Positions 1 to 55,257 of a stretch of DNA of 55,257 bases are shown piece after piece; the stretch's first letter is position 1; every line of letters starts with the position of its first letter. This stretch comes from Humibacter albus DSM 18994 (GTDB taxonomy: Bacteria; Actinomycetota; Actinomycetes; Actinomycetales; Microbacteriaceae). The position numbers were made by a program, and so were the translations under genes. The stretch covers positions 1 to 55,257 of the forward strand of contig NZ_ATXT01000003.1 of assembly GCF_000421825.1 (NCBI RefSeq), in the 5' to 3' direction. The notes beneath the pieces were generated by a model. It did not search any database. It saw only the letters and a list, made by a program, of their open reading frames with translations, and was not told the origin of the DNA.

Positions 1-318
1 CGTGGCGTCACCGTCGAGCGCGTCCTGTCCGACAATGGCTCCGCCTACAAGTCCTACGCCTGGCGCAATGCCTGCGCCGAGCTCGGGATCACACCGAAGA
101 AGACCCGCCCCTACCGGCCCCAGACCAACGGCAAAATCGAGCGGTTCCACCGCACCCTCGCCGACGGCTGGGCCTACGCCCGGCTCTACCCCTCAGAAAC
201 CGCGCGACGAGGAGCCTTACCGGGCTGGCTGCACTTCTACAATCACCACAGGCACCACTCCGCAATCGGAGCCCCACCCATCACCAGACTCAACAACCTG
301 CCTGGACATCACAACTAG
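1..318 (+). CDS. IS481-family transposase, C-terminal fragment (runs off the window start)
   Basis: Frame 1 is open from the first base to TAG at 316-318 and encodes the last 105 residues of a DDE integrase-core transposase. The conserved aspartate is in SDNGSAYKS and the catalytic glutamate in NGKIERFHRTL, with KKTRPYRPQT between them. The tail FYNHHRHHSAIG followed by PPITRLNNLPG is typical of IS481-family transposases, which move DNA by cut-and-paste. The N-terminal half lies outside the window, so whether the element is intact cannot be judged. I could not define its terminal inverted repeat in the 110 bases between the stop codon and the tRNA gene. Confidence 0.88.
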   Translation, partial: RGVTVERVLSDNGSAYKSYAWRNACAELGITPKKTRPYRPQTNGKIERFHRTLADGWAYARLYPSETARRGALPGWLHFYNHHRHHSAIGAPPITRLNNLPGHHN

Positions 319-386
319 ACAGACACGCCCGAACCCATCCACTCTTTCTGGCCGATAAGCCCGGGTGGGCGGCCGGCCAACGCAAC

Positions 387-422
387 GAAGCCCGGTCCCT
401 TCCGAAGAAGAGACCGGGCTTC
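387..422 (-). terminator. Hairpin terminator behind tRNA-Glu
   Basis: An 11-bp perfect inverted repeat (gaagcccggtc at 387-397, gaccgggcttc at 412-422) with a 14-nt loop starts 6 nt past the 3' end of the minus-strand tRNA-Glu. GC-rich stems of this kind behind tRNA genes usually act as intrinsic terminators in actinobacteria, often without a clean U-run. Confidence 0.7.
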
Positions 423-427
423 TGCTG

Positions 428-500
428 TGACCCCAGCGGGATTTGAACCCGCGTTACCGCCGTGAGAGGGCGACGTCCTAGGCCGCTAAACGATGGGGCC
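428..500 (-). tRNA. tRNA-Glu (anticodon CTC)
   Basis: The complement folds as a full 73-nt cloverleaf. The acceptor arm is GGCCCCA/TGGGGTC with one G-U pair, the anticodon loop CTCTCAC is closed by CGCC/GGCG, and the T arm is GCGGG-TTCAAAT-CCCGC. The anticodon CTC reads GAG. The discriminator base is A and CCA is not encoded. A promoter-like pair lies about 32 nt upstream and a hairpin lies just downstream. Confidence 0.95.
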
Positions 501-531
501 GTTGCCGTTGCCGTGAAAAGGCAACTCATCG

Positions 532-561
532 AGTATGCCATACGTCGGGGATGCCTTCCAA
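532..561 (-). promoter_or_regulatory. Promoter of tRNA-Glu
   Basis: On the minus strand TTGGAA (556-561) and CATACT (532-537) are separated by 18 nt. Transcription would start near 525, about 25 nt before the tRNA. Spacing and hexamers fit a housekeeping sigma factor; this is a reading by eye. Confidence 0.5.
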
Positions 562-612
562 ACCGAGGCGGCACGGGGTCCGGACCCACCAAAGCCGCAT
601 GAACCACGGAAA

Positions 613-627
613 TCCGCACAGTGCGGA
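613..627. promoter_or_regulatory. Perfect 15-bp palindrome, possible operator
   Basis: TCCGCAC-A-GTGCGGA has 7-bp perfect arms around one central base. It lies between the tRNA-Glu promoter and the next plus-strand gene, inside 308 bases without a gene (501-808). The partner protein is unknown. Confidence 0.3.
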
Positions 628-674
628 AGCCCGCACGCCCCTTGCCGCAATCGGGTGGCATCCTGGCAGCGTCG

Positions 675-794
675 GCTTGGGTTGCGGCCGCGTCGGCTCG
701 CGCTCTGACGTCCTCGTCGATCCGCGTTCTGGCCTCCTCGCCGACTCGCATTCTGGCCGCATCGCCGGCTCACGCTCGGGCCACATCGCCGATT
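675..794 (+). repeat. 24-bp degenerate tandem repeat, about 4.5 copies
   Basis: Four clear units lie at 699-722, 723-746, 747-770 and 771-794 (third unit begins cgcattctggccgcatcgcc), preceded by a decayed unit at 675-698. The array ends 2 bp before the ribosome binding site of the gene starting at 809, so it occupies its 5' untranslated or promoter region. The period is a multiple of three and the array is open on both strands, which creates spurious long reading frames. Confidence 0.8.
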
Positions 795-808
795 CGAAGG
801 AGCCCCTC

Positions 809-1465
809 ATGCGCTCGACCCGACCCCTCCCCGGCGACCCGTGGCCGCATGACATGGTCCTGACGATCGTGGACGACGCGCAGTCACTCCTCGATCTGTT
901 GTGGGTTCGCGAGGCGTGGAAGCTCGATCTTGACGATGCCGCTCGAGCCGGTGAGGATCTGCCGCCGCGGCTCACCGTCACACCCGAGCCGGTGCGCTCG
1001 TCGGAACGAGAATCGATGCCGATCTCTGAGTGGCAGGATGCCTGGCCCGCACTCTGGCGGGACTGTTTGCTGCACACGGCATCGCCGTTCGACGGCAGCG
1101 CGTTCGAGCGCCTCGAAGCGCTGAAACGCGGTTCTGAGGAACGCGAACGTGCGCTCCTCGAGCTCGTGGGACCGACGTGGTCGCACCGATTCGGACGTGA
1201 CGCGTTCACGGACGAATACCAGCCGTGGCAACAACGCCTCGTCGACGGCCGGAGCGTCCGTCACCTCGCACCGGTGGACGAGCAACCAGAGAGACGAGCC
1301 CTCGATACGCTCGTACTCGCGTGGCGGGCGGGTCTCACGACGATCGTCGAGATCCCGTGCCGGGGCACGTTCACGCGCATTGTCGGCAGGAATGCGATCC
1401 TCGTCACCGCCGAGACGTGCGCCGACCCGGCTCGATACGCAGAGGCGCTCACCCTGTTCTCCTGA
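809..1465 (+). CDS. Protein of unknown function, 218 aa
   Basis: I do not recognise the family. The start at 809 was chosen because GAAGGAG (796-802) lies 6 nt upstream; the frame stays open back to 551, but that extension would consist largely of the 24-bp tandem repeat. The protein is soluble and mixed alpha/beta, rich in Arg, Glu and Trp, with no signal peptide or membrane segment. It contains SEWQDAWPALWRDC and RHLAPVDEQPERRALDTL, and ends in a short strand-rich part (TIVEIPCRGTFTRIVGRNA). Its 3' end overlaps the convergent DUF222 gene by 17 bp. It stands alone, so context gives no clue to function. Confidence 0.65.
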   Translation: MRSTRPLPGDPWPHDMVLTIVDDAQSLLDLLWVREAWKLDLDDAARAGEDLPPRLTVTPEPVRSSERESMPISEWQDAWPALWRDCLLHTASPFDGSAFERLEALKRGSEERERALLELVGPTWSHRFGRDAFTDEYQPWQQRLVDGRSVRHLAPVDEQPERRALDTLVLAWRAGLTTIVEIPCRGTFTRIVGRNAILVTAETCADPARYAEALTLFS

Positions 1466-2951
1466 CGCCGAGCTCTGTTCCGCTGACGCCGAGCTCGTTC
1501 ACCCGGCCTTGAACCCGGCGCTCGTCCTCGACACCTGTTCCCCTGGCCTCGACCTGTATCGCGCCCGGCCTGGTCCGCGCTTTCGTTGCCCGCCGCCATT
1601 CGCGTTCGCGGTCGATCCAGACCGGTGGTCGCACGTAGGGCACGCCCGTCCGCATCTGGATCTCCCATCCGGACGTTTCGATCGTGTGGTGGTGATGCCA
1701 ACACAGCAGGACACCGTTATCGGTGTGGGTGGGGCCGCCGCGGGAGTACTCCTCGACGTGGTGCACTTCGCACCAGCCGGCGGGGATCGTGCAGCCGGGG
1801 ATCAGGCATCCGCCGTCGCGCAGGGTGATCCCGCGGCGCTGCTGCGGGGTGAAGCCTCGTTCCGGGGATCCGAGCGCGAGGAGCCGACCGTCCGGAGCGA
1901 AGTATCCCTTCTGCACACCCCCGGTGCAGGCGAACTGCTTGACCGCGTCGATCGAGACCGGCTCCTCAATGCCATCGATCCACCCCGCACCGCTGCCGCT
2001 GGCCAACTCGTCGGCGCCGACGCTGACGAGAACGGTGGGGAACGCGCCGCCGATCGTGGGCAGCTCGGCACTGCGGGAGGCGGCATCCAGGACCGCGGCG
2101 AACACATCGTGCCTCTGCTGTGCGGGAGTGCGGTCGTCACCGGTGACGAGTGCCTCCGCCTGCTCCTCGGCAGTCAGGAAACGTCCGGTCACCTTCGGCG
2201 TGAGGCAGGAGTCGAAGATGCGTTCCAATCGGCCGGCGATCTCAGGCAGCAACTCCATGCGGTAACGGATCAAGCCGCCGCGTGATCCCGTCTTCGTGAT
2301 GCCGCGCCCGACACGCGCCCGCTCTTCGTCCGCTTTCACTCCGTCGGGGTCCAACGCCGCCTGCCACTGCACTGCCTGCACCCGTGTCTGGTCGGCGGTG
2401 AACGGCACGGTCTGCTCCCCCGTTTCGGCATCCACGCCAAGAGCCGAACCAACGAGTGACTCCTCGGCTGCAGCCAGCATTCCTGGCTCGGCACGATCGG
2501 CGACCGTGTTCAGCATGAACGCGATCGCAGTCGCGGAGTCCAGGCCGAGAGTTCCGGCATCCATCGCCTGCGCCACGATCGGCCGTTTCGGCGGCAGGCT
2601 CTCGCCGATGAGCGATTCACGGGGCAGGATGCCTGCACCCAGCCGCGCACGCGCAACCGCTGTACGTTCGGCAACCTGCGTGAGACGGGCGAGAAGCTCG
2701 AACCCGTTGCGGCATCCCTTGCGCCTCGACAACCGGTCCGACCCCAGCGACGGGCGGGAACGTTCGACGACCTCGGCGGCCGTCGCGACGCGCAATGCGT
2801 CGATAGCGCGCCCGACGTCTTCTATGGCGGTAACCGTCGCCAGAAGCGCGTTGTCAGGCAGGCTCGAGACCTCGTGTACGGCAACAACCGATCGCACCGC
2901 TGACAGAGCAGAGGCTGCCGCCGCAGTGAGTCGTTCGGTGAGATCGTCCAC
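1449..2951 (-). CDS. DUF222 / 13E12-repeat protein with C-terminal HNH nuclease domain
   Basis: A 500-residue protein with the organisation of the actinobacterial 13E12 family: a helical DUF222 region (about residues 20-330) and an HNH motif near residues 375-430 (DGGCLIPGCTIPAGWCEVHH, then LLCWHHHHTIE). The two Cys and the His pairs can coordinate a metal ion as in HNH nucleases. Many paralogues occur in actinobacterial genomes; their role is not settled and some resemble selfish elements. The start is GTG at 2951. The last 40 residues (ending ELGVSGTELGVRRTG) are low-complexity and encoded by degenerate repeats that run into the convergent neighbour. Confidence 0.88.
   Translation of the reverse strand: MDDLTERLTAAAASALSAVRSVVAVHEVSSLPDNALLATVTAIEDVGRAIDALRVATAAEVVERSRPSLGSDRLSRRKGCRNGFELLARLTQVAERTAVARARLGAGILPRESLIGESLPPKRPIVAQAMDAGTLGLDSATAIAFMLNTVADRAEPGMLAAAEESLVGSALGVDAETGEQTVPFTADQTRVQAVQWQAALDPDGVKADEERARVGRGITKTGSRGGLIRYRMELLPEIAGRLERIFDSCLTPKVTGRFLTAEEQAEALVTGDDRTPAQQRHDVFAAVLDAASRSAELPTIGGAFPTVLVSVGADELASGSGAGWIDGIEEPVSIDAVKQFACTGGVQKGYFAPDGRLLALGSPERGFTPQQRRGITLRDGGCLIPGCTIPAGWCEVHHVEEYSRGGPTHTDNGVLLCWHHHHTIETSGWEIQMRTGVPYVRPPVWIDREREWRRATKARTRPGAIQVEARGTGVEDERRVQGRVNELGVSGTELGVRRTG
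1452..1500. repeat. 21-bp tandem duplication across two convergent stop codons
   Basis: The word ctgacgccgagctc occurs at 1462-1475 and again at 1483-1496, within a 21-bp repeat that includes the TGA of the 809-1465 gene. Because the period is a multiple of three, the downstream copy again reads Leu-Phe-X-stop in the same frame. On the other strand it encodes the C-terminus of the DUF222 protein. Confidence 0.65.
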
Positions 2952-3110
2952 GCATCAAGTCAACCGGCAACCACCGACACTTCGACACCATAAATCCCGA
3001 TCAGAGCGGATTTCTGTGGATAACGGGATTCGCCCCCAGTTGTGGACGGAGAGATGCAGCCGACCGAGCCTCCGAGCGCGGCGCGTTGGGCCGCCAGAGG
3101 ACGCGCCGCA

Positions 3111-3193
3111 CACCCGTACAGGAGCCGCGCAACGCCGCTCACCCGTGCAGGAGCCGCGCAACGCCCGTTCAGCCGTACAGCAGCAGCGCCTCC
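3111..3193. repeat. 29/30-bp tandem repeat derived from the 3' end of the kinase-like gene
   Basis: Two near-identical units (3111-3139 and 3140-3169, each containing ggagccgcgcaacgcc or close to it) are followed by a third, diverged unit (cagccgtacagcagcagcgc, from 3170) that is the coding 3' end of the diacylglycerol-kinase-like gene. The two spacer units therefore look like downstream copies of the final codons. Confidence 0.65.
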
Positions 3194-4101
3194 GGCACTA
3201 CGGTGACCTCGACGGGCAGCGCGCCGACGCGTTCCCCGTCCGCATACGCGACGATGCCATCCGCCTCGATGCGCACCGTTCGCACCCGTGTGATGTGCAC
3301 CTCGGCGAGATCGGTGTGCTCGCCGCGGAAGACGCGCGGGAACACGTTCAGAAGCCGAAGCCGAGGCATCCGATCGACGATGAAGAGGTCGAGCATGCCG
3401 TCGTCGAGCCGCGCATCGGGCACGATCTTCATGCCACCGCCGATCGACCGGCCGTTCGCGACCGACACGAGCATGGCGTCGACGTTCTCCGCCACGCCAT
3501 CCACCTCGAGCCGGTACTTCACCGAACGGAAGGTGAGCAGCTCACGCAGCATCGCGATCGTGTATCGCCGCGGTCCGCGCGGCCGCACCATGCGATTCGC
3601 GCGCTCGTTGACGAGCGCGTCGAAACCCGCAGACAGCACGCCGGCGAACCATGTGGTGAGCCCACCGTGACGCACCCGACCGAGGTCGACACGTCGCGGG
3701 CCGCGGGAGAGCGCATCCTCGAGCGCGCCGATGGATGCTTCCACATCGTCGATCGGAAGCCCCAGCGTTCGCGCGGTGTCGTTCCCGGTTCCCGTCGCGA
3801 CGATGCCGAGCGCGACGTCGGTCTCCGCCACGATGTTCACCCCCAGACTCACCATGCCGTCACCGCCGACGACGACGAGCGCGTCCACACCTCCCCCGTC
3901 GATCACCTTCGCGGTCTCCCGGCGCAGCAACTCGTAGTTCGGCTGTGCGATCACGAGCACGTCGTGACCGGAAGCCTCCAGCGCACGTGCGACGGCCGGG
4001 CCGTCGTGGCTGCGAAGGCCGAACGACGCCTGCGGATTGATCGCGAGCGCGATCCGCAGTCTCGCCCCGAGCGGGGCACCGGTGCCCGGGGCGGTGGTCA
4101 T
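3169..4101 (-). CDS. Diacylglycerol kinase / YegS-BmrU-like lipid kinase
   Basis: A 310-residue protein of the diacylglycerol kinase catalytic family, which uses ATP to phosphorylate diacylglycerol or related lipids at the inner face of the membrane. The nucleotide-binding motif GGDG is at residues 79-82 in VVVGGDGMVSLGVN and GTGND at 104-108; INPQASFG starts the catalytic domain. The C-terminal half (VSVANGRSIGGGMKIVPDA, then DDGMLDLFIVD) is the usual beta-sandwich. ATG at 4101 is preferred over 4131, because a -10-like CATAAT lies 6 nt upstream, which fits a leaderless transcript, whereas no Shine-Dalgarno precedes 4131. It diverges from the metallo-hydrolase gene. The exact lipid substrate is not decided. 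Confidence 0.85.
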   Translation of the reverse strand: MTTAPGTGAPLGARLRIALAINPQASFGLRSHDGPAVARALEASGHDVLVIAQPNYELLRRETAKVIDGGGVDALVVVGGDGMVSLGVNIVAETDVALGIVATGTGNDTARTLGLPIDDVEASIGALEDALSRGPRRVDLGRVRHGGLTTWFAGVLSAGFDALVNERANRMVRPRGPRRYTIAMLRELLTFRSVKYRLEVDGVAENVDAMLVSVANGRSIGGGMKIVPDARLDDGMLDLFIVDRMPRLRLLNVFPRVFRGEHTDLAEVHITRVRTVRIEADGIVAYADGERVGALPVEVTVVPEALLLYG

Positions 4102-4107
4102 GACCCG

Positions 4108-4148
4108 ATTATGGCGGAAGACGGATCGCACGCCTCACGCGCCACAAT
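4108..4148. promoter_or_regulatory. Divergent promoter region of two leaderless genes
   Basis: A minus-strand -10-like CATAAT (4108-4113) lies 6 nt before the ATG at 4101, and a plus-strand CACAAT (4143-4148) lies 6 nt before the ATG at 4155. Both spacings put the likely transcription start on the A of the start codon. Clear -35 boxes are not visible. Confidence 0.45.
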
Positions 4149-4154
4149 GGAGCC

Positions 4155-4793
4155 ATGAGACTCACCAAGCTCGAGCATGCGGCCCTCATTCTCGAGGACG
4201 ACGACAAACGGCTGTTCATCGATCCCGGCTCGTTCACCACGCCGATCACGCAAGCGGGCCACACGGTCGCCGTCGTGATCACCCACGAGCACGCCGACCA
4301 CTGGACGCCCGAGCAGCTGAACCGCATTCTGGAGCAGAGTCCGGATGCCGTCATCTACGGCCCCGAAGGCGTCGCCAAGGCCGCGTCCGACTTCGACGTG
4401 CACGTCGTGCACCCGGGCGACACGGTCGAGGCGGACCCGTTCACGCTACGGTTCTTCGGCGGCCGGCACGCGGTCATCCACTCGTCGATCCCGGTCGTCG
4501 ACAACGTCGGTGTGATCGTGAACGACGCGCTCGTCTATCCGGGCGACTCCTTCGCTGCGCCCGAACTCGCCGAGATCGACGTGCTCGCGGTTCCCTCCTC
4601 TGCTCCGTGGTTGAAGGCCTCCGAGTTCATCGACTACGTGCTCGGGCTCAAGCCCAAGCACTCGTTCTCGACGCACGAGATGGTCAGCTCGGTCATCGGG
4701 CGACAGATGGCGGATGCCCGCATCCGCTGGGCGACGGAACAGGGCGGCGGGCGCTACCTCGGCCTGAATCCGGGCGACACGTACGAGATGTGA
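4155..4793 (+). CDS. Metallo-beta-lactamase-fold hydrolase (UlaG-like)
   Basis: A 212-residue cytoplasmic metallohydrolase. The metal-binding motif THEHADHW is at residues 43-50 (His44, His46, Asp48, His49), followed by GGRHAVIHSSIPVVDNVG, an Asp-containing YPGDSF and a late STHEMVSS. Length and order match the short UlaG-like MBL-fold proteins (beta_lactamase_2 type), which cleave varied phosphodiester or lactone substrates; the real substrate is unknown. GGAG lies only 2 nt before the ATG, too close for normal use, whereas a -10-like box lies 6 nt upstream, so leaderless translation is likely. It is convergent with the phosphatase gene behind it. Confidence 0.85.
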   Translation: MRLTKLEHAALILEDDDKRLFIDPGSFTTPITQAGHTVAVVITHEHADHWTPEQLNRILEQSPDAVIYGPEGVAKAASDFDVHVVHPGDTVEADPFTLRFFGGRHAVIHSSIPVVDNVGVIVNDALVYPGDSFAAPELAEIDVLAVPSSAPWLKASEFIDYVLGLKPKHSFSTHEMVSSVIGRQMADARIRWATEQGGGRYLGLNPGDTYEM

Positions 4794-4804
4794 GCGCCCA
4801 GCTC

Positions 4805-4913
4805 CAGCTGGAGTCGGCGCACGGCCCGCGCTGGCAGTTCCCGCTGAAGTCGGTGTGCAGGTGCCGCGGGCCGGCTCAGCTGAAGTCGGCGCGCGGATCG
4901 GGCGGGCAGTTCC
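4805..4913. repeat. 35-37-bp tandem repeat copying the phosphatase 3' end
   Basis: Three units lie at 4805-4841, 4842-4876 and 4877-4913. Each begins with a version of cagctgaagtcggcg, and the outer two end in gcagttcc. The third unit is coding: it holds the stop codon and last codons of the minus-strand histidine phosphatase. The first two are degenerate, non-coding copies filling the gap to the convergent gene. Confidence 0.7.
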
Positions 4914-5514
4914 AGCGCAGCACCGCCTGCTGCTCGTGCTCGTAGCCGAGTTCGCACACGCTGCCGGTGTCGAGACGGATCACTGCACCCGCGGTGACGG
5001 GCAGGCCCGCCCAGGTGACCGCGAGCATCCGCAAGAAGTGTCCGTGCGCCACCAGGAGCACGTCTTCGCCGGCCTTGAGGCAGTCGGTGCACTTGTCGAT
5101 CACGCGCTGTGCACGCGCCATCACCTGATCGGCGCTCTCCCCCGGCGTCTGCTCGCCCGGGATGACGCCGTCGTTCCAGAGATCCCACGGTTTGCCGTCA
5201 CGCGAAGCGACGATCTGCTTCGTGGTGATGCCCTCGTACCCGCCGTAGTCCCACTCGACGAGGTCGTCGTCGATCGTGGGATGCGCATAGCCGGCCAGCG
5301 CGGACGTGCGGCGCGCGCGCATCCTCGGACTGCACAGCACCATGGCGAACTTGTGGCCGCGCAGCATCGACCCCTGGTCCCGCGCCTGCTGCTCACCGCG
5401 CTCGGTGAGCGTGAGGTCGGTCCAGCTCGTGTGCTTGCCGACCCTGCTCCACGGCGTCTCGCCGTGCCGGATCAACACCAGCCGTCCATTCCGATCGGTA
5501 TCGCCGTCCGACAT
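4876..5514 (-). CDS. Histidine phosphatase family protein (phosphoglycerate-mutase-like)
   Basis: A 212-residue member of the branch that carries the RHG catalytic motif. LVLIRHGET places the phosphorylated histidine at residue 17. CSPRMRARRTS supplies the phosphate-binding arginine, VEWDYGGYEG the acid region and LLVAHGHFLR the second catalytic histidine. The family ranges from mutases to phosphatases acting on sugar phosphates, nucleotides and acid-phosphate intermediates; the short length favours a phosphatase. ATG at 5514 follows GGGAG by 6 nt; an upstream in-frame start at 5568 has no such support. The 3' end merges into a tandem repeat. Confidence 0.87.
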   Translation of the reverse strand: MSDGDTDRNGRLVLIRHGETPWSRVGKHTSWTDLTLTERGEQQARDQGSMLRGHKFAMVLCSPRMRARRTSALAGYAHPTIDDDLVEWDYGGYEGITTKQIVASRDGKPWDLWNDGVIPGEQTPGESADQVMARAQRVIDKCTDCLKAGEDVLLVAHGHFLRMLAVTWAGLPVTAGAVIRLDTGSVCELGYEHEQQAVLRWNCPPDPRADFS

Positions 5515-5630
5515 GCGCGCTCCCGCCTCTTCGTGCCGAGACCACTCTGACAGATCGCCCAGCGGCACAGGCGCCCGGCACGCGCATCGACCGCCCGCGA
5601 CAGCGGGTGCCGGGCACCGGCATCCGTTTC

Positions 5631-5680
5631 GAAGTCAAGAAACGCGAACAGACGCGCCATCGTTTGCATTTTTTGACTTC
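5631..5680. repeat. 18-bp imperfect inverted repeat, AT-rich
   Basis: Left arm 5631-5648 (gaagtcaagaaacgcgaa) and right arm 5663-5680 (tttgcattttttgacttc) pair at 15 Watson-Crick and 2 G-U positions with 1 mismatch around a 14-nt loop. It sits in the 447-base divergent spacer between the phosphatase and ThDP-enzyme genes and is clearly more AT-rich than its surroundings. It could be an operator pair, a structured RNA or a remnant of a small inverted-repeat element. Confidence 0.55.
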
Positions 5681-5691
5681 CAAACTCAGCT

Positions 5692-5780
5692 GCGAAGCCT
5701 TGCACGGGGTCGCGAACCATTGCGCCGGGCCGTGAACCCTTGCGCCGGGGCCGTGAACCAGTGCGCAGAGTCGCGAAGCC
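5692..5780 (+). repeat. 20-bp degenerate tandem repeat, 4.4 copies
   Basis: Units lie at 5692-5711, 5712-5731, 5732-5752, 5753-5772, with a part unit at 5773-5780. They follow the pattern gcgaacc-ttgcgccggggcc. The array lies directly behind the inverted repeat at 5631-5680 and upstream of the ThDP-enzyme gene. Confidence 0.7.
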
Positions 5781-5918
5781 GCTCGCTCGAGCGACCGCCC
5801 CCGCACGACAGGCCGGCGTCGCGGCCACTCGGTAAGATCGAGCCGTCCGGAGGCCCGCTGGCCCCCGGTGCTCGCAAAAGGGGCACGAAACCGCTGTCAT
5901 GCACGGCGCGCGAGACAC

Positions 5919-5936
5919 ATACGGCATCTTCCGTAT
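5919..5936. promoter_or_regulatory. Inverted repeat ATACGG-N6-CCGTAT, candidate operator
   Basis: Perfect 6-bp arms (5919-5924 and 5931-5936) lie 26 bp upstream of the preferred GTG start of the ThDP-enzyme gene. The half-site ATACG also occurs in the palindrome at 9118-9129 in front of the hpa operon, so one regulator may bind both. Confidence 0.4.
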
Positions 5937-5961
5937 CGTCACCGTCTCGAAAGGCTTCGTC

Positions 5962-7635
5962 GTGTCCACCGTCTCCGCCCACGTCGCGCTCACTCTCGCC
6001 CGCCACCTCGACCACGTCTTCGGCATCATGGGCAACGGCAACGCCTACTTCCTCGACGCCCTCGAACGCGAGACCAACGCCGTCTACACGCCCGTGCGGC
6101 ACGAGGCCGGCGCCGTCGTCGCCGCGGATGCGTTCTACCGCGTCTGCGGCGGCATCGCCGCCGCCACCGCAACCTACGGCGCCGGGTTCACGAACACGCT
6201 CACCGCGCTCGCCGAGGCGGTGCAGGCGCGCATCCCGCTCATCCTCGTCGTCGGAGACGAGCCGACCTCCGGGCCGCGACCGTGGGACGTCGACCAGATC
6301 GCACTGGCCGCCGCCGTCGGCGCCCGCACCTACACGGTCGGCCGAGCGGATGCGGCCGCCACCACGATCATCGCGGTCGAGCACGCGCTCACCTACCGGG
6401 TTCCCACCGTGCTCGCCATCCCTTACGACGTCGCCGCGCTCGAGGCCGGGCCTGTGCCACCTGCGCCGGAGCCGCGCGTCCCGTCTCCGATGCAGCCGGC
6501 AGACCCGTTCACGCTGGCCACGCTCGATCTCGTCGCCGACGCGTTGGCCGGCGCGAGGCGTCCGTTCCTCCTCGCCGGACGCGGAGCCTGGCTCGCGGAT
6601 GCCGGCGCGAACCTCGGCGAGCTGGCCGAGGCGACCGGCGCGGTCACCGCGTCCACCGCGCTCGGCCGCGGCATCTTCCCCGACTCTCGCCATGACCTCG
6701 GCGTGACGGGCGGATTCGGAGCGAAGCCGGCGATGGATCTCGTGCACGAGGCAGACGTCGCGATCGTGTTCGGCGCATCCCTCAACCAGTTCACGATGCG
6801 GTTCGGCGACCTCTTCGCCCCGCAGACGCAGGTGGTGCAGGTCGACACGGCGCAGGCCGCGACGCATCCGCACGTCGGACGCTTCGTGCGCGGTGACGCT
6901 CGGCTCGTCGCCGGCGAACTCGTCGAGCGCCTGCGCGCTCGCGGCGGTTCGCCCAGTGGCTGGCGCGAGACGATCGACGTCACAGCGCTCACCCGGCGAG
7001 AACGCGCAGGCGAGTTCGCCTCCGACGGCCGACTCGACCCCCGCGCCGTCGCGGCGCGATTGGCCGAACTGCTCCCCGACGACCGCGTGGTCGTGCAGGA
7101 CGGCGGCCACTTCATGGGCTGGCCCAACATGTACTGGCAGGTGGCCTCTCCCGAGCGGATGCTCATGGTCGGCACCGCCTACCAGTCCATCGGACTCGGG
7201 ATGCCATCGGCCGCCGGCGCTGCGCTCGCCAAGCCGGAGTCGACGGTGGTGCTCTCCACCGGCGACGGCGGCGGGCTCATGGCGCTCGCCGACCTGGAGA
7301 CCGCCGTGCGCGTGGCCCGTGGGCACGGGATGGCCGTGGTCTGGAACGACGCCGCCTACGGTGCCGAGGTCAACCTGTACGGGCTCAAGGGGCTGGCGCG
7401 CGAGCCGATGCTCATTCCCGACGTCGACTTCGCGGCGCTGGCCGCCTCCGTGGGGGCGGAGGGCGTCGTGGTGCGCTCGCTCGCCGACCTCGACCGGCTG
7501 GAGAGCTGGACTGCGACGCCCGCTGCCGAGCGTCGGTTCCTACTGCTGGACTGCCGCATCTCGCCGAACGTGATCTCGCCGCACCAGCGCGAGGTGATCC
7601 GCGCGAACGGCGTGCCGGAGCCCGCCGGCGACTGA
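5962..7635 (+). CDS. Thiamine-diphosphate-dependent enzyme (acetolactate-synthase/decarboxylase superfamily)
   Basis: A 557-residue three-domain ThDP enzyme. The catalytic glutamate is Glu48 in VRHEAGAVVAADA. The central domain begins near residue 180. The ThDP/Mg motif starts at GDG (434-436) and ends at Asn462 (VVWNDAAYG). Such enzymes decarboxylate or join 2-oxo acids. It lacks an obvious regulatory partner, and it stands beside a homoprotocatechuate pathway. A role in converting an aryl-pyruvate or aryl-glyoxylate to a precursor of that pathway is possible but not shown. GTG at 5962 is preferred because GAAAGG lies 7 nt upstream; ATG at 5899 is in frame and would add 21 residues across the inverted repeat at 5919-5936. 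Convergent with the transporter behind it. Confidence 0.8.
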   Translation: MSTVSAHVALTLARHLDHVFGIMGNGNAYFLDALERETNAVYTPVRHEAGAVVAADAFYRVCGGIAAATATYGAGFTNTLTALAEAVQARIPLILVVGDEPTSGPRPWDVDQIALAAAVGARTYTVGRADAAATTIIAVEHALTYRVPTVLAIPYDVAALEAGPVPPAPEPRVPSPMQPADPFTLATLDLVADALAGARRPFLLAGRGAWLADAGANLGELAEATGAVTASTALGRGIFPDSRHDLGVTGGFGAKPAMDLVHEADVAIVFGASLNQFTMRFGDLFAPQTQVVQVDTAQAATHPHVGRFVRGDARLVAGELVERLRARGGSPSGWRETIDVTALTRRERAGEFASDGRLDPRAVAARLAELLPDDRVVVQDGGHFMGWPNMYWQVASPERMLMVGTAYQSIGLGMPSAAGAALAKPESTVVLSTGDGGGLMALADLETAVRVARGHGMAVVWNDAAYGAEVNLYGLKGLAREPMLIPDVDFAALAASVGAEGVVVRSLADLDRLESWTATPAAERRFLLLDCRISPNVISPHQREVIRANGVPEPAGD

Positions 7636-7675
7636 TGCCGGCGAGCTCCGGGTACGCACGCGCTGGTGAGGCCGA

Positions 7676-9073
7676 TCAGACCTTCGACATGCCGTAGATC
7701 GGACTCTTCTCCTGCTCGGCCTCGTTCTCCGGTCCGAGTGGGATGCCCGTGCGGTCGCGCAGCAGAAGCGTTGCGATCAGACCGATCGCCGTCATCCCGG
7801 CCAGGTACCAGGTGATGCCGCTCGTCGAACCGGTCGACTGGAAGATGGCCTGCGCGATGGTGGGCGCGAACGCACCGCCCAGCACGGCACCGATCGCGTA
7901 TGAGATCGACACTCCCGAGAACCGGATGGATGCCGGGAACAGCTCGGAATACAGCGCAGCCTGTGGCCCGTAGGTGAACCCGAGGCCCACGCTCAGGATC
8001 AACAGCGCCGCGCAGAGCGACCACAGCGTGCCGAGGTTCGTCAGCGGGAAGAGCAGGAAGACGCCGATCCCCTGCAGGATCCACCCGATGATGTAGGTCG
8101 TGCGCCGGCCCAGCACATCCGAGAGCCAGCCGCCGACCCAGGTGGAGATGAGCCAGAGCACGCCGGAGAGTGCAACGATCCAGAACACGGGGCCCGGGTC
8201 GAGCTTGATGGGGCCGTTCGCGGCGGTGGCGTAGTGCTGCACGTAGCCGCCGGTGGTCATATAACCGACCGCGTTGTTGCCGGCGAACACCAGCGCCGCG
8301 ATGATGACGAGCAGCAGATGGCGGCGCAGGAGCTGCACGATCGGCATGCGCGCCTTCTCCTTGCGCTCGGCGATCTCCTGGAACACCGGGCTCTCACTCA
8401 CCCGTGAACGCACCCAATAGCCCACGATGACGAGTACGACGGAGAGCAGGAACGGGACGCGCCAGCCCCAGGCGAGGAAGGCATCCCCCGGTGCGATCTG
8501 CTCCATCACGGCAAGCACGATCGAGGCCAGGAGCAGGCCGATCGGCACACCGATCTGCGGGGCCGCGCCGAAGAGACCGCGCTTCTTCTTCGGCGCGTGC
8601 TCGACGGCCATCAGCACAGCGCCGCCCCACTCGCCGCCGGCCGAGATGCCCTGCAGAACGCGCAGCAGGATCAGGAGAATCGGCGCCCAGATCCCGATCA
8701 CCGCGTGCGTGGGCAGCACACCGACCAGCGTCGTGGCGCCGCCCATCAGGAGCAGTGTCAGGACCAGCATCGGGCGACGGCCGATCTTGTCACCGAAGTG
8801 GCCAGCCAGGAAAGCGCCAAGCGGTCGGAAGAGGAAGCTCACGCCCACGCTGAAGAACGAGACGATCTGCGCGAAGTCCTTGCCCATCGGCTCGAAGAAC
8901 AGCTGGGCGAAGACCACACCTGCCGCGAACGCGTAGATGAAGAAGTCGTACCACTCGACAGTGGTTCCGATGACCGTGGCGATCGCGACCCTGCGCCGAT
9001 CGAGGGCTGTCGCGATGGTTCCGGTGGGGGTCAGGCTGCTCCCGGAGGAGCTGTTCACTTTCGGTTCAGTCAT
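7676..9073 (-). CDS. MFS transporter, metabolite:H+ symporter (MHS) family
   Basis: A 465-residue protein with 12 hydrophobic segments. GTTVEWYDFFIYAF opens helix 1, GDKIGRRPMLV is the loop 2-3 MFS signature, and RVLQGISAGGEWGGA is typical of the MHS group that imports organic acids such as shikimate, citrate, proline/betaine or aromatic acids with protons. Because it diverges from the hpa operon across an 86-bp spacer holding a palindrome, the likely cargo is homoprotocatechuate, 4-hydroxyphenylacetate or a related acid; this is inference. ATG at 9073 follows AAGGAG (9080-9085) by 6 nt; the in-frame TTG at 9091 would begin upstream of that site. Confidence 0.87.
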   Translation of the reverse strand: MTEPKVNSSSGSSLTPTGTIATALDRRRVAIATVIGTTVEWYDFFIYAFAAGVVFAQLFFEPMGKDFAQIVSFFSVGVSFLFRPLGAFLAGHFGDKIGRRPMLVLTLLLMGGATTLVGVLPTHAVIGIWAPILLILLRVLQGISAGGEWGGAVLMAVEHAPKKKRGLFGAAPQIGVPIGLLLASIVLAVMEQIAPGDAFLAWGWRVPFLLSVVLVIVGYWVRSRVSESPVFQEIAERKEKARMPIVQLLRRHLLLVIIAALVFAGNNAVGYMTTGGYVQHYATAANGPIKLDPGPVFWIVALSGVLWLISTWVGGWLSDVLGRRTTYIIGWILQGIGVFLLFPLTNLGTLWSLCAALLILSVGLGFTYGPQAALYSELFPASIRFSGVSISYAIGAVLGGAFAPTIAQAIFQSTGSTSGITWYLAGMTAIGLIATLLLRDRTGIPLGPENEAEQEKSPIYGMSKV

Positions 9074-9117
9074 TCGTGACTCCTTTGTCAATGGGCTCCG
9101 TTGCCGGATGCCGACTG

Positions 9118-9129
9118 ATCATATACGAT
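9118..9129. promoter_or_regulatory. Palindrome ATCATATACGAT, candidate GntR operator
   Basis: Ten of twelve positions are symmetric (ATCRTA-TAYGAT). It lies in the short divergent spacer between the transporter and the FAH-RraA gene, where an operator for the GntR/FCD regulator encoded in the operon is expected. AT-rich palindromes with a central TA are common operators of that regulator class. Confidence 0.45.
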
Positions 9130-9159
9130 TTCAGATACACCACAAGGGCGAGGGAGCTC

Positions 9160-10863
9160 ATGGGCACTGACACCACTGCAACGGATGCCACCGAGGCGAC
9201 GCGGCAATCCTCCGCGAGCGCGGATCCACGGTTCGCCGCGCTCCCCTGCCGGCCGGGCAAGATCGTCGCTGTACACCTGAGCTACGTGTCGCGCGCCGAC
9301 CAGCGCGGCCGCCGGCCGGCGGCCCCCTCCTACTTCCTCAAGCCGTCGAGCTCGGTCGCCGCCACGGGCGGCGCCATCGAGCGGCCGGCGGGCACCGAAC
9401 TGCTCGCATTCGAGGGCGAGATCGCCCTCATCATGGGCAGTTCGGCGCGACGCGTCAACGTCGAGAACGCTTGGACCCACGTCGGATGGGTGACCGCCGC
9501 GAACGACTTCGGGCTCTACGACCTGCGTGCCGCCGACAAGGGGTCCAACGTGCGCTCCAAGGGCGGCGACGGCTTCACGCCCCTCGGCCCGAACCTCGTC
9601 GACGCGCGCACGATCGACCCGGCGGCGCTTCGCATCCGCACCTGGGTGAACGGCGAGCTCGCTCAGGACGACACCTCGGCCGGGATGCTCTTCCCGCTCG
9701 CCCAGATCGTCGCCGACCTCTCGCAGCACTTCACGCTCGAGACCGGCGACGTGATCCTCACCGGCACGCCCGCCGGCTCCTCGGTGGTCGTCCCCGGCGA
9801 CACCGTCGAGGTCGAAGTGGATGCCCCGACCGCGCCGTCAGCACCGTCCTCCGGTCGGCTGGTCACCGCCGTCGCACAGGGATCCGACGGCTTCGACCCG
9901 GCACTCGGCTCGCTACCCGCTGTCGACGACACGCAACGCGCCGAGGCCTGGGGATCGCGGGAGGCCGCGGGGCTTCCGCCCGTCGGCTCCGGGGCGAGCA
10001 CGGGAGCCGGGACGAGCGCGAGCGCCCACGCGGACGCCACGGACGCCGCCGCGATCGGCGCGACCACGACAGCGGCCGAAGCGGCCCAAGCGACGCAGGC
10101 ACCGGCATCCACGGGCCTCTCCCCCGCGCTGCGCGCCAAGCTCGAGCAGGCGCCGACGGCGAGCCTCTCCAGCCAGCTGCGCAAGCGCGGGCTGAACAAC
10201 GTGTTCATCGACGGGGTCGCGCCGCTGCATCCGAACGCGAAGCTCGTCGGGACGGCGAAGACGCTGCGTTTCGTGCCGAACCGCGAAGACCTCTTCCGCA
10301 GCCATGGCGGCGGCTACAACGCCCAGAAGCGGGCGTTCGACTCCGTGCGCGAGGGCGAGGTGCTCGTCATCGAGGCCCGCGGCGACGGCACGGCGGGCAC
10401 GCTGGGCGACATCCTGGCCATCCGCGCGAACGCCGCGGGGGCGGCCGGGGTGGTCACCGACGGTGCGATCCGCGACCACGACGCCGTGGCCGCCGTCGGT
10501 CTGCCCGTCTACTCGAACGGAGCGCATCCGTCAGTGCTCGGCCGGCAGCACGTGCCCTGGGATGCCGACCTCACCATCGCGTGCGGCGGCGCCACCGTGC
10601 AGCCGGGTGACGTGATCGTCGGCGATGCCGACGGGGTCATCGTCATTCCCCCGACGCTGGCCGAGGAGGTCGCGGATGCCGCACTCGCCCAGGAGCAGCA
10701 GGATGCCTTCGTCGCCGAGCAGACCGCCACCGGCCACGGGCTCGAAGGGCTGTTCCCGATGAACGAGGAGTGGCGGGCGCGGTATGAGCAGCGCGGGGCA
10801 TCCGATGCATCGCCACGACCCGATGCGGCGGAGCGGGATGTCACGGGACCGGAGCAGCGATGA
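9160..10863 (+). CDS. FAH-RraA fusion protein, proposed isomerase/decarboxylase of the homoprotocatechuate pathway
   Basis: A 567-residue fusion. Residues about 20-235 are a fumarylacetoacetate-hydrolase-family domain with the metal-ligand pattern FEGEIALIMG and AANDFGLYDLR, plus GDVILTGTPAG. About 85 residues of Ala/Thr/Ser-rich linker follow. From about residue 323 there is an RraA/HMG-aldolase-type domain with GDGTAGTLGDILA and TDGAIRD (Arg438, Asp439). It occupies the place of HpaG, which in E. coli is a duplicated FAH protein that isomerises and decarboxylates the ring-cleavage product. RraA-like enzymes include oxaloacetate decarboxylases/aldolases, so this half may decarboxylate. The start at 9160 follows AGGGAG. 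The stop overlaps the GntR start (ATGA). Confidence 0.82.
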   Translation: MGTDTTATDATEATRQSSASADPRFAALPCRPGKIVAVHLSYVSRADQRGRRPAAPSYFLKPSSSVAATGGAIERPAGTELLAFEGEIALIMGSSARRVNVENAWTHVGWVTAANDFGLYDLRAADKGSNVRSKGGDGFTPLGPNLVDARTIDPAALRIRTWVNGELAQDDTSAGMLFPLAQIVADLSQHFTLETGDVILTGTPAGSSVVVPGDTVEVEVDAPTAPSAPSSGRLVTAVAQGSDGFDPALGSLPAVDDTQRAEAWGSREAAGLPPVGSGASTGAGTSASAHADATDAAAIGATTTAAEAAQATQAPASTGLSPALRAKLEQAPTASLSSQLRKRGLNNVFIDGVAPLHPNAKLVGTAKTLRFVPNREDLFRSHGGGYNAQKRAFDSVREGEVLVIEARGDGTAGTLGDILAIRANAAGAAGVVTDGAIRDHDAVAAVGLPVYSNGAHPSVLGRQHVPWDADLTIACGGATVQPGDVIVGDADGVIVIPPTLAEEVADAALAQEQQDAFVAEQTATGHGLEGLFPMNEEWRARYEQRGASDASPRPDAAERDVTGPEQR

Positions 10864-11690
10864 GCGGCGTCGAGGCCCCAGCCGGGGGCAAGCCGGCCGG
10901 GAGCAAGCCTGCTGGGAGCAAGCCTGCTGGGAGCAAGTCGGAGCAGGCGTACGCGTTCATCCGCGACCGCATCGTCGACCACCGCTACACACCGGGATAC
11001 CGGCTGGTGCTGGGCACCATCGCAGCCGATCTCGGCGTGAGCGTCGTGCCGGTGCGCGAGGCGATCCGGCGATTGGAGGCCGAAGGCTTCGTCACGTTCG
11101 AGCGCAATGTGGGTGCACGCGTCGCGCTCGTCGATGAGACCGAGTACGTGCACATCATGCAGACGCTCGGTCTCGTCGAAGGGTGCGCGACCTCGTTGGC
11201 CGCACCCTCGCTGACGGACGCCGACCTGGATCGCGCACTCGCGATCAACGAGTCGATGGCCGGTCTGCTCGACCACTTCGACCCGCACGAGTTCACCTCG
11301 CTCAACCACCGGTTCCACAGCACGCTGTTCGAGGCGTGCCCGAATCCGACCCTCCTCGAGCTCGTGCATCAGGGCTGGCACCGCCTGCCCGGCGTGCGCG
11401 ACACGACGTTCGCGTTCGTTCCCGAGCGTGCCCGGCACTCGGTCGAGGAGCACCGCGAGATCGTGCGACTCATCCGCGAGCACGCCGATCCGCTCGAGAT
11501 CGAACTCGCGGCCCGGTACCACCGCTGGGCGACGCTCGAAGCGTTCCTGGCGGCGCGGCATCCCGACGGACACGACGACGCGAACGCGGGCCCCGCGTCC
11601 ACTTCCGACGCGTCCACCACCGACGCGGAGAACACCACCGGCACCCAGACCACCACCGACACGCTCCTCACCGAGACGGAGGCATCATGA
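10860..11690 (+). CDS. GntR-family regulator, FCD type
   Basis: A 276-residue DNA-binding regulator. An N-terminal winged helix (about residues 27-92; GYRLVLGTIAADLGV then PVREAIRRLEAEGFV) is followed by a helical FCD ligand-binding domain with His-containing NHRFHSTLF and EEHREIVRLI, which often binds a metal and an organic acid. It begins by ATGA overlap with the fusion gene and ends by ATGA overlap with hpaE, so it is co-transcribed with the genes it probably controls. The first 27 residues carry a four-unit Gly-Ser-Lys-Pro-Ala-like repeat, and the last 40 residues are Thr/Asp-rich and low-complexity. The operator is probably the palindrome at 9118-9129. Confidence 0.88.
   Translation: MSGVEAPAGGKPAGSKPAGSKPAGSKSEQAYAFIRDRIVDHRYTPGYRLVLGTIAADLGVSVVPVREAIRRLEAEGFVTFERNVGARVALVDETEYVHIMQTLGLVEGCATSLAAPSLTDADLDRALAINESMAGLLDHFDPHEFTSLNHRFHSTLFEACPNPTLLELVHQGWHRLPGVRDTTFAFVPERARHSVEEHREIVRLIREHADPLEIELAARYHRWATLEAFLAARHPDGHDDANAGPASTSDASTTDAENTTGTQTTTDTLLTETEAS
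10881..10940 (+). repeat. 15-bp coding tandem repeat, four copies
   Basis: Units at 10881-10895, 10896-10910, 10911-10925 and 10926-10940 follow gccgggagcaagcct with one or a few changes each. They encode the Lys/Ser/Gly-rich N-terminal tail of the GntR regulator, a likely flexible, DNA-contacting extension whose length could vary by slippage without a frameshift. Confidence 0.85.
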
Positions 11691-13252
11691 CAGACACCAC
11701 GACCAGCACGATGACCGGGCACGTGCCCGATGACCTGCCCACGAGCATCCGGCACTACATCGACGGCGAGTTCGTCGACTCGGTCGACGGCGACACGTTC
11801 GACGTGATCGAGCCGGTGTCGAACCGGGTGTACCTGAAGGCCGCGTCGGGCAAGAAGGCCGACATCGACCGCGCCGTCGCCGCGGCGAAGAAGGCGTTCG
11901 ACGAGGGCCCGTGGCCGAAGATGCTCCCCCGCGAGCGCAGCCGCGTGCTGCACCGCATCGCCGACATCGTCGAGTCGCGGGACGCGCGGCTGGCCGAGCT
12001 CGAATCGTTCGACTCTGGCCTGCCGATCACCCAGGCGCTCGGTCAGGCCCGTCGCGCCGCCGAGAACTTCCGGTTCTTCGCCGACCTGGTCGTGGCCCAG
12101 GCGGACGACGCGTTCAAGGTGCCCGGTCGTCAGATGAACTATGTGAACCGCAAGCCGATCGGCGTCGCCGGGCTCATCACGCCCTGGAACACACCGTTCA
12201 TGCTCGAGTCGTGGAAGCTCGGTCCCGCTCTCGCGACCGGCAACACCGTCGTGCTGAAGCCGGCCGAGTTCACTCCGCTGTCGGCGTCGCTGTGGCCGGG
12301 CATCTTCGAGGAGGCAGGCCTCCCGAAGGGCGTGTTCAACCTGGTCAACGGCTACGGGGAAGAGGGTTTCGCCGGCGACTCGCTGGTCAAGCATCCGGAT
12401 GTTCCGCTCATCTCGTTCACCGGAGAGAGCCGCACCGGGCAGATCATCTTCGGCAACGCCGCACCGTTCCTCAAGGGCCTGTCGATGGAGCTCGGCGGCA
12501 AGTCGCCCGCCGTGGTCTTCGCCGACGCGGACCTGGACGCCGCGATCGACGCCACGATCTTCGGCGTGTTCTCGCTCAACGGCGAGCGCTGCACCGCGGG
12601 CAGTCGCATCCTCGTTCAGCGCTCCATCTACGACGAGTTCGTGCAGCGCTATGCCGAGCAGGCGAAGCGCGTGAAGGTCGGCTATCCGCACGATCCCGAC
12701 ACCGAGGTCGGCGCGCTCGTGCATCCCGAGCACTACGAGAAGGTGATGAGCTACGTCGAGCTCGGCAAGAGCGAGGGGCGCCTGGTCGCCGGCGGCGGCC
12801 GGCCGAAGGGCTTCCCCGAGGGCAACTTCGTCGCGCCGACCGTGTTCGCCGATGTGAAGCCGGATGCCCGCATCTTCCAGGAGGAGATCTTCGGCCCGGT
12901 CGTCGCCATCACCCCGTTCGACAGCGACGAGGAGGCCCTCGAGCTCGCCAACGGCGTGAAGTACGGGCTGGCTGCGTACGTCTGGACGAACGATCTGAAG
13001 CGGGCGCACAACTTCGCCCAGTCGATCGACGCCGGCATGGTGTGGCTCAACTCGAACAACGTGCGAGACCTGCGCACTCCGTTCGGCGGGGTGAAGGCAT
13101 CCGGCCTTGGACACGAGGGCGGCTACCGATCGATCGACTTCTACACCGACCAGCAGGCCGTGCACATCACGCTCGGCAGGGTGCACAATCCCACCTTCGG
13201 CAAGCAGGAGCACCACACCGAGGTCGAACTGGACGACCCGGACCCGCGCTGA
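11687..13252 (+). CDS. hpaE: 5-carboxymethyl-2-hydroxymuconate semialdehyde dehydrogenase
   Basis: A 521-residue NAD(P)-dependent aldehyde dehydrogenase. The catalytic cysteine is Cys302 (NGERCTAGSRI) and the general base Glu268 (MELGGKSP); GLITPWNTPFMLESWK carries the conserved Asn region and the cofactor site. The C-terminal motif FGGVKASGLGHEGG is typical. Between a GntR gene and hpaD, the expected reaction is oxidation of 5-carboxymethyl-2-hydroxymuconate semialdehyde, step two after ring cleavage. GGAGG lies 4 nt before the ATG, which overlaps the previous stop. Family membership is certain; the substrate rests on context. Confidence 0.87.
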   Translation: MTDTTTSTMTGHVPDDLPTSIRHYIDGEFVDSVDGDTFDVIEPVSNRVYLKAASGKKADIDRAVAAAKKAFDEGPWPKMLPRERSRVLHRIADIVESRDARLAELESFDSGLPITQALGQARRAAENFRFFADLVVAQADDAFKVPGRQMNYVNRKPIGVAGLITPWNTPFMLESWKLGPALATGNTVVLKPAEFTPLSASLWPGIFEEAGLPKGVFNLVNGYGEEGFAGDSLVKHPDVPLISFTGESRTGQIIFGNAAPFLKGLSMELGGKSPAVVFADADLDAAIDATIFGVFSLNGERCTAGSRILVQRSIYDEFVQRYAEQAKRVKVGYPHDPDTEVGALVHPEHYEKVMSYVELGKSEGRLVAGGGRPKGFPEGNFVAPTVFADVKPDARIFQEEIFGPVVAITPFDSDEEALELANGVKYGLAAYVWTNDLKRAHNFAQSIDAGMVWLNSNNVRDLRTPFGGVKASGLGHEGGYRSIDFYTDQQAVHITLGRVHNPTFGKQEHHTEVELDDPDPR

Positions 13253-13273
13253 CGCCGCCACCACCCCATGCTC

Positions 13274-13347
13274 CCTGAGCGAGCGAAAGCGAGTCGAAGG
13301 GCACACCCCGCCACACACTTCGACTCGTCGCTTCACTCCTCGCTCAG
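13274..13347. repeat. REP-like extragenic inverted repeat inside the hpa operon
   Basis: Left arm 13274-13299 (cctgagcgagcgaaagcgag...) and right arm 13318-13347 (cttcgactcgtcgcttcact...) can form a long imperfect hairpin in the 126-bp gap between hpaE and hpaD. From memory, ctccctgagcgagcgaaagc-type words are common extragenic repeats in actinobacteria. Here it may weaken read-through or stabilise the upstream mRNA. Confidence 0.65.
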
Positions 13348-13378
13348 AGACCGATACAAGCAAGGACGCTGAAATACC

Positions 13379-14545
13379 ATGACCCATCGTGAAGACATGA
13401 CACTGACGTCGTCGGGCTTCTTCGTCTCCCAGGAGGCGCCGATCGACTGCGACAACCCCACGCCCACGCCACAGGCGCCGGCCCCGGACATCCTGCGTTG
13501 CGCGTATATGGAACTCGTCGTCAGCGATCTCAAGCGCTCGCGCGACTTCTATGTGAACGTCCTCGGACTCACCGTGACCGAGGAGGACGAGCACGCCGTC
13601 TACCTGCGCTCGCTCGAGGAGTTCATCCACCACAACCTGGTGCTGCGCGAGGGTCCCGTGCCCGCGATCGCAGCGCTCTCCTACCGCGTGCGCACGCCCG
13701 AGGATCTCGACAAGGCCGTCGCGTTCTACACCGAGCTCGGCTGCCGCGTCGAGCGCTGCACCTCGGGCTTCGTCAAGGGCGTCGGCGACTCGGTTCGCGT
13801 GACCGACCCGCTCGGATTTCCCTACGAGTTCTTCCACGACGTCGAGCACGTGGAGCGTCTCGCGTGGCGGTACGACCTCTACTCGCCGGGCGCGCTCGTG
13901 CGTCTCGACCACTTCAACCAGGTCACCCCCGACGTGCCGCGCGCGGTGAAGTTCATGCAAGACCTGGGCTTTCGGGTGACCGAAGACATCCAGGATGCCG
14001 AGGGCACCGTCTACGCCGCCTGGGTACGTCGCAAGGCCACGGTCCACGACACCGCCATGACGGGCGGCGATGGACCGCGCGTGCACCACATCGCGTTCTC
14101 CACGCACGAGAAGCACAACATCCTCGCGATCTGCGACAAGCTCGGCGCCCTGCGCATGTCGGACCGCATCGAGCGCGGCCCCGGCCGGCACGGCGTCTCG
14201 AACGCCTTCTACCTCTACCTGCGCGACCCCGACGGCCACCGCGTCGAGATCTACACGCAGGACTACTACACCGGAGACCCCGACAACCCGGTCGTCACGT
14301 GGGACGTGCACGACAACCAGCGCCGCGACTTCTGGGGCAACCCCGTCGTGCCGTCGTGGTACACGGATGCCTCGCTCGTGCTCGATCTGGACGGCGAGCC
14401 CCAGCCGCTCACCGCGCGCACCGAGGCGAGCGAGCTGAGCGTGACAATCGGCGCCGACGGCTTCTCGTACACGCGCGAGGAGGAGGGCGAGGGCTCGATG
14501 CCCGAATGGAAGCAGGGCGAGTACAAGCTGGGGCACCAGCTGTGA
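13379..14545 (+). CDS. hpaD: Homoprotocatechuate (3,4-dihydroxyphenylacetate) 2,3-dioxygenase
   Basis: A 388-residue type I extradiol dioxygenase with two vicinal-oxygen-chelate modules. The metal ligands are His178 (RLDHFNQ), His237 (RVHHIAF) and Glu290 (HRVEIYT). They lie exactly 23 positions after His155, His214 and Glu267 of the well-studied Brevibacterium fuscum enzyme, so spacing is identical. It opens the ring of homoprotocatechuate next to the hydroxyls using O2 and Fe(II) or Mn(II). The start at 13379 lacks a strong Shine-Dalgarno; ATG at 13397 is possible. The stop overlaps the hpaH GTG start. Confidence 0.92.
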   Translation: MTHREDMTLTSSGFFVSQEAPIDCDNPTPTPQAPAPDILRCAYMELVVSDLKRSRDFYVNVLGLTVTEEDEHAVYLRSLEEFIHHNLVLREGPVPAIAALSYRVRTPEDLDKAVAFYTELGCRVERCTSGFVKGVGDSVRVTDPLGFPYEFFHDVEHVERLAWRYDLYSPGALVRLDHFNQVTPDVPRAVKFMQDLGFRVTEDIQDAEGTVYAAWVRRKATVHDTAMTGGDGPRVHHIAFSTHEKHNILAICDKLGALRMSDRIERGPGRHGVSNAFYLYLRDPDGHRVEIYTQDYYTGDPDNPVVTWDVHDNQRRDFWGNPVVPSWYTDASLVLDLDGEPQPLTARTEASELSVTIGADGFSYTREEEGEGSMPEWKQGEYKLGHQL

Positions 14546-15330
14546 GCCTCGACGACGGCACCATCAGGAGCATCGCGGCAGAGCTCGCCGAAGCGGATCG
14601 CACGCACGGCGTGATCCCGCGCATCACCGCGAGGTACCCGGAGGCGACCATCGAGGACTCGTACGCCATCCAGGGCGTCTGGCGCGACACGAACCTGGCT
14701 GCGGGACGCCGCATCGTGGGCCGCAAGATCGGGCTGACGTCCAAGGCGATGCAGGCGGCGACGGGTATCACGGAGCCGGACTACGGCGTCATGTTCGACG
14801 ACACCGTGTACGAGAACGGCTCCGCGATCGCCGTCGACCAGTTCTCGAACGTGCGCATCGAGGTCGAGCTCGCCTTCGTGCTGAAGGACCCGCTCGAAGG
14901 CCCGCACTGCACACTGTTCGACGTGCTGCGCGCCACCGAGTACGTCACGCCCGCCCTCGAGGTGCTCAACTCGCACATCGAGCTCGAGGGGCGCACGATC
15001 GTCGACACGATCAGCGACAACGCGGCGTACGGCGGAATGGTGCTGGGAGGCATCCCGATGCGTCCGGATCAGCTCGACCTGCGCTGGGTCTCGGCGTTGC
15101 TGTATCGCAACGAGACCATCGAAGAGACCGGCGTCGCAGCCGGTGTGCTGAACCACCCCGCGACCGGGGTGGCCTGGCTCGCGAACAAGTTCCATCAGCA
15201 CGGAGCTCGCCTCGAGGCGGGCGAGATCATCCTGGCCGGATCGTTCACCCGGCCGATGTGGGTCTCGCGCGACGACAGCGTGCTCTGCGACTACAACCGG
15301 ATGGGGACCATCACATGCCGCTTCGTCTGA
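14542..15330 (+). CDS. hpaH: 2-oxo-hept-4-ene-1,7-dioate hydratase
   Basis: A 262-residue enzyme of the hydratase/decarboxylase (MhpD/HpcG) family, matching the about 267 residues of E. coli HpaH. Recognisable segments are [39 protein letters not shown] with the metal-binding glutamates, and [10 protein letters not shown]. It adds water to the dienol product of decarboxylation, giving 4-hydroxy-2-oxoheptanedioate for HpaI. It starts at GTG by a 4-nt overlap with hpaD and overlaps hpaI by 16 nt, so the three genes are translationally coupled. Confidence 0.88.
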
Positions 15331-16118
15331 GCCCCACGTTCCGCGCTGTGCTGAGCGAGGCATCTCGCCCCCTGGCCGGCATGTGGGTGTGCAGCGGGTC
15401 GCCGCTGGTCGCCGAGATCTGCGCCGGCAGCGGCCTGGACTGGCTGCTGATCGACATGGAGCACTGCCCCAACGGCCTGGAGGGAACGCTCGCCCAGCTG
15501 CAGGCCGTGGCCGCGTACCCGATCACGCCGCTGGTGCGCGTGCCCGTCGGCGACGTCGTCGTGATCAAGCAGGTGCTCGATCTGGGCGCGCAGAACATCC
15601 TGGTGCCGATGGTGTCGTCGGCCGAGCAGGCGCGTGCCGTGGTCGAGGCGGTGCGCTATCCCCCGCGCGGGCGCCGCGGCGTCGGCTCGGCACTGGCCCG
15701 GTCGGCTCGCTGGAACCGGGTTGACGGATACCTGACCCACTCCGACGAACACGTCTCGCTCTTCGTGCAGGTCGAGACGGTCGACGCGGTGGATGCCGCG
15801 GCCGAGATCGCCGCCGTCGACGGCATCGACGGCGTCTTCGTGGGGCCGAGCGATCTGGCCGCGTCGATGGGCCTGATCGGACAGCAGACGCATCCCGACG
15901 TGGTGGCCGCCGTGCACCGCGCGTTCGACGGCATTCGCAGTGCGGGCAAGCCGATCGGCGTGAACGCATTCGATCCGGATGCCGCGCAGTCCTACGCCGA
16001 GGCCGGTGCCGGCTTCGTCCTCGTCGGCGCCGACGTCGGACTGCTCGCGCGTGGGTCGGAGGCGTTCGCGGCACGCTGGGTGCCGGAGGCGGACCGGGCG
16101 CAGCGGGCGTCGTACTGA
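15315..16118 (+). CDS. hpaI: 4-hydroxy-2-oxoheptanedioate aldolase (HpcH/HpaI family)
   Basis: A 267-residue class II pyruvate aldolase; E. coli HpaI has 262. Conserved parts include WLLIDMEHCPNG, the phosphate/metal region VQVETVDAVDAA with the metal-binding Glu, and GVFVGPSDLAASMG with the metal Asp. It splits 4-hydroxy-2-oxoheptanedioate into pyruvate and succinic semialdehyde, the last step of the pathway. The ATG at 15315 lies inside the end of hpaH. No clear terminator follows; the next 425 bases hold an 8-bp satellite and the next promoter. Confidence 0.87.
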   Translation: MPLRLSPTFRAVLSEASRPLAGMWVCSGSPLVAEICAGSGLDWLLIDMEHCPNGLEGTLAQLQAVAAYPITPLVRVPVGDVVVIKQVLDLGAQNILVPMVSSAEQARAVVEAVRYPPRGRRGVGSALARSARWNRVDGYLTHSDEHVSLFVQVETVDAVDAAAEIAAVDGIDGVFVGPSDLAASMGLIGQQTHPDVVAAVHRAFDGIRSAGKPIGVNAFDPDAAQSYAEAGAGFVLVGADVGLLARGSEAFAARWVPEADRAQRASY

Positions 16119-16543
16119 CGCGAAAGTCCCGCCGTTCGGCTCACCGCGCAGTCCGCGGAGAGCGCAGCGCGTCGACCGGCACTCAGAGAGCGCGGTTTCG
16201 GACCATCCGTGGCGGGGCGATGGCTCCCGAGACACGGAGACGCCAAGACGCCAAGACCCCGAGACCCGGAGACCCGGAGACCCGGAGACGCCGAGACGCC
16301 GAGACGCCGAGACAGTATTTCAGGACATACGACGCCACATCGATACATCTGTCATCTGACCGGATATGGCCTGAGTTACGAACGGCCGAGGCGGAGTCGC
16401 CGACGACGGGGTGAAGCTGAAGCGCGCATGGCCACGGCGGTTCGTGCGATCTGGGGCCAGCACACGTTCCGTACGCTCTGAACGCGGCGCGGAGTCGAAG
16501 AGCCTGCGCACGCCGCGTCGGCCCCCTCTAGGCTTGCCGGGAC
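16119..16543. other. Intergenic stretch without a supported gene
   Basis: These 425 bases hold the 8-bp tandem array at 16229-16316, then an AT-richer part (16317-16380) with no reading frame I can defend, and at the end a TAGGCT -10 box for the Nudix gene. Frames crossing the array are artefacts of the repeat. Confidence 0.6.
16229..16316 (+). repeat. 8-bp tandem repeat, 11 copies (GAGACNCN)
   Basis: Eleven consecutive octamers run without a gap. They are gagacacg, gagacgcc, two starting aagac, three gagacccg, three gagacgcc, and a last gagacagt. The blocks of identical units (3 + 3) suggest recent slippage. The period is not a multiple of three, so copy-number change would shift any frame across it. 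Confidence 0.92.
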
Positions 16544-17260
16544 ATGACCGAACCACCCTCCGCTGCCACGCCTGCGAGTCCGCCGCGAAGCACACGTGAG
16601 CTGCTCGCCGGCCTCGCGAACGTCGTCGACCCGGCCGCGCTGGAACGTCTGCCCGTCGGCGTCGATGCACGTCCCGCATCGGTGCTCGTGCTCTTCAGCG
16701 AGGATGCAGGGCGCGCCGAGGCGACCTCACCTACCCCGAGTGCGTCGCCCATCACGGCGCCGGCCGAGCTCGATGTGCTGTTGCAGGTGCGGGCATCCAC
16801 GCTGCGTCAGCACGCCGGGCAGGTCTCGTTTCCCGGCGGTCGGGCAGAGCCGGGCGACACGGACGCCGTGCAGACCGCCCTCCGCGAGGCCGCCGAGGAG
16901 ACCGGGCTCGACCCGACGGGAGTCGACGTGCTCGCCACGCTGCCTGCGCTGCCGCTGGCCGCGAGCAACCACCGCGTCACACCGGTGCTCGCGTGGTGGG
17001 CGAACCCCATCCCGCTGCGCGCCATCGATCCGGCCGAGACGACGCGCGTGTGGCAGGCACCGGTCTCGAGGATGCTCGACCCGGCATCCCGCTTCACGTT
17101 CGTCGTCGAGCGCTTCGGCTCCCGCTTCCGAGGGCCGGCCTTCGACATCGACGGCACGATCGTGTGGGGATTCACCGCGATCGTGCTCGACCGCATCTTC
17201 GACGCCGCCGGCTGGGCCGTGCCCTGGGATGCCTCGCGCGAACGGGCCGTGGAGAGTTGA
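16544..17260 (+). CDS. Nudix hydrolase, CoA pyrophosphatase (NudL-like)
   Basis: A 238-residue Nudix protein. The Nudix box is at about residues 98-121 (GGRAEPGDTDAVQ, then LREAAEETG), directly preceded by LRQHAGQVSFPGG, the extra motif of the CoA-pyrophosphatase branch, which cleaves CoA or its oxidised forms to 3',5'-ADP and phosphopantetheine. The first 75 residues are a low-complexity Ala/Pro/Ser-rich extension. No Shine-Dalgarno is visible; a TAGGCT -10 box (16529-16534) lies 9 nt upstream, consistent with a very short or absent leader. The stop overlaps the TTG start of the following exporter gene. Confidence 0.87.
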   Translation: MTEPPSAATPASPPRSTRELLAGLANVVDPAALERLPVGVDARPASVLVLFSEDAGRAEATSPTPSASPITAPAELDVLLQVRASTLRQHAGQVSFPGGRAEPGDTDAVQTALREAAEETGLDPTGVDVLATLPALPLAASNHRVTPVLAWWANPIPLRAIDPAETTRVWQAPVSRMLDPASRFTFVVERFGSRFRGPAFDIDGTIVWGFTAIVLDRIFDAAGWAVPWDASRERAVES

Positions 17261-18501
17261 CTGACACCGCACTTCTCGAACGCCCTCGGCGACTGACCGG
17301 CTTCTTCACCCAGGGCGCCGCGTTCGCCTGGGGTCTCCAGTTCGCGTTCTTCAACACGGCCCTTGCCCTGCTGCTCTCCACACTGCTGCACGCGAGCAAC
17401 GCACAGGTCGGTCTCGCCCTCGCTCTCTACAACGCGAGCGGCTTCGTCGCCTCCGTCGTCATCCCGGTCCTGGCCGACCGACGCTCGAACTATCTGACCT
17501 GGATGCTCGTCTGCGGCGTGCTCAGTTTGGCCTTGGCGGCGGTTCTGGCGTTCAGCGTCTCCTTGACGGTGGCAGTTCTCGGTCTCGTCGTGCTCGGCGG
17601 GCCTGCGGCGGTCGGTTCTTCGCTGTTCTTCGCCTACCTCCGCGCGGCGGGCACCGGACGCTCGGCAGTCATGAATACCCGCGCCATGGTCTCCGTCGCG
17701 TGGGTCGCCGGACCGCCGGCGGCCATGCTGCTAGCCGGTGCACTGGGGATCAGGACCGTGCTCGCGGCTATCGTCATCATCTCGCTGGCGGGGATGGGCG
17801 TCGTCCTCGGCCTTCGCCGAACGCACGCCCGCGCCCGCCATGTACCGAAGTCGGCAGGCGACGCGACGGTCCCCCTCTCCCGCATCCGTGTGGTCGCCAT
17901 CGTCCTCGCATTCGTGCTGCTGCAGGCGACGAATGCCATGGTGACCTCGGCGATGGCCCTGTTCACCGTCGACTCGCTGCACCTCCCCGAGGTCTGGGGC
18001 GGCATCGCGCTCGGCGTCGCCGCCCTCGCCGAGGTGCCGGCCCTCATCCTGCTCGGACGCCTCAGCAACCGGTTCGGCCAGATCTCGCTCCTCGCCGTCG
18101 GAATCATCGCCGGCATGGCGTACTACGCCGTCATGGCGTTCGTGCACGACCCGATCGGCCTCGTGGCCGCGCAACTCCTCAACGCCTGGTTCTTCGCCAC
18201 CGTCTCGGGCATCGGCATCACGCTGTTTCTCGACATCATCCCGAGGCCCGGGCTCGCCTCCGGCTTGTATACCAATACTCGCCGCATCGGGGCCATCATC
18301 TCCGGCGGCATCTTCGCTATCGCCGGCACGAGCGCCGGCTTTTCCGGAGCGTTCCTGGCGTGCGCCGCCCTCACGGTGATCGCGCTCGTCATCACGCTCG
18401 CCGTCGGCCGCGCCTCCCGACAGGATGCCCGCGGCGCCAGGCCGAGCACCCGACAGAGAGGCCGGCCGGCCGCCGGCGATTCTTCGAGCGCAGCAGGGTG
18501 A
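17257..18501 (+). CDS. MFS transporter, resembling the sugar-efflux (SET) group
   Basis: A 414-residue membrane protein with about 12 hydrophobic helices split by a cytoplasmic loop near residue 190 (RRTHARARHVPKS). LADRRSNYLTW is a degenerate form of the loop 2-3 motif. The pattern of an early AFFNTALALLLSTLLHA helix and LTLFLDI-like GITLFLDIIPRPG late in the protein resembles SetA-type efflux proteins; this assignment is moderate. The start is TTG at 17257 in a TTGA overlap with the Nudix stop, with GGAG 4 nt upstream, so the pair is translationally coupled. The last 35 residues are a basic, disordered tail. Confidence 0.75.
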   Translation: MTDTALLERPRRLTGFFTQGAAFAWGLQFAFFNTALALLLSTLLHASNAQVGLALALYNASGFVASVVIPVLADRRSNYLTWMLVCGVLSLALAAVLAFSVSLTVAVLGLVVLGGPAAVGSSLFFAYLRAAGTGRSAVMNTRAMVSVAWVAGPPAAMLLAGALGIRTVLAAIVIISLAGMGVVLGLRRTHARARHVPKSAGDATVPLSRIRVVAIVLAFVLLQATNAMVTSAMALFTVDSLHLPEVWGGIALGVAALAEVPALILLGRLSNRFGQISLLAVGIIAGMAYYAVMAFVHDPIGLVAAQLLNAWFFATVSGIGITLFLDIIPRPGLASGLYTNTRRIGAIISGGIFAIAGTSAGFSGAFLACAALTVIALVITLAVGRASRQDARGARPSTRQRGRPAAGDSSSAAG

Positions 18502-18574
18502 TCATGCCGCGCGGCACAACCTCCATGGAACGCTGCTCATTCCTGAGCTTCTCGGCTTCCTGCGTCGTAGACCG

Positions 18575-20266
18575 TCACCCGCGCGGGATCACCGGCACCT
18601 CGAGCCGCGCGGGGTGATCCATCCCCCAGTGCAGCGTGCACCGCCCGCGCCCGCTCGGCGCGTAGCGCGCCGGAAAGTGCCCGAACAGCGGGTTCTGCGG
18701 CTCCAGGTAGCGGCCCGCGACGAGCAGCCGCAGCTCGTCCCCCGCACGGAAAAGCGTCGCCGACGGTGACAGCGGAATGTCCAGCCGCACGATCTCGTTC
18801 GGGTCCGGCCGGCGCCTGCTCGCGAACGTGTGCACGGGCTGATGGGGAGTGGATGCCTGCGCATCCGTCGCGCGCATCGACATGCGCAGCCGCCCCTGCG
18901 CCACCCGGTCGCGACCGTAGCCGTACGAGCCCTCGAACGGCACGACGGCACCGTTGTGGAGCTTCTCGACGCCGACGAACAGGTTCGCGTCGCGCGCCGC
19001 GTCCGCAGCCGCGCCTTCCGCCGACGCCCACAGCACGAGGTTCATCGGGCCGGTGATCTCGGTGTCGTGAGCGAACGTGAACGTGAAGGATGCGGCATCC
19101 CGTCTCAGATCGAAGGATGTCGCGCCGACCGTACCCGGGGCATCCGTCAGCCGTCCGTCGGCGCCCAGGTAGAGCGGCGTCCAGGCGGTGCGCGCCAGGG
19201 GCCACTCGTTTTCGGCGCGCACCTCCACGATGCGGTCACGGCTCTCGCGCACCTCCAGCCGCACGCGCGGCGGCGGCGCATCCTTCCCGCGCAGGTATCG
19301 CTCGAAGAAGGCCAGCTGTGCCCCCTTGGCCTCCTCGCCGTAGAACGTCGCCCACTTCGGTCCCCGATGCAGGTATCCGAACCGCTCGGCCGACGCGACG
19401 TGCTGCAGCGCACGGAACGATCCGACGCTGTGCAGGTTCGCATCCGAGAAGCTGGCGCACACCAGCATCGGCACGGTGATCTGCTCTAGCGCGGGCGTCA
19501 GCGACTCCCACCACTCGTCGCGCAACGGATGCCTGCGCCGCTCCGTCTTGAAGTCGTCGCTGAGCCGCGCCGCCCGCTTGGTCACGGCCTGCCAGATGCG
19601 CGAGAACCCGGTCTCGGCGATGCCGCCCGGGGTCATGAAGTCGCGGTAGGCGTCGGTGAAGCCCTCCCACGGGCAGATCGCCTTCAGGTGCGAGGGATGC
19701 GACGCCGCCGCCTTGTACTGCGACAGCGCGAGATACGAGACCCCGAGCATCCCCACGCTGCCGTTGGACCACGCCTGCTCCCCCGCCCATTCGATGAGGT
19801 CGTGGCTGTCGCGGCCCTCCGCGTCGGTGAGCAGGGAGCCGGTGCCGTCGGAGTGCCCCGCGCCGCGCTCGTCCGCGTTGACCACGGCGTAGCCGCGGCT
19901 GACCCACCACACCGGATCCGGTGCCTCCCAGCCCGTCAGCTCCGAGATCTGCAGCGGCTCCGACTGGTTCATGATGCGGAATTGGAAGTTCAACTTCCAC
20001 CCGCGCCGCGTGCGCTTCGGCAGCACGTCCTTGCCGTACGGATGCACGCTCACGAGAACGGGGAACGGCCCGTCACCGGCCGGCCGGTACACGTTCACGC
20101 TTAGCACCACACCGTCGCGCATCGGCACCTCCACGTCGTGCTCCTGCACGAGCTCCGGCGGCGCGGGCACGACCGAGACGGGTGGACGAAATGCGTTCCG
20201 GATGCGCCGGCGCGCGTATCCCGCTCGACCCGGCCGACGCCATGGCACGTCTCGAACGTTCGGCAT
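18575..20266 (-). CDS. CocE/NonD-family serine hydrolase (X-Pro dipeptidyl-peptidase S15 type)
   Basis: A 563-residue alpha/beta hydrolase. The nucleophile is about Ser177 in MLGVSYLALSQ, the motif of cocaine esterase and X-Pro dipeptidyl peptidases; NADERGAGHSDG is the oxyanion/GxG region, and a C-terminal jelly-roll domain (from about residue 350) is present, as in CocE. It hydrolyses an ester or amide, but the substrate is unknown. It lacks a signal peptide; a basic start (RRPGRAGYARRRIR) precedes the catalytic domain. ATG at 20266 was chosen because GGAGG lies about 5 nt upstream; ATG at 20305 is an alternative. A TetR gene diverges from it and probably controls it. Confidence 0.83.
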   Translation of the reverse strand: MPNVRDVPWRRPGRAGYARRRIRNAFRPPVSVVPAPPELVQEHDVEVPMRDGVVLSVNVYRPAGDGPFPVLVSVHPYGKDVLPKRTRRGWKLNFQFRIMNQSEPLQISELTGWEAPDPVWWVSRGYAVVNADERGAGHSDGTGSLLTDAEGRDSHDLIEWAGEQAWSNGSVGMLGVSYLALSQYKAAASHPSHLKAICPWEGFTDAYRDFMTPGGIAETGFSRIWQAVTKRAARLSDDFKTERRRHPLRDEWWESLTPALEQITVPMLVCASFSDANLHSVGSFRALQHVASAERFGYLHRGPKWATFYGEEAKGAQLAFFERYLRGKDAPPPRVRLEVRESRDRIVEVRAENEWPLARTAWTPLYLGADGRLTDAPGTVGATSFDLRRDAASFTFTFAHDTEITGPMNLVLWASAEGAAADAARDANLFVGVEKLHNGAVVPFEGSYGYGRDRVAQGRLRMSMRATDAQASTPHQPVHTFASRRRPDPNEIVRLDIPLSPSATLFRAGDELRLLVAGRYLEPQNPLFGHFPARYAPSGRGRCTLHWGMDHPARLEVPVIPRG

Positions 20267-20399
20267 GCTGCCCTCCGCTCTCTTCGTGATCGACGACCGG
20301 TCCAAGGCCGGCCGCGATCGATTCGGCTCTCGCCGGTGCTCCCGACTGGATTGACTATGACGACGTGCAATCCGCCGTGCTGCGCATCAGCATGGATTT

Positions 20400-20427
20400 G
20401 AGTGCCACTCTATAGCGTCGGGTACGC
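20400..20427 (+). promoter_or_regulatory. Palindrome GAGTGCCACTC and -10 box of the TetR gene
   Basis: A perfect 5-bp inverted repeat around one base (20400-20410) lies 12 bp before TACGCT (20422-20427), which itself stands 8 nt before the ATG at 20436. The palindrome covers the -35/spacer region and is a natural operator for autorepression. Confidence 0.45.
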
Positions 20428-20435
20428 TCAGTGCC

Positions 20436-21068
20436 ATGGCATCCGAAGTGAGCGGTGGACCGAGCCGTCAGGCGAGAGTCGGTGCCGCGTCCCGCCGTCA
20501 GACGCAGGACCGCCTGCTGCGCGCTGCCGCCGAGGAGTTCGTCGAGAGCGGCTACGCAGGCGCGACGGTCAGCCGCATCGCGAAGCGCGCCGGCGTCACC
20601 GTGCAGACGCTGTATCTGGCGTGGGGCAGCAAGCGCGCCCTGCTGCGCGCGTACATGACCGAGAGCCTGAAGGCCGGCTACGGCTCACCTGATGCCGTCG
20701 GCTCGCTGTTCGAGGGCAAGACGGGGCGCGAGGTCACGACTCTGCTAGCGCAGATCGTCGGGAAGACGGCGGAGACATCCTCCCTCGCCTGGAGGCTGCA
20801 CCGCGATGCCGCCGCCACCGATGAGGAGATCGCCGCCGACTGGAACCTGCTGCAGTTGCTGCGCCGGGGCACGTTCGAGAGGATCGTCGCGCACATCCCC
20901 GAGGACGATCTGCGCCCGGGCCTTACCCGAGAGGCCGCACGCGACACGGCCTGGGCGATCGCCAGTCCCGAGTCGTACGAGCTGCTCGTCGTGCGCGCCG
21001 GCTACTCGCTCGACGAGTTCGTGGGGTGGATGGAGGCGACGCTGGCGGCGGGTCTGCTCAAGCACTGA
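20436..21068 (+). CDS. TetR-family transcriptional regulator
   Basis: A 210-residue regulator. The N-terminal helix-turn-helix (about residues 22-70) is clear: RLLRAAAEEFVESGYAGATV then SRIAKRAGVTVQTLY and WGSKRALLRAY. The C-terminal ligand domain is helical and not similar to a type I know. It diverges from the CocE-type hydrolase, with a palindrome in the shared spacer. Leaderless expression is likely (TACGCT 8 nt before the ATG, no Shine-Dalgarno). Confidence 0.9.
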   Translation: MASEVSGGPSRQARVGAASRRQTQDRLLRAAAEEFVESGYAGATVSRIAKRAGVTVQTLYLAWGSKRALLRAYMTESLKAGYGSPDAVGSLFEGKTGREVTTLLAQIVGKTAETSSLAWRLHRDAAATDEEIAADWNLLQLLRRGTFERIVAHIPEDDLRPGLTREAARDTAWAIASPESYELLVVRAGYSLDEFVGWMEATLAAGLLKH

Positions 21069-21163
21069 CCGCCACGCACGTACGAGTGCAGCAGTGCATA
21101 CCGCAGCTTCTGCAAATTCGCATCCCCTGCCCACGGCAAAAGCGCGAGCGTAACTTGCGCGCC

Positions 21164-22618
21164 ATGGAGAACAGCACTCAGGGCGGGCTCCTTCAGGCGC
21201 TCGACACGCGCGATATCGGCCGCTTCTACATCTACTTGGCGGTTTTGGCGACCATCGGTGGATTCTTGTTCGGGTTCGATTCCTCGAACATCGGCTCGGC
21301 TCTGGTCTTCCTCCCCTTCAAACTCGGGCCGGTGGCGACCGGAATCATCGTTGCAGGCGCATCGTTGGGGTCGTTCGTCGGAGCGCTGGCCGCGGGGCCA
21401 TTGACCGACAGGTTTGGACGCAAATCGTTGCTTCTTGCCGACTCGGCGCTGTTCGCGGTCGGCTCGATCGTCTCCGCATTCGCATTCGAGCCCGTCACGC
21501 TCACTGTCGGGCGCGTGATCATCGGCATCGCCATCGGAGCCGATTCCGCGATCGCGACCGCCTACATCTCCGAGTTCGCCCCGAAGCGCCGACGTGGTTC
21601 GCTCGCCATCATCCAACAATGGATGATCACCATCGGCATCCTCGCGGCCTACGTGATCGCGGTGATCGTGCTGTGGATAGCCCCGAAAGCAGCAACGACA
21701 GTGGATTGGCGCGTCATGCTGGGGATCGGTTTCATTCCCGCCATCATCTCGCTCGTGATGCGAGCGCGGATGCCGGAGTCGCCGCGATGGCTGCTCGAGC
21801 ACGGCAACGAAGACAAGGCTCTCAAAGCCTTCCACCTGCTCGGACTCGAGGCGACCAGCGAACAGGTTCATGCCGAGGCGCTCGCGGTACGCGCGGAGGA
21901 GGAACGCGTCGCCGGCCAGACAAGGTGGACCAAGCCCGTCAGGCGCGCCCTCGTGATCGTGTGCGTGTTCTTCATCCTGCAGCAGATCACCGGCATCAAT
22001 GTCGCGTTCTACTACGGTCCGCACCTGCTCACGCCCTACTTCGTCCACCCCGGCACGTCGGCGGTGCAATCGGAGATCTTTGGCGTCATCGCGGCCGGAA
22101 TCCTCGCCGTCGTGAACGTCATCGCCACCTACTTCGCCTTCCGGTTCATCGATAGCGTTGGACGTCGACGCCTCGCCATCGGCGCCTATATCGGCATGGC
22201 GGTGTTCCTGCTCGTCGGCTCGTATGGCGCGTCGTTCCTGTCCGGCATGGCTCAGCTGCTCGTCGTCATGATCGGATTCGGTCTGTTCATCGCCTGCTTC
22301 GCCATCGGGATCGGCGGAACGGGCTGGCTTCTGCAGGGCGAGGTCTTCCCGACGGCGGTGCGCGGGCGTGCGTCCGGAATCGGCGCAGCGGTCGACTGGC
22401 TCGCGAACTACGGCTTGGTCCTCGCGTTCCCGATCATGCAGGTCGGCATGGGGCTCGGTTGGACGATGATCGTCTTCGCGGTTCTCTGCGTGATCGGAAT
22501 CGCCTTCGTCTACTTCTTCCTGCCCGAGACGAAGGGCCACTCCGTCGAGCAGGTGGTGCAGCTGTTCGACGGCCCCGTGAACCGGAAGGACCCGTCGCGA
22601 CCTTCGACATCGCGGTGA
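21164..22618 (+). CDS. MFS sugar porter (sugar:H+ symporter type)
   Basis: A 484-residue, 12-helix transporter of the sugar porter family: GGFLFGFDSSNIGSA in helix 1, DRFGRKSLLL in loop 2-3, PESPRWLLEHG after helix 6, QQITGINVAFYYGP in helix 7, VGRRRLAIG in loop 8-9 and PETKG near the end. The QQITGIN helix suggests a hexose or polyol. No Shine-Dalgarno is present; TAACTT (21151-21156) lies 7 nt before the ATG, fitting a leaderless transcript. The frame extends back to 21026 without support. It is a single gene with no sugar kinase next to it, so the substrate stays open. Confidence 0.87.
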   Translation: MENSTQGGLLQALDTRDIGRFYIYLAVLATIGGFLFGFDSSNIGSALVFLPFKLGPVATGIIVAGASLGSFVGALAAGPLTDRFGRKSLLLADSALFAVGSIVSAFAFEPVTLTVGRVIIGIAIGADSAIATAYISEFAPKRRRGSLAIIQQWMITIGILAAYVIAVIVLWIAPKAATTVDWRVMLGIGFIPAIISLVMRARMPESPRWLLEHGNEDKALKAFHLLGLEATSEQVHAEALAVRAEEERVAGQTRWTKPVRRALVIVCVFFILQQITGINVAFYYGPHLLTPYFVHPGTSAVQSEIFGVIAAGILAVVNVIATYFAFRFIDSVGRRRLAIGAYIGMAVFLLVGSYGASFLSGMAQLLVVMIGFGLFIACFAIGIGGTGWLLQGEVFPTAVRGRASGIGAAVDWLANYGLVLAFPIMQVGMGLGWTMIVFAVLCVIGIAFVYFFLPETKGHSVEQVVQLFDGPVNRKDPSRPSTSR

Positions 22619-22674
22619 ATGACTGAGGGCTGGGTCGGCGCCGAGTACGCGACAGCGACGACTACCGTGGGACT

Positions 22675-24465
22675 ATGACGACGTCGGCACCCGAGACAGA
22701 ACCTGAGCCAGAACCCACGTTCACCGAGCTCGGCCTCAGCGACCCGGTGCTGAAGGCGGTGAAGGACGTCGGCTACGAGACGCCGTCGGCGATCCAGGCC
22801 GCGACGATCCCCCCGTTGATGGCCGGGCGCGACGTGATCGGACTCGCACAGACCGGCACCGGCAAGACCGCGGCGTTCGCGCTGCCCGTCCTGTCCCGTC
22901 TCGATCCGGGTCAGAAGACGCCGCAGGCACTCGTGCTCTCCCCCACTCGCGAACTCGCACTCCAGGTCTGCGAGGCGTTCGAGGCGTATGCGACGCACCT
23001 GCACGGCATCCGCATGCTGCCGATCTACGGCGGCCAGGGGTACGGCACGCAGCTCTCCGCGCTTCGGCGCGGTGTTCACGTCGTCGTCGGCACGCCCGGT
23101 CGCATCATGGACCACCTCGACAAGGGCACCCTCGACCTCAGCGAGCTGAAGTTCCTCGTGCTCGACGAGGCGGACGAGATGCTCAAGATGGGCTTCGCCG
23201 AAGACGTGGAGACCATCCTCGCGGGCACGCCGGACGAGAAGCAGGTCGCGCTCTTCTCGGCAACCATGCCTGCCCAGATCAAACGCATCTCGGCGAAGTA
23301 CCTGCATGACCCCGACGAGATCACGATCAAACGCAAGACGACGACCTCCGCGAACACCACGCAGCGCTACCTGGTCGTCTCGTATCAGCAGAAGGTCGAC
23401 GCTCTCACGCGCATCCTCGAGGTCGAGAACTTCGAGGGGATGATCGTGTTCGTGCGCACCAAGAGCGAGACGGAGACGCTCGCCGAAAAGTTGCGCGCCC
23501 GAGGCTATTCGGCGGCAGCGATCAACGGCGACGTCGCGCAAGCGCAACGCGAGCGCACCGTCAACCAGCTGAAGTCCGGCAAGCTCGACATTCTCGTCGC
23601 AACGGATGTCGCGGCGCGCGGTCTCGACGTCGACCGCATCAGCCACGTGGTCAACTTCGACATCCCGATCGACACCGAATCGTATGTTCACCGCATCGGC
23701 CGCACGGGGCGCGCCGGGCGGACGGGCGACGCGATCAGCTTCGTCACGCCGCGAGAGCGACGGATGCTCACCGCCATCGAGAAGGCCACGCGCCAACCGC
23801 TCACGCAGATGCAACTGCCGAGCGTCGAAGACGTCAACGCCACGCGGCTGAGCCGCTTCGACGAAGCGATCACCGCCGCTCTCGAGCAGGGGTCCCGCAT
23901 CGCCGACTTCCGCGACATCATCGGGCACTATGTCGAGCACCACGACGTTCCCGAGCAGGATGTGGCTGCCGCTCTCGCCGTCGTCGCCCAGGGGGACACA
24001 CCGCTGCTGCTCTCGGAGGAGGATGTACGCCGCGAACAACGCGAGCAGCGCGCACTGCGCAATCAGGAGCGGGAGGCCAGGGGCGACCGCGACTCACGCG
24101 CCGACCGTTCCGGTCGCGACGGACGGGGCCGGCGCGACGGCCGTGATCGTGGGGACGATCGAGGCGGCCTGACCGATCGACCGGAGCGGCGCGCCCGTCC
24201 GGCGAGTGGCCGGATGGCCACCTACCGCATCGCCGTCGGCAGGCGGCAGAAAGTGCAGCCGCGCCAGATCGTCGGCGCACTCGCCAACGAAGGGGGCCTG
24301 AGCAGGGAGGATTTCGGTGCCATCGACATCCGCCCTGACTTCTCGCTCGTCGAGCTGCCCGCCGGACTCTCCGACGACGTGTTCTCCCGCCTCGCCGGCA
24401 CGCGCATCAGCGGCAAGCTGATCGAGCTGCGCCCAGACCGCGGCGGCGGCGCGCGGCGTCGCTAG
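22675..24465 (+). CDS. DEAD-box ATP-dependent RNA helicase (DeaD/CsdA-like)
   Basis: A 596-residue RNA helicase with all core motifs in order: AQTGTGKTA (I), PTRELALQ (Ia), GTPGR, VLDEADEML (II), SAT (III), VFVRTKSE (IV), ATDVAARGLD (V), HRIGRTGRAGR (VI). A charged Arg/Asp/Gly-rich stretch (about residues 440-510) leads to a DbpA-type RNA-binding domain (from about 515: MATYRIAVGRRQKVQPRQIV). This build matches DeaD proteins that help ribosome assembly and mRNA turnover, often in the cold. TACCGT lies 6 nt before the ATG and no Shine-Dalgarno is visible, so the message is probably leaderless. Confidence 0.93.
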   Translation: MTTSAPETEPEPEPTFTELGLSDPVLKAVKDVGYETPSAIQAATIPPLMAGRDVIGLAQTGTGKTAAFALPVLSRLDPGQKTPQALVLSPTRELALQVCEAFEAYATHLHGIRMLPIYGGQGYGTQLSALRRGVHVVVGTPGRIMDHLDKGTLDLSELKFLVLDEADEMLKMGFAEDVETILAGTPDEKQVALFSATMPAQIKRISAKYLHDPDEITIKRKTTTSANTTQRYLVVSYQQKVDALTRILEVENFEGMIVFVRTKSETETLAEKLRARGYSAAAINGDVAQAQRERTVNQLKSGKLDILVATDVAARGLDVDRISHVVNFDIPIDTESYVHRIGRTGRAGRTGDAISFVTPRERRMLTAIEKATRQPLTQMQLPSVEDVNATRLSRFDEAITAALEQGSRIADFRDIIGHYVEHHDVPEQDVAAALAVVAQGDTPLLLSEEDVRREQREQRALRNQEREARGDRDSRADRSGRDGRGRRDGRDRGDDRGGLTDRPERRARPASGRMATYRIAVGRRQKVQPRQIVGALANEGGLSREDFGAIDIRPDFSLVELPAGLSDDVFSRLAGTRISGKLIELRPDRGGGARRR

Positions 24466-24525
24466 GAACGAGAAAACGGTCAAGTCCCGGGTAGTGATGT
24501 GGTGCGGTGTCCTTCGTTGAGAGGG

Positions 24526-25095
24526 TCAGGCGCTGAGTTCTAGGGTCGGTTGCTCGGTGACCTCGCGTCCGTTTTCCGTGATGAGGGTGAGGCGGGACTT
24601 GGCGAGGATGTCGAGTCCGAGGTAGCGGCGGCCTTCTGCCCATTCGTCGGTTTGCTCGGCGAGGACGGCTCCGACGAGGCGGATGATCGCGTCGCGGTTG
24701 GGGAAGATTCCGACGGAGTGGGTGCGGCGGCGGATTTCCCGGTTCAGGCGCTCGTTCGGGGTGTTCGACCAGATCTGCGACCAGAGCCCTTCGGGGAAGC
24801 TCGTGAGCGCGAGGGCGTCGGCGCGGGCAGCGTCGAGGTGGTCGAACACGTCGGGGAGTTTGCCGTCGACACAGTCCAGGAGCCGGTCGAACTGCGCAGC
24901 GACAGCTTTGGCGTCGGGTTGGTCGTAGACGGAGTGCAGCATCGCTTTCACCGCCGGCCACATGACCTTCGGTGTTACCGACATCAGGTTCGCCGCGTAG
25001 TGGGTGCGGCAGCGTTGCCAGGCAGCACCGGGCAGGTTCGCCGCGATCGCCTCCACGAGACCCGGGTGTCCGTGGTCAAGAACCTCGTGGGGTGT
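24526..25095 (-). pseudogene. IS256-family (mutator-type) transposase, 5'-truncated
   Basis: About 190 C-terminal residues of an IS256-type transposase remain: GLVEAIAANLPGAAWQRCRTHYAANL, then WSNTPNERLNREIRRR with the catalytic Glu, then VGIFPN. The first two catalytic Asp residues and the N-terminal half are lost; recognisable similarity stops near 25095, directly before the promoter of the efflux gene. Downstream of its stop, an element end (cggtcaagtcccgggtagtg, starting at 24478) follows, so the right part of the insertion sequence is complete up to its terminal repeat. It cannot move by itself. Confidence 0.85.
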
Positions 25096-25116
25096 CCCTA
25101 CATTAGGAGCGTTACC

Positions 25117-25137
25117 ATCATATGATAGTTACTATCA
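25117..25137 (+). promoter_or_regulatory. Two overlapping palindromes over a TATGAT -10 box
   Basis: ATCATATGAT (25117-25126) is a perfect 10-bp palindrome, and TGATAGT-T-ACTATCA (25123-25137) has perfect 7-bp arms. TATGAT at 25121-25126 fits a -10 box, so a bound repressor would block it and the start region. The TetR protein encoded behind the efflux gene is the natural ligand. Confidence 0.6.
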
Positions 25138-25155
25138 GATGGATGGAACAGTCAG

Positions 25156-26706
25156 ATGATTCAGACGGGCGGAGCGAGGTGGTGGGCGCTTCTGGGCCTC
25201 ATGCTGGCGATCTTGGTCGTGAGCATGGATGGCACGATCCTCAGCGTGGCCTCGCCGACGCTGGCCGTGCAGCTGAAGGCGTCGGAGTCGCAGTTGCAGT
25301 GGTTTTCCTCGGGATATCTCCTCGTCTTGGCTGCCACCGTGCTACCGACCGGGCGGCTCGGCGACCGGATGGGCCGCAAGCGTGTGCTCTTCGCGTCGGT
25401 GACCCTGTTCGGCGCGTCGTCGGTGTGGTGTGCTCTCTCCACCAGCCCGACCGCTTTCTTGATTGCGCGACTGGCGATGGGTGCTGCGGGCGCAGCGATC
25501 ACTGTGACGGCGCTATCGGTCTTGGCGGTGCTGTTCGACGAGCGCGAGCGGCCGAAGGCCGTCGGCATCTATCAGGGCGTGAACTTCCTGGCACTGCCGC
25601 TGGGGCCGGTGCTAGGCGGCTGGATGCTGACGCACCTGTGGTGGGGGTGGGTGTTCCTCATGAACGCTCCGGTCGCGCTGCTGGCTGCCATCGGGGTTCT
25701 GGCGCTGGTCCCCGAGTCGAAGGCGCCGGGGCAGGCGGGCTTCGACCTGACCGGGGCCGCCGTCTCCACTGCAGGCCTGATTGGGATGACCTATGGCGTG
25801 ATTGAGGCCGGGCAGGATGGATGGACGAGCCCATTAGCGCTCACGTTGATGATCGCTGGTGCCGTGGTTTTCGCCGGCTTCCTGTTCTGGGAGCGACGAG
25901 TGATCGCCGCAGGTAAAGAACCGCTACTAGACCTGACGCTGTTCAGGTCGCCCGCGTTCACTTGGGGAGCGATCCTCGGTGGCGTCGTCGGCCTGGCGAT
26001 GATTGGCGTCCTGTTTGTCATGCCACAGTTCTTCCAAGGCGTACAGGGCGCCACCGCTATCGCGTCGGGTCTGCGACTCCTTCCGCTGCTAGCCGGCCTG
26101 GTCGCCGGCGCGATCGTCGCCGATCGGGTGGCCCGTCTCGCCGGCTGGCGTACCGCGATCACAGGAGGATTCGTCATCATCGCCGCCGGCGCACTGCTCG
26201 GTGCGAGTACACAACCCGACACCGGATTCTGGCCGATCGCGACCTGGATGTTCCTTCTCGGCCTCGGCGTAGGGCTTGCCCTGGCGACGTCCTCGTCCGC
26301 CGCGCTGTCCCAACTCGACACGGTGAACAGCGGCTCGGGATCAGCGATCGTGCAGCTCATTCAGAAACTGTCCGCACCGTTCGGCAGCGCCATACTCGGC
26401 AGCGCGGTCAGTGCGATCTATCTCGCTCACCTGAACGACGACGACCTGCCCGGCCTAACAGTTTCGGCTGCTGGGCAAAGCGTGTTCGCCGGGGTCGCGA
26501 TCGCCGAGAAGACAGGTTCCCACGTCCTGCTGGCGGCTGTGCGATCCGCATTCACCGCAGGGCTGGGAGCAGCGCTGCTCACCTCCGCAGGCTTTGCCAT
26601 CGCGGGCATCATTCTCGCCGTGTTATTCATGCCCGGGCGCAGGGAGACGCAGGGCATTATGGATGCACACGGCGACGCGGCGAGAAAGGAACCATCCGAT
26701 GCCTAG
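25156..26706 (+). CDS. DHA2-family drug:H+ antiporter (EmrB/QacA-like MFS)
   Basis: A 516-residue protein with about 14 hydrophobic segments, the build of DHA2 multidrug exporters. SMDGTILSVASPTL in helix 1 matches the family motif D1, GRLGDRMGRKRVL is the loop 2-3 signature and LGPVLGGWM is motif C, diagnostic for antiporters. It overlaps the TetR gene by 8 bp and has a palindromic operator in front, a classical efflux/repressor unit. Less GC-rich third positions and truncated transposases on both sides suggest acquisition by transfer. The exported compound is unknown. Confidence 0.87.
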   Translation: MIQTGGARWWALLGLMLAILVVSMDGTILSVASPTLAVQLKASESQLQWFSSGYLLVLAATVLPTGRLGDRMGRKRVLFASVTLFGASSVWCALSTSPTAFLIARLAMGAAGAAITVTALSVLAVLFDERERPKAVGIYQGVNFLALPLGPVLGGWMLTHLWWGWVFLMNAPVALLAAIGVLALVPESKAPGQAGFDLTGAAVSTAGLIGMTYGVIEAGQDGWTSPLALTLMIAGAVVFAGFLFWERRVIAAGKEPLLDLTLFRSPAFTWGAILGGVVGLAMIGVLFVMPQFFQGVQGATAIASGLRLLPLLAGLVAGAIVADRVARLAGWRTAITGGFVIIAAGALLGASTQPDTGFWPIATWMFLLGLGVGLALATSSSAALSQLDTVNSGSGSAIVQLIQKLSAPFGSAILGSAVSAIYLAHLNDDDLPGLTVSAAGQSVFAGVAIAEKTGSHVLLAAVRSAFTAGLGAALLTSAGFAIAGIILAVLFMPGRRETQGIMDAHGDAARKEPSDA

Positions 26707-27298
26707 GAATGACCGGCCGGGTCTCGGCCTCCGCGAGCGCAAACGCATCAAGACTCTCGTCACCATCCAGGCTGAGGCACTGCGCCTATTCCGACTCAAC
26801 GGTTACGAGACGACCACGATCGTCGAAATCGCCGCCGCCGCCGAGGTCTCCGAGAGCACCTTCTTCCGGTACTTCCCCACCAAAGAGGACGTAGTCCTGC
26901 TTGACGACCTCGATCCCATCTTCATTGAAGCTCTGCGAGACCAGCCTCGCGACCTCACGACGATCGAGGCCATCCGCCGGGCGATGAGCGCGCTGTTCGC
27001 CGAGCTAAGCGACACTGAACGCGCTCGCCAGCACGAACGCATTGCGCTCATCCTTACCGTTCCCGAACTCCGCGCTCGGATGTTCGATCGGCTCTTCCAG
27101 GGCACTGCTCTGATAGCAGGTTTGGTTGCCGAACGCGAGCAAACATCGCCGGACGCCCTTGCAGCTCGTGCTCTGGCGGGCGCGATCATAGGCGCCGGCG
27201 TCGCCGCAATCCTGAACCTCGAATCCGATCCTGATGCCGATTTGGCCGAGGCCATGGATCGCACACTCCTTCACCTGCAGCGAGGCTTCGGCGCGTAG
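26699..27298 (+). CDS. TetR-family regulator of the efflux pump
   Basis: A 199-residue regulator with a standard TetR helix-turn-helix (about residues 13-60: TIQAEALRLFRLNGYETTTI, then VEIAAAAEVSESTFFRYFPT) and a C-terminal helical domain of the type found in MftR-like actinobacterial repressors. AAAGGA lies 8 nt before the ATG and the start overlaps the DHA2 stop, so pump and repressor are co-transcribed. It probably binds TGATAGTTACTATCA at 25123-25137 and releases it on drug binding. An IS remnant begins directly at its stop codon. Confidence 0.88.
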   Translation: MPRNDRPGLGLRERKRIKTLVTIQAEALRLFRLNGYETTTIVEIAAAAEVSESTFFRYFPTKEDVVLLDDLDPIFIEALRDQPRDLTTIEAIRRAMSALFAELSDTERARQHERIALILTVPELRARMFDRLFQGTALIAGLVAEREQTSPDALAARALAGAIIGAGVAAILNLESDPDADLAEAMDRTLLHLQRGFGA

Positions 27299-27761
27299 GG
27301 CGTATCTGATAGATGTCCGGTCCAGGCGGTTGCGGTGTGGATGAGGACTGCCGCGCGGCAGACGATGGCGTGTTTGTCGTATCGGGTGGCGAGGCCTCGC
27401 CACTGTTTCACGTCGCAGAATCGGCGTTCGATGACGTTGCGGTTCTTGTAATCGTCACGGTCCAGGCGAACTGGCCGACCGCCTCGTGAACCACGGCGCT
27501 TCCGGTGTCCTTTCTGATCGTCGGGCTCGGGGATCACGGCGTTGATCCCCCGCGAGCGGCCGACGCCGTGATCAGGCGGCTCGTCCAGCAGACTCGTGTA
27601 ATCCGATCCAGCCCCCTGTGGCGCGCACAGTGTGCCATCCGGTGATGCCACGTCCACACCGTCTGCCACGCCCCGAACGACTCCGGCACATCACGCCACG
27701 AATCCCACACCGATACCGGTAAATGGCGCGAGGCCCTCGTGAGGGGCAATCTGGTGACCAA
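27299..27761 (-). pseudogene. IS5-family transposase remnant, frameshifted and internally deleted
   Basis: Two parts of one transposase lie in different frames. Near 27640-27761 is an N-terminal piece (LPVSVWDSWRDVPESF, then GAWQTVWTWHHRM); from 27670 downward follows a C-terminal piece (KNRNVIERRFCDVKQWRGLA then TRYDKHAIVCRAAVLIH). The middle with the catalytic Asp residues is missing. The presumed element end (gggcgtatctgatagatg) abuts the TetR stop codon. Together with the IS256 fragment it brackets the efflux operon. Confidence 0.78.
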
Positions 27762-27843
27762 AGTGGTGAGCCTGCCCGGAAACGGGCCGACTGGTCAATG
27801 TTGCGAATGGGCTTTTCTGCCGCGGATTCTCAACGATCTTGTT

Positions 27844-27916
27844 GCTGGGGTACCTGGACTCGAACCAAGAACAACTGAACCAGAATCAGCCGTGTTGCCA
27901 ATTACACCATACCCCA
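27844..27916 (-). tRNA. tRNA-Gln (anticodon CTG)
   Basis: The complement folds into a 73-nt cloverleaf: acceptor TGGGGTA/TACCCCA, anticodon arm GCTGA-TTCTGGT-TCAGT with anticodon CTG, and a T loop with TTCGAGT. The discriminator is G and CCA is not encoded. It lies 235 bp upstream of the gltX terminator, between the IS-bracketed segment and gltX. Confidence 0.93.
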
Positions 27917-27982
27917 CCGGCGTATCGCCGATGCCGGGGACGAACCCCGGTCGCAGCCGCTCTCGGAGCGGCACGAGTGTCA

Positions 27983-28012
27983 ACTTTACCGTACGGAGGG
28001 GGCGGCATCCAA
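27983..28012 (-). promoter_or_regulatory. Possible promoter of tRNA-Gln
   Basis: TTGGAT (28007-28012) and TAAAGT (27983-27988) are spaced by 18 nt on the minus strand. The predicted start is about 60 nt before the tRNA, with two small hairpins in the leader. The -35 resembles that of tRNA-Glu (TTGGAA). Confidence 0.4.
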
Positions 28013-28130
28013 AACGTGCCGCTGCCGCTCGATCGGGCCCATCCGTGTCACTGACTCAGGCCATTTCGACCCAGGAGCCGGATATATCGACGAACGGCGA
28101 AATAGCCTGAATAAGTGACGAGGTGGTGCT

Positions 28131-28154
28131 CTAGCGGCGCTACTGCTCCGCTAG
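28131..28154 (-). terminator. Hairpin at the gltX stop codon
   Basis: CTAGCGG (28131-28137) and CCGCTAG (28148-28154) are perfect 7-bp arms around 10 nt. The gltX stop codon (28151-28153) lies inside the stem, an unusually tight arrangement for a terminator. Confidence 0.55.
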
Positions 28155-29680
28155 GCAGCGACGTGCGCCGCCAGCCGCCGCAGCCGCGCCAGCGTCTCCG
28201 TCTTGCCGAGGATCTCCATCGACTCGAACAGCGGCGGCGACACCCGGCGGCCGCTCACGGCCACCCGCAGCGGGCCGAACGCCACCCGCGGCTTGAGCCC
28301 GAGCACCTCGATGAGCGAGGCACGCAGCGCGACCTCGATGCCCTCGTGCTGCCACAGGTGCTCGCCGAGCCGCTCCAGCACCTCGATCGACGACGCCAGC
28401 ACCTCGCCGGTGTTGTCGGGCAGCGACTTCAGCGCGTCGTCCTCGTAGCGCAGCGCCGCGGCATCCGTGAAGAGGAAGCCGAGCATGCCGGGCGTCTCCC
28501 CCAGCACCTGCACGCGCTCCTGCACGAGCGGCGCCGCGGCATCCAGAATCTCCTGCTGACGGTCGGTCAGAGGCTCGCTGAGGACGTCCGCCTGCACGAG
28601 ATACGGAACCGTGCGCCGCGCGAAGTCCGCGACATCCAAAAGACGGATGTGGTCCGCGTTGATCGCCTCGGCCTTCTTCTGGTCGAAGCGCGCCGGGTTC
28701 GGGTTCACATCGGCGACGTCGAACTTCTCGACCATCTCGTCGAGCGAGAACACATCGCGGTCGTGCGAGTATCCCCAGCCGAGCAGCGCCAGGTAGTTGT
28801 CGAGACCCTCCGGGATGAAGCCGCGGTCGCGGTGGTGGAACAGGTTCGACTGCGGGTCGCGCTTCGAAAGCTTCTTGTTGCCGTCGCCGAGCACGGACGG
28901 CAGATGTCCGAAGCGCGGGATGAAATCGGTCATGCCCACGTCGATGAGCGCCCGGTACAGCGCGATCTGGCGCGGCGTCGAGGGCAGCAGGTCCTCGCCG
29001 CGCAGCACGTGGGTCACGCGCATGAGTGCGTCGTCCACCGGGTTCACGAATGTGTAGAGCGGCTTGCCGTTCGGGCGCACCACCACGAAGTCGCTGAACG
29101 ATCCGGCTGGGAACGTGATTTCTCCGCGCACCAGGTCGTCGAAGCCGAGATCCGAGTCCGGCACCCGCAGCCGCAGCGCCGGCTGCCGCCCCTCGGCGCG
29201 GAACGCCTCGCGCTGCTCCTCGGTGTGATCGCGATCGCCGTTGTCGTAGCCGTGCTGCTTCCGCCGCCCGGCCGCGACGTTGCGCGCCTCGATCTCCTCC
29301 GGGGTCGAGTAGCTCTCGTACACGTGCCCGGCGTCGATCAGCCGATCAAGCACCGCGGCATAGACCTCGCTGCGCTGCGACTGCCGGTACGGGCCATCGG
29401 GGCCGCCCTTCTCGACCCCCTCATCCCAGTCCAGATTGAGCCAGGTCAGGGCATCGAGAATCTGCTCGTAGCTCTCCTCGGAGTCACGCGCCGCGTCGGT
29501 GTCCTCGATGCGGAAGATGAGCTTGCCGCCGGTGTGCCGCGCATACGCCCAGTTGAACAGCGCCGTGCGGATGAGCCCGACATGCGGGGTGCCGGTGGGC
29601 GACGGGCAGAAGCGCAACCGAACGTCGCTTCCCGTGGCGGAACTGAACGGATACAGGGACGGTGCAGAGGTCTCGGACAT
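28151..29680 (-). CDS. gltX: Glutamyl-tRNA synthetase
   Basis: A 509-residue class I synthetase. The HIGH-type motif is in [17 protein letters not shown] and the KMSKS-type motif in [24 protein letters not shown] and [13 protein letters not shown] are standard. In most actinobacteria this enzyme charges both tRNA-Glu and tRNA-Gln, the latter being amidated by GatCAB; here it neighbours tRNA-Gln itself. ATG at 29680 is preceded by GAGGA and by TAGAAT (29689-29694) 8 nt upstream, so the leader is at most a few bases. Confidence 0.95.
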
Positions 29681-29734
29681 CGTCCTCGATTCTACGGGGC
29701 CGGGATGGGCGCGTTTCCGTATCGCCCGCGCCGA

Positions 29735-30709
29735 TCAGCCCTCGGTCGGCGGCGGCTTCAGGCCCCAGGATGCCGCGTCGAGCCCGAGGATCGCCCGCGC
29801 GGTCGCGGCGATGGCCGGCACCCGATCCCCGCCCTGCGGCCCGACCAGGTGCAGGGTGCGACTGTCCCGGTTCGCCGTGGGTCGTATCACCACGTCGCCC
29901 GGCACGTTAGACGGCACCAGCGCCAGCGACGGGATGAGCGCCACGCCCAGCCCCGCGGACACCATGCCGAGCACCGCCGTGAAGTTGTCGGTTTCGTACG
30001 AGATCGAGGGCGTGAAACCGGATGCCTCGGCCAGCTGCAGCAGATGACCGCGGCACCGCAGACATCCGCCGATCCAGTTCTCGCTCTCGAGTGCCGCCAA
30101 CTCCACCGAGCGCTGCTTCGCCGCGGCGTGGCCGGCGGGCAGCGCGACCATCATCTCGTCTCGCCAGAGCGGCACCACGACGAGACCCTTCGCGCTCTCG
30201 CCGTGCGGATCGACGCGATCGCCCGGGTAGCTGAAGGTGATCGCGAGATCCGCCTGCTGCGAGCGCACGGCATCCACCGCTTCGGGAGGCTCCGCCTCGA
30301 GGTAGCTCACGCCGATGCCCGGATGCTCCGCCGCCAGCGCGCGCAGCGCCTGCGGCACCAGTGTGGACGACGCGGTCGGGAATGCCGCCAACCGCACTCG
30401 GCCGGCACGAAGGCCCGCGAGCTCGGCGAGTTCGCCGGCGGCGGCATCCAACGCCGTCGTGATCGTGCCGGCGTGCCGGGCGAGCACGCGACCCGCCTCC
30501 GTCAGCCGCACTCCCCTGCCCGAACGCGTGGTCAGCGGCATGCCGATGCGCACCTCCGCCCGGCGCAGGTGCTGGCTCAGCGCCGGCTGGCTGTAGCCGA
30601 GTGCCGCGGCCGCCGCGGTGAGGGAGCCGTGCTCCACGAGCGCACGGACGATGCGGAGCGTGTGCGCGTCGAGCTCCAGCGAGCCGGACGGATCGAGCTG
30701 CAAGGTCAT
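29735..30709 (-). CDS. LysR-family transcriptional regulator
   Basis: A 324-residue regulator. The N-terminal winged helix (about residues 14-72) contains RALVEHGSLTAAAAALGY then SQPALSQHLRRAEVRIGMPL; the periplasmic-binding-like effector domain follows from about residue 95 (GRVRLAAFPTASSTLVPQAL). A CXXC-like CLRC near residue 215 might sense redox state or metal, but this is a guess. The ATG at 30709 lies 6 nt behind TATGAT, so it is probably leaderless; the frame stays open far upstream without support. It diverges from the class V aminotransferase gene, its likely target. Confidence 0.9.
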   Translation of the reverse strand: MTLQLDPSGSLELDAHTLRIVRALVEHGSLTAAAAALGYSQPALSQHLRRAEVRIGMPLTTRSGRGVRLTEAGRVLARHAGTITTALDAAAGELAELAGLRAGRVRLAAFPTASSTLVPQALRALAAEHPGIGVSYLEAEPPEAVDAVRSQQADLAITFSYPGDRVDPHGESAKGLVVVPLWRDEMMVALPAGHAAAKQRSVELAALESENWIGGCLRCRGHLLQLAEASGFTPSISYETDNFTAVLGMVSAGLGVALIPSLALVPSNVPGDVVIRPTANRDSRTLHLVGPQGGDRVPAIAATARAILGLDAASWGLKPPPTEG

Positions 30710-30715
30710 CCACAA

Positions 30716-30733
30716 ATCATAAGCGCGCGTTAT
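30716..30733. promoter_or_regulatory. LysR -10 box overlapped by a T-N11-A palindrome
   Basis: TATGAT on the minus strand (30716-30721) is overlapped by ATAAGCGCGCGTTAT (30719-30733), which has the T-N11-A symmetry of LysR binding sites. Such an overlap would give autorepression and divergent activation. Confidence 0.55.
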
Positions 30734-30790
30734 GGAATCGATCGAACACCTGCGATTGTGCAATATTCGAGTGGCACCGAGACTCGAGGC

Positions 30791-31954
30791 ATGAGCTCCT
30801 CCTCCGCCCCGGCCGCACCGGCCGCGCCGCGTTCGGCTGCCGACGACACAGCCGGTGCCTACGACAGGCCCACAACCCACGACTCGGCGACCGACGACGG
30901 CTTCGACCGGCTGCGCCTTCAGTTCGAGGGGCTGGGCGCCGGATACCTCGCCGCCTGCACCGGTGGCCTCCCGCCCGCGGCCGCGCGGGCTGCGGCGCTC
31001 GACGACCTCGACCTGTGGAGCGCGGGATTCGCCGGCCCGGCACACTACGACGCGGCGGTCACCCGCGCCCGCCACGCGTTCGCCCGCCTCGCCGACGTCG
31101 ACACCGCCAACGTCGCGATCGGCTCGCAGACGTCGGTGTTCGCCGGCATGATCGCCGCGTCCATTCCCGACGGCGCCGAGGTGCTCTGCGTCGACGGCGA
31201 TTTCAGCTCGATGGTCTTTCCGTTCCTGCAGCAGGAGCACCGCGGTGTGCGCGTGCGTCACGCGCCGCTGACCGGACTCGAGGATGCCATCACCACCCGA
31301 ACGCACCTGGTCGCCTACTCGCTCGTACAGTCCGCGACCGGCGAGGTGGCCGACGCGCAGAGCATCCGGACCGCCGCCGACGCGGTCGGAGCCCGCGTGC
31401 TCTGCGACGTGACCCAGGCCGCCGGCTGGCTGCCGCTGGAACCGTGCACCGCCGACGCCCTCGTCTGCCACACCTACAAGTGGCTCTGCGCCCCGCGCGG
31501 CGTCTGCTTCCTCAGCGTCGCTCCGCGCTTCATCGAGGAGCTGCGCCCGATCCACGCGGCCTGGTATGCGGGCGAGAACCCGTGGGATGCCTGCTACGGC
31601 CCGTCGGCGCCGCTCGCCTCCTCCGCGCGCCGCTTCGACGTCTCGCCGGCCTGGCAGGCCTTCGCGGCAGGAGCGCCGGCGATCGAACTGTTCGCGAGCA
31701 CGAACATCCGTCGGGTTCACGATTACGACGTGGCACTGGCCGATGCTTTCGCGAACGGACTCGGGCTGCAGCGAAGCGCGCGCGAGCTCGGCAGCGCCAT
31801 CGTCACGTGGAGCGATCCCGGCTCAGCCGCGCTGGAACGGCTCACCTCGGCGGGACTCGTCGCGTCGGGGCGTGCAGGACGGGCGCGCGTCGCCTTCCAC
31901 GTCTGGAACGACGAAGGCGATGTCGAGCGAGCGCTGGCCGCTCTGGCCGGCTGA
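30791..31954 (+). CDS. Class V aminotransferase-fold PLP enzyme
   Basis: A 387-residue PLP enzyme of the NifS/SufS/kynureninase-like fold. The Schiff-base lysine is in VCHTYKWLCAPRG; CDVTQAAGWLPL holds the Asp that contacts the pyridine nitrogen and the following Gln, and IGSQTSVFAGMIAA the phosphate-binding region. No active-site Cys loop typical of cysteine desulfurases is obvious, so a lyase or aminotransferase role is as likely. The first 38 residues are a low-complexity Ala/Pro/Thr/Asp extension. ATG at 30791 lies behind a CAATAT box near 30765. The divergent LysR gene probably regulates it. Confidence 0.78.
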   Translation: MSSSSAPAAPAAPRSAADDTAGAYDRPTTHDSATDDGFDRLRLQFEGLGAGYLAACTGGLPPAAARAAALDDLDLWSAGFAGPAHYDAAVTRARHAFARLADVDTANVAIGSQTSVFAGMIAASIPDGAEVLCVDGDFSSMVFPFLQQEHRGVRVRHAPLTGLEDAITTRTHLVAYSLVQSATGEVADAQSIRTAADAVGARVLCDVTQAAGWLPLEPCTADALVCHTYKWLCAPRGVCFLSVAPRFIEELRPIHAAWYAGENPWDACYGPSAPLASSARRFDVSPAWQAFAAGAPAIELFASTNIRRVHDYDVALADAFANGLGLQRSARELGSAIVTWSDPGSAALERLTSAGLVASGRAGRARVAFHVWNDEGDVERALAALAG

Positions 31955-31974
31955 GGAGAGCGAGCTGGCCAGCC

Positions 31975-32463
31975 TTAGCGCTGGATCTCGACGAGCAGCA
32001 CCCAGGCGTTCAGCATCGAGGTGACGAAGACCAGCGCGATCGAGGCGGCGATGAGGAACATCCCCGTCTCGGATCCGGCGATCACGAGCACGCCGCCCGC
32101 GAGTGCGAGCAGCACGGGGACGAGACCGACCACCACGCGGAACACTCGGGTGCCGACGCTGGCGTGGTAGCTGCGATCGCTGAGCACACGCTGCGACATG
32201 AGCACCGGAGGGACCAGCGCGATCGCGCTGGCCACCACGACCTCGACGCCGAACGCCGTGTCGCTCTGGTCGGGAATGAGTCCGAGCACGGAGAGCACGA
32301 GGATGAGCACCATCGAGCTGATGGTCGCCGCCGCCCGCGAGGGCAGCGTGCGCGAGGCGATGATCTCTTTGATCGTGACGCTCATGGCCACGATGATCAG
32401 ACCGGCCAGCGCGGCGGCAGCACCCGCGACGGCGACGAAGAGTTCGCTCCAGCCCTCGGTCAT
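31975..32463 (-). CDS. Small integral membrane protein of unknown function, 162 aa
   Basis: I do not recognise a named family. The protein has five hydrophobic segments (about residues 8-30, 46-63, 71-88, 107-128 and 132-155) joined by short charged loops (IKEIIASRTLPSR, SQRVLSDRSYHAS). There is no signal peptide cleavage site and no catalytic motif. TAGACT (32470-32475) lies 6 nt before the ATG, so the message is probably leaderless. It lies between the aminotransferase gene (convergent) and the FAH gene (same strand), and may be transcribed alone. Confidence 0.7.
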   Translation of the reverse strand: MTEGWSELFVAVAGAAAALAGLIIVAMSVTIKEIIASRTLPSRAAATISSMVLILVLSVLGLIPDQSDTAFGVEVVVASAIALVPPVLMSQRVLSDRSYHASVGTRVFRVVVGLVPVLLALAGGVLVIAGSETGMFLIAASIALVFVTSMLNAWVLLVEIQR

Positions 32464-32501
32464 GCCCGCAGTCTAGGGGTGCGGCTGCGTCGGGCGGATG
32501 C

Positions 32502-33275
32502 TCAACCCTTCGCGCGCACCGGATTCGACAGGGAGCCGATGCCGGAGATCGACACATCGACGCGGTCACCGGCCACCAGCGGCCCGACGCCGGCCGGCGT
32601 TCCGGTCAGAATCACGTCGCCGGGCAGCAGTGTCCACACGCTTGCCGCGTACTCCACTAGCTCCGGGATGCCGTGCACCAGGTCCGAGACATTTCCCGAC
32701 TGCCGCACCTCGCCGTTCACCGTGGTCTCGATGGTCGCGGATGCCGCATCGAACTCGGTCTCGATCACCGGCCCGAGCGGGCAGAACGTGTCGAACCCCT
32801 TCGCTCGGGCCCACTGGCCGTCCGCCCGCTGCAGGTCGCGGGCCGTGACGTCGTTGGCGGCCGTGTACCCGAACACGTAGTCGAGCGCGTTCGCGGCGGA
32901 GACGTCCTTGGCGATGCGGCCGATCACGACAGCGAGCTCGCCCTCGTGCTCGACCCGCTCCGACTGCGGCGGAAGGACGATGGCGTCGTTCGGTCCGATG
33001 ACCGCCGTGTTCGGCTTCAGGAACATCAGGGGCGCCTCGGGAGCCTCACCGCCCATCTCGGCGGCGTGGTCCCGGTAGTTCTTGCCGATGGCGACCACCT
33101 TGGAACGCGGGAGCACCGGGGCCAGCAACGTGGCATCCGTCACCTTCACCCGTTCGCCGGTGGTGTCGAAGCCGGCGTACATCGGGTCGCCGGCGAGCAC
33201 GACCCACTCGCGCTCGTCCTCGTCGAGGATGCCGTATGCGAGCGTGCCGTCGTGGCTGAAACGTGCGATCTTCAC
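32502..33275 (-). CDS. Fumarylacetoacetate hydrolase (FAH) family protein
   Basis: A 257-residue single-domain FAH protein. Metal ligands are visible in VEHEGELAVVIG and YTAANDVTARDLQ; GKNYRDHAAEMGG and GDVILTGTPAGVGPL are family signatures. Members are acylpyruvate hydrolases, oxaloacetate decarboxylases or muconate isomerases. Its place behind ilvE and before gltX is one I recall from other actinobacteria, so it is probably a housekeeping enzyme (for example repair or clearance of a 2-oxo acid), rather than part of the hpa pathway 17 kb away. It begins 15 bp downstream of the ilvE stop and is likely co-transcribed with ilvE. Confidence 0.85.
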   Translation of the reverse strand: MKIARFSHDGTLAYGILDEDEREWVVLAGDPMYAGFDTTGERVKVTDATLLAPVLPRSKVVAIGKNYRDHAAEMGGEAPEAPLMFLKPNTAVIGPNDAIVLPPQSERVEHEGELAVVIGRIAKDVSAANALDYVFGYTAANDVTARDLQRADGQWARAKGFDTFCPLGPVIETEFDAASATIETTVNGEVRQSGNVSDLVHGIPELVEYAASVWTLLPGDVILTGTPAGVGPLVAGDRVDVSISGIGSLSNPVRAKG

Positions 33276-33290
33276 TGTTCGTCGTGCCTC

Positions 33291-34400
33291 TCAGGAGTCC
33301 AGGCGCGTCAGCCAGCCGTGCTTGTCGTCGGCGCGTCCGTACTGGATGTCGGTCAGCTCCTGGCGCAGCGACATCGTGAGTTCACCGGCCGGGGCATCCG
33401 CCGCGCCGATCGAGAAGTCGCGGCCCTTGAGCTGCGCGATCGGGGTGACCACGGCGGCGGTGCCGCACGCGAACGCTTCGACGATGTCCCCGGAGGCGAC
33501 CCCGGCCTTCCATTCGTCGAGTGAGACCGGCCGCTGCTCGACGCGGTGCCCGCGGTCGCGGGCCAGCTGCAGGATCGAGTCGAGCGTGACCCCTTCCAGA
33601 ATGGAGTCGGATGCCGGCGTGACGAGCGTGCCGTCGCTGTAGACGAGCACGACGTTCATGCCACCGAGCTCCTCGAGGTACTTGCCCTCGTTGGAATCGA
33701 GGAACAGCACCTGGGCGCAGCCGTGCTCATAGGCCTCGGACTGCGGAAGCAGGCTGGCCGCGTAGTTTCCGCCCGTCTTCGCCGAGCCTGTGCCGCCGAC
33801 CCCGGCACGCGAGAACTGATCGGAGAGCCAGATGGACACGGGTGCGATGCCCCCCTTGAAGTACGCACCGGCAGGGCTGGCGATGAGGTAAAAAGCCACC
33901 TTGTTGGCCGGCCGCACACCGAGGAACGCCTCCTTGGCGAACATGAACGGCCGCAGGTAGAGGCTCGTCTCAGGCGCCGACGGCACCCAGTCGCCGTCGA
34001 GAGCGATCAGGCGCCGCAGCGACTCGACGAAGTACTCCACCGGAAGCTCCGGCAGAGCGAGCCTGTGTGCCGAGCGCTGCATGCGGCGGCCGTTCGACTC
34101 CGGGCGGAACGTCCAGATCGACCCGTCGGCGTGGCGGTACGCCTTGAGACCCTCGAAGACCTCCTGGGCATAGTGCAGCACGGCGGCCGACGGCTCCAGC
34201 TGGATCGGACCGTAGGGGCTCACGCGCGGCCGGTGCCAGCCGCCTTGCGCCGACCAGCAGATGTCGATCATGTGGTCGGTGAAATGCTCTCCGAACCCCG
34301 GATCGGTCAGGATCTTCTCCCGCTCTTCGACGCTGGTCGGTTCCGGATTCGGCGTGACCTGCCACAGCAGTGGCGTGACGTCGGTGAGCGGGATGGTCAT
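33291..34400 (-). CDS. ilvE: Branched-chain amino acid aminotransferase
   Basis: A 369-residue fold-type IV PLP enzyme, the length of the long actinobacterial/mammalian-type BCAT. The PLP lysine is in TGSAKTGGNYAAS; LDSNEGKYLEELGGMN and SILEGVTLDSILQLA are family signatures. It makes leucine, isoleucine and valine from their 2-oxo acids with glutamate. AAAGGGGA precedes the ATG. It lies downstream of leuB with 98 bp between, where a hairpin and a TAACCT box suggest a terminator plus an own promoter. Confidence 0.93.
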   Translation of the reverse strand: MTIPLTDVTPLLWQVTPNPEPTSVEEREKILTDPGFGEHFTDHMIDICWSAQGGWHRPRVSPYGPIQLEPSAAVLHYAQEVFEGLKAYRHADGSIWTFRPESNGRRMQRSAHRLALPELPVEYFVESLRRLIALDGDWVPSAPETSLYLRPFMFAKEAFLGVRPANKVAFYLIASPAGAYFKGGIAPVSIWLSDQFSRAGVGGTGSAKTGGNYAASLLPQSEAYEHGCAQVLFLDSNEGKYLEELGGMNVVLVYSDGTLVTPASDSILEGVTLDSILQLARDRGHRVEQRPVSLDEWKAGVASGDIVEAFACGTAAVVTPIAQLKGRDFSIGAADAPAGELTMSLRQELTDIQYGRADDKHGWLTRLDS

Positions 34401-34462
34401 CGGTGTTCCCCTTTGAAGGTCGTGAGACGCGTGCGAGCGGAAGGCGCTCTCGCGTCGGATTC

Positions 34463-34484
34463 AGGTTACGTCAGCGAGCTGACG
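34463..34484 (-). promoter_or_regulatory. Hairpin and -10-like box between leuB and ilvE
   Basis: CGTCAGC (34469-34475) and GCTGACG (34478-34484) are perfect 7-bp arms with a 2-base loop, 14 bp past the leuB stop region; next to it TAACCT (34463-34468, minus strand) could be the -10 of ilvE. Confidence 0.4.
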
Positions 34485-34498
34485 CGTGTCTCGGGCGA

Positions 34499-35560
34499 TC
34501 AGCGCGCGAGGCGGGCGACGATCGCGTCGCCGATCTCGCTCGTGCTGCGTGCGCCGGAACGTTCGGCGAGGTCCGCGGTGACGGCCGCACGGACGCGGGC
34601 GGCGGCGTCCGCGAGCTCGAGGTGATCGAGCAGCAGCGCGACGGAGAGGATGGCGGCGGTCGGGTCAGCCTTGCCCTGCCCGGCGATGTCGGGCGCCGAG
34701 CCGTGCACCGGTTCGAACATGCTGGGGAACGCACCGTCGGGGTTGATGTTCCCGGATGCCGCGAGTCCGATCCCGCCGCTGATCGCTGCCGCGAGATCGG
34801 TGAGGATGTCGCCGAACAGGTTGTCGGTGACGATCACGTCGAAACGCGCCGGGTCGGTGACCAAAAAGATGGTGGCCGCGTCGACGTGCAGGTAGTCGAC
34901 GGTGACGTCCGGATGCTCCGACGCCACCTCGTCGACGATCCGCTTCCACAGACCGCCGGCGTGCACCAGCACATTGGTCTTGTGCACGAGGGTGAGCTTC
35001 TTGCGCCGCTTCTCGGCCTGGTCGAAGGCGTAGCGCACGACGCGCTCGACGCCGAAGGCCGTGTTCACGGAGACCTCGTTCGCGATCTCGTGCGGTGTGC
35101 CGACGCGGATGGCGCCGCCGTTTCCGACGTAGGGGCCCTCGGTGCCCTCGCGCACGACGACGAAGTCGACATCGCCGGGATCGGCGAGCGGGCTGCTGAC
35201 GCCCGGGAGAATGGTCGTGGGACGCAGGTTCACGTAGTGGTCGAGCGCGAACCGCAGCTTGAGCAGCAGGCCGCGCTCGATGTTGGCGCCGGCCAATCGC
35301 GGGTCGCCGGGCTTGCCGCCGACGGCGCCGAGAAGGATGGCATCGTGACGGGAGATCGCCTCGAGGTCGTCGTCAGTGAGCACGTCGCCCGTGGCCAGGT
35401 AACGTGCGGCACCCAGCTCGAACGTGGTCTTCTCGAAGACCACGTCGGCGGAGTCGACCGCGGGATCGACGACGGCGTCGAGCACCTTGATCGCCTCGGC
35501 GACGACCTCCGGACCGATTCCATCACCGGGGATGACGGCGAGAGCGACCTGACGCGACAT
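34499..35560 (-). CDS. leuB: 3-isopropylmalate dehydrogenase
   Basis: A 353-residue NAD-dependent beta-decarboxylating dehydrogenase. [19 protein letters not shown] opens the protein; [33 protein letters not shown] and [14 protein letters not shown] carry substrate and metal residues, and [18 protein letters not shown] binds NAD. It oxidises and decarboxylates 3-isopropylmalate to 4-methyl-2-oxopentanoate, the third leucine step. AAGGAG lies 5 nt before the ATG. The promoter is an extended -10 embedded in a palindrome (35579-35588). Confidence 0.95.
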
Positions 35561-35934
35561 GGAACTCCTTCGAACGTTTGGTATACCAGCGTATCGCGCT
35601 GTGAGGGGACTCGACGACGAACCGATGGCTTATGCCGAGGCGCAACTTTCCCTCGTATCACCACGGGATCGCGACGTCCGCGTACTCCTCAGCGATGGCA
35701 GCAAGAGCGCCAGGCGCTTCTGACGCGGTAGCCCCTTCCGATCCGGCAGCCCCGCGATACAGAACGCGTCTGACGACTTCGGCACGTGCGGACGTGCCGG
35801 CACACGTCCCCGCGGCGGCACGCACATGGCCAGCGGCGGCACGCACACACATGGCCCGCGGCGGCGCAACCCCGTGGCTGCACGCCCTTTCGGATCGTAG
35901 GCTGTCGCCATCGTCACGACCGTTAGGAGCACGC
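35561..35934. other. Intergenic stretch between leuB and the DUF6458 gene
   Basis: These 374 bases hold the leuB promoter, then a GC-rich part with degenerate tandem units (35812-35832 and 35833-35857, both starting gcggcggcacgcaca), and finally TAGGCT (35898-35903), the -10 of the small membrane-protein gene. I see no gene in it; the open frame upstream of 35935 is a product of the repeats. Confidence 0.55.
35579..35588 (-). promoter_or_regulatory. Palindrome TGGTATACCA over the extended -10 of leuB
   Basis: On the minus strand TG-G-TATACC is an extended -10 hexamer, and the same bases form a perfect 10-bp palindrome. The predicted start is about 11 nt before the leuB Shine-Dalgarno-ATG unit. 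A regulator binding here would compete with RNA polymerase. Confidence 0.5.
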
Positions 35935-36183
35935 GTGAGCCTCGGAGGCGGAATCTTCCTCATCGTCGTGGGCGCCATACTGGCGTTCGCCATCAACGTC
36001 ACGCCGACGTGGATCGACCTGCAACTGGTCGGCTACATCCTGATGGGTGCCGGGGTGGTGATCACGGTTATCGGAATCGTGTTGATCACCCGCAAACGCA
36101 CCTCGCGGGTCACCCGTAGCAGCACGATCGACCCACGCACGGGCGAGCAGATCGATAGCACGCGACGCGACGACCGCGGCTGA
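35935..36183 (+). CDS. DUF6458 family small membrane protein
   Basis: An 82-residue protein: GGGIFLIVVGAILAFAI and VGYILMGAGVVITVIGIVLI form two transmembrane helices, followed by a basic, polar tail (RKRTSRVTRSSTIDPRTGEQ). The sequence closely fits the DUF6458 proteins of actinobacteria, whose function is unknown. GTG at 35935 follows AGGAG by 5 nt; TAGGCT lies about 31 nt upstream. It is convergent with serA. Confidence 0.85.
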   Translation: MSLGGGIFLIVVGAILAFAINVTPTWIDLQLVGYILMGAGVVITVIGIVLITRKRTSRVTRSSTIDPRTGEQIDSTRRDDRG

Positions 36184-36200
36184 ACGCCTCTCGTCGCGCC

Positions 36201-37796
36201 CTACGACTCCGTGATGTCGATCGCCTGAAGCACGTCGGCGTCGATCGCCGCCCGCACCGATTCCAGGATGCCGTCGGGAACCGGTGAGTCCACGGTGAGC
36301 ACGCTCAGCGCCTTGCCGCCTGCCGTGGTGCGTGCCACCTGCATGCCCGCAATGTTGATGCCGGCCTCTCCGAACTCGCGGCCGTAGACGGCCACGATGC
36401 CGGGGCGGTCGTCGTACACCATGACGATCAGATGCTTCGCGAGCGGCACTTCCACGTCGTAGCCGTCGATGCCCACGATCTTCTCGATCTGCTTCGGCCC
36501 GGTCAGCGTGCCCGACACCGACACCTGCGAACCGTCGGCCAGCGCACCGCTCAGGGTCAGGACATTGCGGTATTCCTCGCTGGCGGCATCCGTCAGCAGT
36601 CGAACCTCGATGCCGCGCTGCTCGGCGAGCACCGGCGCGTTCACATACGAGACGTTCTCGCTCACGATGTTGGTGAAGATTCCCTTGAGCGCCGCGAGTT
36701 TCAGCACGCTCACGTCGTACTCGACCAGTTCGCCGCGGATCTCGACGTCGACGCTCGTGATCGGGCTGTTCTTCGCCAGTCCGCTGAAGACCTGGCCGAG
36801 CTTTTCAAGCAGCGGGATGCCGGGACGCACGTAGGGGTCGATGACTCCGCCCGCCACGTTGACCGCGTCGGGCACGAGCTCGCCGGAGAGCGCCAGCCGC
36901 ACCGACCGCGCGACCGACACACCCGCCTTCTCCTGCGCCTCGGCCGTCGACGCGCCGAGGTGCGGCGTCACGACCACGTTGTCCAGAGCGATCAGCGGTG
37001 ATTCGAGCGGCGGCTCCGCCGAGAACACGTCGAGGCCGGCACCCGCGATCGTCTCGCTCGTGAGGGCGCGGTAGAGGGCGTCCTCGTCGATGAGGCCGCC
37101 GCGGGCGACGTTGACGATGTACGCGCTCTTCTTCATCAGCGCGAGCTGGTCGTCGCCGATCATGCCGATGGTCTCTGGCGTCTTCGGCATGTGGATGGTC
37201 ACGAAGTCGGCCTGCTGCAACAGCTCGTCCAGACCGACGAGCTGCACACCCAGTTGCTGCGCGCGCGCCGACGTGACGTAGGGGTCGTAGGCGATGATCG
37301 ACATGCCGAACGCCTGCAGACGTGCCGTGATGAGCGCACCGATGCGACCGAGCCCGATGATGCCGACGGTCTTCTCGTACAGCTCGGTCCCGGTGTACTT
37401 CGAGCGCTTCCACTCGCCGCCCGACAGCGACGCATTGCCCGCCGGAATGTGCCGGGCGAGCGACAGGATGTGGCCGACGGTGAGCTCGGCCGCGGAGATG
37501 ATGTTGGAGGTCGGTGCGTTCACGACCATGACGCCGGCCTGCGTGGCCGCCTTGATGTCGACGTTGTCGAGGCCCACGCCCGCGCGCGCGACGACCTTGA
37601 GGTTCGGCGCCGCCGCGATCGCCTCGGCGTCCACCTTGGTCGCGGAACGCACGAGCACGGCATCCGCGTCGGACAGCGCCTCCAGCAACGCCGGACGATC
37701 GGTGCCGTCGACGTGGCGGATCTCGAAGTCGGGGCCGAGGGCCTCAACCGTGGCGGGTGACAGTTCTTCGGCGATCAGAACGACCGGTTTCGACAC
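36201..37796 (-). CDS. serA: D-3-phosphoglycerate dehydrogenase
   Basis: A 531-residue type 1 enzyme: catalytic and NAD-binding domains (GIIGLGRIGALITARL; NVARGGLIDEDALY; catalytic His in VVTPHLGAST), an allosteric substrate-binding domain (about 320-450) and a C-terminal ACT domain (about 455-531; VMVYDDRPGIVAVYG) for serine feedback. It makes 3-phosphohydroxypyruvate, the first serine step. The start is GTG. A TAAGGT box at 37878-37883 may be its -10, leaving a 75-nt leader. It is convergent with the DUF6458 gene and divergent from the SDR gene. Confidence 0.95.
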   Translation of the reverse strand: MSKPVVLIAEELSPATVEALGPDFEIRHVDGTDRPALLEALSDADAVLVRSATKVDAEAIAAAPNLKVVARAGVGLDNVDIKAATQAGVMVVNAPTSNIISAAELTVGHILSLARHIPAGNASLSGGEWKRSKYTGTELYEKTVGIIGLGRIGALITARLQAFGMSIIAYDPYVTSARAQQLGVQLVGLDELLQQADFVTIHMPKTPETIGMIGDDQLALMKKSAYIVNVARGGLIDEDALYRALTSETIAGAGLDVFSAEPPLESPLIALDNVVVTPHLGASTAEAQEKAGVSVARSVRLALSGELVPDAVNVAGGVIDPYVRPGIPLLEKLGQVFSGLAKNSPITSVDVEIRGELVEYDVSVLKLAALKGIFTNIVSENVSYVNAPVLAEQRGIEVRLLTDAASEEYRNVLTLSGALADGSQVSVSGTLTGPKQIEKIVGIDGYDVEVPLAKHLIVMVYDDRPGIVAVYGREFGEAGINIAGMQVARTTAGGKALSVLTVDSPVPDGILESVRAAIDADVLQAIDITES

Positions 37797-38021
37797 AGAG
37801 GAACCCTTCGAGTGGAGCGAGCGGTGGGAGCGTGGGCGGATGCCCGCACGCCACGGCAGCGGGGCGCGGTCACCTCAACCTTAGTGTCCTCCTGGGCCCG
37901 CCTGCGCACATGAGCACGTGCACCACGGGCCTAACCTGGCGGAAGAACGTGATCGCCGCGGCCGCGAGCCGCGCACGCGACGCAACCGAACATGACGAAT
38001 TGTGAAGCGAGGGAACGGCGC

Positions 38022-38864
38022 ATGCGCATACTCCTGGCCGGCGGGGCCGGCGCCATCGGACGACAGCTCACTCCGGCGCTCGTCGCCGCCGGGCACGAAG
38101 TGTGGGCCACCAGCCGGGACGCGGGCAAGGCGAGCGTCATCGAGGCGACCGGCGCACGTCCTCTCGTGATGGATGTCTACGACACCGAGTCCGTCGAGCA
38201 GGCTTTCGCGCGCTCCCGCCCCGACGCGGTGCTCCACGAGCTCACCGCCCTCGCCGACCTCGACTTCGCCGCGAACTCCCGCGTGCGCATCGAGGGCACG
38301 CGCACGCTGGTGGATGCCGCGCGCCGGCACGGCGTGGATCGCATGATCGCCCAGAGCATCAGCTGGGTCGTCCCCGACGGCGACACGCTCGCCACCGAGG
38401 ACGAACCGTTCGCCGCCGGCGTCACGCCGGGCGTGCCCGAGTTGGAGAGCACGGTGCTCGAACTGCCGAACGGCGTCGTGCTCCGCTACGGCCAGTTCTA
38501 CGGGCCGGGAACCTGGCGCGCGCCCGGGGCGCCGGAGACGCTCGCCGCGCTCGAGGGCCGGCTGCGCCCGATGGCGCGCGTGATCGACTTCGTGCATGTC
38601 GCCGATGCCGCCTCCGCCACGGTGCTCGCACTCGACTGGCCGCACGGCGTCGTCAACATCGTCGACGACGAGCCGGCCGAGGCCGCCCAGTGGATGCCCG
38701 TCTACGCCGCCGCGGTCGGCGCACCTCCGCCGAGCATCCCGTCGGACCTGCGCGAGGGCCGCCCGGTGTCGAACGCACTCGCGCGCAGCCGCGGATGGCG
38801 GCCGCGTTTCAGTAGCTGGCGCCAGGGATTCACCCTGCCGGAAGGCGGTGTGGCTCAGCCCTGA
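38022..38864 (+). CDS. NAD(P)-dependent epimerase/dehydratase-like protein (extended SDR)
   Basis: A 280-residue Rossmann-fold protein. The dinucleotide motif AGGAGAIGRQL is near the N-terminus. The usual YxxxK is replaced: the region reads SISWVVPDG, and RYGQFYGPGTW carries the family's later YG-GP motif. Loss of the Tyr/Lys pair suggests an atypical SDR with a binding or unusual reductase role. GAGGGA lies about 7 nt before ATG 38022; ATG 37992 would add ten residues. It diverges from serA and is convergent with ilvC across a strong hairpin. Confidence 0.75.
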   Translation: MRILLAGGAGAIGRQLTPALVAAGHEVWATSRDAGKASVIEATGARPLVMDVYDTESVEQAFARSRPDAVLHELTALADLDFAANSRVRIEGTRTLVDAARRHGVDRMIAQSISWVVPDGDTLATEDEPFAAGVTPGVPELESTVLELPNGVVLRYGQFYGPGTWRAPGAPETLAALEGRLRPMARVIDFVHVADAASATVLALDWPHGVVNIVDDEPAEAAQWMPVYAAAVGAPPPSIPSDLREGRPVSNALARSRGWRPRFSSWRQGFTLPEGGVAQP

Positions 38865-38963
38865 ACCGCGCGTGCCGCCGCATGGAAGCGCTACGCGCGC
38901 TTTCGGACGTGCATCGCAATCTCGACGGCGAGGTGCTGCGGCATTCGCGGTCTCCCGTCGATC

Positions 38964-38997
38964 GTCGCTGGCCGCGACTCACACCGCGGCCAGCGAC
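38964..38997. terminator. Strong bidirectional terminator hairpin
   Basis: Left arm GTCGCTGGCCGCG (38964-38976) and right arm CGCGGCCAGCGAC (38985-38997) pair perfectly over 13 bp with an 8-nt loop. It lies between two convergent genes, 9 bp after the ilvC stop, and can end transcription from both sides. Confidence 0.8.
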
Positions 38998-39006
38998 ATC
39001 CGGGCG

Positions 39007-40089
<1,083 letters not shown>

Positions 40090-40105
<16 letters not shown>

Positions 40106-40599
40106 CGGTCGGTGATCGATTTCGACCCGCGGCCGATCGCCAGCAGACCGGACTGCGCCATCTCCTTGATGCCGTACGGCTCGAGCACCCGCAGCAGTGC
40201 CTCGGTCTTGCCGGTGTCGCCCGTCACCTCGATGACGAGCGCGTCCGTGGCCACGTCGACGACGCGAGCACGGAAGAGGTTCACGGCCTCCAGCACCTGC
40301 GACCTCGTGGTGTGGTCCACGCGCACCTTGATGAGCAGGTGCTCGCGCTGCACCGACTGATCGATGTCGAGCTCCACGATCTTGATCACGTTGACCAGCT
40401 TGTTCAACTGCTTGGTCACCTGCTCGAGCGGGGCGTCCTCGACGTCCACCACCACGGTGATGCGCGAGAGTCCGGGCACCTCGCTCACGCCGACGGCGAG
40501 CGACGAGATGTTGAATCCGCGGCGGGCGAAGAGCCCGGCGACGCGGGTGAGCAGACCCGCCTTGTCTTCGACGAGCAACGACAGCACGTGCGTGGCCAT
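40090..40599 (-). CDS. ilvN: Acetolactate synthase, small regulatory subunit
   Basis: A 169-residue protein with an N-terminal ACT domain (about residues 4-76; HVLSLLVEDKAGLLTRVAGL, then FARRGFNISSLAVG) and a C-terminal ACT-like half, as in IlvN/IlvH. It binds the large subunit and mediates valine feedback inhibition. It begins 3 bp after the ilvB stop. Its stop codon is followed by a duplicate of its own last codons. Confidence 0.95.
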
Positions 40600-40602
40600 G
40601 GC

Positions 40603-42423
40603 CTACTCCTCTCCCCAACTCGGTGCGTGGTCCTTCGCGTACTGCACGTTCGAGTTGCTGACGCCCTGCGGAACCATCGGCCACACCATGGCGTCGCGGC
40701 TCACGATGAAGTCGATCACCACCGGGCGGTCGTTCGTCTCGAGCGCGAGCTTGATGGCGGCATCCACTTCCTCTTCCTTGGTGACGCGGATGCCGAGGGC
40801 ACCGTACGCCTCCGCCAGCTTGAGGAAGTCGGGAATCATCGCCGTCTCGTGACCGGTGTTCAGGTCGGTGAACGAGTGGCGGCCGTCGTAGAACAGGGTC
40901 TGCCACTGGCGCACCATGCCGAGCGACGAGTTGTTGATGATCGCGACCTTGATCGGAATGTCGTTGATCGTGCAGGTGGCGAGCTCCTGATTGGTCATCT
41001 GGAAGCATCCGTCGCCGTCGATCGCCCACACCACCCGGTCGGGCTGCGAGACTTTCGCGCCCATCGCCGCAGGCACCGCGTAGCCCATCGTGCCTGCACC
41101 GCCCGAGTTGAGGAAGGCGTTCGGCCGCTCGTACTGGATGAACTGCGCCGCCCACATCTGGTGCTGGCCAACGCCGGCGACGTAGACGCCCTCCGGCCCG
41201 GTCAGCTCGCCGATGCGCTTGATGATCGCCTGCGGCGCGAGGAGCCCGTCACTGGTCGGCGTGTAGCCCAGAGGGAACTGCGTTCGCAGTTCGTCGAGCT
41301 TCGCCCACCAGTCGCTCAGGTCCGGGCCGCCGACGGCGGCGACCTCGTGCTCGAAGGCGGCGGTCAGGTCGGCGATGACGTCTTTGGCATCGCCGACGAT
41401 GGGGACGTCGGCGTGCCGGATCTTGGAGATCTCGGCGGGGTCGACATCGACGTGCACGATCTTCGCGTGCGGCGCGAAGCCCGCCACCGAGCCGGTGACG
41501 CGGTCGTCGAAGCGCGCGCCGAGCGAGATGATCAGGTCGGCGTCCTGCAGCGCGAGCACCGCGGCCACCGTGCCGTGCATGCCGGGCATACCGAGGTGCT
41601 GCTTGTTCGAGTCGGGGAACGCGCCACGCGCCATCAGCGTCGTGACCACGGGCGCCCCTGTCGCCTCGGCGAGGGCGGCGAGCTCATCGGACGCGTGGGC
41701 ACGAACGACCCCGCCGCCCACGTACAGCACGGGCTTGCTCGATTCCGCGAGCAGACGTGCCGCCGCGTGAACCTGCTTTCCGTGCGCCTTGGTCACCGGA
41801 CGGTACCCGGGCAGGTCGACCACGGGCGGCCAGGAGAACTCCATCAGGTTCTGCTGCGCGTCCTTCGTGATGTCCACGAGCACGGGACCGGGGCGCCCGG
41901 TCGAGGCGATGTGGTACGCGGCCGCGATCGTCGCCGGGATGTCCTCCGCCCGCTTCACCAGGAAGGAGTGCTTGGTGATCGGCATCGTGATCCCCACGAT
42001 GTCCGCCTCCTGGAAGGCATCCGTCCCCATCGAGGTGGAGAACACCTGGCCCGTGATGAAGAGGGTCGGCACGGAGTCCATGTGGGCATCCGCGATCGCC
42101 GTGACCAGGTTGGTCGCGCCGGGCCCGGAGGTGGCGATGGCGACGCCGACGCGGCGGCTTGCCGAGGCGTAGCCCTCGGCGGCATGCCCGGCGCCCTGTT
42201 CGTGCCGCACGAGGATGTGCCGGATGGCGTTCTGCGCCATCAGCTCGTCGTAGAACGGGATGACGGCGCCGCCCGGAATGCCGAAGACATCCGTGACGCC
42301 GAGGCGGGCCAGCGATCGCAGGATCGCGGCGGAGCCGGTGATGAGATCTGGTTTGTCGGAGGTGCCGTCGGCCCCGGCAGCACGCGCTGCCGAAGTCGGC
42401 ACGGCTCGAGGTTCCGTTGTCAT
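40603..42423 (-). CDS. ilvB: Acetolactate synthase, large catalytic subunit
   Basis: A 606-residue ThDP enzyme. Catalytic Glu is in [18 protein letters not shown]-binding regions follow, and the ThDP motif runs from [11 protein letters not shown] to [13 protein letters not shown]. It condenses two pyruvates, or pyruvate with 2-oxobutyrate. The first 24 residues are a low-complexity extension. The 53 bp behind ilvD are too short for a regulatory leader, and no leader peptide is visible, so ilvB may be read from the ilvD transcript. No good Shine-Dalgarno: GTAAGGAAAA lies about 13 nt before the ATG. Confidence 0.95.
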
Positions 42424-42476
42424 GGGGGGACGGTTTTCCTTACGCTGCGAACGATGAAGAGAGTTGATCGCGTCGG

Positions 42477-44171
42477 TTACCCCGTGATCGCGCCCTCCGC
42501 AGCGGAGTGCACGAGCTTGGAGTACTTCGCGAGAACGCCACGGGTATAGCGCGGGGGAAGAGGCTCCCAGCCTTCCCGGCGGGAGGCCAGCTCAGACTCG
42601 TCGACAAGTAGGTCGAGGGAGCGAGCCGCGATATCGACCCGTATCAGATCACCATCGCGCACGAAGGCAATGGGACCACCGTCCACTGCTTCGGGTGCTA
42701 TGTGGCCGATGCACAGACCGGTTGTGCCGCCTGAGAATCGACCGTCTGTCAATAGTAGTACATCCTTGCCGAGGCCTGCGCCCTTGATGGCCGCCGTGAT
42801 GGCCAGCATCTCGCGCATGCCCGGACCGCCCTTGGGTCCCTCGTAGCGGATCACGACCACGTCACCGTGCACGATCCGACCCTCGGTCAAGGCGTCCATC
42901 GCCTCGCGCTCGCGCTCGAACACGCGGGCCGGCCCCTCGAAGACGGCGGCGTCGAACCCTGCGGTCTTCACCACGGCGCCGTCGGGCGCGAACGAGCCCT
43001 TGAGAATGGTCAGGCCACCGGTGGGATGCAGCGGGTCGTCCAGCTTGCGCAGCACCTCGCCGTCGAGCGGCTCCGGGCTCAACTCCGCCAGGTTCTCGGC
43101 GACTGTCTTGCCCGTCACCGTGATGCAGTCGCCGTGCAGCAAGCCGGCGTCGAGAAGTGCCTTCATCAGCACCGGGATGCCGCCGTGCCGGTCGACGTCG
43201 TTCATCACGTACTTGCCGAACGGCTTCAGATCGCCGATATGCGGCACGTTGTTGCCGATGCGGTTGAAGTCGTCGAGCGTCAGGTCCACCTCGGCCTCGC
43301 GCGCGATCGCGAGCAGGTGCAGCACGACATTGGTGGAACCACCGAGCGCCATCGCCACCGTGATGGCGTTCTCGAACGCCTCCTTGGTGAGGATGTCCCT
43401 GGCCGTCAACCCGAGTCGCAGCATGTTCACGACGGCCTCGCCCGAGCGGTGCGCGTAGTAGTCGCGACGACGATCGGCCGAGGGCGGCGCCGCAGAGCCC
43501 GGATAGCTCATGCCGAGCGCCTCCGCGACCGACGCCATCGTGTTCGCGGTGTACATGCCGCCGCAGGCACCCTCACCCGGCGCGATCGAGCACTCGATGC
43601 GCTTGAGATCCTCCAGGCTCATGGTGCCGGCCTTGCAGGCGCCGACGGCTTCGAAGGAGTCGATGATCGTGACATCCTTCTCAGTCCCGTCGCTGAGCTT
43701 CACCCAACCGGGGGCGATCGACCCCGCGTAGAGGAATACCGAGGCCAGATCGAGGCGGGCGGCCGCCATCAGCATGCCGGGAATCGACTTGTCGCAGCCC
43801 GCCAGCAGCACGGAGCCGTCGAGCCGCTCCGCCATCATGACCGTCTCGACCGAGTCGCAGATGACCTCGCGCGAGACGAGCGAGAAGTGCATGCCCTCGT
43901 GACCCATCGAGATGCCGTCGGAGACCGAGACCGTGCCGAACTCGAGCGGGTACCCTCCCCCGCCGTGCACGCCTTCCTTCGCCGCCTGGGCGAGGCGATC
44001 GAGCGAGAGGTTGCACGGCGTGATCTCGTTCCACGAGCTCGCGATGCCGATCTGGGGTTTGTCCCAGTCCTCGTCGCCCATGCCGACCGCGCGGAGCATC
44101 CCGCGGCTGGTGGTGGCTTCGATGCCGTCCGTGACGACCCGACTGCGCGGCTTCATGTCGATCTCTGGCAT
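42477..44171 (-). CDS. ilvD: Dihydroxy-acid dehydratase
   Basis: A 564-residue Fe-S dehydratase. [20 protein letters not shown] and [17 protein letters not shown] carry the cluster cysteines, and [19 protein letters not shown] is the C-terminal signature. It dehydrates the dihydroxy acids of valine/leucine and isoleucine synthesis. ATG at 44171 ([11 protein letters not shown]) is preferred over GTG at 44198, because TAAACT (44179-44184) lies 7 nt upstream and would be inside the longer version; it is thus probably leaderless. Next downstream gene is ilvB. Confidence 0.95.
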
Positions 44172-44200
44172 GAGGTCGAGTTTAGAGGTCGGTGGCACCC

Positions 44201-44223
44201 GCCGCGCGCCAGCGGTGCGCGGC
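44201..44223 (-). terminator. Hairpin between otsB and ilvD
   Basis: GCCGCGC (44201-44207) and GCGCGGC (44217-44223) pair perfectly around 9 nt, 8 bp past the otsB stop and upstream of the ilvD -10 box; it should separate the two transcripts. Confidence 0.55.
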
Positions 44224-44231
44224 CGGCGCTC

Positions 44232-45014
44232 TCACGCGACGTGACCGCGCAGTTCGGCGAGGCGCGTCAGGAGGGCCGCGACGGCATCAGGATCCGCCAC
44301 CCGAAAGCGTGCAGCCGTACGCCCCGTGCCCACTTTGACCCCCACGTCGCCGGCGTGCATCACGGCGAAGCCGTCCTCGTCGGTGACGTCGTCTCCGGCG
44401 TAGAGCACGGCGGTCGCCCGCACGTGCTTGCGCAGCCGCTCGATGCCGTCGCCTTTGGTCGCGTCGCGCACGGCGAACTCGAGGATGTCTTTGCCCGCGC
44501 GCTCGAGGAACCCCCCGCGCCGCTGTGCCGCCTCGCGAGCACGGTCGTCGGCAGCTCGGGCGACGTCGGGCTCGACGCCGCGCGTGTGCAGTCCGAGCCC
44601 GACCGGCTTGCGCTCGAGCTTCGAGCCCGGCGTCTCGGAGACGATCAGCTCCAGGTCGGCGGCGAGCGCGGCCAGTCGCACCCGCTCCGTGTCGGTGAGG
44701 CCGACGTCCACGCCGCCGCCGGTGAGGCGCACCTCCACTCCATGCGAGGCGATGAGGAGCGCGGAGTCGTCGGCCTCGGTCACGCGCACCAGCCCGTCCA
44801 GCGGCCGTCCGGAGACGAACGCGACCCAGGTGTCGGGCATCCGTTCCAGCGCGGTCAACGCGGCTCTCGCCTCCGGGATCACCCGGGATTCGGAGGGGGT
44901 GTCGACGAGCGGGCTGACCGTGCCGTCGAAGTCCAGCGCGACGAGCAGTCGCTTCGCGTCGGCCAGATGCGCCACGGCGCGCTCGATCTCGGAAGTGTCG
45001 GTCGTCGTGCTCAC
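44232..45014 (-). CDS. otsB: Trehalose-6-phosphate phosphatase
   Basis: A 260-residue HAD-family phosphatase. LLVALDFDGTVSPLVD contains the nucleophilic Asp, FVSGRPLDGL the second motif, and VLYAGDDVTDEDGF the metal-binding acids; GDGIERLRKH follows the lysine motif TKG. It removes phosphate from trehalose-6-phosphate. The GTG start overlaps the otsA stop by 4 nt, so the two pathway genes are coupled. Confidence 0.92.
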   Translation of the reverse strand: MSTTTDTSEIERAVAHLADAKRLLVALDFDGTVSPLVDTPSESRVIPEARAALTALERMPDTWVAFVSGRPLDGLVRVTEADDSALLIASHGVEVRLTGGGVDVGLTDTERVRLAALAADLELIVSETPGSKLERKPVGLGLHTRGVEPDVARAADDRAREAAQRRGGFLERAGKDILEFAVRDATKGDGIERLRKHVRATAVLYAGDDVTDEDGFAVMHAGDVGVKVGTGRTAARFRVADPDAVAALLTRLAELRGHVA

Positions 45015-46657
45015 GATGCGCGCGGCTCCGTCGCGCCCGATGCGTCGCCGGTGTCGGCGCTGGCCCCTGCGGCCGCCGACGCCGTGGACGTCGCCCCCGG
45101 TGCCGGTGACGGCGCCTGCGTCTTCTCGTGCGCGCCGAAGTCGTCGTTCTGCGTCACGTGCGTGAGCGCGTCGAGGAACGTCGCCGACCAGCGCTGCACG
45201 TCGTGCGTCATCACGCGCTTGCGGAGTACACGCATGCGGTGCGTGCGCTCCCGTTTCGGCATCTCGATCGCCCGAACGATGGCCGCCTTGAGCCCTTCGA
45301 TGTCGTGCGGGTTCACCAGCAGCGCCTGCTTGAGCTCGTCGGATGCTCCGGTGAACTCGCTGAGGACGAGCACGCCGTCGTTGTCCACGCGACTCGCCAC
45401 GTATTCCTTCGCCACCAGATTCATGCCGTCGCGCAGCGCCGTGACCAGCATGACGTCGGCCGCCAGGTAGAGCGCGACCATCTCCTCCCGCGGGTAGCCC
45501 TGATGCAGGTAGCCGATGGACGTGTGCCCGATCGTGGAGTAGTCGCCGTTGATGCGACTCACGGTCAGCTCGACTTCGTCTCGGAGCACCTTGTACGTCT
45601 CCACGCGCTCGCGCGACGGGCTCGCGACCTGCACGAGTGTGACGTCGTCCACCGGGATCGCCTGGTCGCGCAAGAGCTCACCGTAGGCCTTCAGACGATG
45701 GTGAATGCCCTTCGTGTAGTCGAGGCGGTCGACGCCGAGCATGATCGTCGTCGGATTGCCGAGCTCCTCGCGGATCTCCTTGGCTCTGGCCTGGATCTCG
45801 GGGCGGGTCGCCAGCTCCTGGTAGTGCTGCGCGTCGATCGAGATCGGGAACTGCTTGGCGAGCACGGTGCGCACGCGCTGACCGCGTCGGTTGATCTTGA
45901 CATGCCGGTGGCCGTCGGCCTCCCCTTCGGCCAGCGGCACGTCGATGACGGAGCCGCGGGTCTCGTATCCGAAGAGGCGACGGACCGCACGGGCGAAGTT
46001 GCCGGCATCCGCGAGCCGCTGGAATCCGATCACGTCGGCGCCCAGCAGCCCCGCGACGACCTGCCGGCGCCACGGGAGCTGGGAGTAGATGCCGTACGGC
46101 GGGAACGGAATGTGGTCGAAGAACCCGATCACCAGGTCGGGTCGCGCGTCGCGCAGCATCTTGGGCACGAGCTGCAGCTGGTAGTCGTGAACCCACACGA
46201 CGGCACCGGGCGCGGCCGAGGCGATCGCGGCATCCGCGAACCGTCGGTTCACCTTGACGTAGGCATCCCACCACTCCCGGTGGTAGCTCGGTGGTGCAAT
46301 CACATCGTGGTAGAGCGGCCAGAGCGTGTCGTTCGAGAAACCTTCGTAGTAGTACTCGATCTCTTGCGCGCTCAGTGCGACGGGTTTGATGTCGATGCCG
46401 TTGGCCGAGAACGGATCGAAGTGCGCATCGGGGATGCCCACCCACCCGATCCAGACGCCGTCCTCGGTCTTCATGATCGGCTCGAGAGCGGCGACGAGGC
46501 CGCCGGGCGACGGACGCCAGACCGCGTTCGCGCCCTCGCCGGAGACGTGGTCGACGGGGAGCCGGTTCGACACGATCACCAGGTCGAACTTGCGGGACTT
46601 CGGAATGCGGGACGCCCGCGTGCCACTTGCAGGCGCGTCGCGTTCTTGTTTCGGCAC
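45011..46657 (-). CDS. otsA: Trehalose-6-phosphate synthase
   Basis: A 548-residue GT20 glycosyltransferase joining UDP- or GDP/ADP-glucose to glucose-6-phosphate. Motifs include VWVHDYQLQLVPKMLRD, FFDHIPFPPYGI, LGVDRLDYTKGI with the conserved Arg and Lys, and RDGMNLVAKEY. The C-terminal 45 residues are an Ala/Ser/Thr-rich tail. GTG at 46657 follows AGGAGG (46667-46672) by 9 nt; the frame is open for another 92 codons without support. TAACGT (46701-46706) may be the -10 box. Confidence 0.93.
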   Translation of the reverse strand: MPKQERDAPASGTRASRIPKSRKFDLVIVSNRLPVDHVSGEGANAVWRPSPGGLVAALEPIMKTEDGVWIGWVGIPDAHFDPFSANGIDIKPVALSAQEIEYYYEGFSNDTLWPLYHDVIAPPSYHREWWDAYVKVNRRFADAAIASAAPGAVVWVHDYQLQLVPKMLRDARPDLVIGFFDHIPFPPYGIYSQLPWRRQVVAGLLGADVIGFQRLADAGNFARAVRRLFGYETRGSVIDVPLAEGEADGHRHVKINRRGQRVRTVLAKQFPISIDAQHYQELATRPEIQARAKEIREELGNPTTIMLGVDRLDYTKGIHHRLKAYGELLRDQAIPVDDVTLVQVASPSRERVETYKVLRDEVELTVSRINGDYSTIGHTSIGYLHQGYPREEMVALYLAADVMLVTALRDGMNLVAKEYVASRVDNDGVLVLSEFTGASDELKQALLVNPHDIEGLKAAIVRAIEMPKRERTHRMRVLRKRVMTHDVQRWSATFLDALTHVTQNDDFGAHEKTQAPSPAPGATSTASAAAGASADTGDASGATEPRAS

Positions 46658-46787
46658 CGGTGACCGCCTCCTGAGCTGGAACCATGGTCGGCGTAGGGCA
46701 ACGTTACCAGCCGACCGGAGGCCCCGATTGGGGCTGACACACGCCCTCCACGGTGTGTACCGTGTGGGAGGAGCGTAAGGGGGCGGC

Positions 46788-46988
46788 ATGCGCAAGTACC
46801 TGCTGAACTGGGGTGTCGTGAGCACTGCCATGGGCGTGATCGGCGTCGCGCAGGCCACCCGCCGGGGCCCTCGGGACTGGCGGTTGGCGCTCGCGTGGGC
46901 GAGCTGGCTGCTCTCCCTCGTGGTCGTCGTCACCAGCGTTCACGACAGGTCGCGCGAGCTCGAGACGAAGAAGAACAAGAAGAAGTAG
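46788..46988 (+). CDS. Small two-helix membrane protein, 66 aa
   Basis: Unrecognised. Two hydrophobic segments (about residues 7-23 and 33-49) are separated by a basic loop (QATRRGPRDWR) and followed by a charged tail ending in a Lys-rich stretch (ETKKNKKK). AAGGGGG lies about 5 nt before the ATG and TACCGT (46758-46763) could be the -10. It diverges from otsA and may be transcribed alone. Confidence 0.6.
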   Translation: MRKYLLNWGVVSTAMGVIGVAQATRRGPRDWRLALAWASWLLSLVVVVTSVHDRSRELETKKNKKK

Positions 46989-47075
46989 CGGCCGAGGCGA
47001 AACGCGCGTGGGCGAAGCTTGGCTGCACTCGCCGGCGGCGTGTCTGGCCGGGCCGCCGCGGGGCATCCGTCAGAC

Positions 47076-47103
47076 TGTCACGGAACGGTTCACCGCCGTG
47101 ACA
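47076..47103 (+). promoter_or_regulatory. Perfect 8-bp inverted repeat just before a ribosome binding site
   Basis: TGTCACGG (47076-47083) and CCGTGACA (47096-47103) flank 12 nt and end 4 bp before AAGGAG of the gene at 47121. It may be an operator, or an mRNA hairpin affecting translation. Confidence 0.45.
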
Positions 47104-47120
47104 TCGTAAGGAGCTCCACC

Positions 47121-47750
47121 ATGTTCGGTCGCCGGAGGCACGCCGCACCTGCGGTGGCCCCCATCGTCTCGGTCGCGCCGGCCGAGACCCCTCGTCCCCG
47201 CCTCGCCGACGAGCAGATCTTCGAGCTCGTGCACACCCGCATCGCCGCCGCGATCGGAGAAGGCGGCGAGTGGGTGGTGAGGCGCCGGCGGCCCGACGAC
47301 ACCGACGACCTGTTCCGCACCGTGCTCGCGCACCAGGTGGCGGCCGATGTGACGGATGCGCTCCGCAGCGCCCAGCTTCAGCTGGAAGCCGGCCAGACCA
47401 TCACGGTGGAGACGCGCACCGGCGCGATTCCGATCGTCACGGGCGGACAGGCCTCCGGTGACGGCAGCGACACGGCTGTGGCCGACGCCGCGAGCACGGT
47501 CGTCGCCGAGGACGACTCCGAGTTCGACGAAGCCCCCGTCGTCGCGGCTGCGGGAGCGGATGAGCCCGACGACGGTCACGGGCCGGCGCACCGGCACGAC
47601 GAGCCCGATGTCGACGACGAGGCGGTGCTCGACGAAGAGGCGGTTGCGCTGCAGTGGGAGCCGGCACCCATCACCGTATGGACCGACCTCAAGCGTCCCG
47701 TCACCGGCGAGGTGGCACGAGCGCACTTCGAGCGCGAACTGGTGCGATGA
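47121..47750 (+). CDS. Protein of unknown function, 209 aa
   Basis: No family recognised. Residues about 30-110 look folded (DEQIFELVHTRIAAAIGEGG then WVVRRR...), while residues 115-180 are strongly acidic and low-complexity (DDSEFDEAPVV, PDVDDEAVLDEEA). The last 30 residues (WEPAPITVWTDLKRPVTGEV) regain a hydrophobic pattern. There is no signal peptide or membrane segment. ATG at 47121 follows AAGGAG (47108-47113) by 7 nt. The gene is isolated, with an inverted repeat in the leader. Confidence 0.6.
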   Translation: MFGRRRHAAPAVAPIVSVAPAETPRPRLADEQIFELVHTRIAAAIGEGGEWVVRRRRPDDTDDLFRTVLAHQVAADVTDALRSAQLQLEAGQTITVETRTGAIPIVTGGQASGDGSDTAVADAASTVVAEDDSEFDEAPVVAAAGADEPDDGHGPAHRHDEPDVDDEAVLDEEAVALQWEPAPITVWTDLKRPVTGEVARAHFERELVR

Positions 47751-47816
47751 CGCGCGTTCTCTCCCCCGGCCCTCGCTGACGCGGCCCTCACGAGAAGTGT
47801 CCTGGTCGGTCGCGTA

Positions 47817-47854
47817 GAGCACGGGCGGTGGCCCGGAGCGCGGGCGGCCACTCG
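47817..47854. repeat. 19-bp degenerate tandem duplication downstream of zwf
   Basis: Units gagcacgggcggtggcccg (47817-47835) and gagcgcgggcggccactcg (47836-47854) lie in the 135-bp gap between two convergent genes. Confidence 0.55.
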
Positions 47855-47885
47855 CGGAGAACGATACGGCGCCCGAGCGGAACGC

Positions 47886-49262
47886 CTACGGAATGGCCGG
47901 CCAGTCCGCGGGTCCCTCCGACCCGGCGGGATAGTCGTCGAGCGGCACGTCGCCGTCACGCCATGCCTTCAGTACCGGTGCGACGATGCGCCAGCATTCC
48001 TCGGCGGTGTCGCCGCGTACCGAAAGCGACGGGTCGCCGTCCAACAGTTGGCCCAGCACCTCGCCGTACGCCAATAGGCCGCCCGGACCGAAGTCCGCTT
48101 GGAGCACCGATCGGTCGAGGTGCCGCGGGTCGCCCGGACCGTTGGTGTTCAACTCGAGCGTCATCCGGTCGGGTCCGAGCGTGATGCGCAGGCGGGTCGG
48201 CCGCACCGGCCCGCGGAGCCCGGTCGGAACCCGCTGCGCGTCGCGGAATGTGATCACGATCTCGTGCCGGGAGACGCCGATCGCCTTGCCGGAGCGCAGC
48301 GTGAAGGGGACCCCTGCCCACCGCCAGGTGTCGACGGCGAACTCCACCTGGGCCAGCGTCTCGGTGCCCAGCGCGGGATCCACGCCCTCTTCGTCGACGT
48401 ACGACGGCAGGGTGCGGCCCTCGATCTTGCCCTTGGTGTAGCGCCCGCGATGGCTGTTCGCCTCGGCATCGTCGTCTCGCACCCGTGTGGCGCGCAGCAC
48501 GATCCCCTTGGCATCGCGCAGGTCGTCCGCGTGCATGGTCGCCGGGGGCTCCATCGCCGTGACGGCGAGCACCTGGAGCAGGTGGCTCTGGAGCATGTCG
48601 ATCAGCGCGCCCGCGTGGTCGTAGTAGCCCGCCCGGTTCTCCAGCCCGAGCGTCTCGTCGAACACGATGTCGACGCGGGCGATGTGCTCCGCGTTCCAGA
48701 CCGGCTCGAAGATGCGGTTCGCGAATCGCAGTCCGAACAGATTCTGCACTGTCGAGTTCCCGAGGAAATGGTCGATGCGGTGCACCTGGTTCTCCGGAAC
48801 CAGAGTCGCGATCCTTCCGTTCAACGCCGCAGCGCTTCGACGATCGGTTCCGAACGGCTTCTCCAGCGCGAGCCGCGTCCCCTCGGGAAGCTCGACATCG
48901 GCGAGCGCGTCGCAGACCCGCTTCGTCACGGCGGGCGGGAGCGCGAAGTACAGCGCGGGCGTGCCGTGGGCTTCCCCGAGCAGTCCTCGCAGTTCGTCGG
49001 GCTTCGTCACGTCGGCGGTCAGATAGTCCGTGCTCTCCAGCAGCGCGTCGACGGCGGGACCTTCCGCCTGCACCGTGGCGAACGCCTCGCGTACGCGATC
49101 CTTCCACTGCGCTGCGCTCCAGGCCTGAGATCCCGCGCCGAGCAGTGTGACGCGCCGCGAGTCCTCCTTCGTGAGCAGCTGTCCGAGCGCCGGAAGCAGC
49201 AGGCGCGAAGTCAGGTCGCCGCCTGCACCGAGGATGATCAGGGTCTGCACTGCCTCAGCCAT
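47886..49262 (-). CDS. zwf: Glucose-6-phosphate 1-dehydrogenase
   Basis: A 458-residue enzyme. ILGAGGDLTSRLLLPAL binds NADP, LALEKPFGTD has the substrate lysine and HRIDHFLGNSTVQNL the catalytic His. It feeds glucose-6-phosphate into the pentose phosphate pathway. GDLTSR replaces the GDLAKR seen in many homologues. It is not in the usual tal-zwf-opcA order in this window, so a second copy may exist elsewhere. TAGCGT (49270-49275) lies 7 nt before the ATG, indicating a leaderless message. It diverges from the GH15 gene with only 30 bp between. Confidence 0.9.
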   Translation of the reverse strand: MAEAVQTLIILGAGGDLTSRLLLPALGQLLTKEDSRRVTLLGAGSQAWSAAQWKDRVREAFATVQAEGPAVDALLESTDYLTADVTKPDELRGLLGEAHGTPALYFALPPAVTKRVCDALADVELPEGTRLALEKPFGTDRRSAAALNGRIATLVPENQVHRIDHFLGNSTVQNLFGLRFANRIFEPVWNAEHIARVDIVFDETLGLENRAGYYDHAGALIDMLQSHLLQVLAVTAMEPPATMHADDLRDAKGIVLRATRVRDDDAEANSHRGRYTKGKIEGRTLPSYVDEEGVDPALGTETLAQVEFAVDTWRWAGVPFTLRSGKAIGVSRHEIVITFRDAQRVPTGLRGPVRPTRLRITLGPDRMTLELNTNGPGDPRHLDRSVLQADFGPGGLLAYGEVLGQLLDGDPSLSVRGDTAEECWRIVAPVLKAWRDGDVPLDDYPAGSEGPADWPAIP

Positions 49263-49292
49263 GCCGTCCACGCTACCTGCGAGGATGGCCTC

Positions 49293-51125
49293 ATGGCGTT
49301 GGGAATCGAGGATTACGCACTCATCAGTGACTGCTACACCGGGGCACTCGTCGGCAAAGACGGCAGCATCGACTGGCTCTGCCTGCCCCGTTACGACTCC
49401 GGATCGGTCTTCGGCGCTCTGCTCGGCACCGAGGATCACGGCAGGTGGAAGCTGGCGCCGACCGACGAGAACGCCACGATGACACGCGAGTACCGAGGCT
49501 CGACGTTCGTGCTGGTGACCACCTGGACCACCTCGACCGGCGTGGTCGAAGTGATCGACGCCATGCCGCGCGGCGACCACCGCGCCGACCTCGTGCGGCG
49601 GGTGCGCGGTGTCTCCGGAGAAGTGGAGATGCGTGTCGACCTGCGCATGCGATTCGCCTACGCGTCCAGCGTGCCGTGGGTGCGTCAGTTGCACGACGAA
49701 CATCACACGCTGCAGGCCGTCGCCGGTCCGGACGCCCTCGTCATGCGCGGCATCCCGCTGAAGGCGACGGACCACGCCCATGAAGCGACGTTCACGGTGC
49801 GCGAGGGCGACCTGGTGGAGCTCACGCTGAGCTGGTACCCGTCGCACAAGCCGGTTCCAGATCCCGTCGACGTTGAGGCCGACCTGCGCATGGCCGAGAA
49901 ATGGTGGACCGACTGGGCGTCGACTTTCCGGCACCGCGGTGCGTACTCCGACGAGGTACTGCGTTCGCTTCTCCTGCTGCGTGCCCTCACCCACGCGGAG
50001 ACCGGCGGCGTCGCCGCAGCAGCCACTACGTCGCTGCCCGAGAAGTTCGGCGGCAGTCGCAACTGGGACTACCGCTATGTCTGGTTGCGCGATGCATCGC
50101 AGACGCTGAGCGCCATGCTCGGCCACGGTTACAAGGACGAGGTCGACCACTGGCGCTGGTGGCTGTTACGGGCACTGGCCGGAGACCCGGTCGACGTGCA
50201 GATCATGTACGGGCTCTCCGGGGAGCGCTTCCTTCCGGAGTACGTCGTGGACTCGCTGCCCGGTTATCACGGGGCATCCCCCGTGCGCATCGGCAACGCC
50301 GCTGCCACGCAGTTCCAGGCGGATGTCATCGGCGAAGTCATGATCGCTCTCCACGATGCGCGGCTCGGCGGCATCCCCGAGAACGACTTCTCGTGGTCAC
50401 TGCAGTGCGCCCTGATGGGGCAGCTCGACAAGGTCGGCGCCAGGCGCGACCAGGGCATCTGGGAGATCCGGGGGCCGGCCCGCGACTTCACGCACTCGCG
50501 CGTGATGGTGTGGGCCGCCTACGACCGCGCGGTGCGCGGCGCCGAGGAGTTCGGCCTCGAGGGGCCCGTCGCCCACTGGCGCAAGCGTCGTGCCGCGCTC
50601 CGCCATGAGATCGAGCACCGCGGTTACGACGCACGACGCAACACGTTCACCCAACACTTCGAGACGGCCGAGGTGGATGCCTCGCTCCTGCAGCTCTCAC
50701 AGGTCGGCTTCGTCGCCCCCGACGACCCGCGCATGCTCGGCACCGTCGAGGCGATCGAGCAGGATCTGATGCACCACGGCTTCCTGCTCCGCTACCGCTC
50801 CGAGACCGGGCTGGACGGCCTGCAGGGCACGGAGTATCCGTTTCTCGCGTGCTCGTTCTGGCTCGTGGAGCAATACGCACGATCCGGAAGGCTCGACGCC
50901 GCGAACGACCTGATGCATCGACTGTGCGATCTGGCGAACGACGTCGGAATGCTGAGCGAGGAGTACTCCCCCACGTCGGGACGTCAGGCCGGCAACACCC
51001 CGCAGGCGCTGTCGCACCTGGCGCTCGTGCGGGCCGCCGACGCCATCGCACGAGCCGAGGGGTTCGCCGACGAGCTCGTCGGCGGCGGCTCCCCGTCACG
51101 GCGGATCGACGCGACCGATCAGTAG
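49293..51125 (+). CDS. GH15 glycoside hydrolase, trehalase/glucoamylase type
   Basis: A 610-residue cytoplasmic protein with an N-terminal beta-sandwich (about 1-225) and an (alpha/alpha)6 barrel. GGSRNWDYRYVWLRDASQT is the substrate site; the catalytic acid is probably Glu391 in IWEIRGPARDFTHS, and the base Glu556 or 557 in LSEEYSPTSGRQAGNTPQA. No signal peptide is present. GH15 enzymes of this layout in mycobacteria are trehalases, and otsAB lie nearby, so trehalose is the favoured substrate. GAGGA lies 7 nt before the ATG. Stop TAG doubles as the first bases of the next gene's -10 box. Confidence 0.87.
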   Translation: MALGIEDYALISDCYTGALVGKDGSIDWLCLPRYDSGSVFGALLGTEDHGRWKLAPTDENATMTREYRGSTFVLVTTWTTSTGVVEVIDAMPRGDHRADLVRRVRGVSGEVEMRVDLRMRFAYASSVPWVRQLHDEHHTLQAVAGPDALVMRGIPLKATDHAHEATFTVREGDLVELTLSWYPSHKPVPDPVDVEADLRMAEKWWTDWASTFRHRGAYSDEVLRSLLLLRALTHAETGGVAAAATTSLPEKFGGSRNWDYRYVWLRDASQTLSAMLGHGYKDEVDHWRWWLLRALAGDPVDVQIMYGLSGERFLPEYVVDSLPGYHGASPVRIGNAAATQFQADVIGEVMIALHDARLGGIPENDFSWSLQCALMGQLDKVGARRDQGIWEIRGPARDFTHSRVMVWAAYDRAVRGAEEFGLEGPVAHWRKRRAALRHEIEHRGYDARRNTFTQHFETAEVDASLLQLSQVGFVAPDDPRMLGTVEAIEQDLMHHGFLLRYRSETGLDGLQGTEYPFLACSFWLVEQYARSGRLDAANDLMHRLCDLANDVGMLSEEYSPTSGRQAGNTPQALSHLALVRAADAIARAEGFADELVGGGSPSRRIDATDQ

Positions 51126-51134
51126 GCTGTCGGG

Positions 51135-51866
51135 GTGCCCGATCCACTCGCGCCGAGCCACTTTCGCGATCCCCACGACTACGACCACAGCCACTCGGAT
51201 GTCTCCGGCGGCTGGCTGCGCGCGGCCGTCTTCGGCGCCATGGACGGCCTCGTCACGAACATCGCGCTGATCGCGGGGATCGGCGCGGCAGGGGCATCCC
51301 GAGACACGATCATCATCACGGGTCTCGCCGGACTCGTCGCCGGCGCGTTCTCGATGGCACTCGGCGAGTACACCTCGGTGACGACGCAGAACGAACAGGT
51401 CGACAAGGAGGCGGCGGTCGAGCGCAGCGCCCTCACCCGCAATCCGGTCGGCGAGATGCGCGAGCTCTCCGGCATGTTCCAGGAGATGGGCATGTCGTCC
51501 GAGACCGCCGCTAAAGCGGCGGAGGAGGTGCACGGCAATCCGGACCGGGCGTTGCGCGTGCACGTCACTCAGGAGCTCGGCGTCGATCCCGACTCCAAGC
51601 CGTCGCCCTGGATCGCCGCGATCTCGTCGTTCGTGATGTTCTCGATCGGGGCGATCGTTCCGCTGCTGTCGTTCCTGTTCGGCTCGTCCTCGCTCGGGCT
51701 CGGACTCGGGGTCGGAGGCGTCGGGCTGCTCGTGGCGGGCGCGTTCGCCGCCCACTTCACGGGCAAGGCATGGTGGCGCGGGGCGATCCGCCAGCTCATC
51801 TTCGGCGCGATCGCCGTTGCCGCGACATACCTCGTGGGACACCTGTTGGGCGTCAACGGCGCCTGA
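51135..51866 (+). CDS. VIT1/CCC1-family Fe(II)/Mn(II) transporter
   Basis: A 243-residue membrane protein with five predicted helices. VFGAMDGLVTNIALIAGI and GAFSMALGEYTSVTTQNE are the family signatures; a cytoplasmic helical part (about 95-155; QEMGMSSETAAKAAEEVHG) corresponds to the metal-binding stalk. The N-terminus is His/Asp-rich (DPHDYDHSHSD). Members export Fe2+ or Mn2+ from the cytoplasm. The start is GTG; TAGGCT (51123-51128), made partly of the previous stop codon, lies 6 nt upstream, so a leaderless GTG start is likely. Confidence 0.87.
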   Translation: MPDPLAPSHFRDPHDYDHSHSDVSGGWLRAAVFGAMDGLVTNIALIAGIGAAGASRDTIIITGLAGLVAGAFSMALGEYTSVTTQNEQVDKEAAVERSALTRNPVGEMRELSGMFQEMGMSSETAAKAAEEVHGNPDRALRVHVTQELGVDPDSKPSPWIAAISSFVMFSIGAIVPLLSFLFGSSSLGLGLGVGGVGLLVAGAFAAHFTGKAWWRGAIRQLIFGAIAVAATYLVGHLLGVNGA

Positions 51867-51869
51867 TCC

Positions 51870-51927
51870 CGCAACCGGGAATGCGTGAACGGGGAACCGG
51901 CAGTCGGGAACCGGAGCCCGCAACCGG
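51870..51927 (+). repeat. Degenerate short tandem units downstream of the VIT gene
   Basis: The word gcaaccgg or ggaaccgg recurs at 51870-51877, 51893-51900, 51907-51914 and 51920-51927, with 13-23 bp periods, in the spacer before the leucine attenuator. Confidence 0.5.
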
Positions 51928-51982
51928 CAAGCCGGCGGCCGGCCTACCGCCGCGCCGAGGGACGAGGCCGACGCCGCGGCGC

Positions 51983-52012
51983 TGGACGCGCCGGCCTCGT
52001 CGGTGCTACCTT
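51983..52012 (+). promoter_or_regulatory. Promoter of the leucine leader/leuA transcript
   Basis: TGGACG (51983-51988) and TACCTT (52007-52012) are 18 nt apart, and TGC precedes the -10 (extended form TGCTACCTT). The start would fall on the A of the leader-peptide ATG at 52019. Confidence 0.6.
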
Positions 52013-52018
52013 CGCCCC

Positions 52019-52066
52019 ATGCTTCGTTCCGGGCTCCTTCTTCTTCGCCGCCACGGCGGGGCCTGA
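52019..52066 (+). CDS. leuL: Leucine leader peptide (attenuation)
   Basis: A 15-codon frame, MLRSGLLLLRRHGGA, holds four consecutive leucine codons (CTC CTT CTT CTT, 52034-52045). It ends 75 nt before leuA. CTT is a rare leucine codon in this high-GC DNA, which would make the ribosome a sensitive sensor of charged tRNA-Leu. No Shine-Dalgarno exists; the -10 box ends 6 nt before the ATG, so the leader peptide is probably read from a leaderless mRNA. Confidence 0.85.
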   Translation: MLRSGLLLLRRHGGA

Positions 52067-52110
52067 TCGACGACCGGCCTCCCGCCGTGGAGGTCGTCGC
52101 GTGCCGGTCG
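52051..52110 (+). promoter_or_regulatory. Attenuator with mutually exclusive hairpins in front of leuA
   Basis: CCACGGCGGG (52051-52060, inside the leader-peptide codons) pairs perfectly with CCCGCCGTGG (52081-52090). This competes with CGACGACC (52068-52075) pairing to GGTCGTCG (52092-52099), whose inner part TCC/GGA uses 52080-52082 and 52089-52091. A further pairing, CGACCGGC (52071-52078) with GCCGGTCG (52103-52110), is possible. A ribosome stalled at the Leu codons would leave 52051-52060 free to form the first pairing and so prevent the second, terminator-like one. Confidence 0.75.
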
Positions 52111-52141
52111 ACACGACCAGAAGAAGAAGGATCACACGATC

Positions 52142-53968
52142 ATGCCCGGCACCGCTTTTCCCACCATCGCCACGCCCTCCGGCGCCGTTCCCGCCGACGC
52201 CCCGGCGTGGAACCGTCAACGTCACTCGCAGATGCCCTCGCATCGCTACACGGATGTCTTCCATCGCGTTCCCGTGCCGCTCACCGAGCGCTCGTGGCCG
52301 TCGAACCGGCTGACGCACGCCCCGCTCTGGGTGCCCGTCGACCTGCGCGACGGCAACCAGGCACTGGCCGAGCCGATGGATCCCGCGCGCAAGCGACGGC
52401 TCTTCGAGCTGTTCGTGGCGATGGGATACAAGGAGATCGAGATCGGCTATCCGTCTGCCTCGCAGACCGACTTCGATTTCGTGCGGCTGATCGCACAGAC
52501 CGCAGCGTCGGGCGAGCCGATCGCCCCGGATGACGTCACGATCGTGGTGTTCACCCCGGCACGACGCGAGCTCATCGAGCGCACTGTCGAGTCGGTGCGA
52601 GGCATCCGCAACCCGGTCGTCATCCACATGTACGCCGCTACCGCACCGACGTGGCGCGATATCGTGCTCAACCACGACCGCACGTCGCTGACGCGACTGA
52701 TCATGAACGGTGCGGCCGACATCCTGCGACTCACCGGCGACGCGGCGAATGTGCGGTACGAGTTCTCGCCCGAGGTGTTCAACCTCACCGAGCCGGACTT
52801 CGTGCTCGACGTGTGCAACGAGGTCACGCAGTTGTGGGATGCCTCGCACGATCGGCCCGTCATCCTCAACCTGCCGGCCACCGTGGAGGTGGCGACGCCG
52901 AACGTGTACGCCGATCAGATCGAGTACATGCACCGCAGCCTGGCGAGGCGCGACTCGGTGATCTTGTCGGTGCATCCGCACAACGACCGCGGCACGGGAA
53001 TCGCGTGCGCCGAGCTGGCAGTGCTCGCCGGCGCACAACGCGTGGAGGGCTGCGTGTTTGGCAACGGCGAGCGCACCGGGAACGTCGACATCGCCACGCT
53101 CGCCCTGAACCTGCACGCCCAAGGCATCGACCCGATGATCGACTTCAGCGACATCGACGAGGTGCGGCGCACCGTCGAGTTCTGCACTCGGATGCCCGTG
53201 CCCGAGCGCCATCCGTACGTCGGCGACCTCGTGCACACGGCGTTCAGCGGCACTCACCAGGACGCCATCCGCAAGGGCTTCGCCGAGCATCGCGAGCGCG
53301 CCGCGGCGCAAGGCGTGCCCGAGTCCGAGGCAGCGTGGCGCGTGCCGTACCTGCCGATCGATCCGGCGGACATCGGGCGCAGCTACGACGCGGTCATCCG
53401 AGTCAACTCGCAAAGCGGCAAGGGCGGCATCGCCTACCTGCTCGAGACCGAGTACGGCCTGACGCTTCCGCGTCGCGTGCAGATCGACTTCGCGCGCCAC
53501 GTGCAGCAGCACACCGACGACACTGGCGCCGAGGTCACGGCAGAGCACCTGTGGTCGCTGTTCGAGGATGCCTACCTGCCGACGCCCGACTCCTCCGCTG
53601 CTCTCGAGCTGGTCGCCCTCGACGTCACCGAGGAGGCCGTCACCGACCACGAGGCGGTCGAGCGCGTCCGCGTCGGTCTGTGCGTCGACGGAGCGGAGCA
53701 CGTCAGCGAGCACGTGGGCGTCGGACCTGTGGAGGCGATCGCGCAGGCGTTGGCTGCGCGGGGCATCCGGCTCGACGTGCTGTCACTGGTGCAAGCATCG
53801 ATGACCGCGGGAAACGACTCGGACGCCGTTACTCTGGTGGAGTTCCGCGGTGCCGACGGTCCCCGATGGGTCGCCGGACGCGACCGCTCCGTTCTCACCT
53901 CGACCACGGCGGCCGTGATGGCGGCGGCTCGTGTCCTGAGGCACGAGTCGGCCTTCTCCGCGGTGTGA
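52142..53968 (+). CDS. leuA: 2-isopropylmalate synthase (LeuA type 2)
   Basis: A 608-residue enzyme of the long actinobacterial/yeast type. [20 protein letters not shown] has the catalytic Arg-Asp; [17 protein letters not shown] and [19 protein letters not shown] carry metal and substrate residues; the C-terminal regulatory domain (about 480-608) binds leucine. It starts leucine synthesis from 3-methyl-2-oxobutanoate and acetyl-CoA. AAGGA lies about 10 nt before the ATG. Expression is probably controlled by the attenuator directly upstream. Confidence 0.96.
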
Positions 53969-53981
53969 GGAGGAGACGACG

Positions 53982-54722
53982 ATGTCCGCACGCCCCGCCG
54001 GAAACTACGGTATCGACGCCCCAGGAGTGCCCTGGGGGTGGGGCGGCTGCGCCGTCGTCTTCGCGATAGCGGCGATCGTCGTGAGCGTGCTGGGCTCCGC
54101 ACTGTGGCTGCCCATATATTTCACCGTGCTCGCGGTGATCGCTGCCATCGGCACGTTCTTCTACCTGCGCTCCACACTGGTGGGAAAGTTCGAAGTCTGG
54201 CGGGGCGTCATCGCGGCGCTCCGCCTGCGCGGTGACGAGGAGGCGCTCGACCTGGGGTGCGGCCACGCTTCCGTGTCGGTGCTGCTGGCCGAACAGCTGC
54301 CGACCGGGCACGTGACGGGGATCGACCTGTGGCGCAGCGTCGACCAGTCCCGCAACTCGGTTCAGGCGGCGCAGCGCAATGCGCGTGCCAACGACGTGGA
54401 TGCCCGCATCACTTTTGACACGGGCGACATGACCTCTCTTCCCTACGCCGACGCGTCGTTCGATCTTGTGACGGCGAGCCTCGCCATCCACAACATCCGC
54501 AGCGCCCAGGCGCGCCGTACCGCCGTACTCGAGGCCGTGCGGGTGCTCAGGCCCGGCGGACGCCTGGCGATCGTGGATATCGAGAAGGTGCGCGAATACG
54601 ACGCGACAGTGCGCGAGGCCGGGCTCACCGTGGCGGAGAATCGCGGGCTCGGCTGGCGCATGTGGTGGACCGGCCCGTGGTTCCCGACCCGGCTCCTCAT
54701 CGCGACGAAGCCCGAACAGTGA
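53982..54722 (+). CDS. Class I SAM-dependent methyltransferase with N-terminal membrane anchor
   Basis: A 246-residue protein. Two hydrophobic helices (about residues 20-38 and 43-62) precede a Rossmann methyltransferase domain: ALDLGCGHASVSVLLAEQLP is motif I (SAM binding), TGIDLWRS the acidic loop, FDTGDMTSLPYADASFDLV motifs II/III, and VLRPGGRLAIVDI motif IV. The anchor places it at the inner membrane face, suggesting a lipid, quinone or membrane-protein substrate. GAGGAG precedes the ATG. It lies 13 bp behind leuA and may be read through from it. Confidence 0.8.
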   Translation: MSARPAGNYGIDAPGVPWGWGGCAVVFAIAAIVVSVLGSALWLPIYFTVLAVIAAIGTFFYLRSTLVGKFEVWRGVIAALRLRGDEEALDLGCGHASVSVLLAEQLPTGHVTGIDLWRSVDQSRNSVQAAQRNARANDVDARITFDTGDMTSLPYADASFDLVTASLAIHNIRSAQARRTAVLEAVRVLRPGGRLAIVDIEKVREYDATVREAGLTVAENRGLGWRMWWTGPWFPTRLLIATKPEQ

Positions 54723-54814
54723 GCGTGCGGGACCGAGTCTCGAGCGTCGGAACCTGAAGCGTGACGGTGCGAGCTCAGTGCCGAAGCGTCAGCGGATTCG
54801 AGCCCGGAGCCGAT

Positions 54815-54844
54815 TCGACCTGAGCCCGAGGTGGATGCTATCGT
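54815..54844 (+). promoter_or_regulatory. Possible promoter of tRNA-Lys
   Basis: TCGACC (54815-54820) and TATCGT (54839-54844) with an 18-nt spacer, placing the start about 32 nt before the tRNA. Confidence 0.4.
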
Positions 54845-54883
54845 TGTGCTTCGGTTCGGCACTCCAAGTGAGAGACGAATCAT

Positions 54884-54959
54884 GCACCTCTAGCTCAATC
54901 GGCAGAGCAACTGACTCTTAATCAGTGGGTTCAGGGTTCAAGTCCCTGGGGGTGCACCA
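54884..54959 (+). tRNA. tRNA-Lys (anticodon CTT), CCA encoded
   Basis: A complete cloverleaf: acceptor GCACCTC/GGGGTGC, D arm GCTC/GAGC, anticodon arm ACTGA-CTCTTAA-TCAGT with anticodon CTT, and T arm CAGGG-TTCAAGT-CCCTG. Discriminator A is followed by an encoded CCA (54957-54959), unlike the other two tRNA genes in the window. The antisense strand of its 3' half encodes the C-terminus of a repressor gene. Confidence 0.95.
54918..54959. other. Candidate phage attachment core (attL) in the tRNA-Lys 3' half
   Basis: From the anticodon loop to CCA this tRNA segment also serves as the last 13 codons plus stop of the minus-strand repressor gene. tRNA 3' halves are the usual attB sites of tyrosine integrases. 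The other junction is beyond the window, so the core limits are not proven. Confidence 0.5.
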
Positions 54960-55202
54960 CACTTCCCCTTGCTCGATCCATCCGAGCGGCACGCCGGTCG
55001 CGAGCGCCCACATCTGAAGCGTGGCGCGATTCGGCACGCGGTAACCGTTCTCCGCGGCGCTGATCGTCCCTCGCGAGATACCCGCGGCGTCCGCGAGCTC
55101 GACCTGCTCCAGCCCAGCAGACTCGCGTGCCTTCCGCAGCCTATCGGCGACGCTCCACTCTGGAATTCGGCCGGCGTTGACATTCGGCATCGTAATGCTC
55201 AT
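54918..55202 (-). CDS. XRE-family phage-type repressor, C-terminus encoded by antisense tRNA-Lys
   Basis: A 94-residue protein with one Cro/C1-type helix-turn-helix (about residues 16-72: RLRKARESAGLEQVELADAA then GISRGTISAAENGYRVPNR, with LQMWALATGVPLGWIEQG). The final 13 residues, WCTPRDLNPEPTD, are exactly the antisense reading of tRNA-Lys from CCA to the anticodon loop, where TAA ends the frame. ATG at 55202 is 7 nt behind TAATGT, with TTGAAT 17 nt further up, a strong leaderless promoter; the frame is open to the window edge but needs no extension. It resembles repressors of temperate actinophages that are cut short by integration at a tRNA. Alternatively it is a host regulator. Confidence 0.78.
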   Translation of the reverse strand: MSITMPNVNAGRIPEWSVADRLRKARESAGLEQVELADAAGISRGTISAAENGYRVPNRATLQMWALATGVPLGWIEQGEVWCTPRDLNPEPTD

Positions 55203-55209
55203 GCGTCCC

Positions 55210-55238
55210 ACATTAGACGTGGTGGCCGGAATATTCAA
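55210..55238 (-). promoter_or_regulatory. Promoter of the XRE repressor
   Basis: TTGAAT (55233-55238) and TAATGT (55210-55215) on the minus strand with an ideal 17-nt spacer; the -10 ends 7 nt before the ATG at 55202. Confidence 0.6.
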
Positions 55239-55257
55239 TATCGCGATGTCGAACATA

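Follow-up and report, generated by a model that had tools for sequence, protein, structure and literature searches.

The DNA analysed here (the window: the whole of contig C3 of Humibacter albus DSM 18994, 55257 bp) ends 298 bp into a prophage whose repressor gene runs into the host tRNA-Lys(CTT) gene and takes its stop codon there. This arrangement most probably represents integration-dependent immunity of the type described for phage BPs and the Gordonia CW phages, a reading to which we assign a probability of about 0.85 from the sequence comparisons below. A temperate prophage of about 17 kb would have integrated at tRNA-Lys(CTT), its phage attachment site sitting in the 3' end of the phage repressor gene. 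The phage form of the repressor would have about 119 aa and would carry a 25-residue tail (...VVTPIDFAFELRSARSGDAA) that is a probable mark for proteolysis. Integration would sever this tail, leaving it at attR near the expected integrase gene, and the host tRNA would contribute the 13 final codons and a replacement TAA stop. The outcome would be a repressor of about 94 aa, presumably stable and active in maintaining lysogeny and immunity, in a prophage that may be able to excise.

The repressor gene and tRNA-Lys(CTT)

The features of the window and their coordinates are as follows.

53982-54722, plus strand: host gene flanking attL on its chromosomal side (open reading frame; homologues in two of the four other genomes of the genus), which we take to be methyltransferase-like
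54884-54959, plus strand: host tRNA-Lys(CTT) gene, attB and now attL (ARAGORN; second 3' copy at C1:253-295)
54918-54920, minus strand: TAA stop at the seam, with T from the core and AA from anticodon bases of the host tRNA
54918-55202, minus strand: XRE repressor gene in its prophage form (open reading frame and family models; start placed by eye from relatives)
54920-54959, no strand: att common core, with 40 of 40 bases shared by C1:256-295 and by the attR copy in the sister prophage of genome G001
54921-54959, minus strand: 13 C-terminal codons (WCTPRDLNPEPTD), antisense to the 3' half of the tRNA (open reading frame and tRNA coordinates)
54960-55257, no strand: left end of the prophage, up to the end of contig C3 (55257 bp)
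55212-55217, minus strand: possible but weak -10 element TCTAAT for a near-leaderless repressor transcript (reading of candidate starts)

The minus-strand open reading frame 55256-54918 ends in WCTPRDLNPEPTD and a stop. Its TGG (Trp) codon complements the CCA that ends the tRNA gene (54957-54959), so that 13 codons (54959-54921) and the TAA lie inside the tRNA. A first-pass annotation of the sequence had described just this, an XRE repressor whose last 13 codons and stop run antisense in tRNA-Lys(CTT) from CCA onward, and its coordinates are exact. Model searches identify the protein as an XRE/Cro-C1 repressor (HTH_3, E 1e-14; phrog_2328, "transcriptional repressor", E 2.3e-24). Translation likely starts at the ATG at 55202 (94 aa, or 112 aa from the ATG at 55256), a start judged by eye against several of the 14 relatives for which candidate starts were listed. 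The first-pass annotation had also given the gene a "strong leaderless promoter". This is unsupported, because a consensus scan for a promoter of the repressor gene returned no site; the -10-like TCTAAT at 55217-55212 is weakly compatible with a near-leaderless start.

The other end of the prophage and the read-through tail

Contig C1 of the same genome carries, at positions 253-295, a 43-base match (98%) to the 3' part of the tRNA, and bases 54920-54959 are identical within it (40/40). To the right of this copy lie chromosomal genes, among them presumably one for a LuxR-type regulator, as judged from the reading frames; to its left are 252 bases of other DNA. With a second tRNA 3' copy and chromosome beyond it, the proposal that the window ends in a prophage starting at about 54960 is supported. 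Since the tRNA 3' part is matched over 43 bases at C1 and the arrangement recurs at many tRNA genes of the family, the overlap of repressor and tRNA is no coincidence.

The att core lies within the repressor reading frame, which is open across it. Read on the minus strand in this frame, the C1 copy gives WCTPRDLNPEPTD-SGSDAVVTPIDFAFELRSARSGDAA-stop, adding 25 residues that end in GDAA. The TAA of the prophage form is replaced on the phage side, in the C1 copy, by TCA (Ser), and it is thus the seam that provides the repressor stop. The first-pass annotation had anticipated a longer C-terminus in the virion form; the frame does continue for 25 codons past the prophage stop and ends in AA. The TGA of the tail overlaps the ATG of the next open reading frame (ATGA), which is still open at the end of the contig, 60 or more codons on. 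This 25-residue tail would probably mark the repressor for proteolysis, the tagged form being the unstable one. Its end GDAA and the host ssrA tag ANSNSTVSAKAQVALAA have only AA in common, the L being absent. A second use of the tail as integrase arm-binding DNA was considered and rejected, as repeats shared across the core show no excess.

Pieces of a phage of this type are found on contigs C7 (5266 bp) and C8 (4762 bp), which are colinear with the G001 element over most genes at about 69-77% DNA identity. C7 carries the terminase, recognised by PHROGs, and the portal (80-81% and 76% aa identity to their G001 counterparts), although the TerL_ATPase model had no match in this genome. The four longest open reading frames of C8 have no family match, and this contig is placed solely by its resemblance to the G001 element. 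As estimated from the coordinates of the G001 comparison, about 7 kb of the prophage, including the integrase region, are unassembled. No overlap bridging C3 and C1 was found among the ends of readable contigs; apparent overlaps of C9, C10 and C12 are artefacts, since these contigs read N. Among the integrase hits of the genome none could be tied to the C3/C1 prophage; the hit on C5 was discarded as only a distant match (30%) to the G001 integrase. The first-pass annotation had named an attR copy, an integrase and phage genes as the things to look for beyond the contig end: the attR copy (C1) and phage genes (C7, C8) were found, and an integrase was not, in this assembly. Because no integrase is tied to it and about 7 kb are unassembled, the prophage could be defective.

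No relative of the repressor was found in the genome-contig or viral-contig collections, and none of the terminase in the genome-contig collection. The IMG/VR entry IMGVR_UViG_2523533583_000002, of 5266 bp like C7, encodes a terminase 100% identical over 639 aa.

Related prophages in the genus and the family

The sister prophage is found in G001, a single-contig genome of the genus, between tRNA-Lys and a second 3' copy that matches all 40 core bases of the window. The two G001 copies have 38 bases in common with each other and lie 17,283 bp apart. In order, the element carries an HTH repressor gene with the tail CTPRDLNPEPTD, an excisionase-like HTH gene (phrog_66) in divergent orientation, terminase and portal genes, a major head protein gene that also matches head-maturation protease, other genes, a tyrosine integrase on the minus strand, small open reading frames and attR. 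Terminase, head protein, integrase and repressor were recognised by model, and the portal by weak matches only. Read through the core, the repressor gains a tail of 26 residues, SSKASAVVTPIDFAFELRASRNGDAA, which also ends in an ATGA overlap, here onto a 26-codon open reading frame.

The repressor heads of DSM 18994 (G000) and G001 are only 31% identical over 64 aa, and the common tRNA-coded end is part of this alignment. Their tails (...VVTPIDFAFELR...GDAA) can be aligned with one in-frame indel and have identical ends; the 30 nt ACGCCG...CTGCGC are identical in the two strains. This pair suggests an exchange of heads and tails at the att seam, although ordinary phage mosaicism could also explain it.

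The site itself varies within the genus. No homolog of the DSM 18994 repressor was found in the four other genomes at E 1e-8. A search with the tRNA core found tRNA-Lys without a second exact copy of its 3' part in G002 and G004, and did not find the site in G003 (87% complete). With a different repressor and a 17.3-kb prophage in G001, the arrangement is not core synteny, the outcome that would have counted against the first-pass reading. Homologues of the gene next to attL have no tRNA within 1.5 kb in the genus. At the G001 attL (L119:1808-1817) the tRNA-Lys gene ends in GTGCACAA, and the CCA of the window is intact; the encoded CCA of G001 has thus been replaced by integration, and this tRNA would need CCA addition. 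A 314-aa protein of the same prophage (L119:2320-3264) contains a long run of short repeats rich in Ala, Asp, Trp and Arg (such as DAAWAAARDAAWDAA). Two more phrog_2328 repressor matches in the genus lie at tRNA-Arg (L157, G003:C34) and tRNA-Thr(TGT) (L160, G001:C1:1777446).

A repressor search of 398 genomes of the family (Microbacteriaceae) at E 1e-10 matched 17 genomes, DSM 18994 included. The 16 others gave 17 loci, 13 of them with an intact tRNA (Lys, Arg, Thr or Asn) at the repressor 3' end; the remaining four are a decayed tRNA-Lys-like sequence in G056, an intact long form in G251, a second copy in G037, and G279, with none. Thirty loci were listed among the many matches of the phrog_2328 model, 16 of which came from the repressor search already. 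A tRNA lies at the 3' end of the match in 23 of these 30 (DSM 18994 included), and in 10 of the 14 that were new. By mechanical longest-frame reading the stop falls inside the tRNA in 19/30; the frame used in att mapping adds L142 and L144, with L156 and L158 ambiguous.

Long stretches were compared for 12 of the 16 other genomes and for G001, with 3.5 kb for G279, and with G251, G275 and G292 outside the comparison. A tRNA lies at the repressor in 12 of these regions (11 and G001). In each of the 12 the tRNA recurs as a copy of 35-82 bases at a distance of 8.2-17.7 kb, and no more than 0.9 kb from this copy is an integrase gene in the same orientation as the repressor (the G001 integrase being the query). 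The repressor frame crosses the core in every one of the 12 and stops inside the tRNA in 11; that of G037 reads through, in another frame.

Three genomes of the family show variations. The repressor of G056 (C2; L063/L083) ends in what resembles a decayed tRNA-Lys(TTT) whose T-arm is damaged; no second copy or long repeat was found within 60 kb, nor an integrase match within the first 26 kb. A 3.9-kb contig of G251 (C66; L064) carries an apparently intact long-form repressor across a tRNA-Thr-like core, ending in DGLIAA. In G037 (C1:625001-645000; L077) two related repressors lie 17 kb apart, one at tRNA-Arg and the other at the second core copy. The two run through the tRNA in a different frame, and there is only one second core copy. 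The locus is possibly a tandem or remnant prophage; tandem prophages of such a kind have been published (PMC9934374).

Long-form tails end in AA in 5 of 13 cases (the 12 regions and DSM 18994), compared with 9 of 627 background open reading frames, and in AA, LA or VA in 7/13 compared with 20/627. In the other two frames of the 13 tails, AA ends occur in 2/13 and 0/13. The binomial P is about 7e-7 for 5/13, or 2e-5 with the G000/G001 pair counted once; these values are rough, since the background frames were filtered by codon-position GC and may include overlapping ones. Six of the 13 tails (G099, G091, G037, G240, G186 and G225, the last ending in SA) lack an AA, LA or VA end. The integrases also end in AA in 6 of 12 cases, against the same 9/627.

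Known systems and alternative explanations

In BPs, attP lies inside the repressor gene, the short form being stable and the long form degraded through an ssrA-like tag (PMC4557955). The DSM 18994 prophage resembles BPs (gp33-103 and gp33-136) in having attP within the repressor frame and a shorter repressor after integration. It differs in its site, tRNA-Lys, and in a tail of 25 rather than 33 residues past the seam, ending in GDAA; also unlike BPs, small open reading frames separate tail and integrase in the G001 prophage. About half of 27 Gordonia phages with an identified attP core have the attP-in-repressor design, and the CW phages have attB at tRNA-Lys, GMA5 with an extra open reading frame between int and rep (PMC5559632). 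GMA5 and GRU3 (both CW cluster), EricDab and SallySpecial have genomes of 15.9-17.7 kb. Their repressor genes contain a core like that of tRNA-Lys (31-33 of 40 bases), their repressor tails end in AA (4/4), and the integrase comes next downstream or one open reading frame away. GRU3 has two tandem copies of the att-like core and repressor tail, 77 bases apart, in the interval from its repressor to its integrase (L128:1566-1711).

The G001 integrase is 43-47% identical to those of these four phages, and 41-47% to small Gordonia phages among the matches listed, and the DSM 18994 repressor head is different. The DSM 18994 terminase is 26.1% identical to that of Schiebs, the sole small Gordonia phage in the best 20 of 77 matches. 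These values do not point to a close sequence relation with the CW phages. The CW-type layout (about 15-18 kb; terminase, portal, capsid and tail genes followed by int and rep in the opposite orientation) is seen in G001, the DSM 18994 prophage being in pieces.

Named phages gave 297 records matching the DSM 18994 repressor. Microbacterium phage PensacolaC28 (16.7 kb) has the terminase-portal-capsid order and HTH genes upstream of integrase genes; it differs in a terminase 34.8% identical to that of C7, an integrase annotated as two open reading frames and a repressor tail ending in GVE. Brevibacterium phages AGM1-16 have a tRNA-Lys-like core (37/40) inside an annotated immunity repressor, but genomes of about 36 kb and another frame through the core, the AGM1 tail ending in DAK. 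Two of the six isolated phages compared (AGM1 and PensacolaC28) thus lack an AA, LA or VA end. One paper, PMC5513430, covers integration-dependent immunity and mentions Microbacterium; among the matches listed from the open-licence literature we found no report of integration-dependent immunity in Microbacteriaceae.

Many phages integrate at tRNA 3' ends. With such ends being common integration sites, this could be an ordinary tRNA-gene prophage whose repressor happens to enter the att core, the change of tail having no regulatory role. The six of 13 tails without an AA, LA or VA end would fit this explanation, as would a DSM 18994 tail ending in GDAA and not in LAA. We nevertheless consider it improbable: a repressor frame that passes through the core in 12/12 regions and stops in the tRNA in 11/12, AA ends in 5/13 tails and 6/12 integrases against 9/627 in the background, and a tail frame that G000 and G001 have both kept, their indel being in frame and their ends the same, all argue against it. 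A chimeric C3 or C1, suggested by the break of both contigs less than 300 bp from the att copies, is hardly credible, given that the single contig of G001 has the same junction types and homologous phage DNA on the attR side.

There is somewhat more room for a dead remnant, a former system of integration-dependent immunity that has lost its integrase and other genes, although this too seems unlikely. What is left of the prophage is fragments (the C3 end, C7, C8 and the C1 start), none with a linked integrase. Against this, most genes of C7 and C8 stand in the same order as in a complete sister, and the gaps lie at contig ends, as expected of assembly breaks; three small contigs (C9, C10, C12) that read N may or may not belong to it. 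A functional switch of integration-dependent immunity, as the first-pass annotation had suggested, is the explanation we favor, and it draws support from the att pair, the read-through frame, the sister prophage and the phage genes of C7 and C8.

A broader interpretation is tentative, and we hold it to be doubtful at present: integration-dependent immunity may be the standard switch of the mostly 15-18-kb mini-phages of the family (at tRNA-Lys, Arg, Thr, Asn, Ala and Met), with a repressor in which two interchangeable cassettes meet at the att core: a head that sets immunity specificity and a tail that bears the tag and moves together with the integrase. If this were true, the similar tail behind two heads in G000 and G001 would reflect exchange at the att seam, by which immunity type could be switched and the integration-coupled tag kept. 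The G000/G001 pair, alike in tail and unlike in head, would allow asking whether immunity specificity and tag evolve as separate cassettes, and pairs of short and long repressors with the same head are at hand to ask whether AA-ended tails are degradation signals. One complete sister element and 11 further att-mapped relatives form the comparison set. The switch was established in mycobacteriophages and has been predicted for Gordonia phages, and would now extend to prophages of another actinobacterial family.
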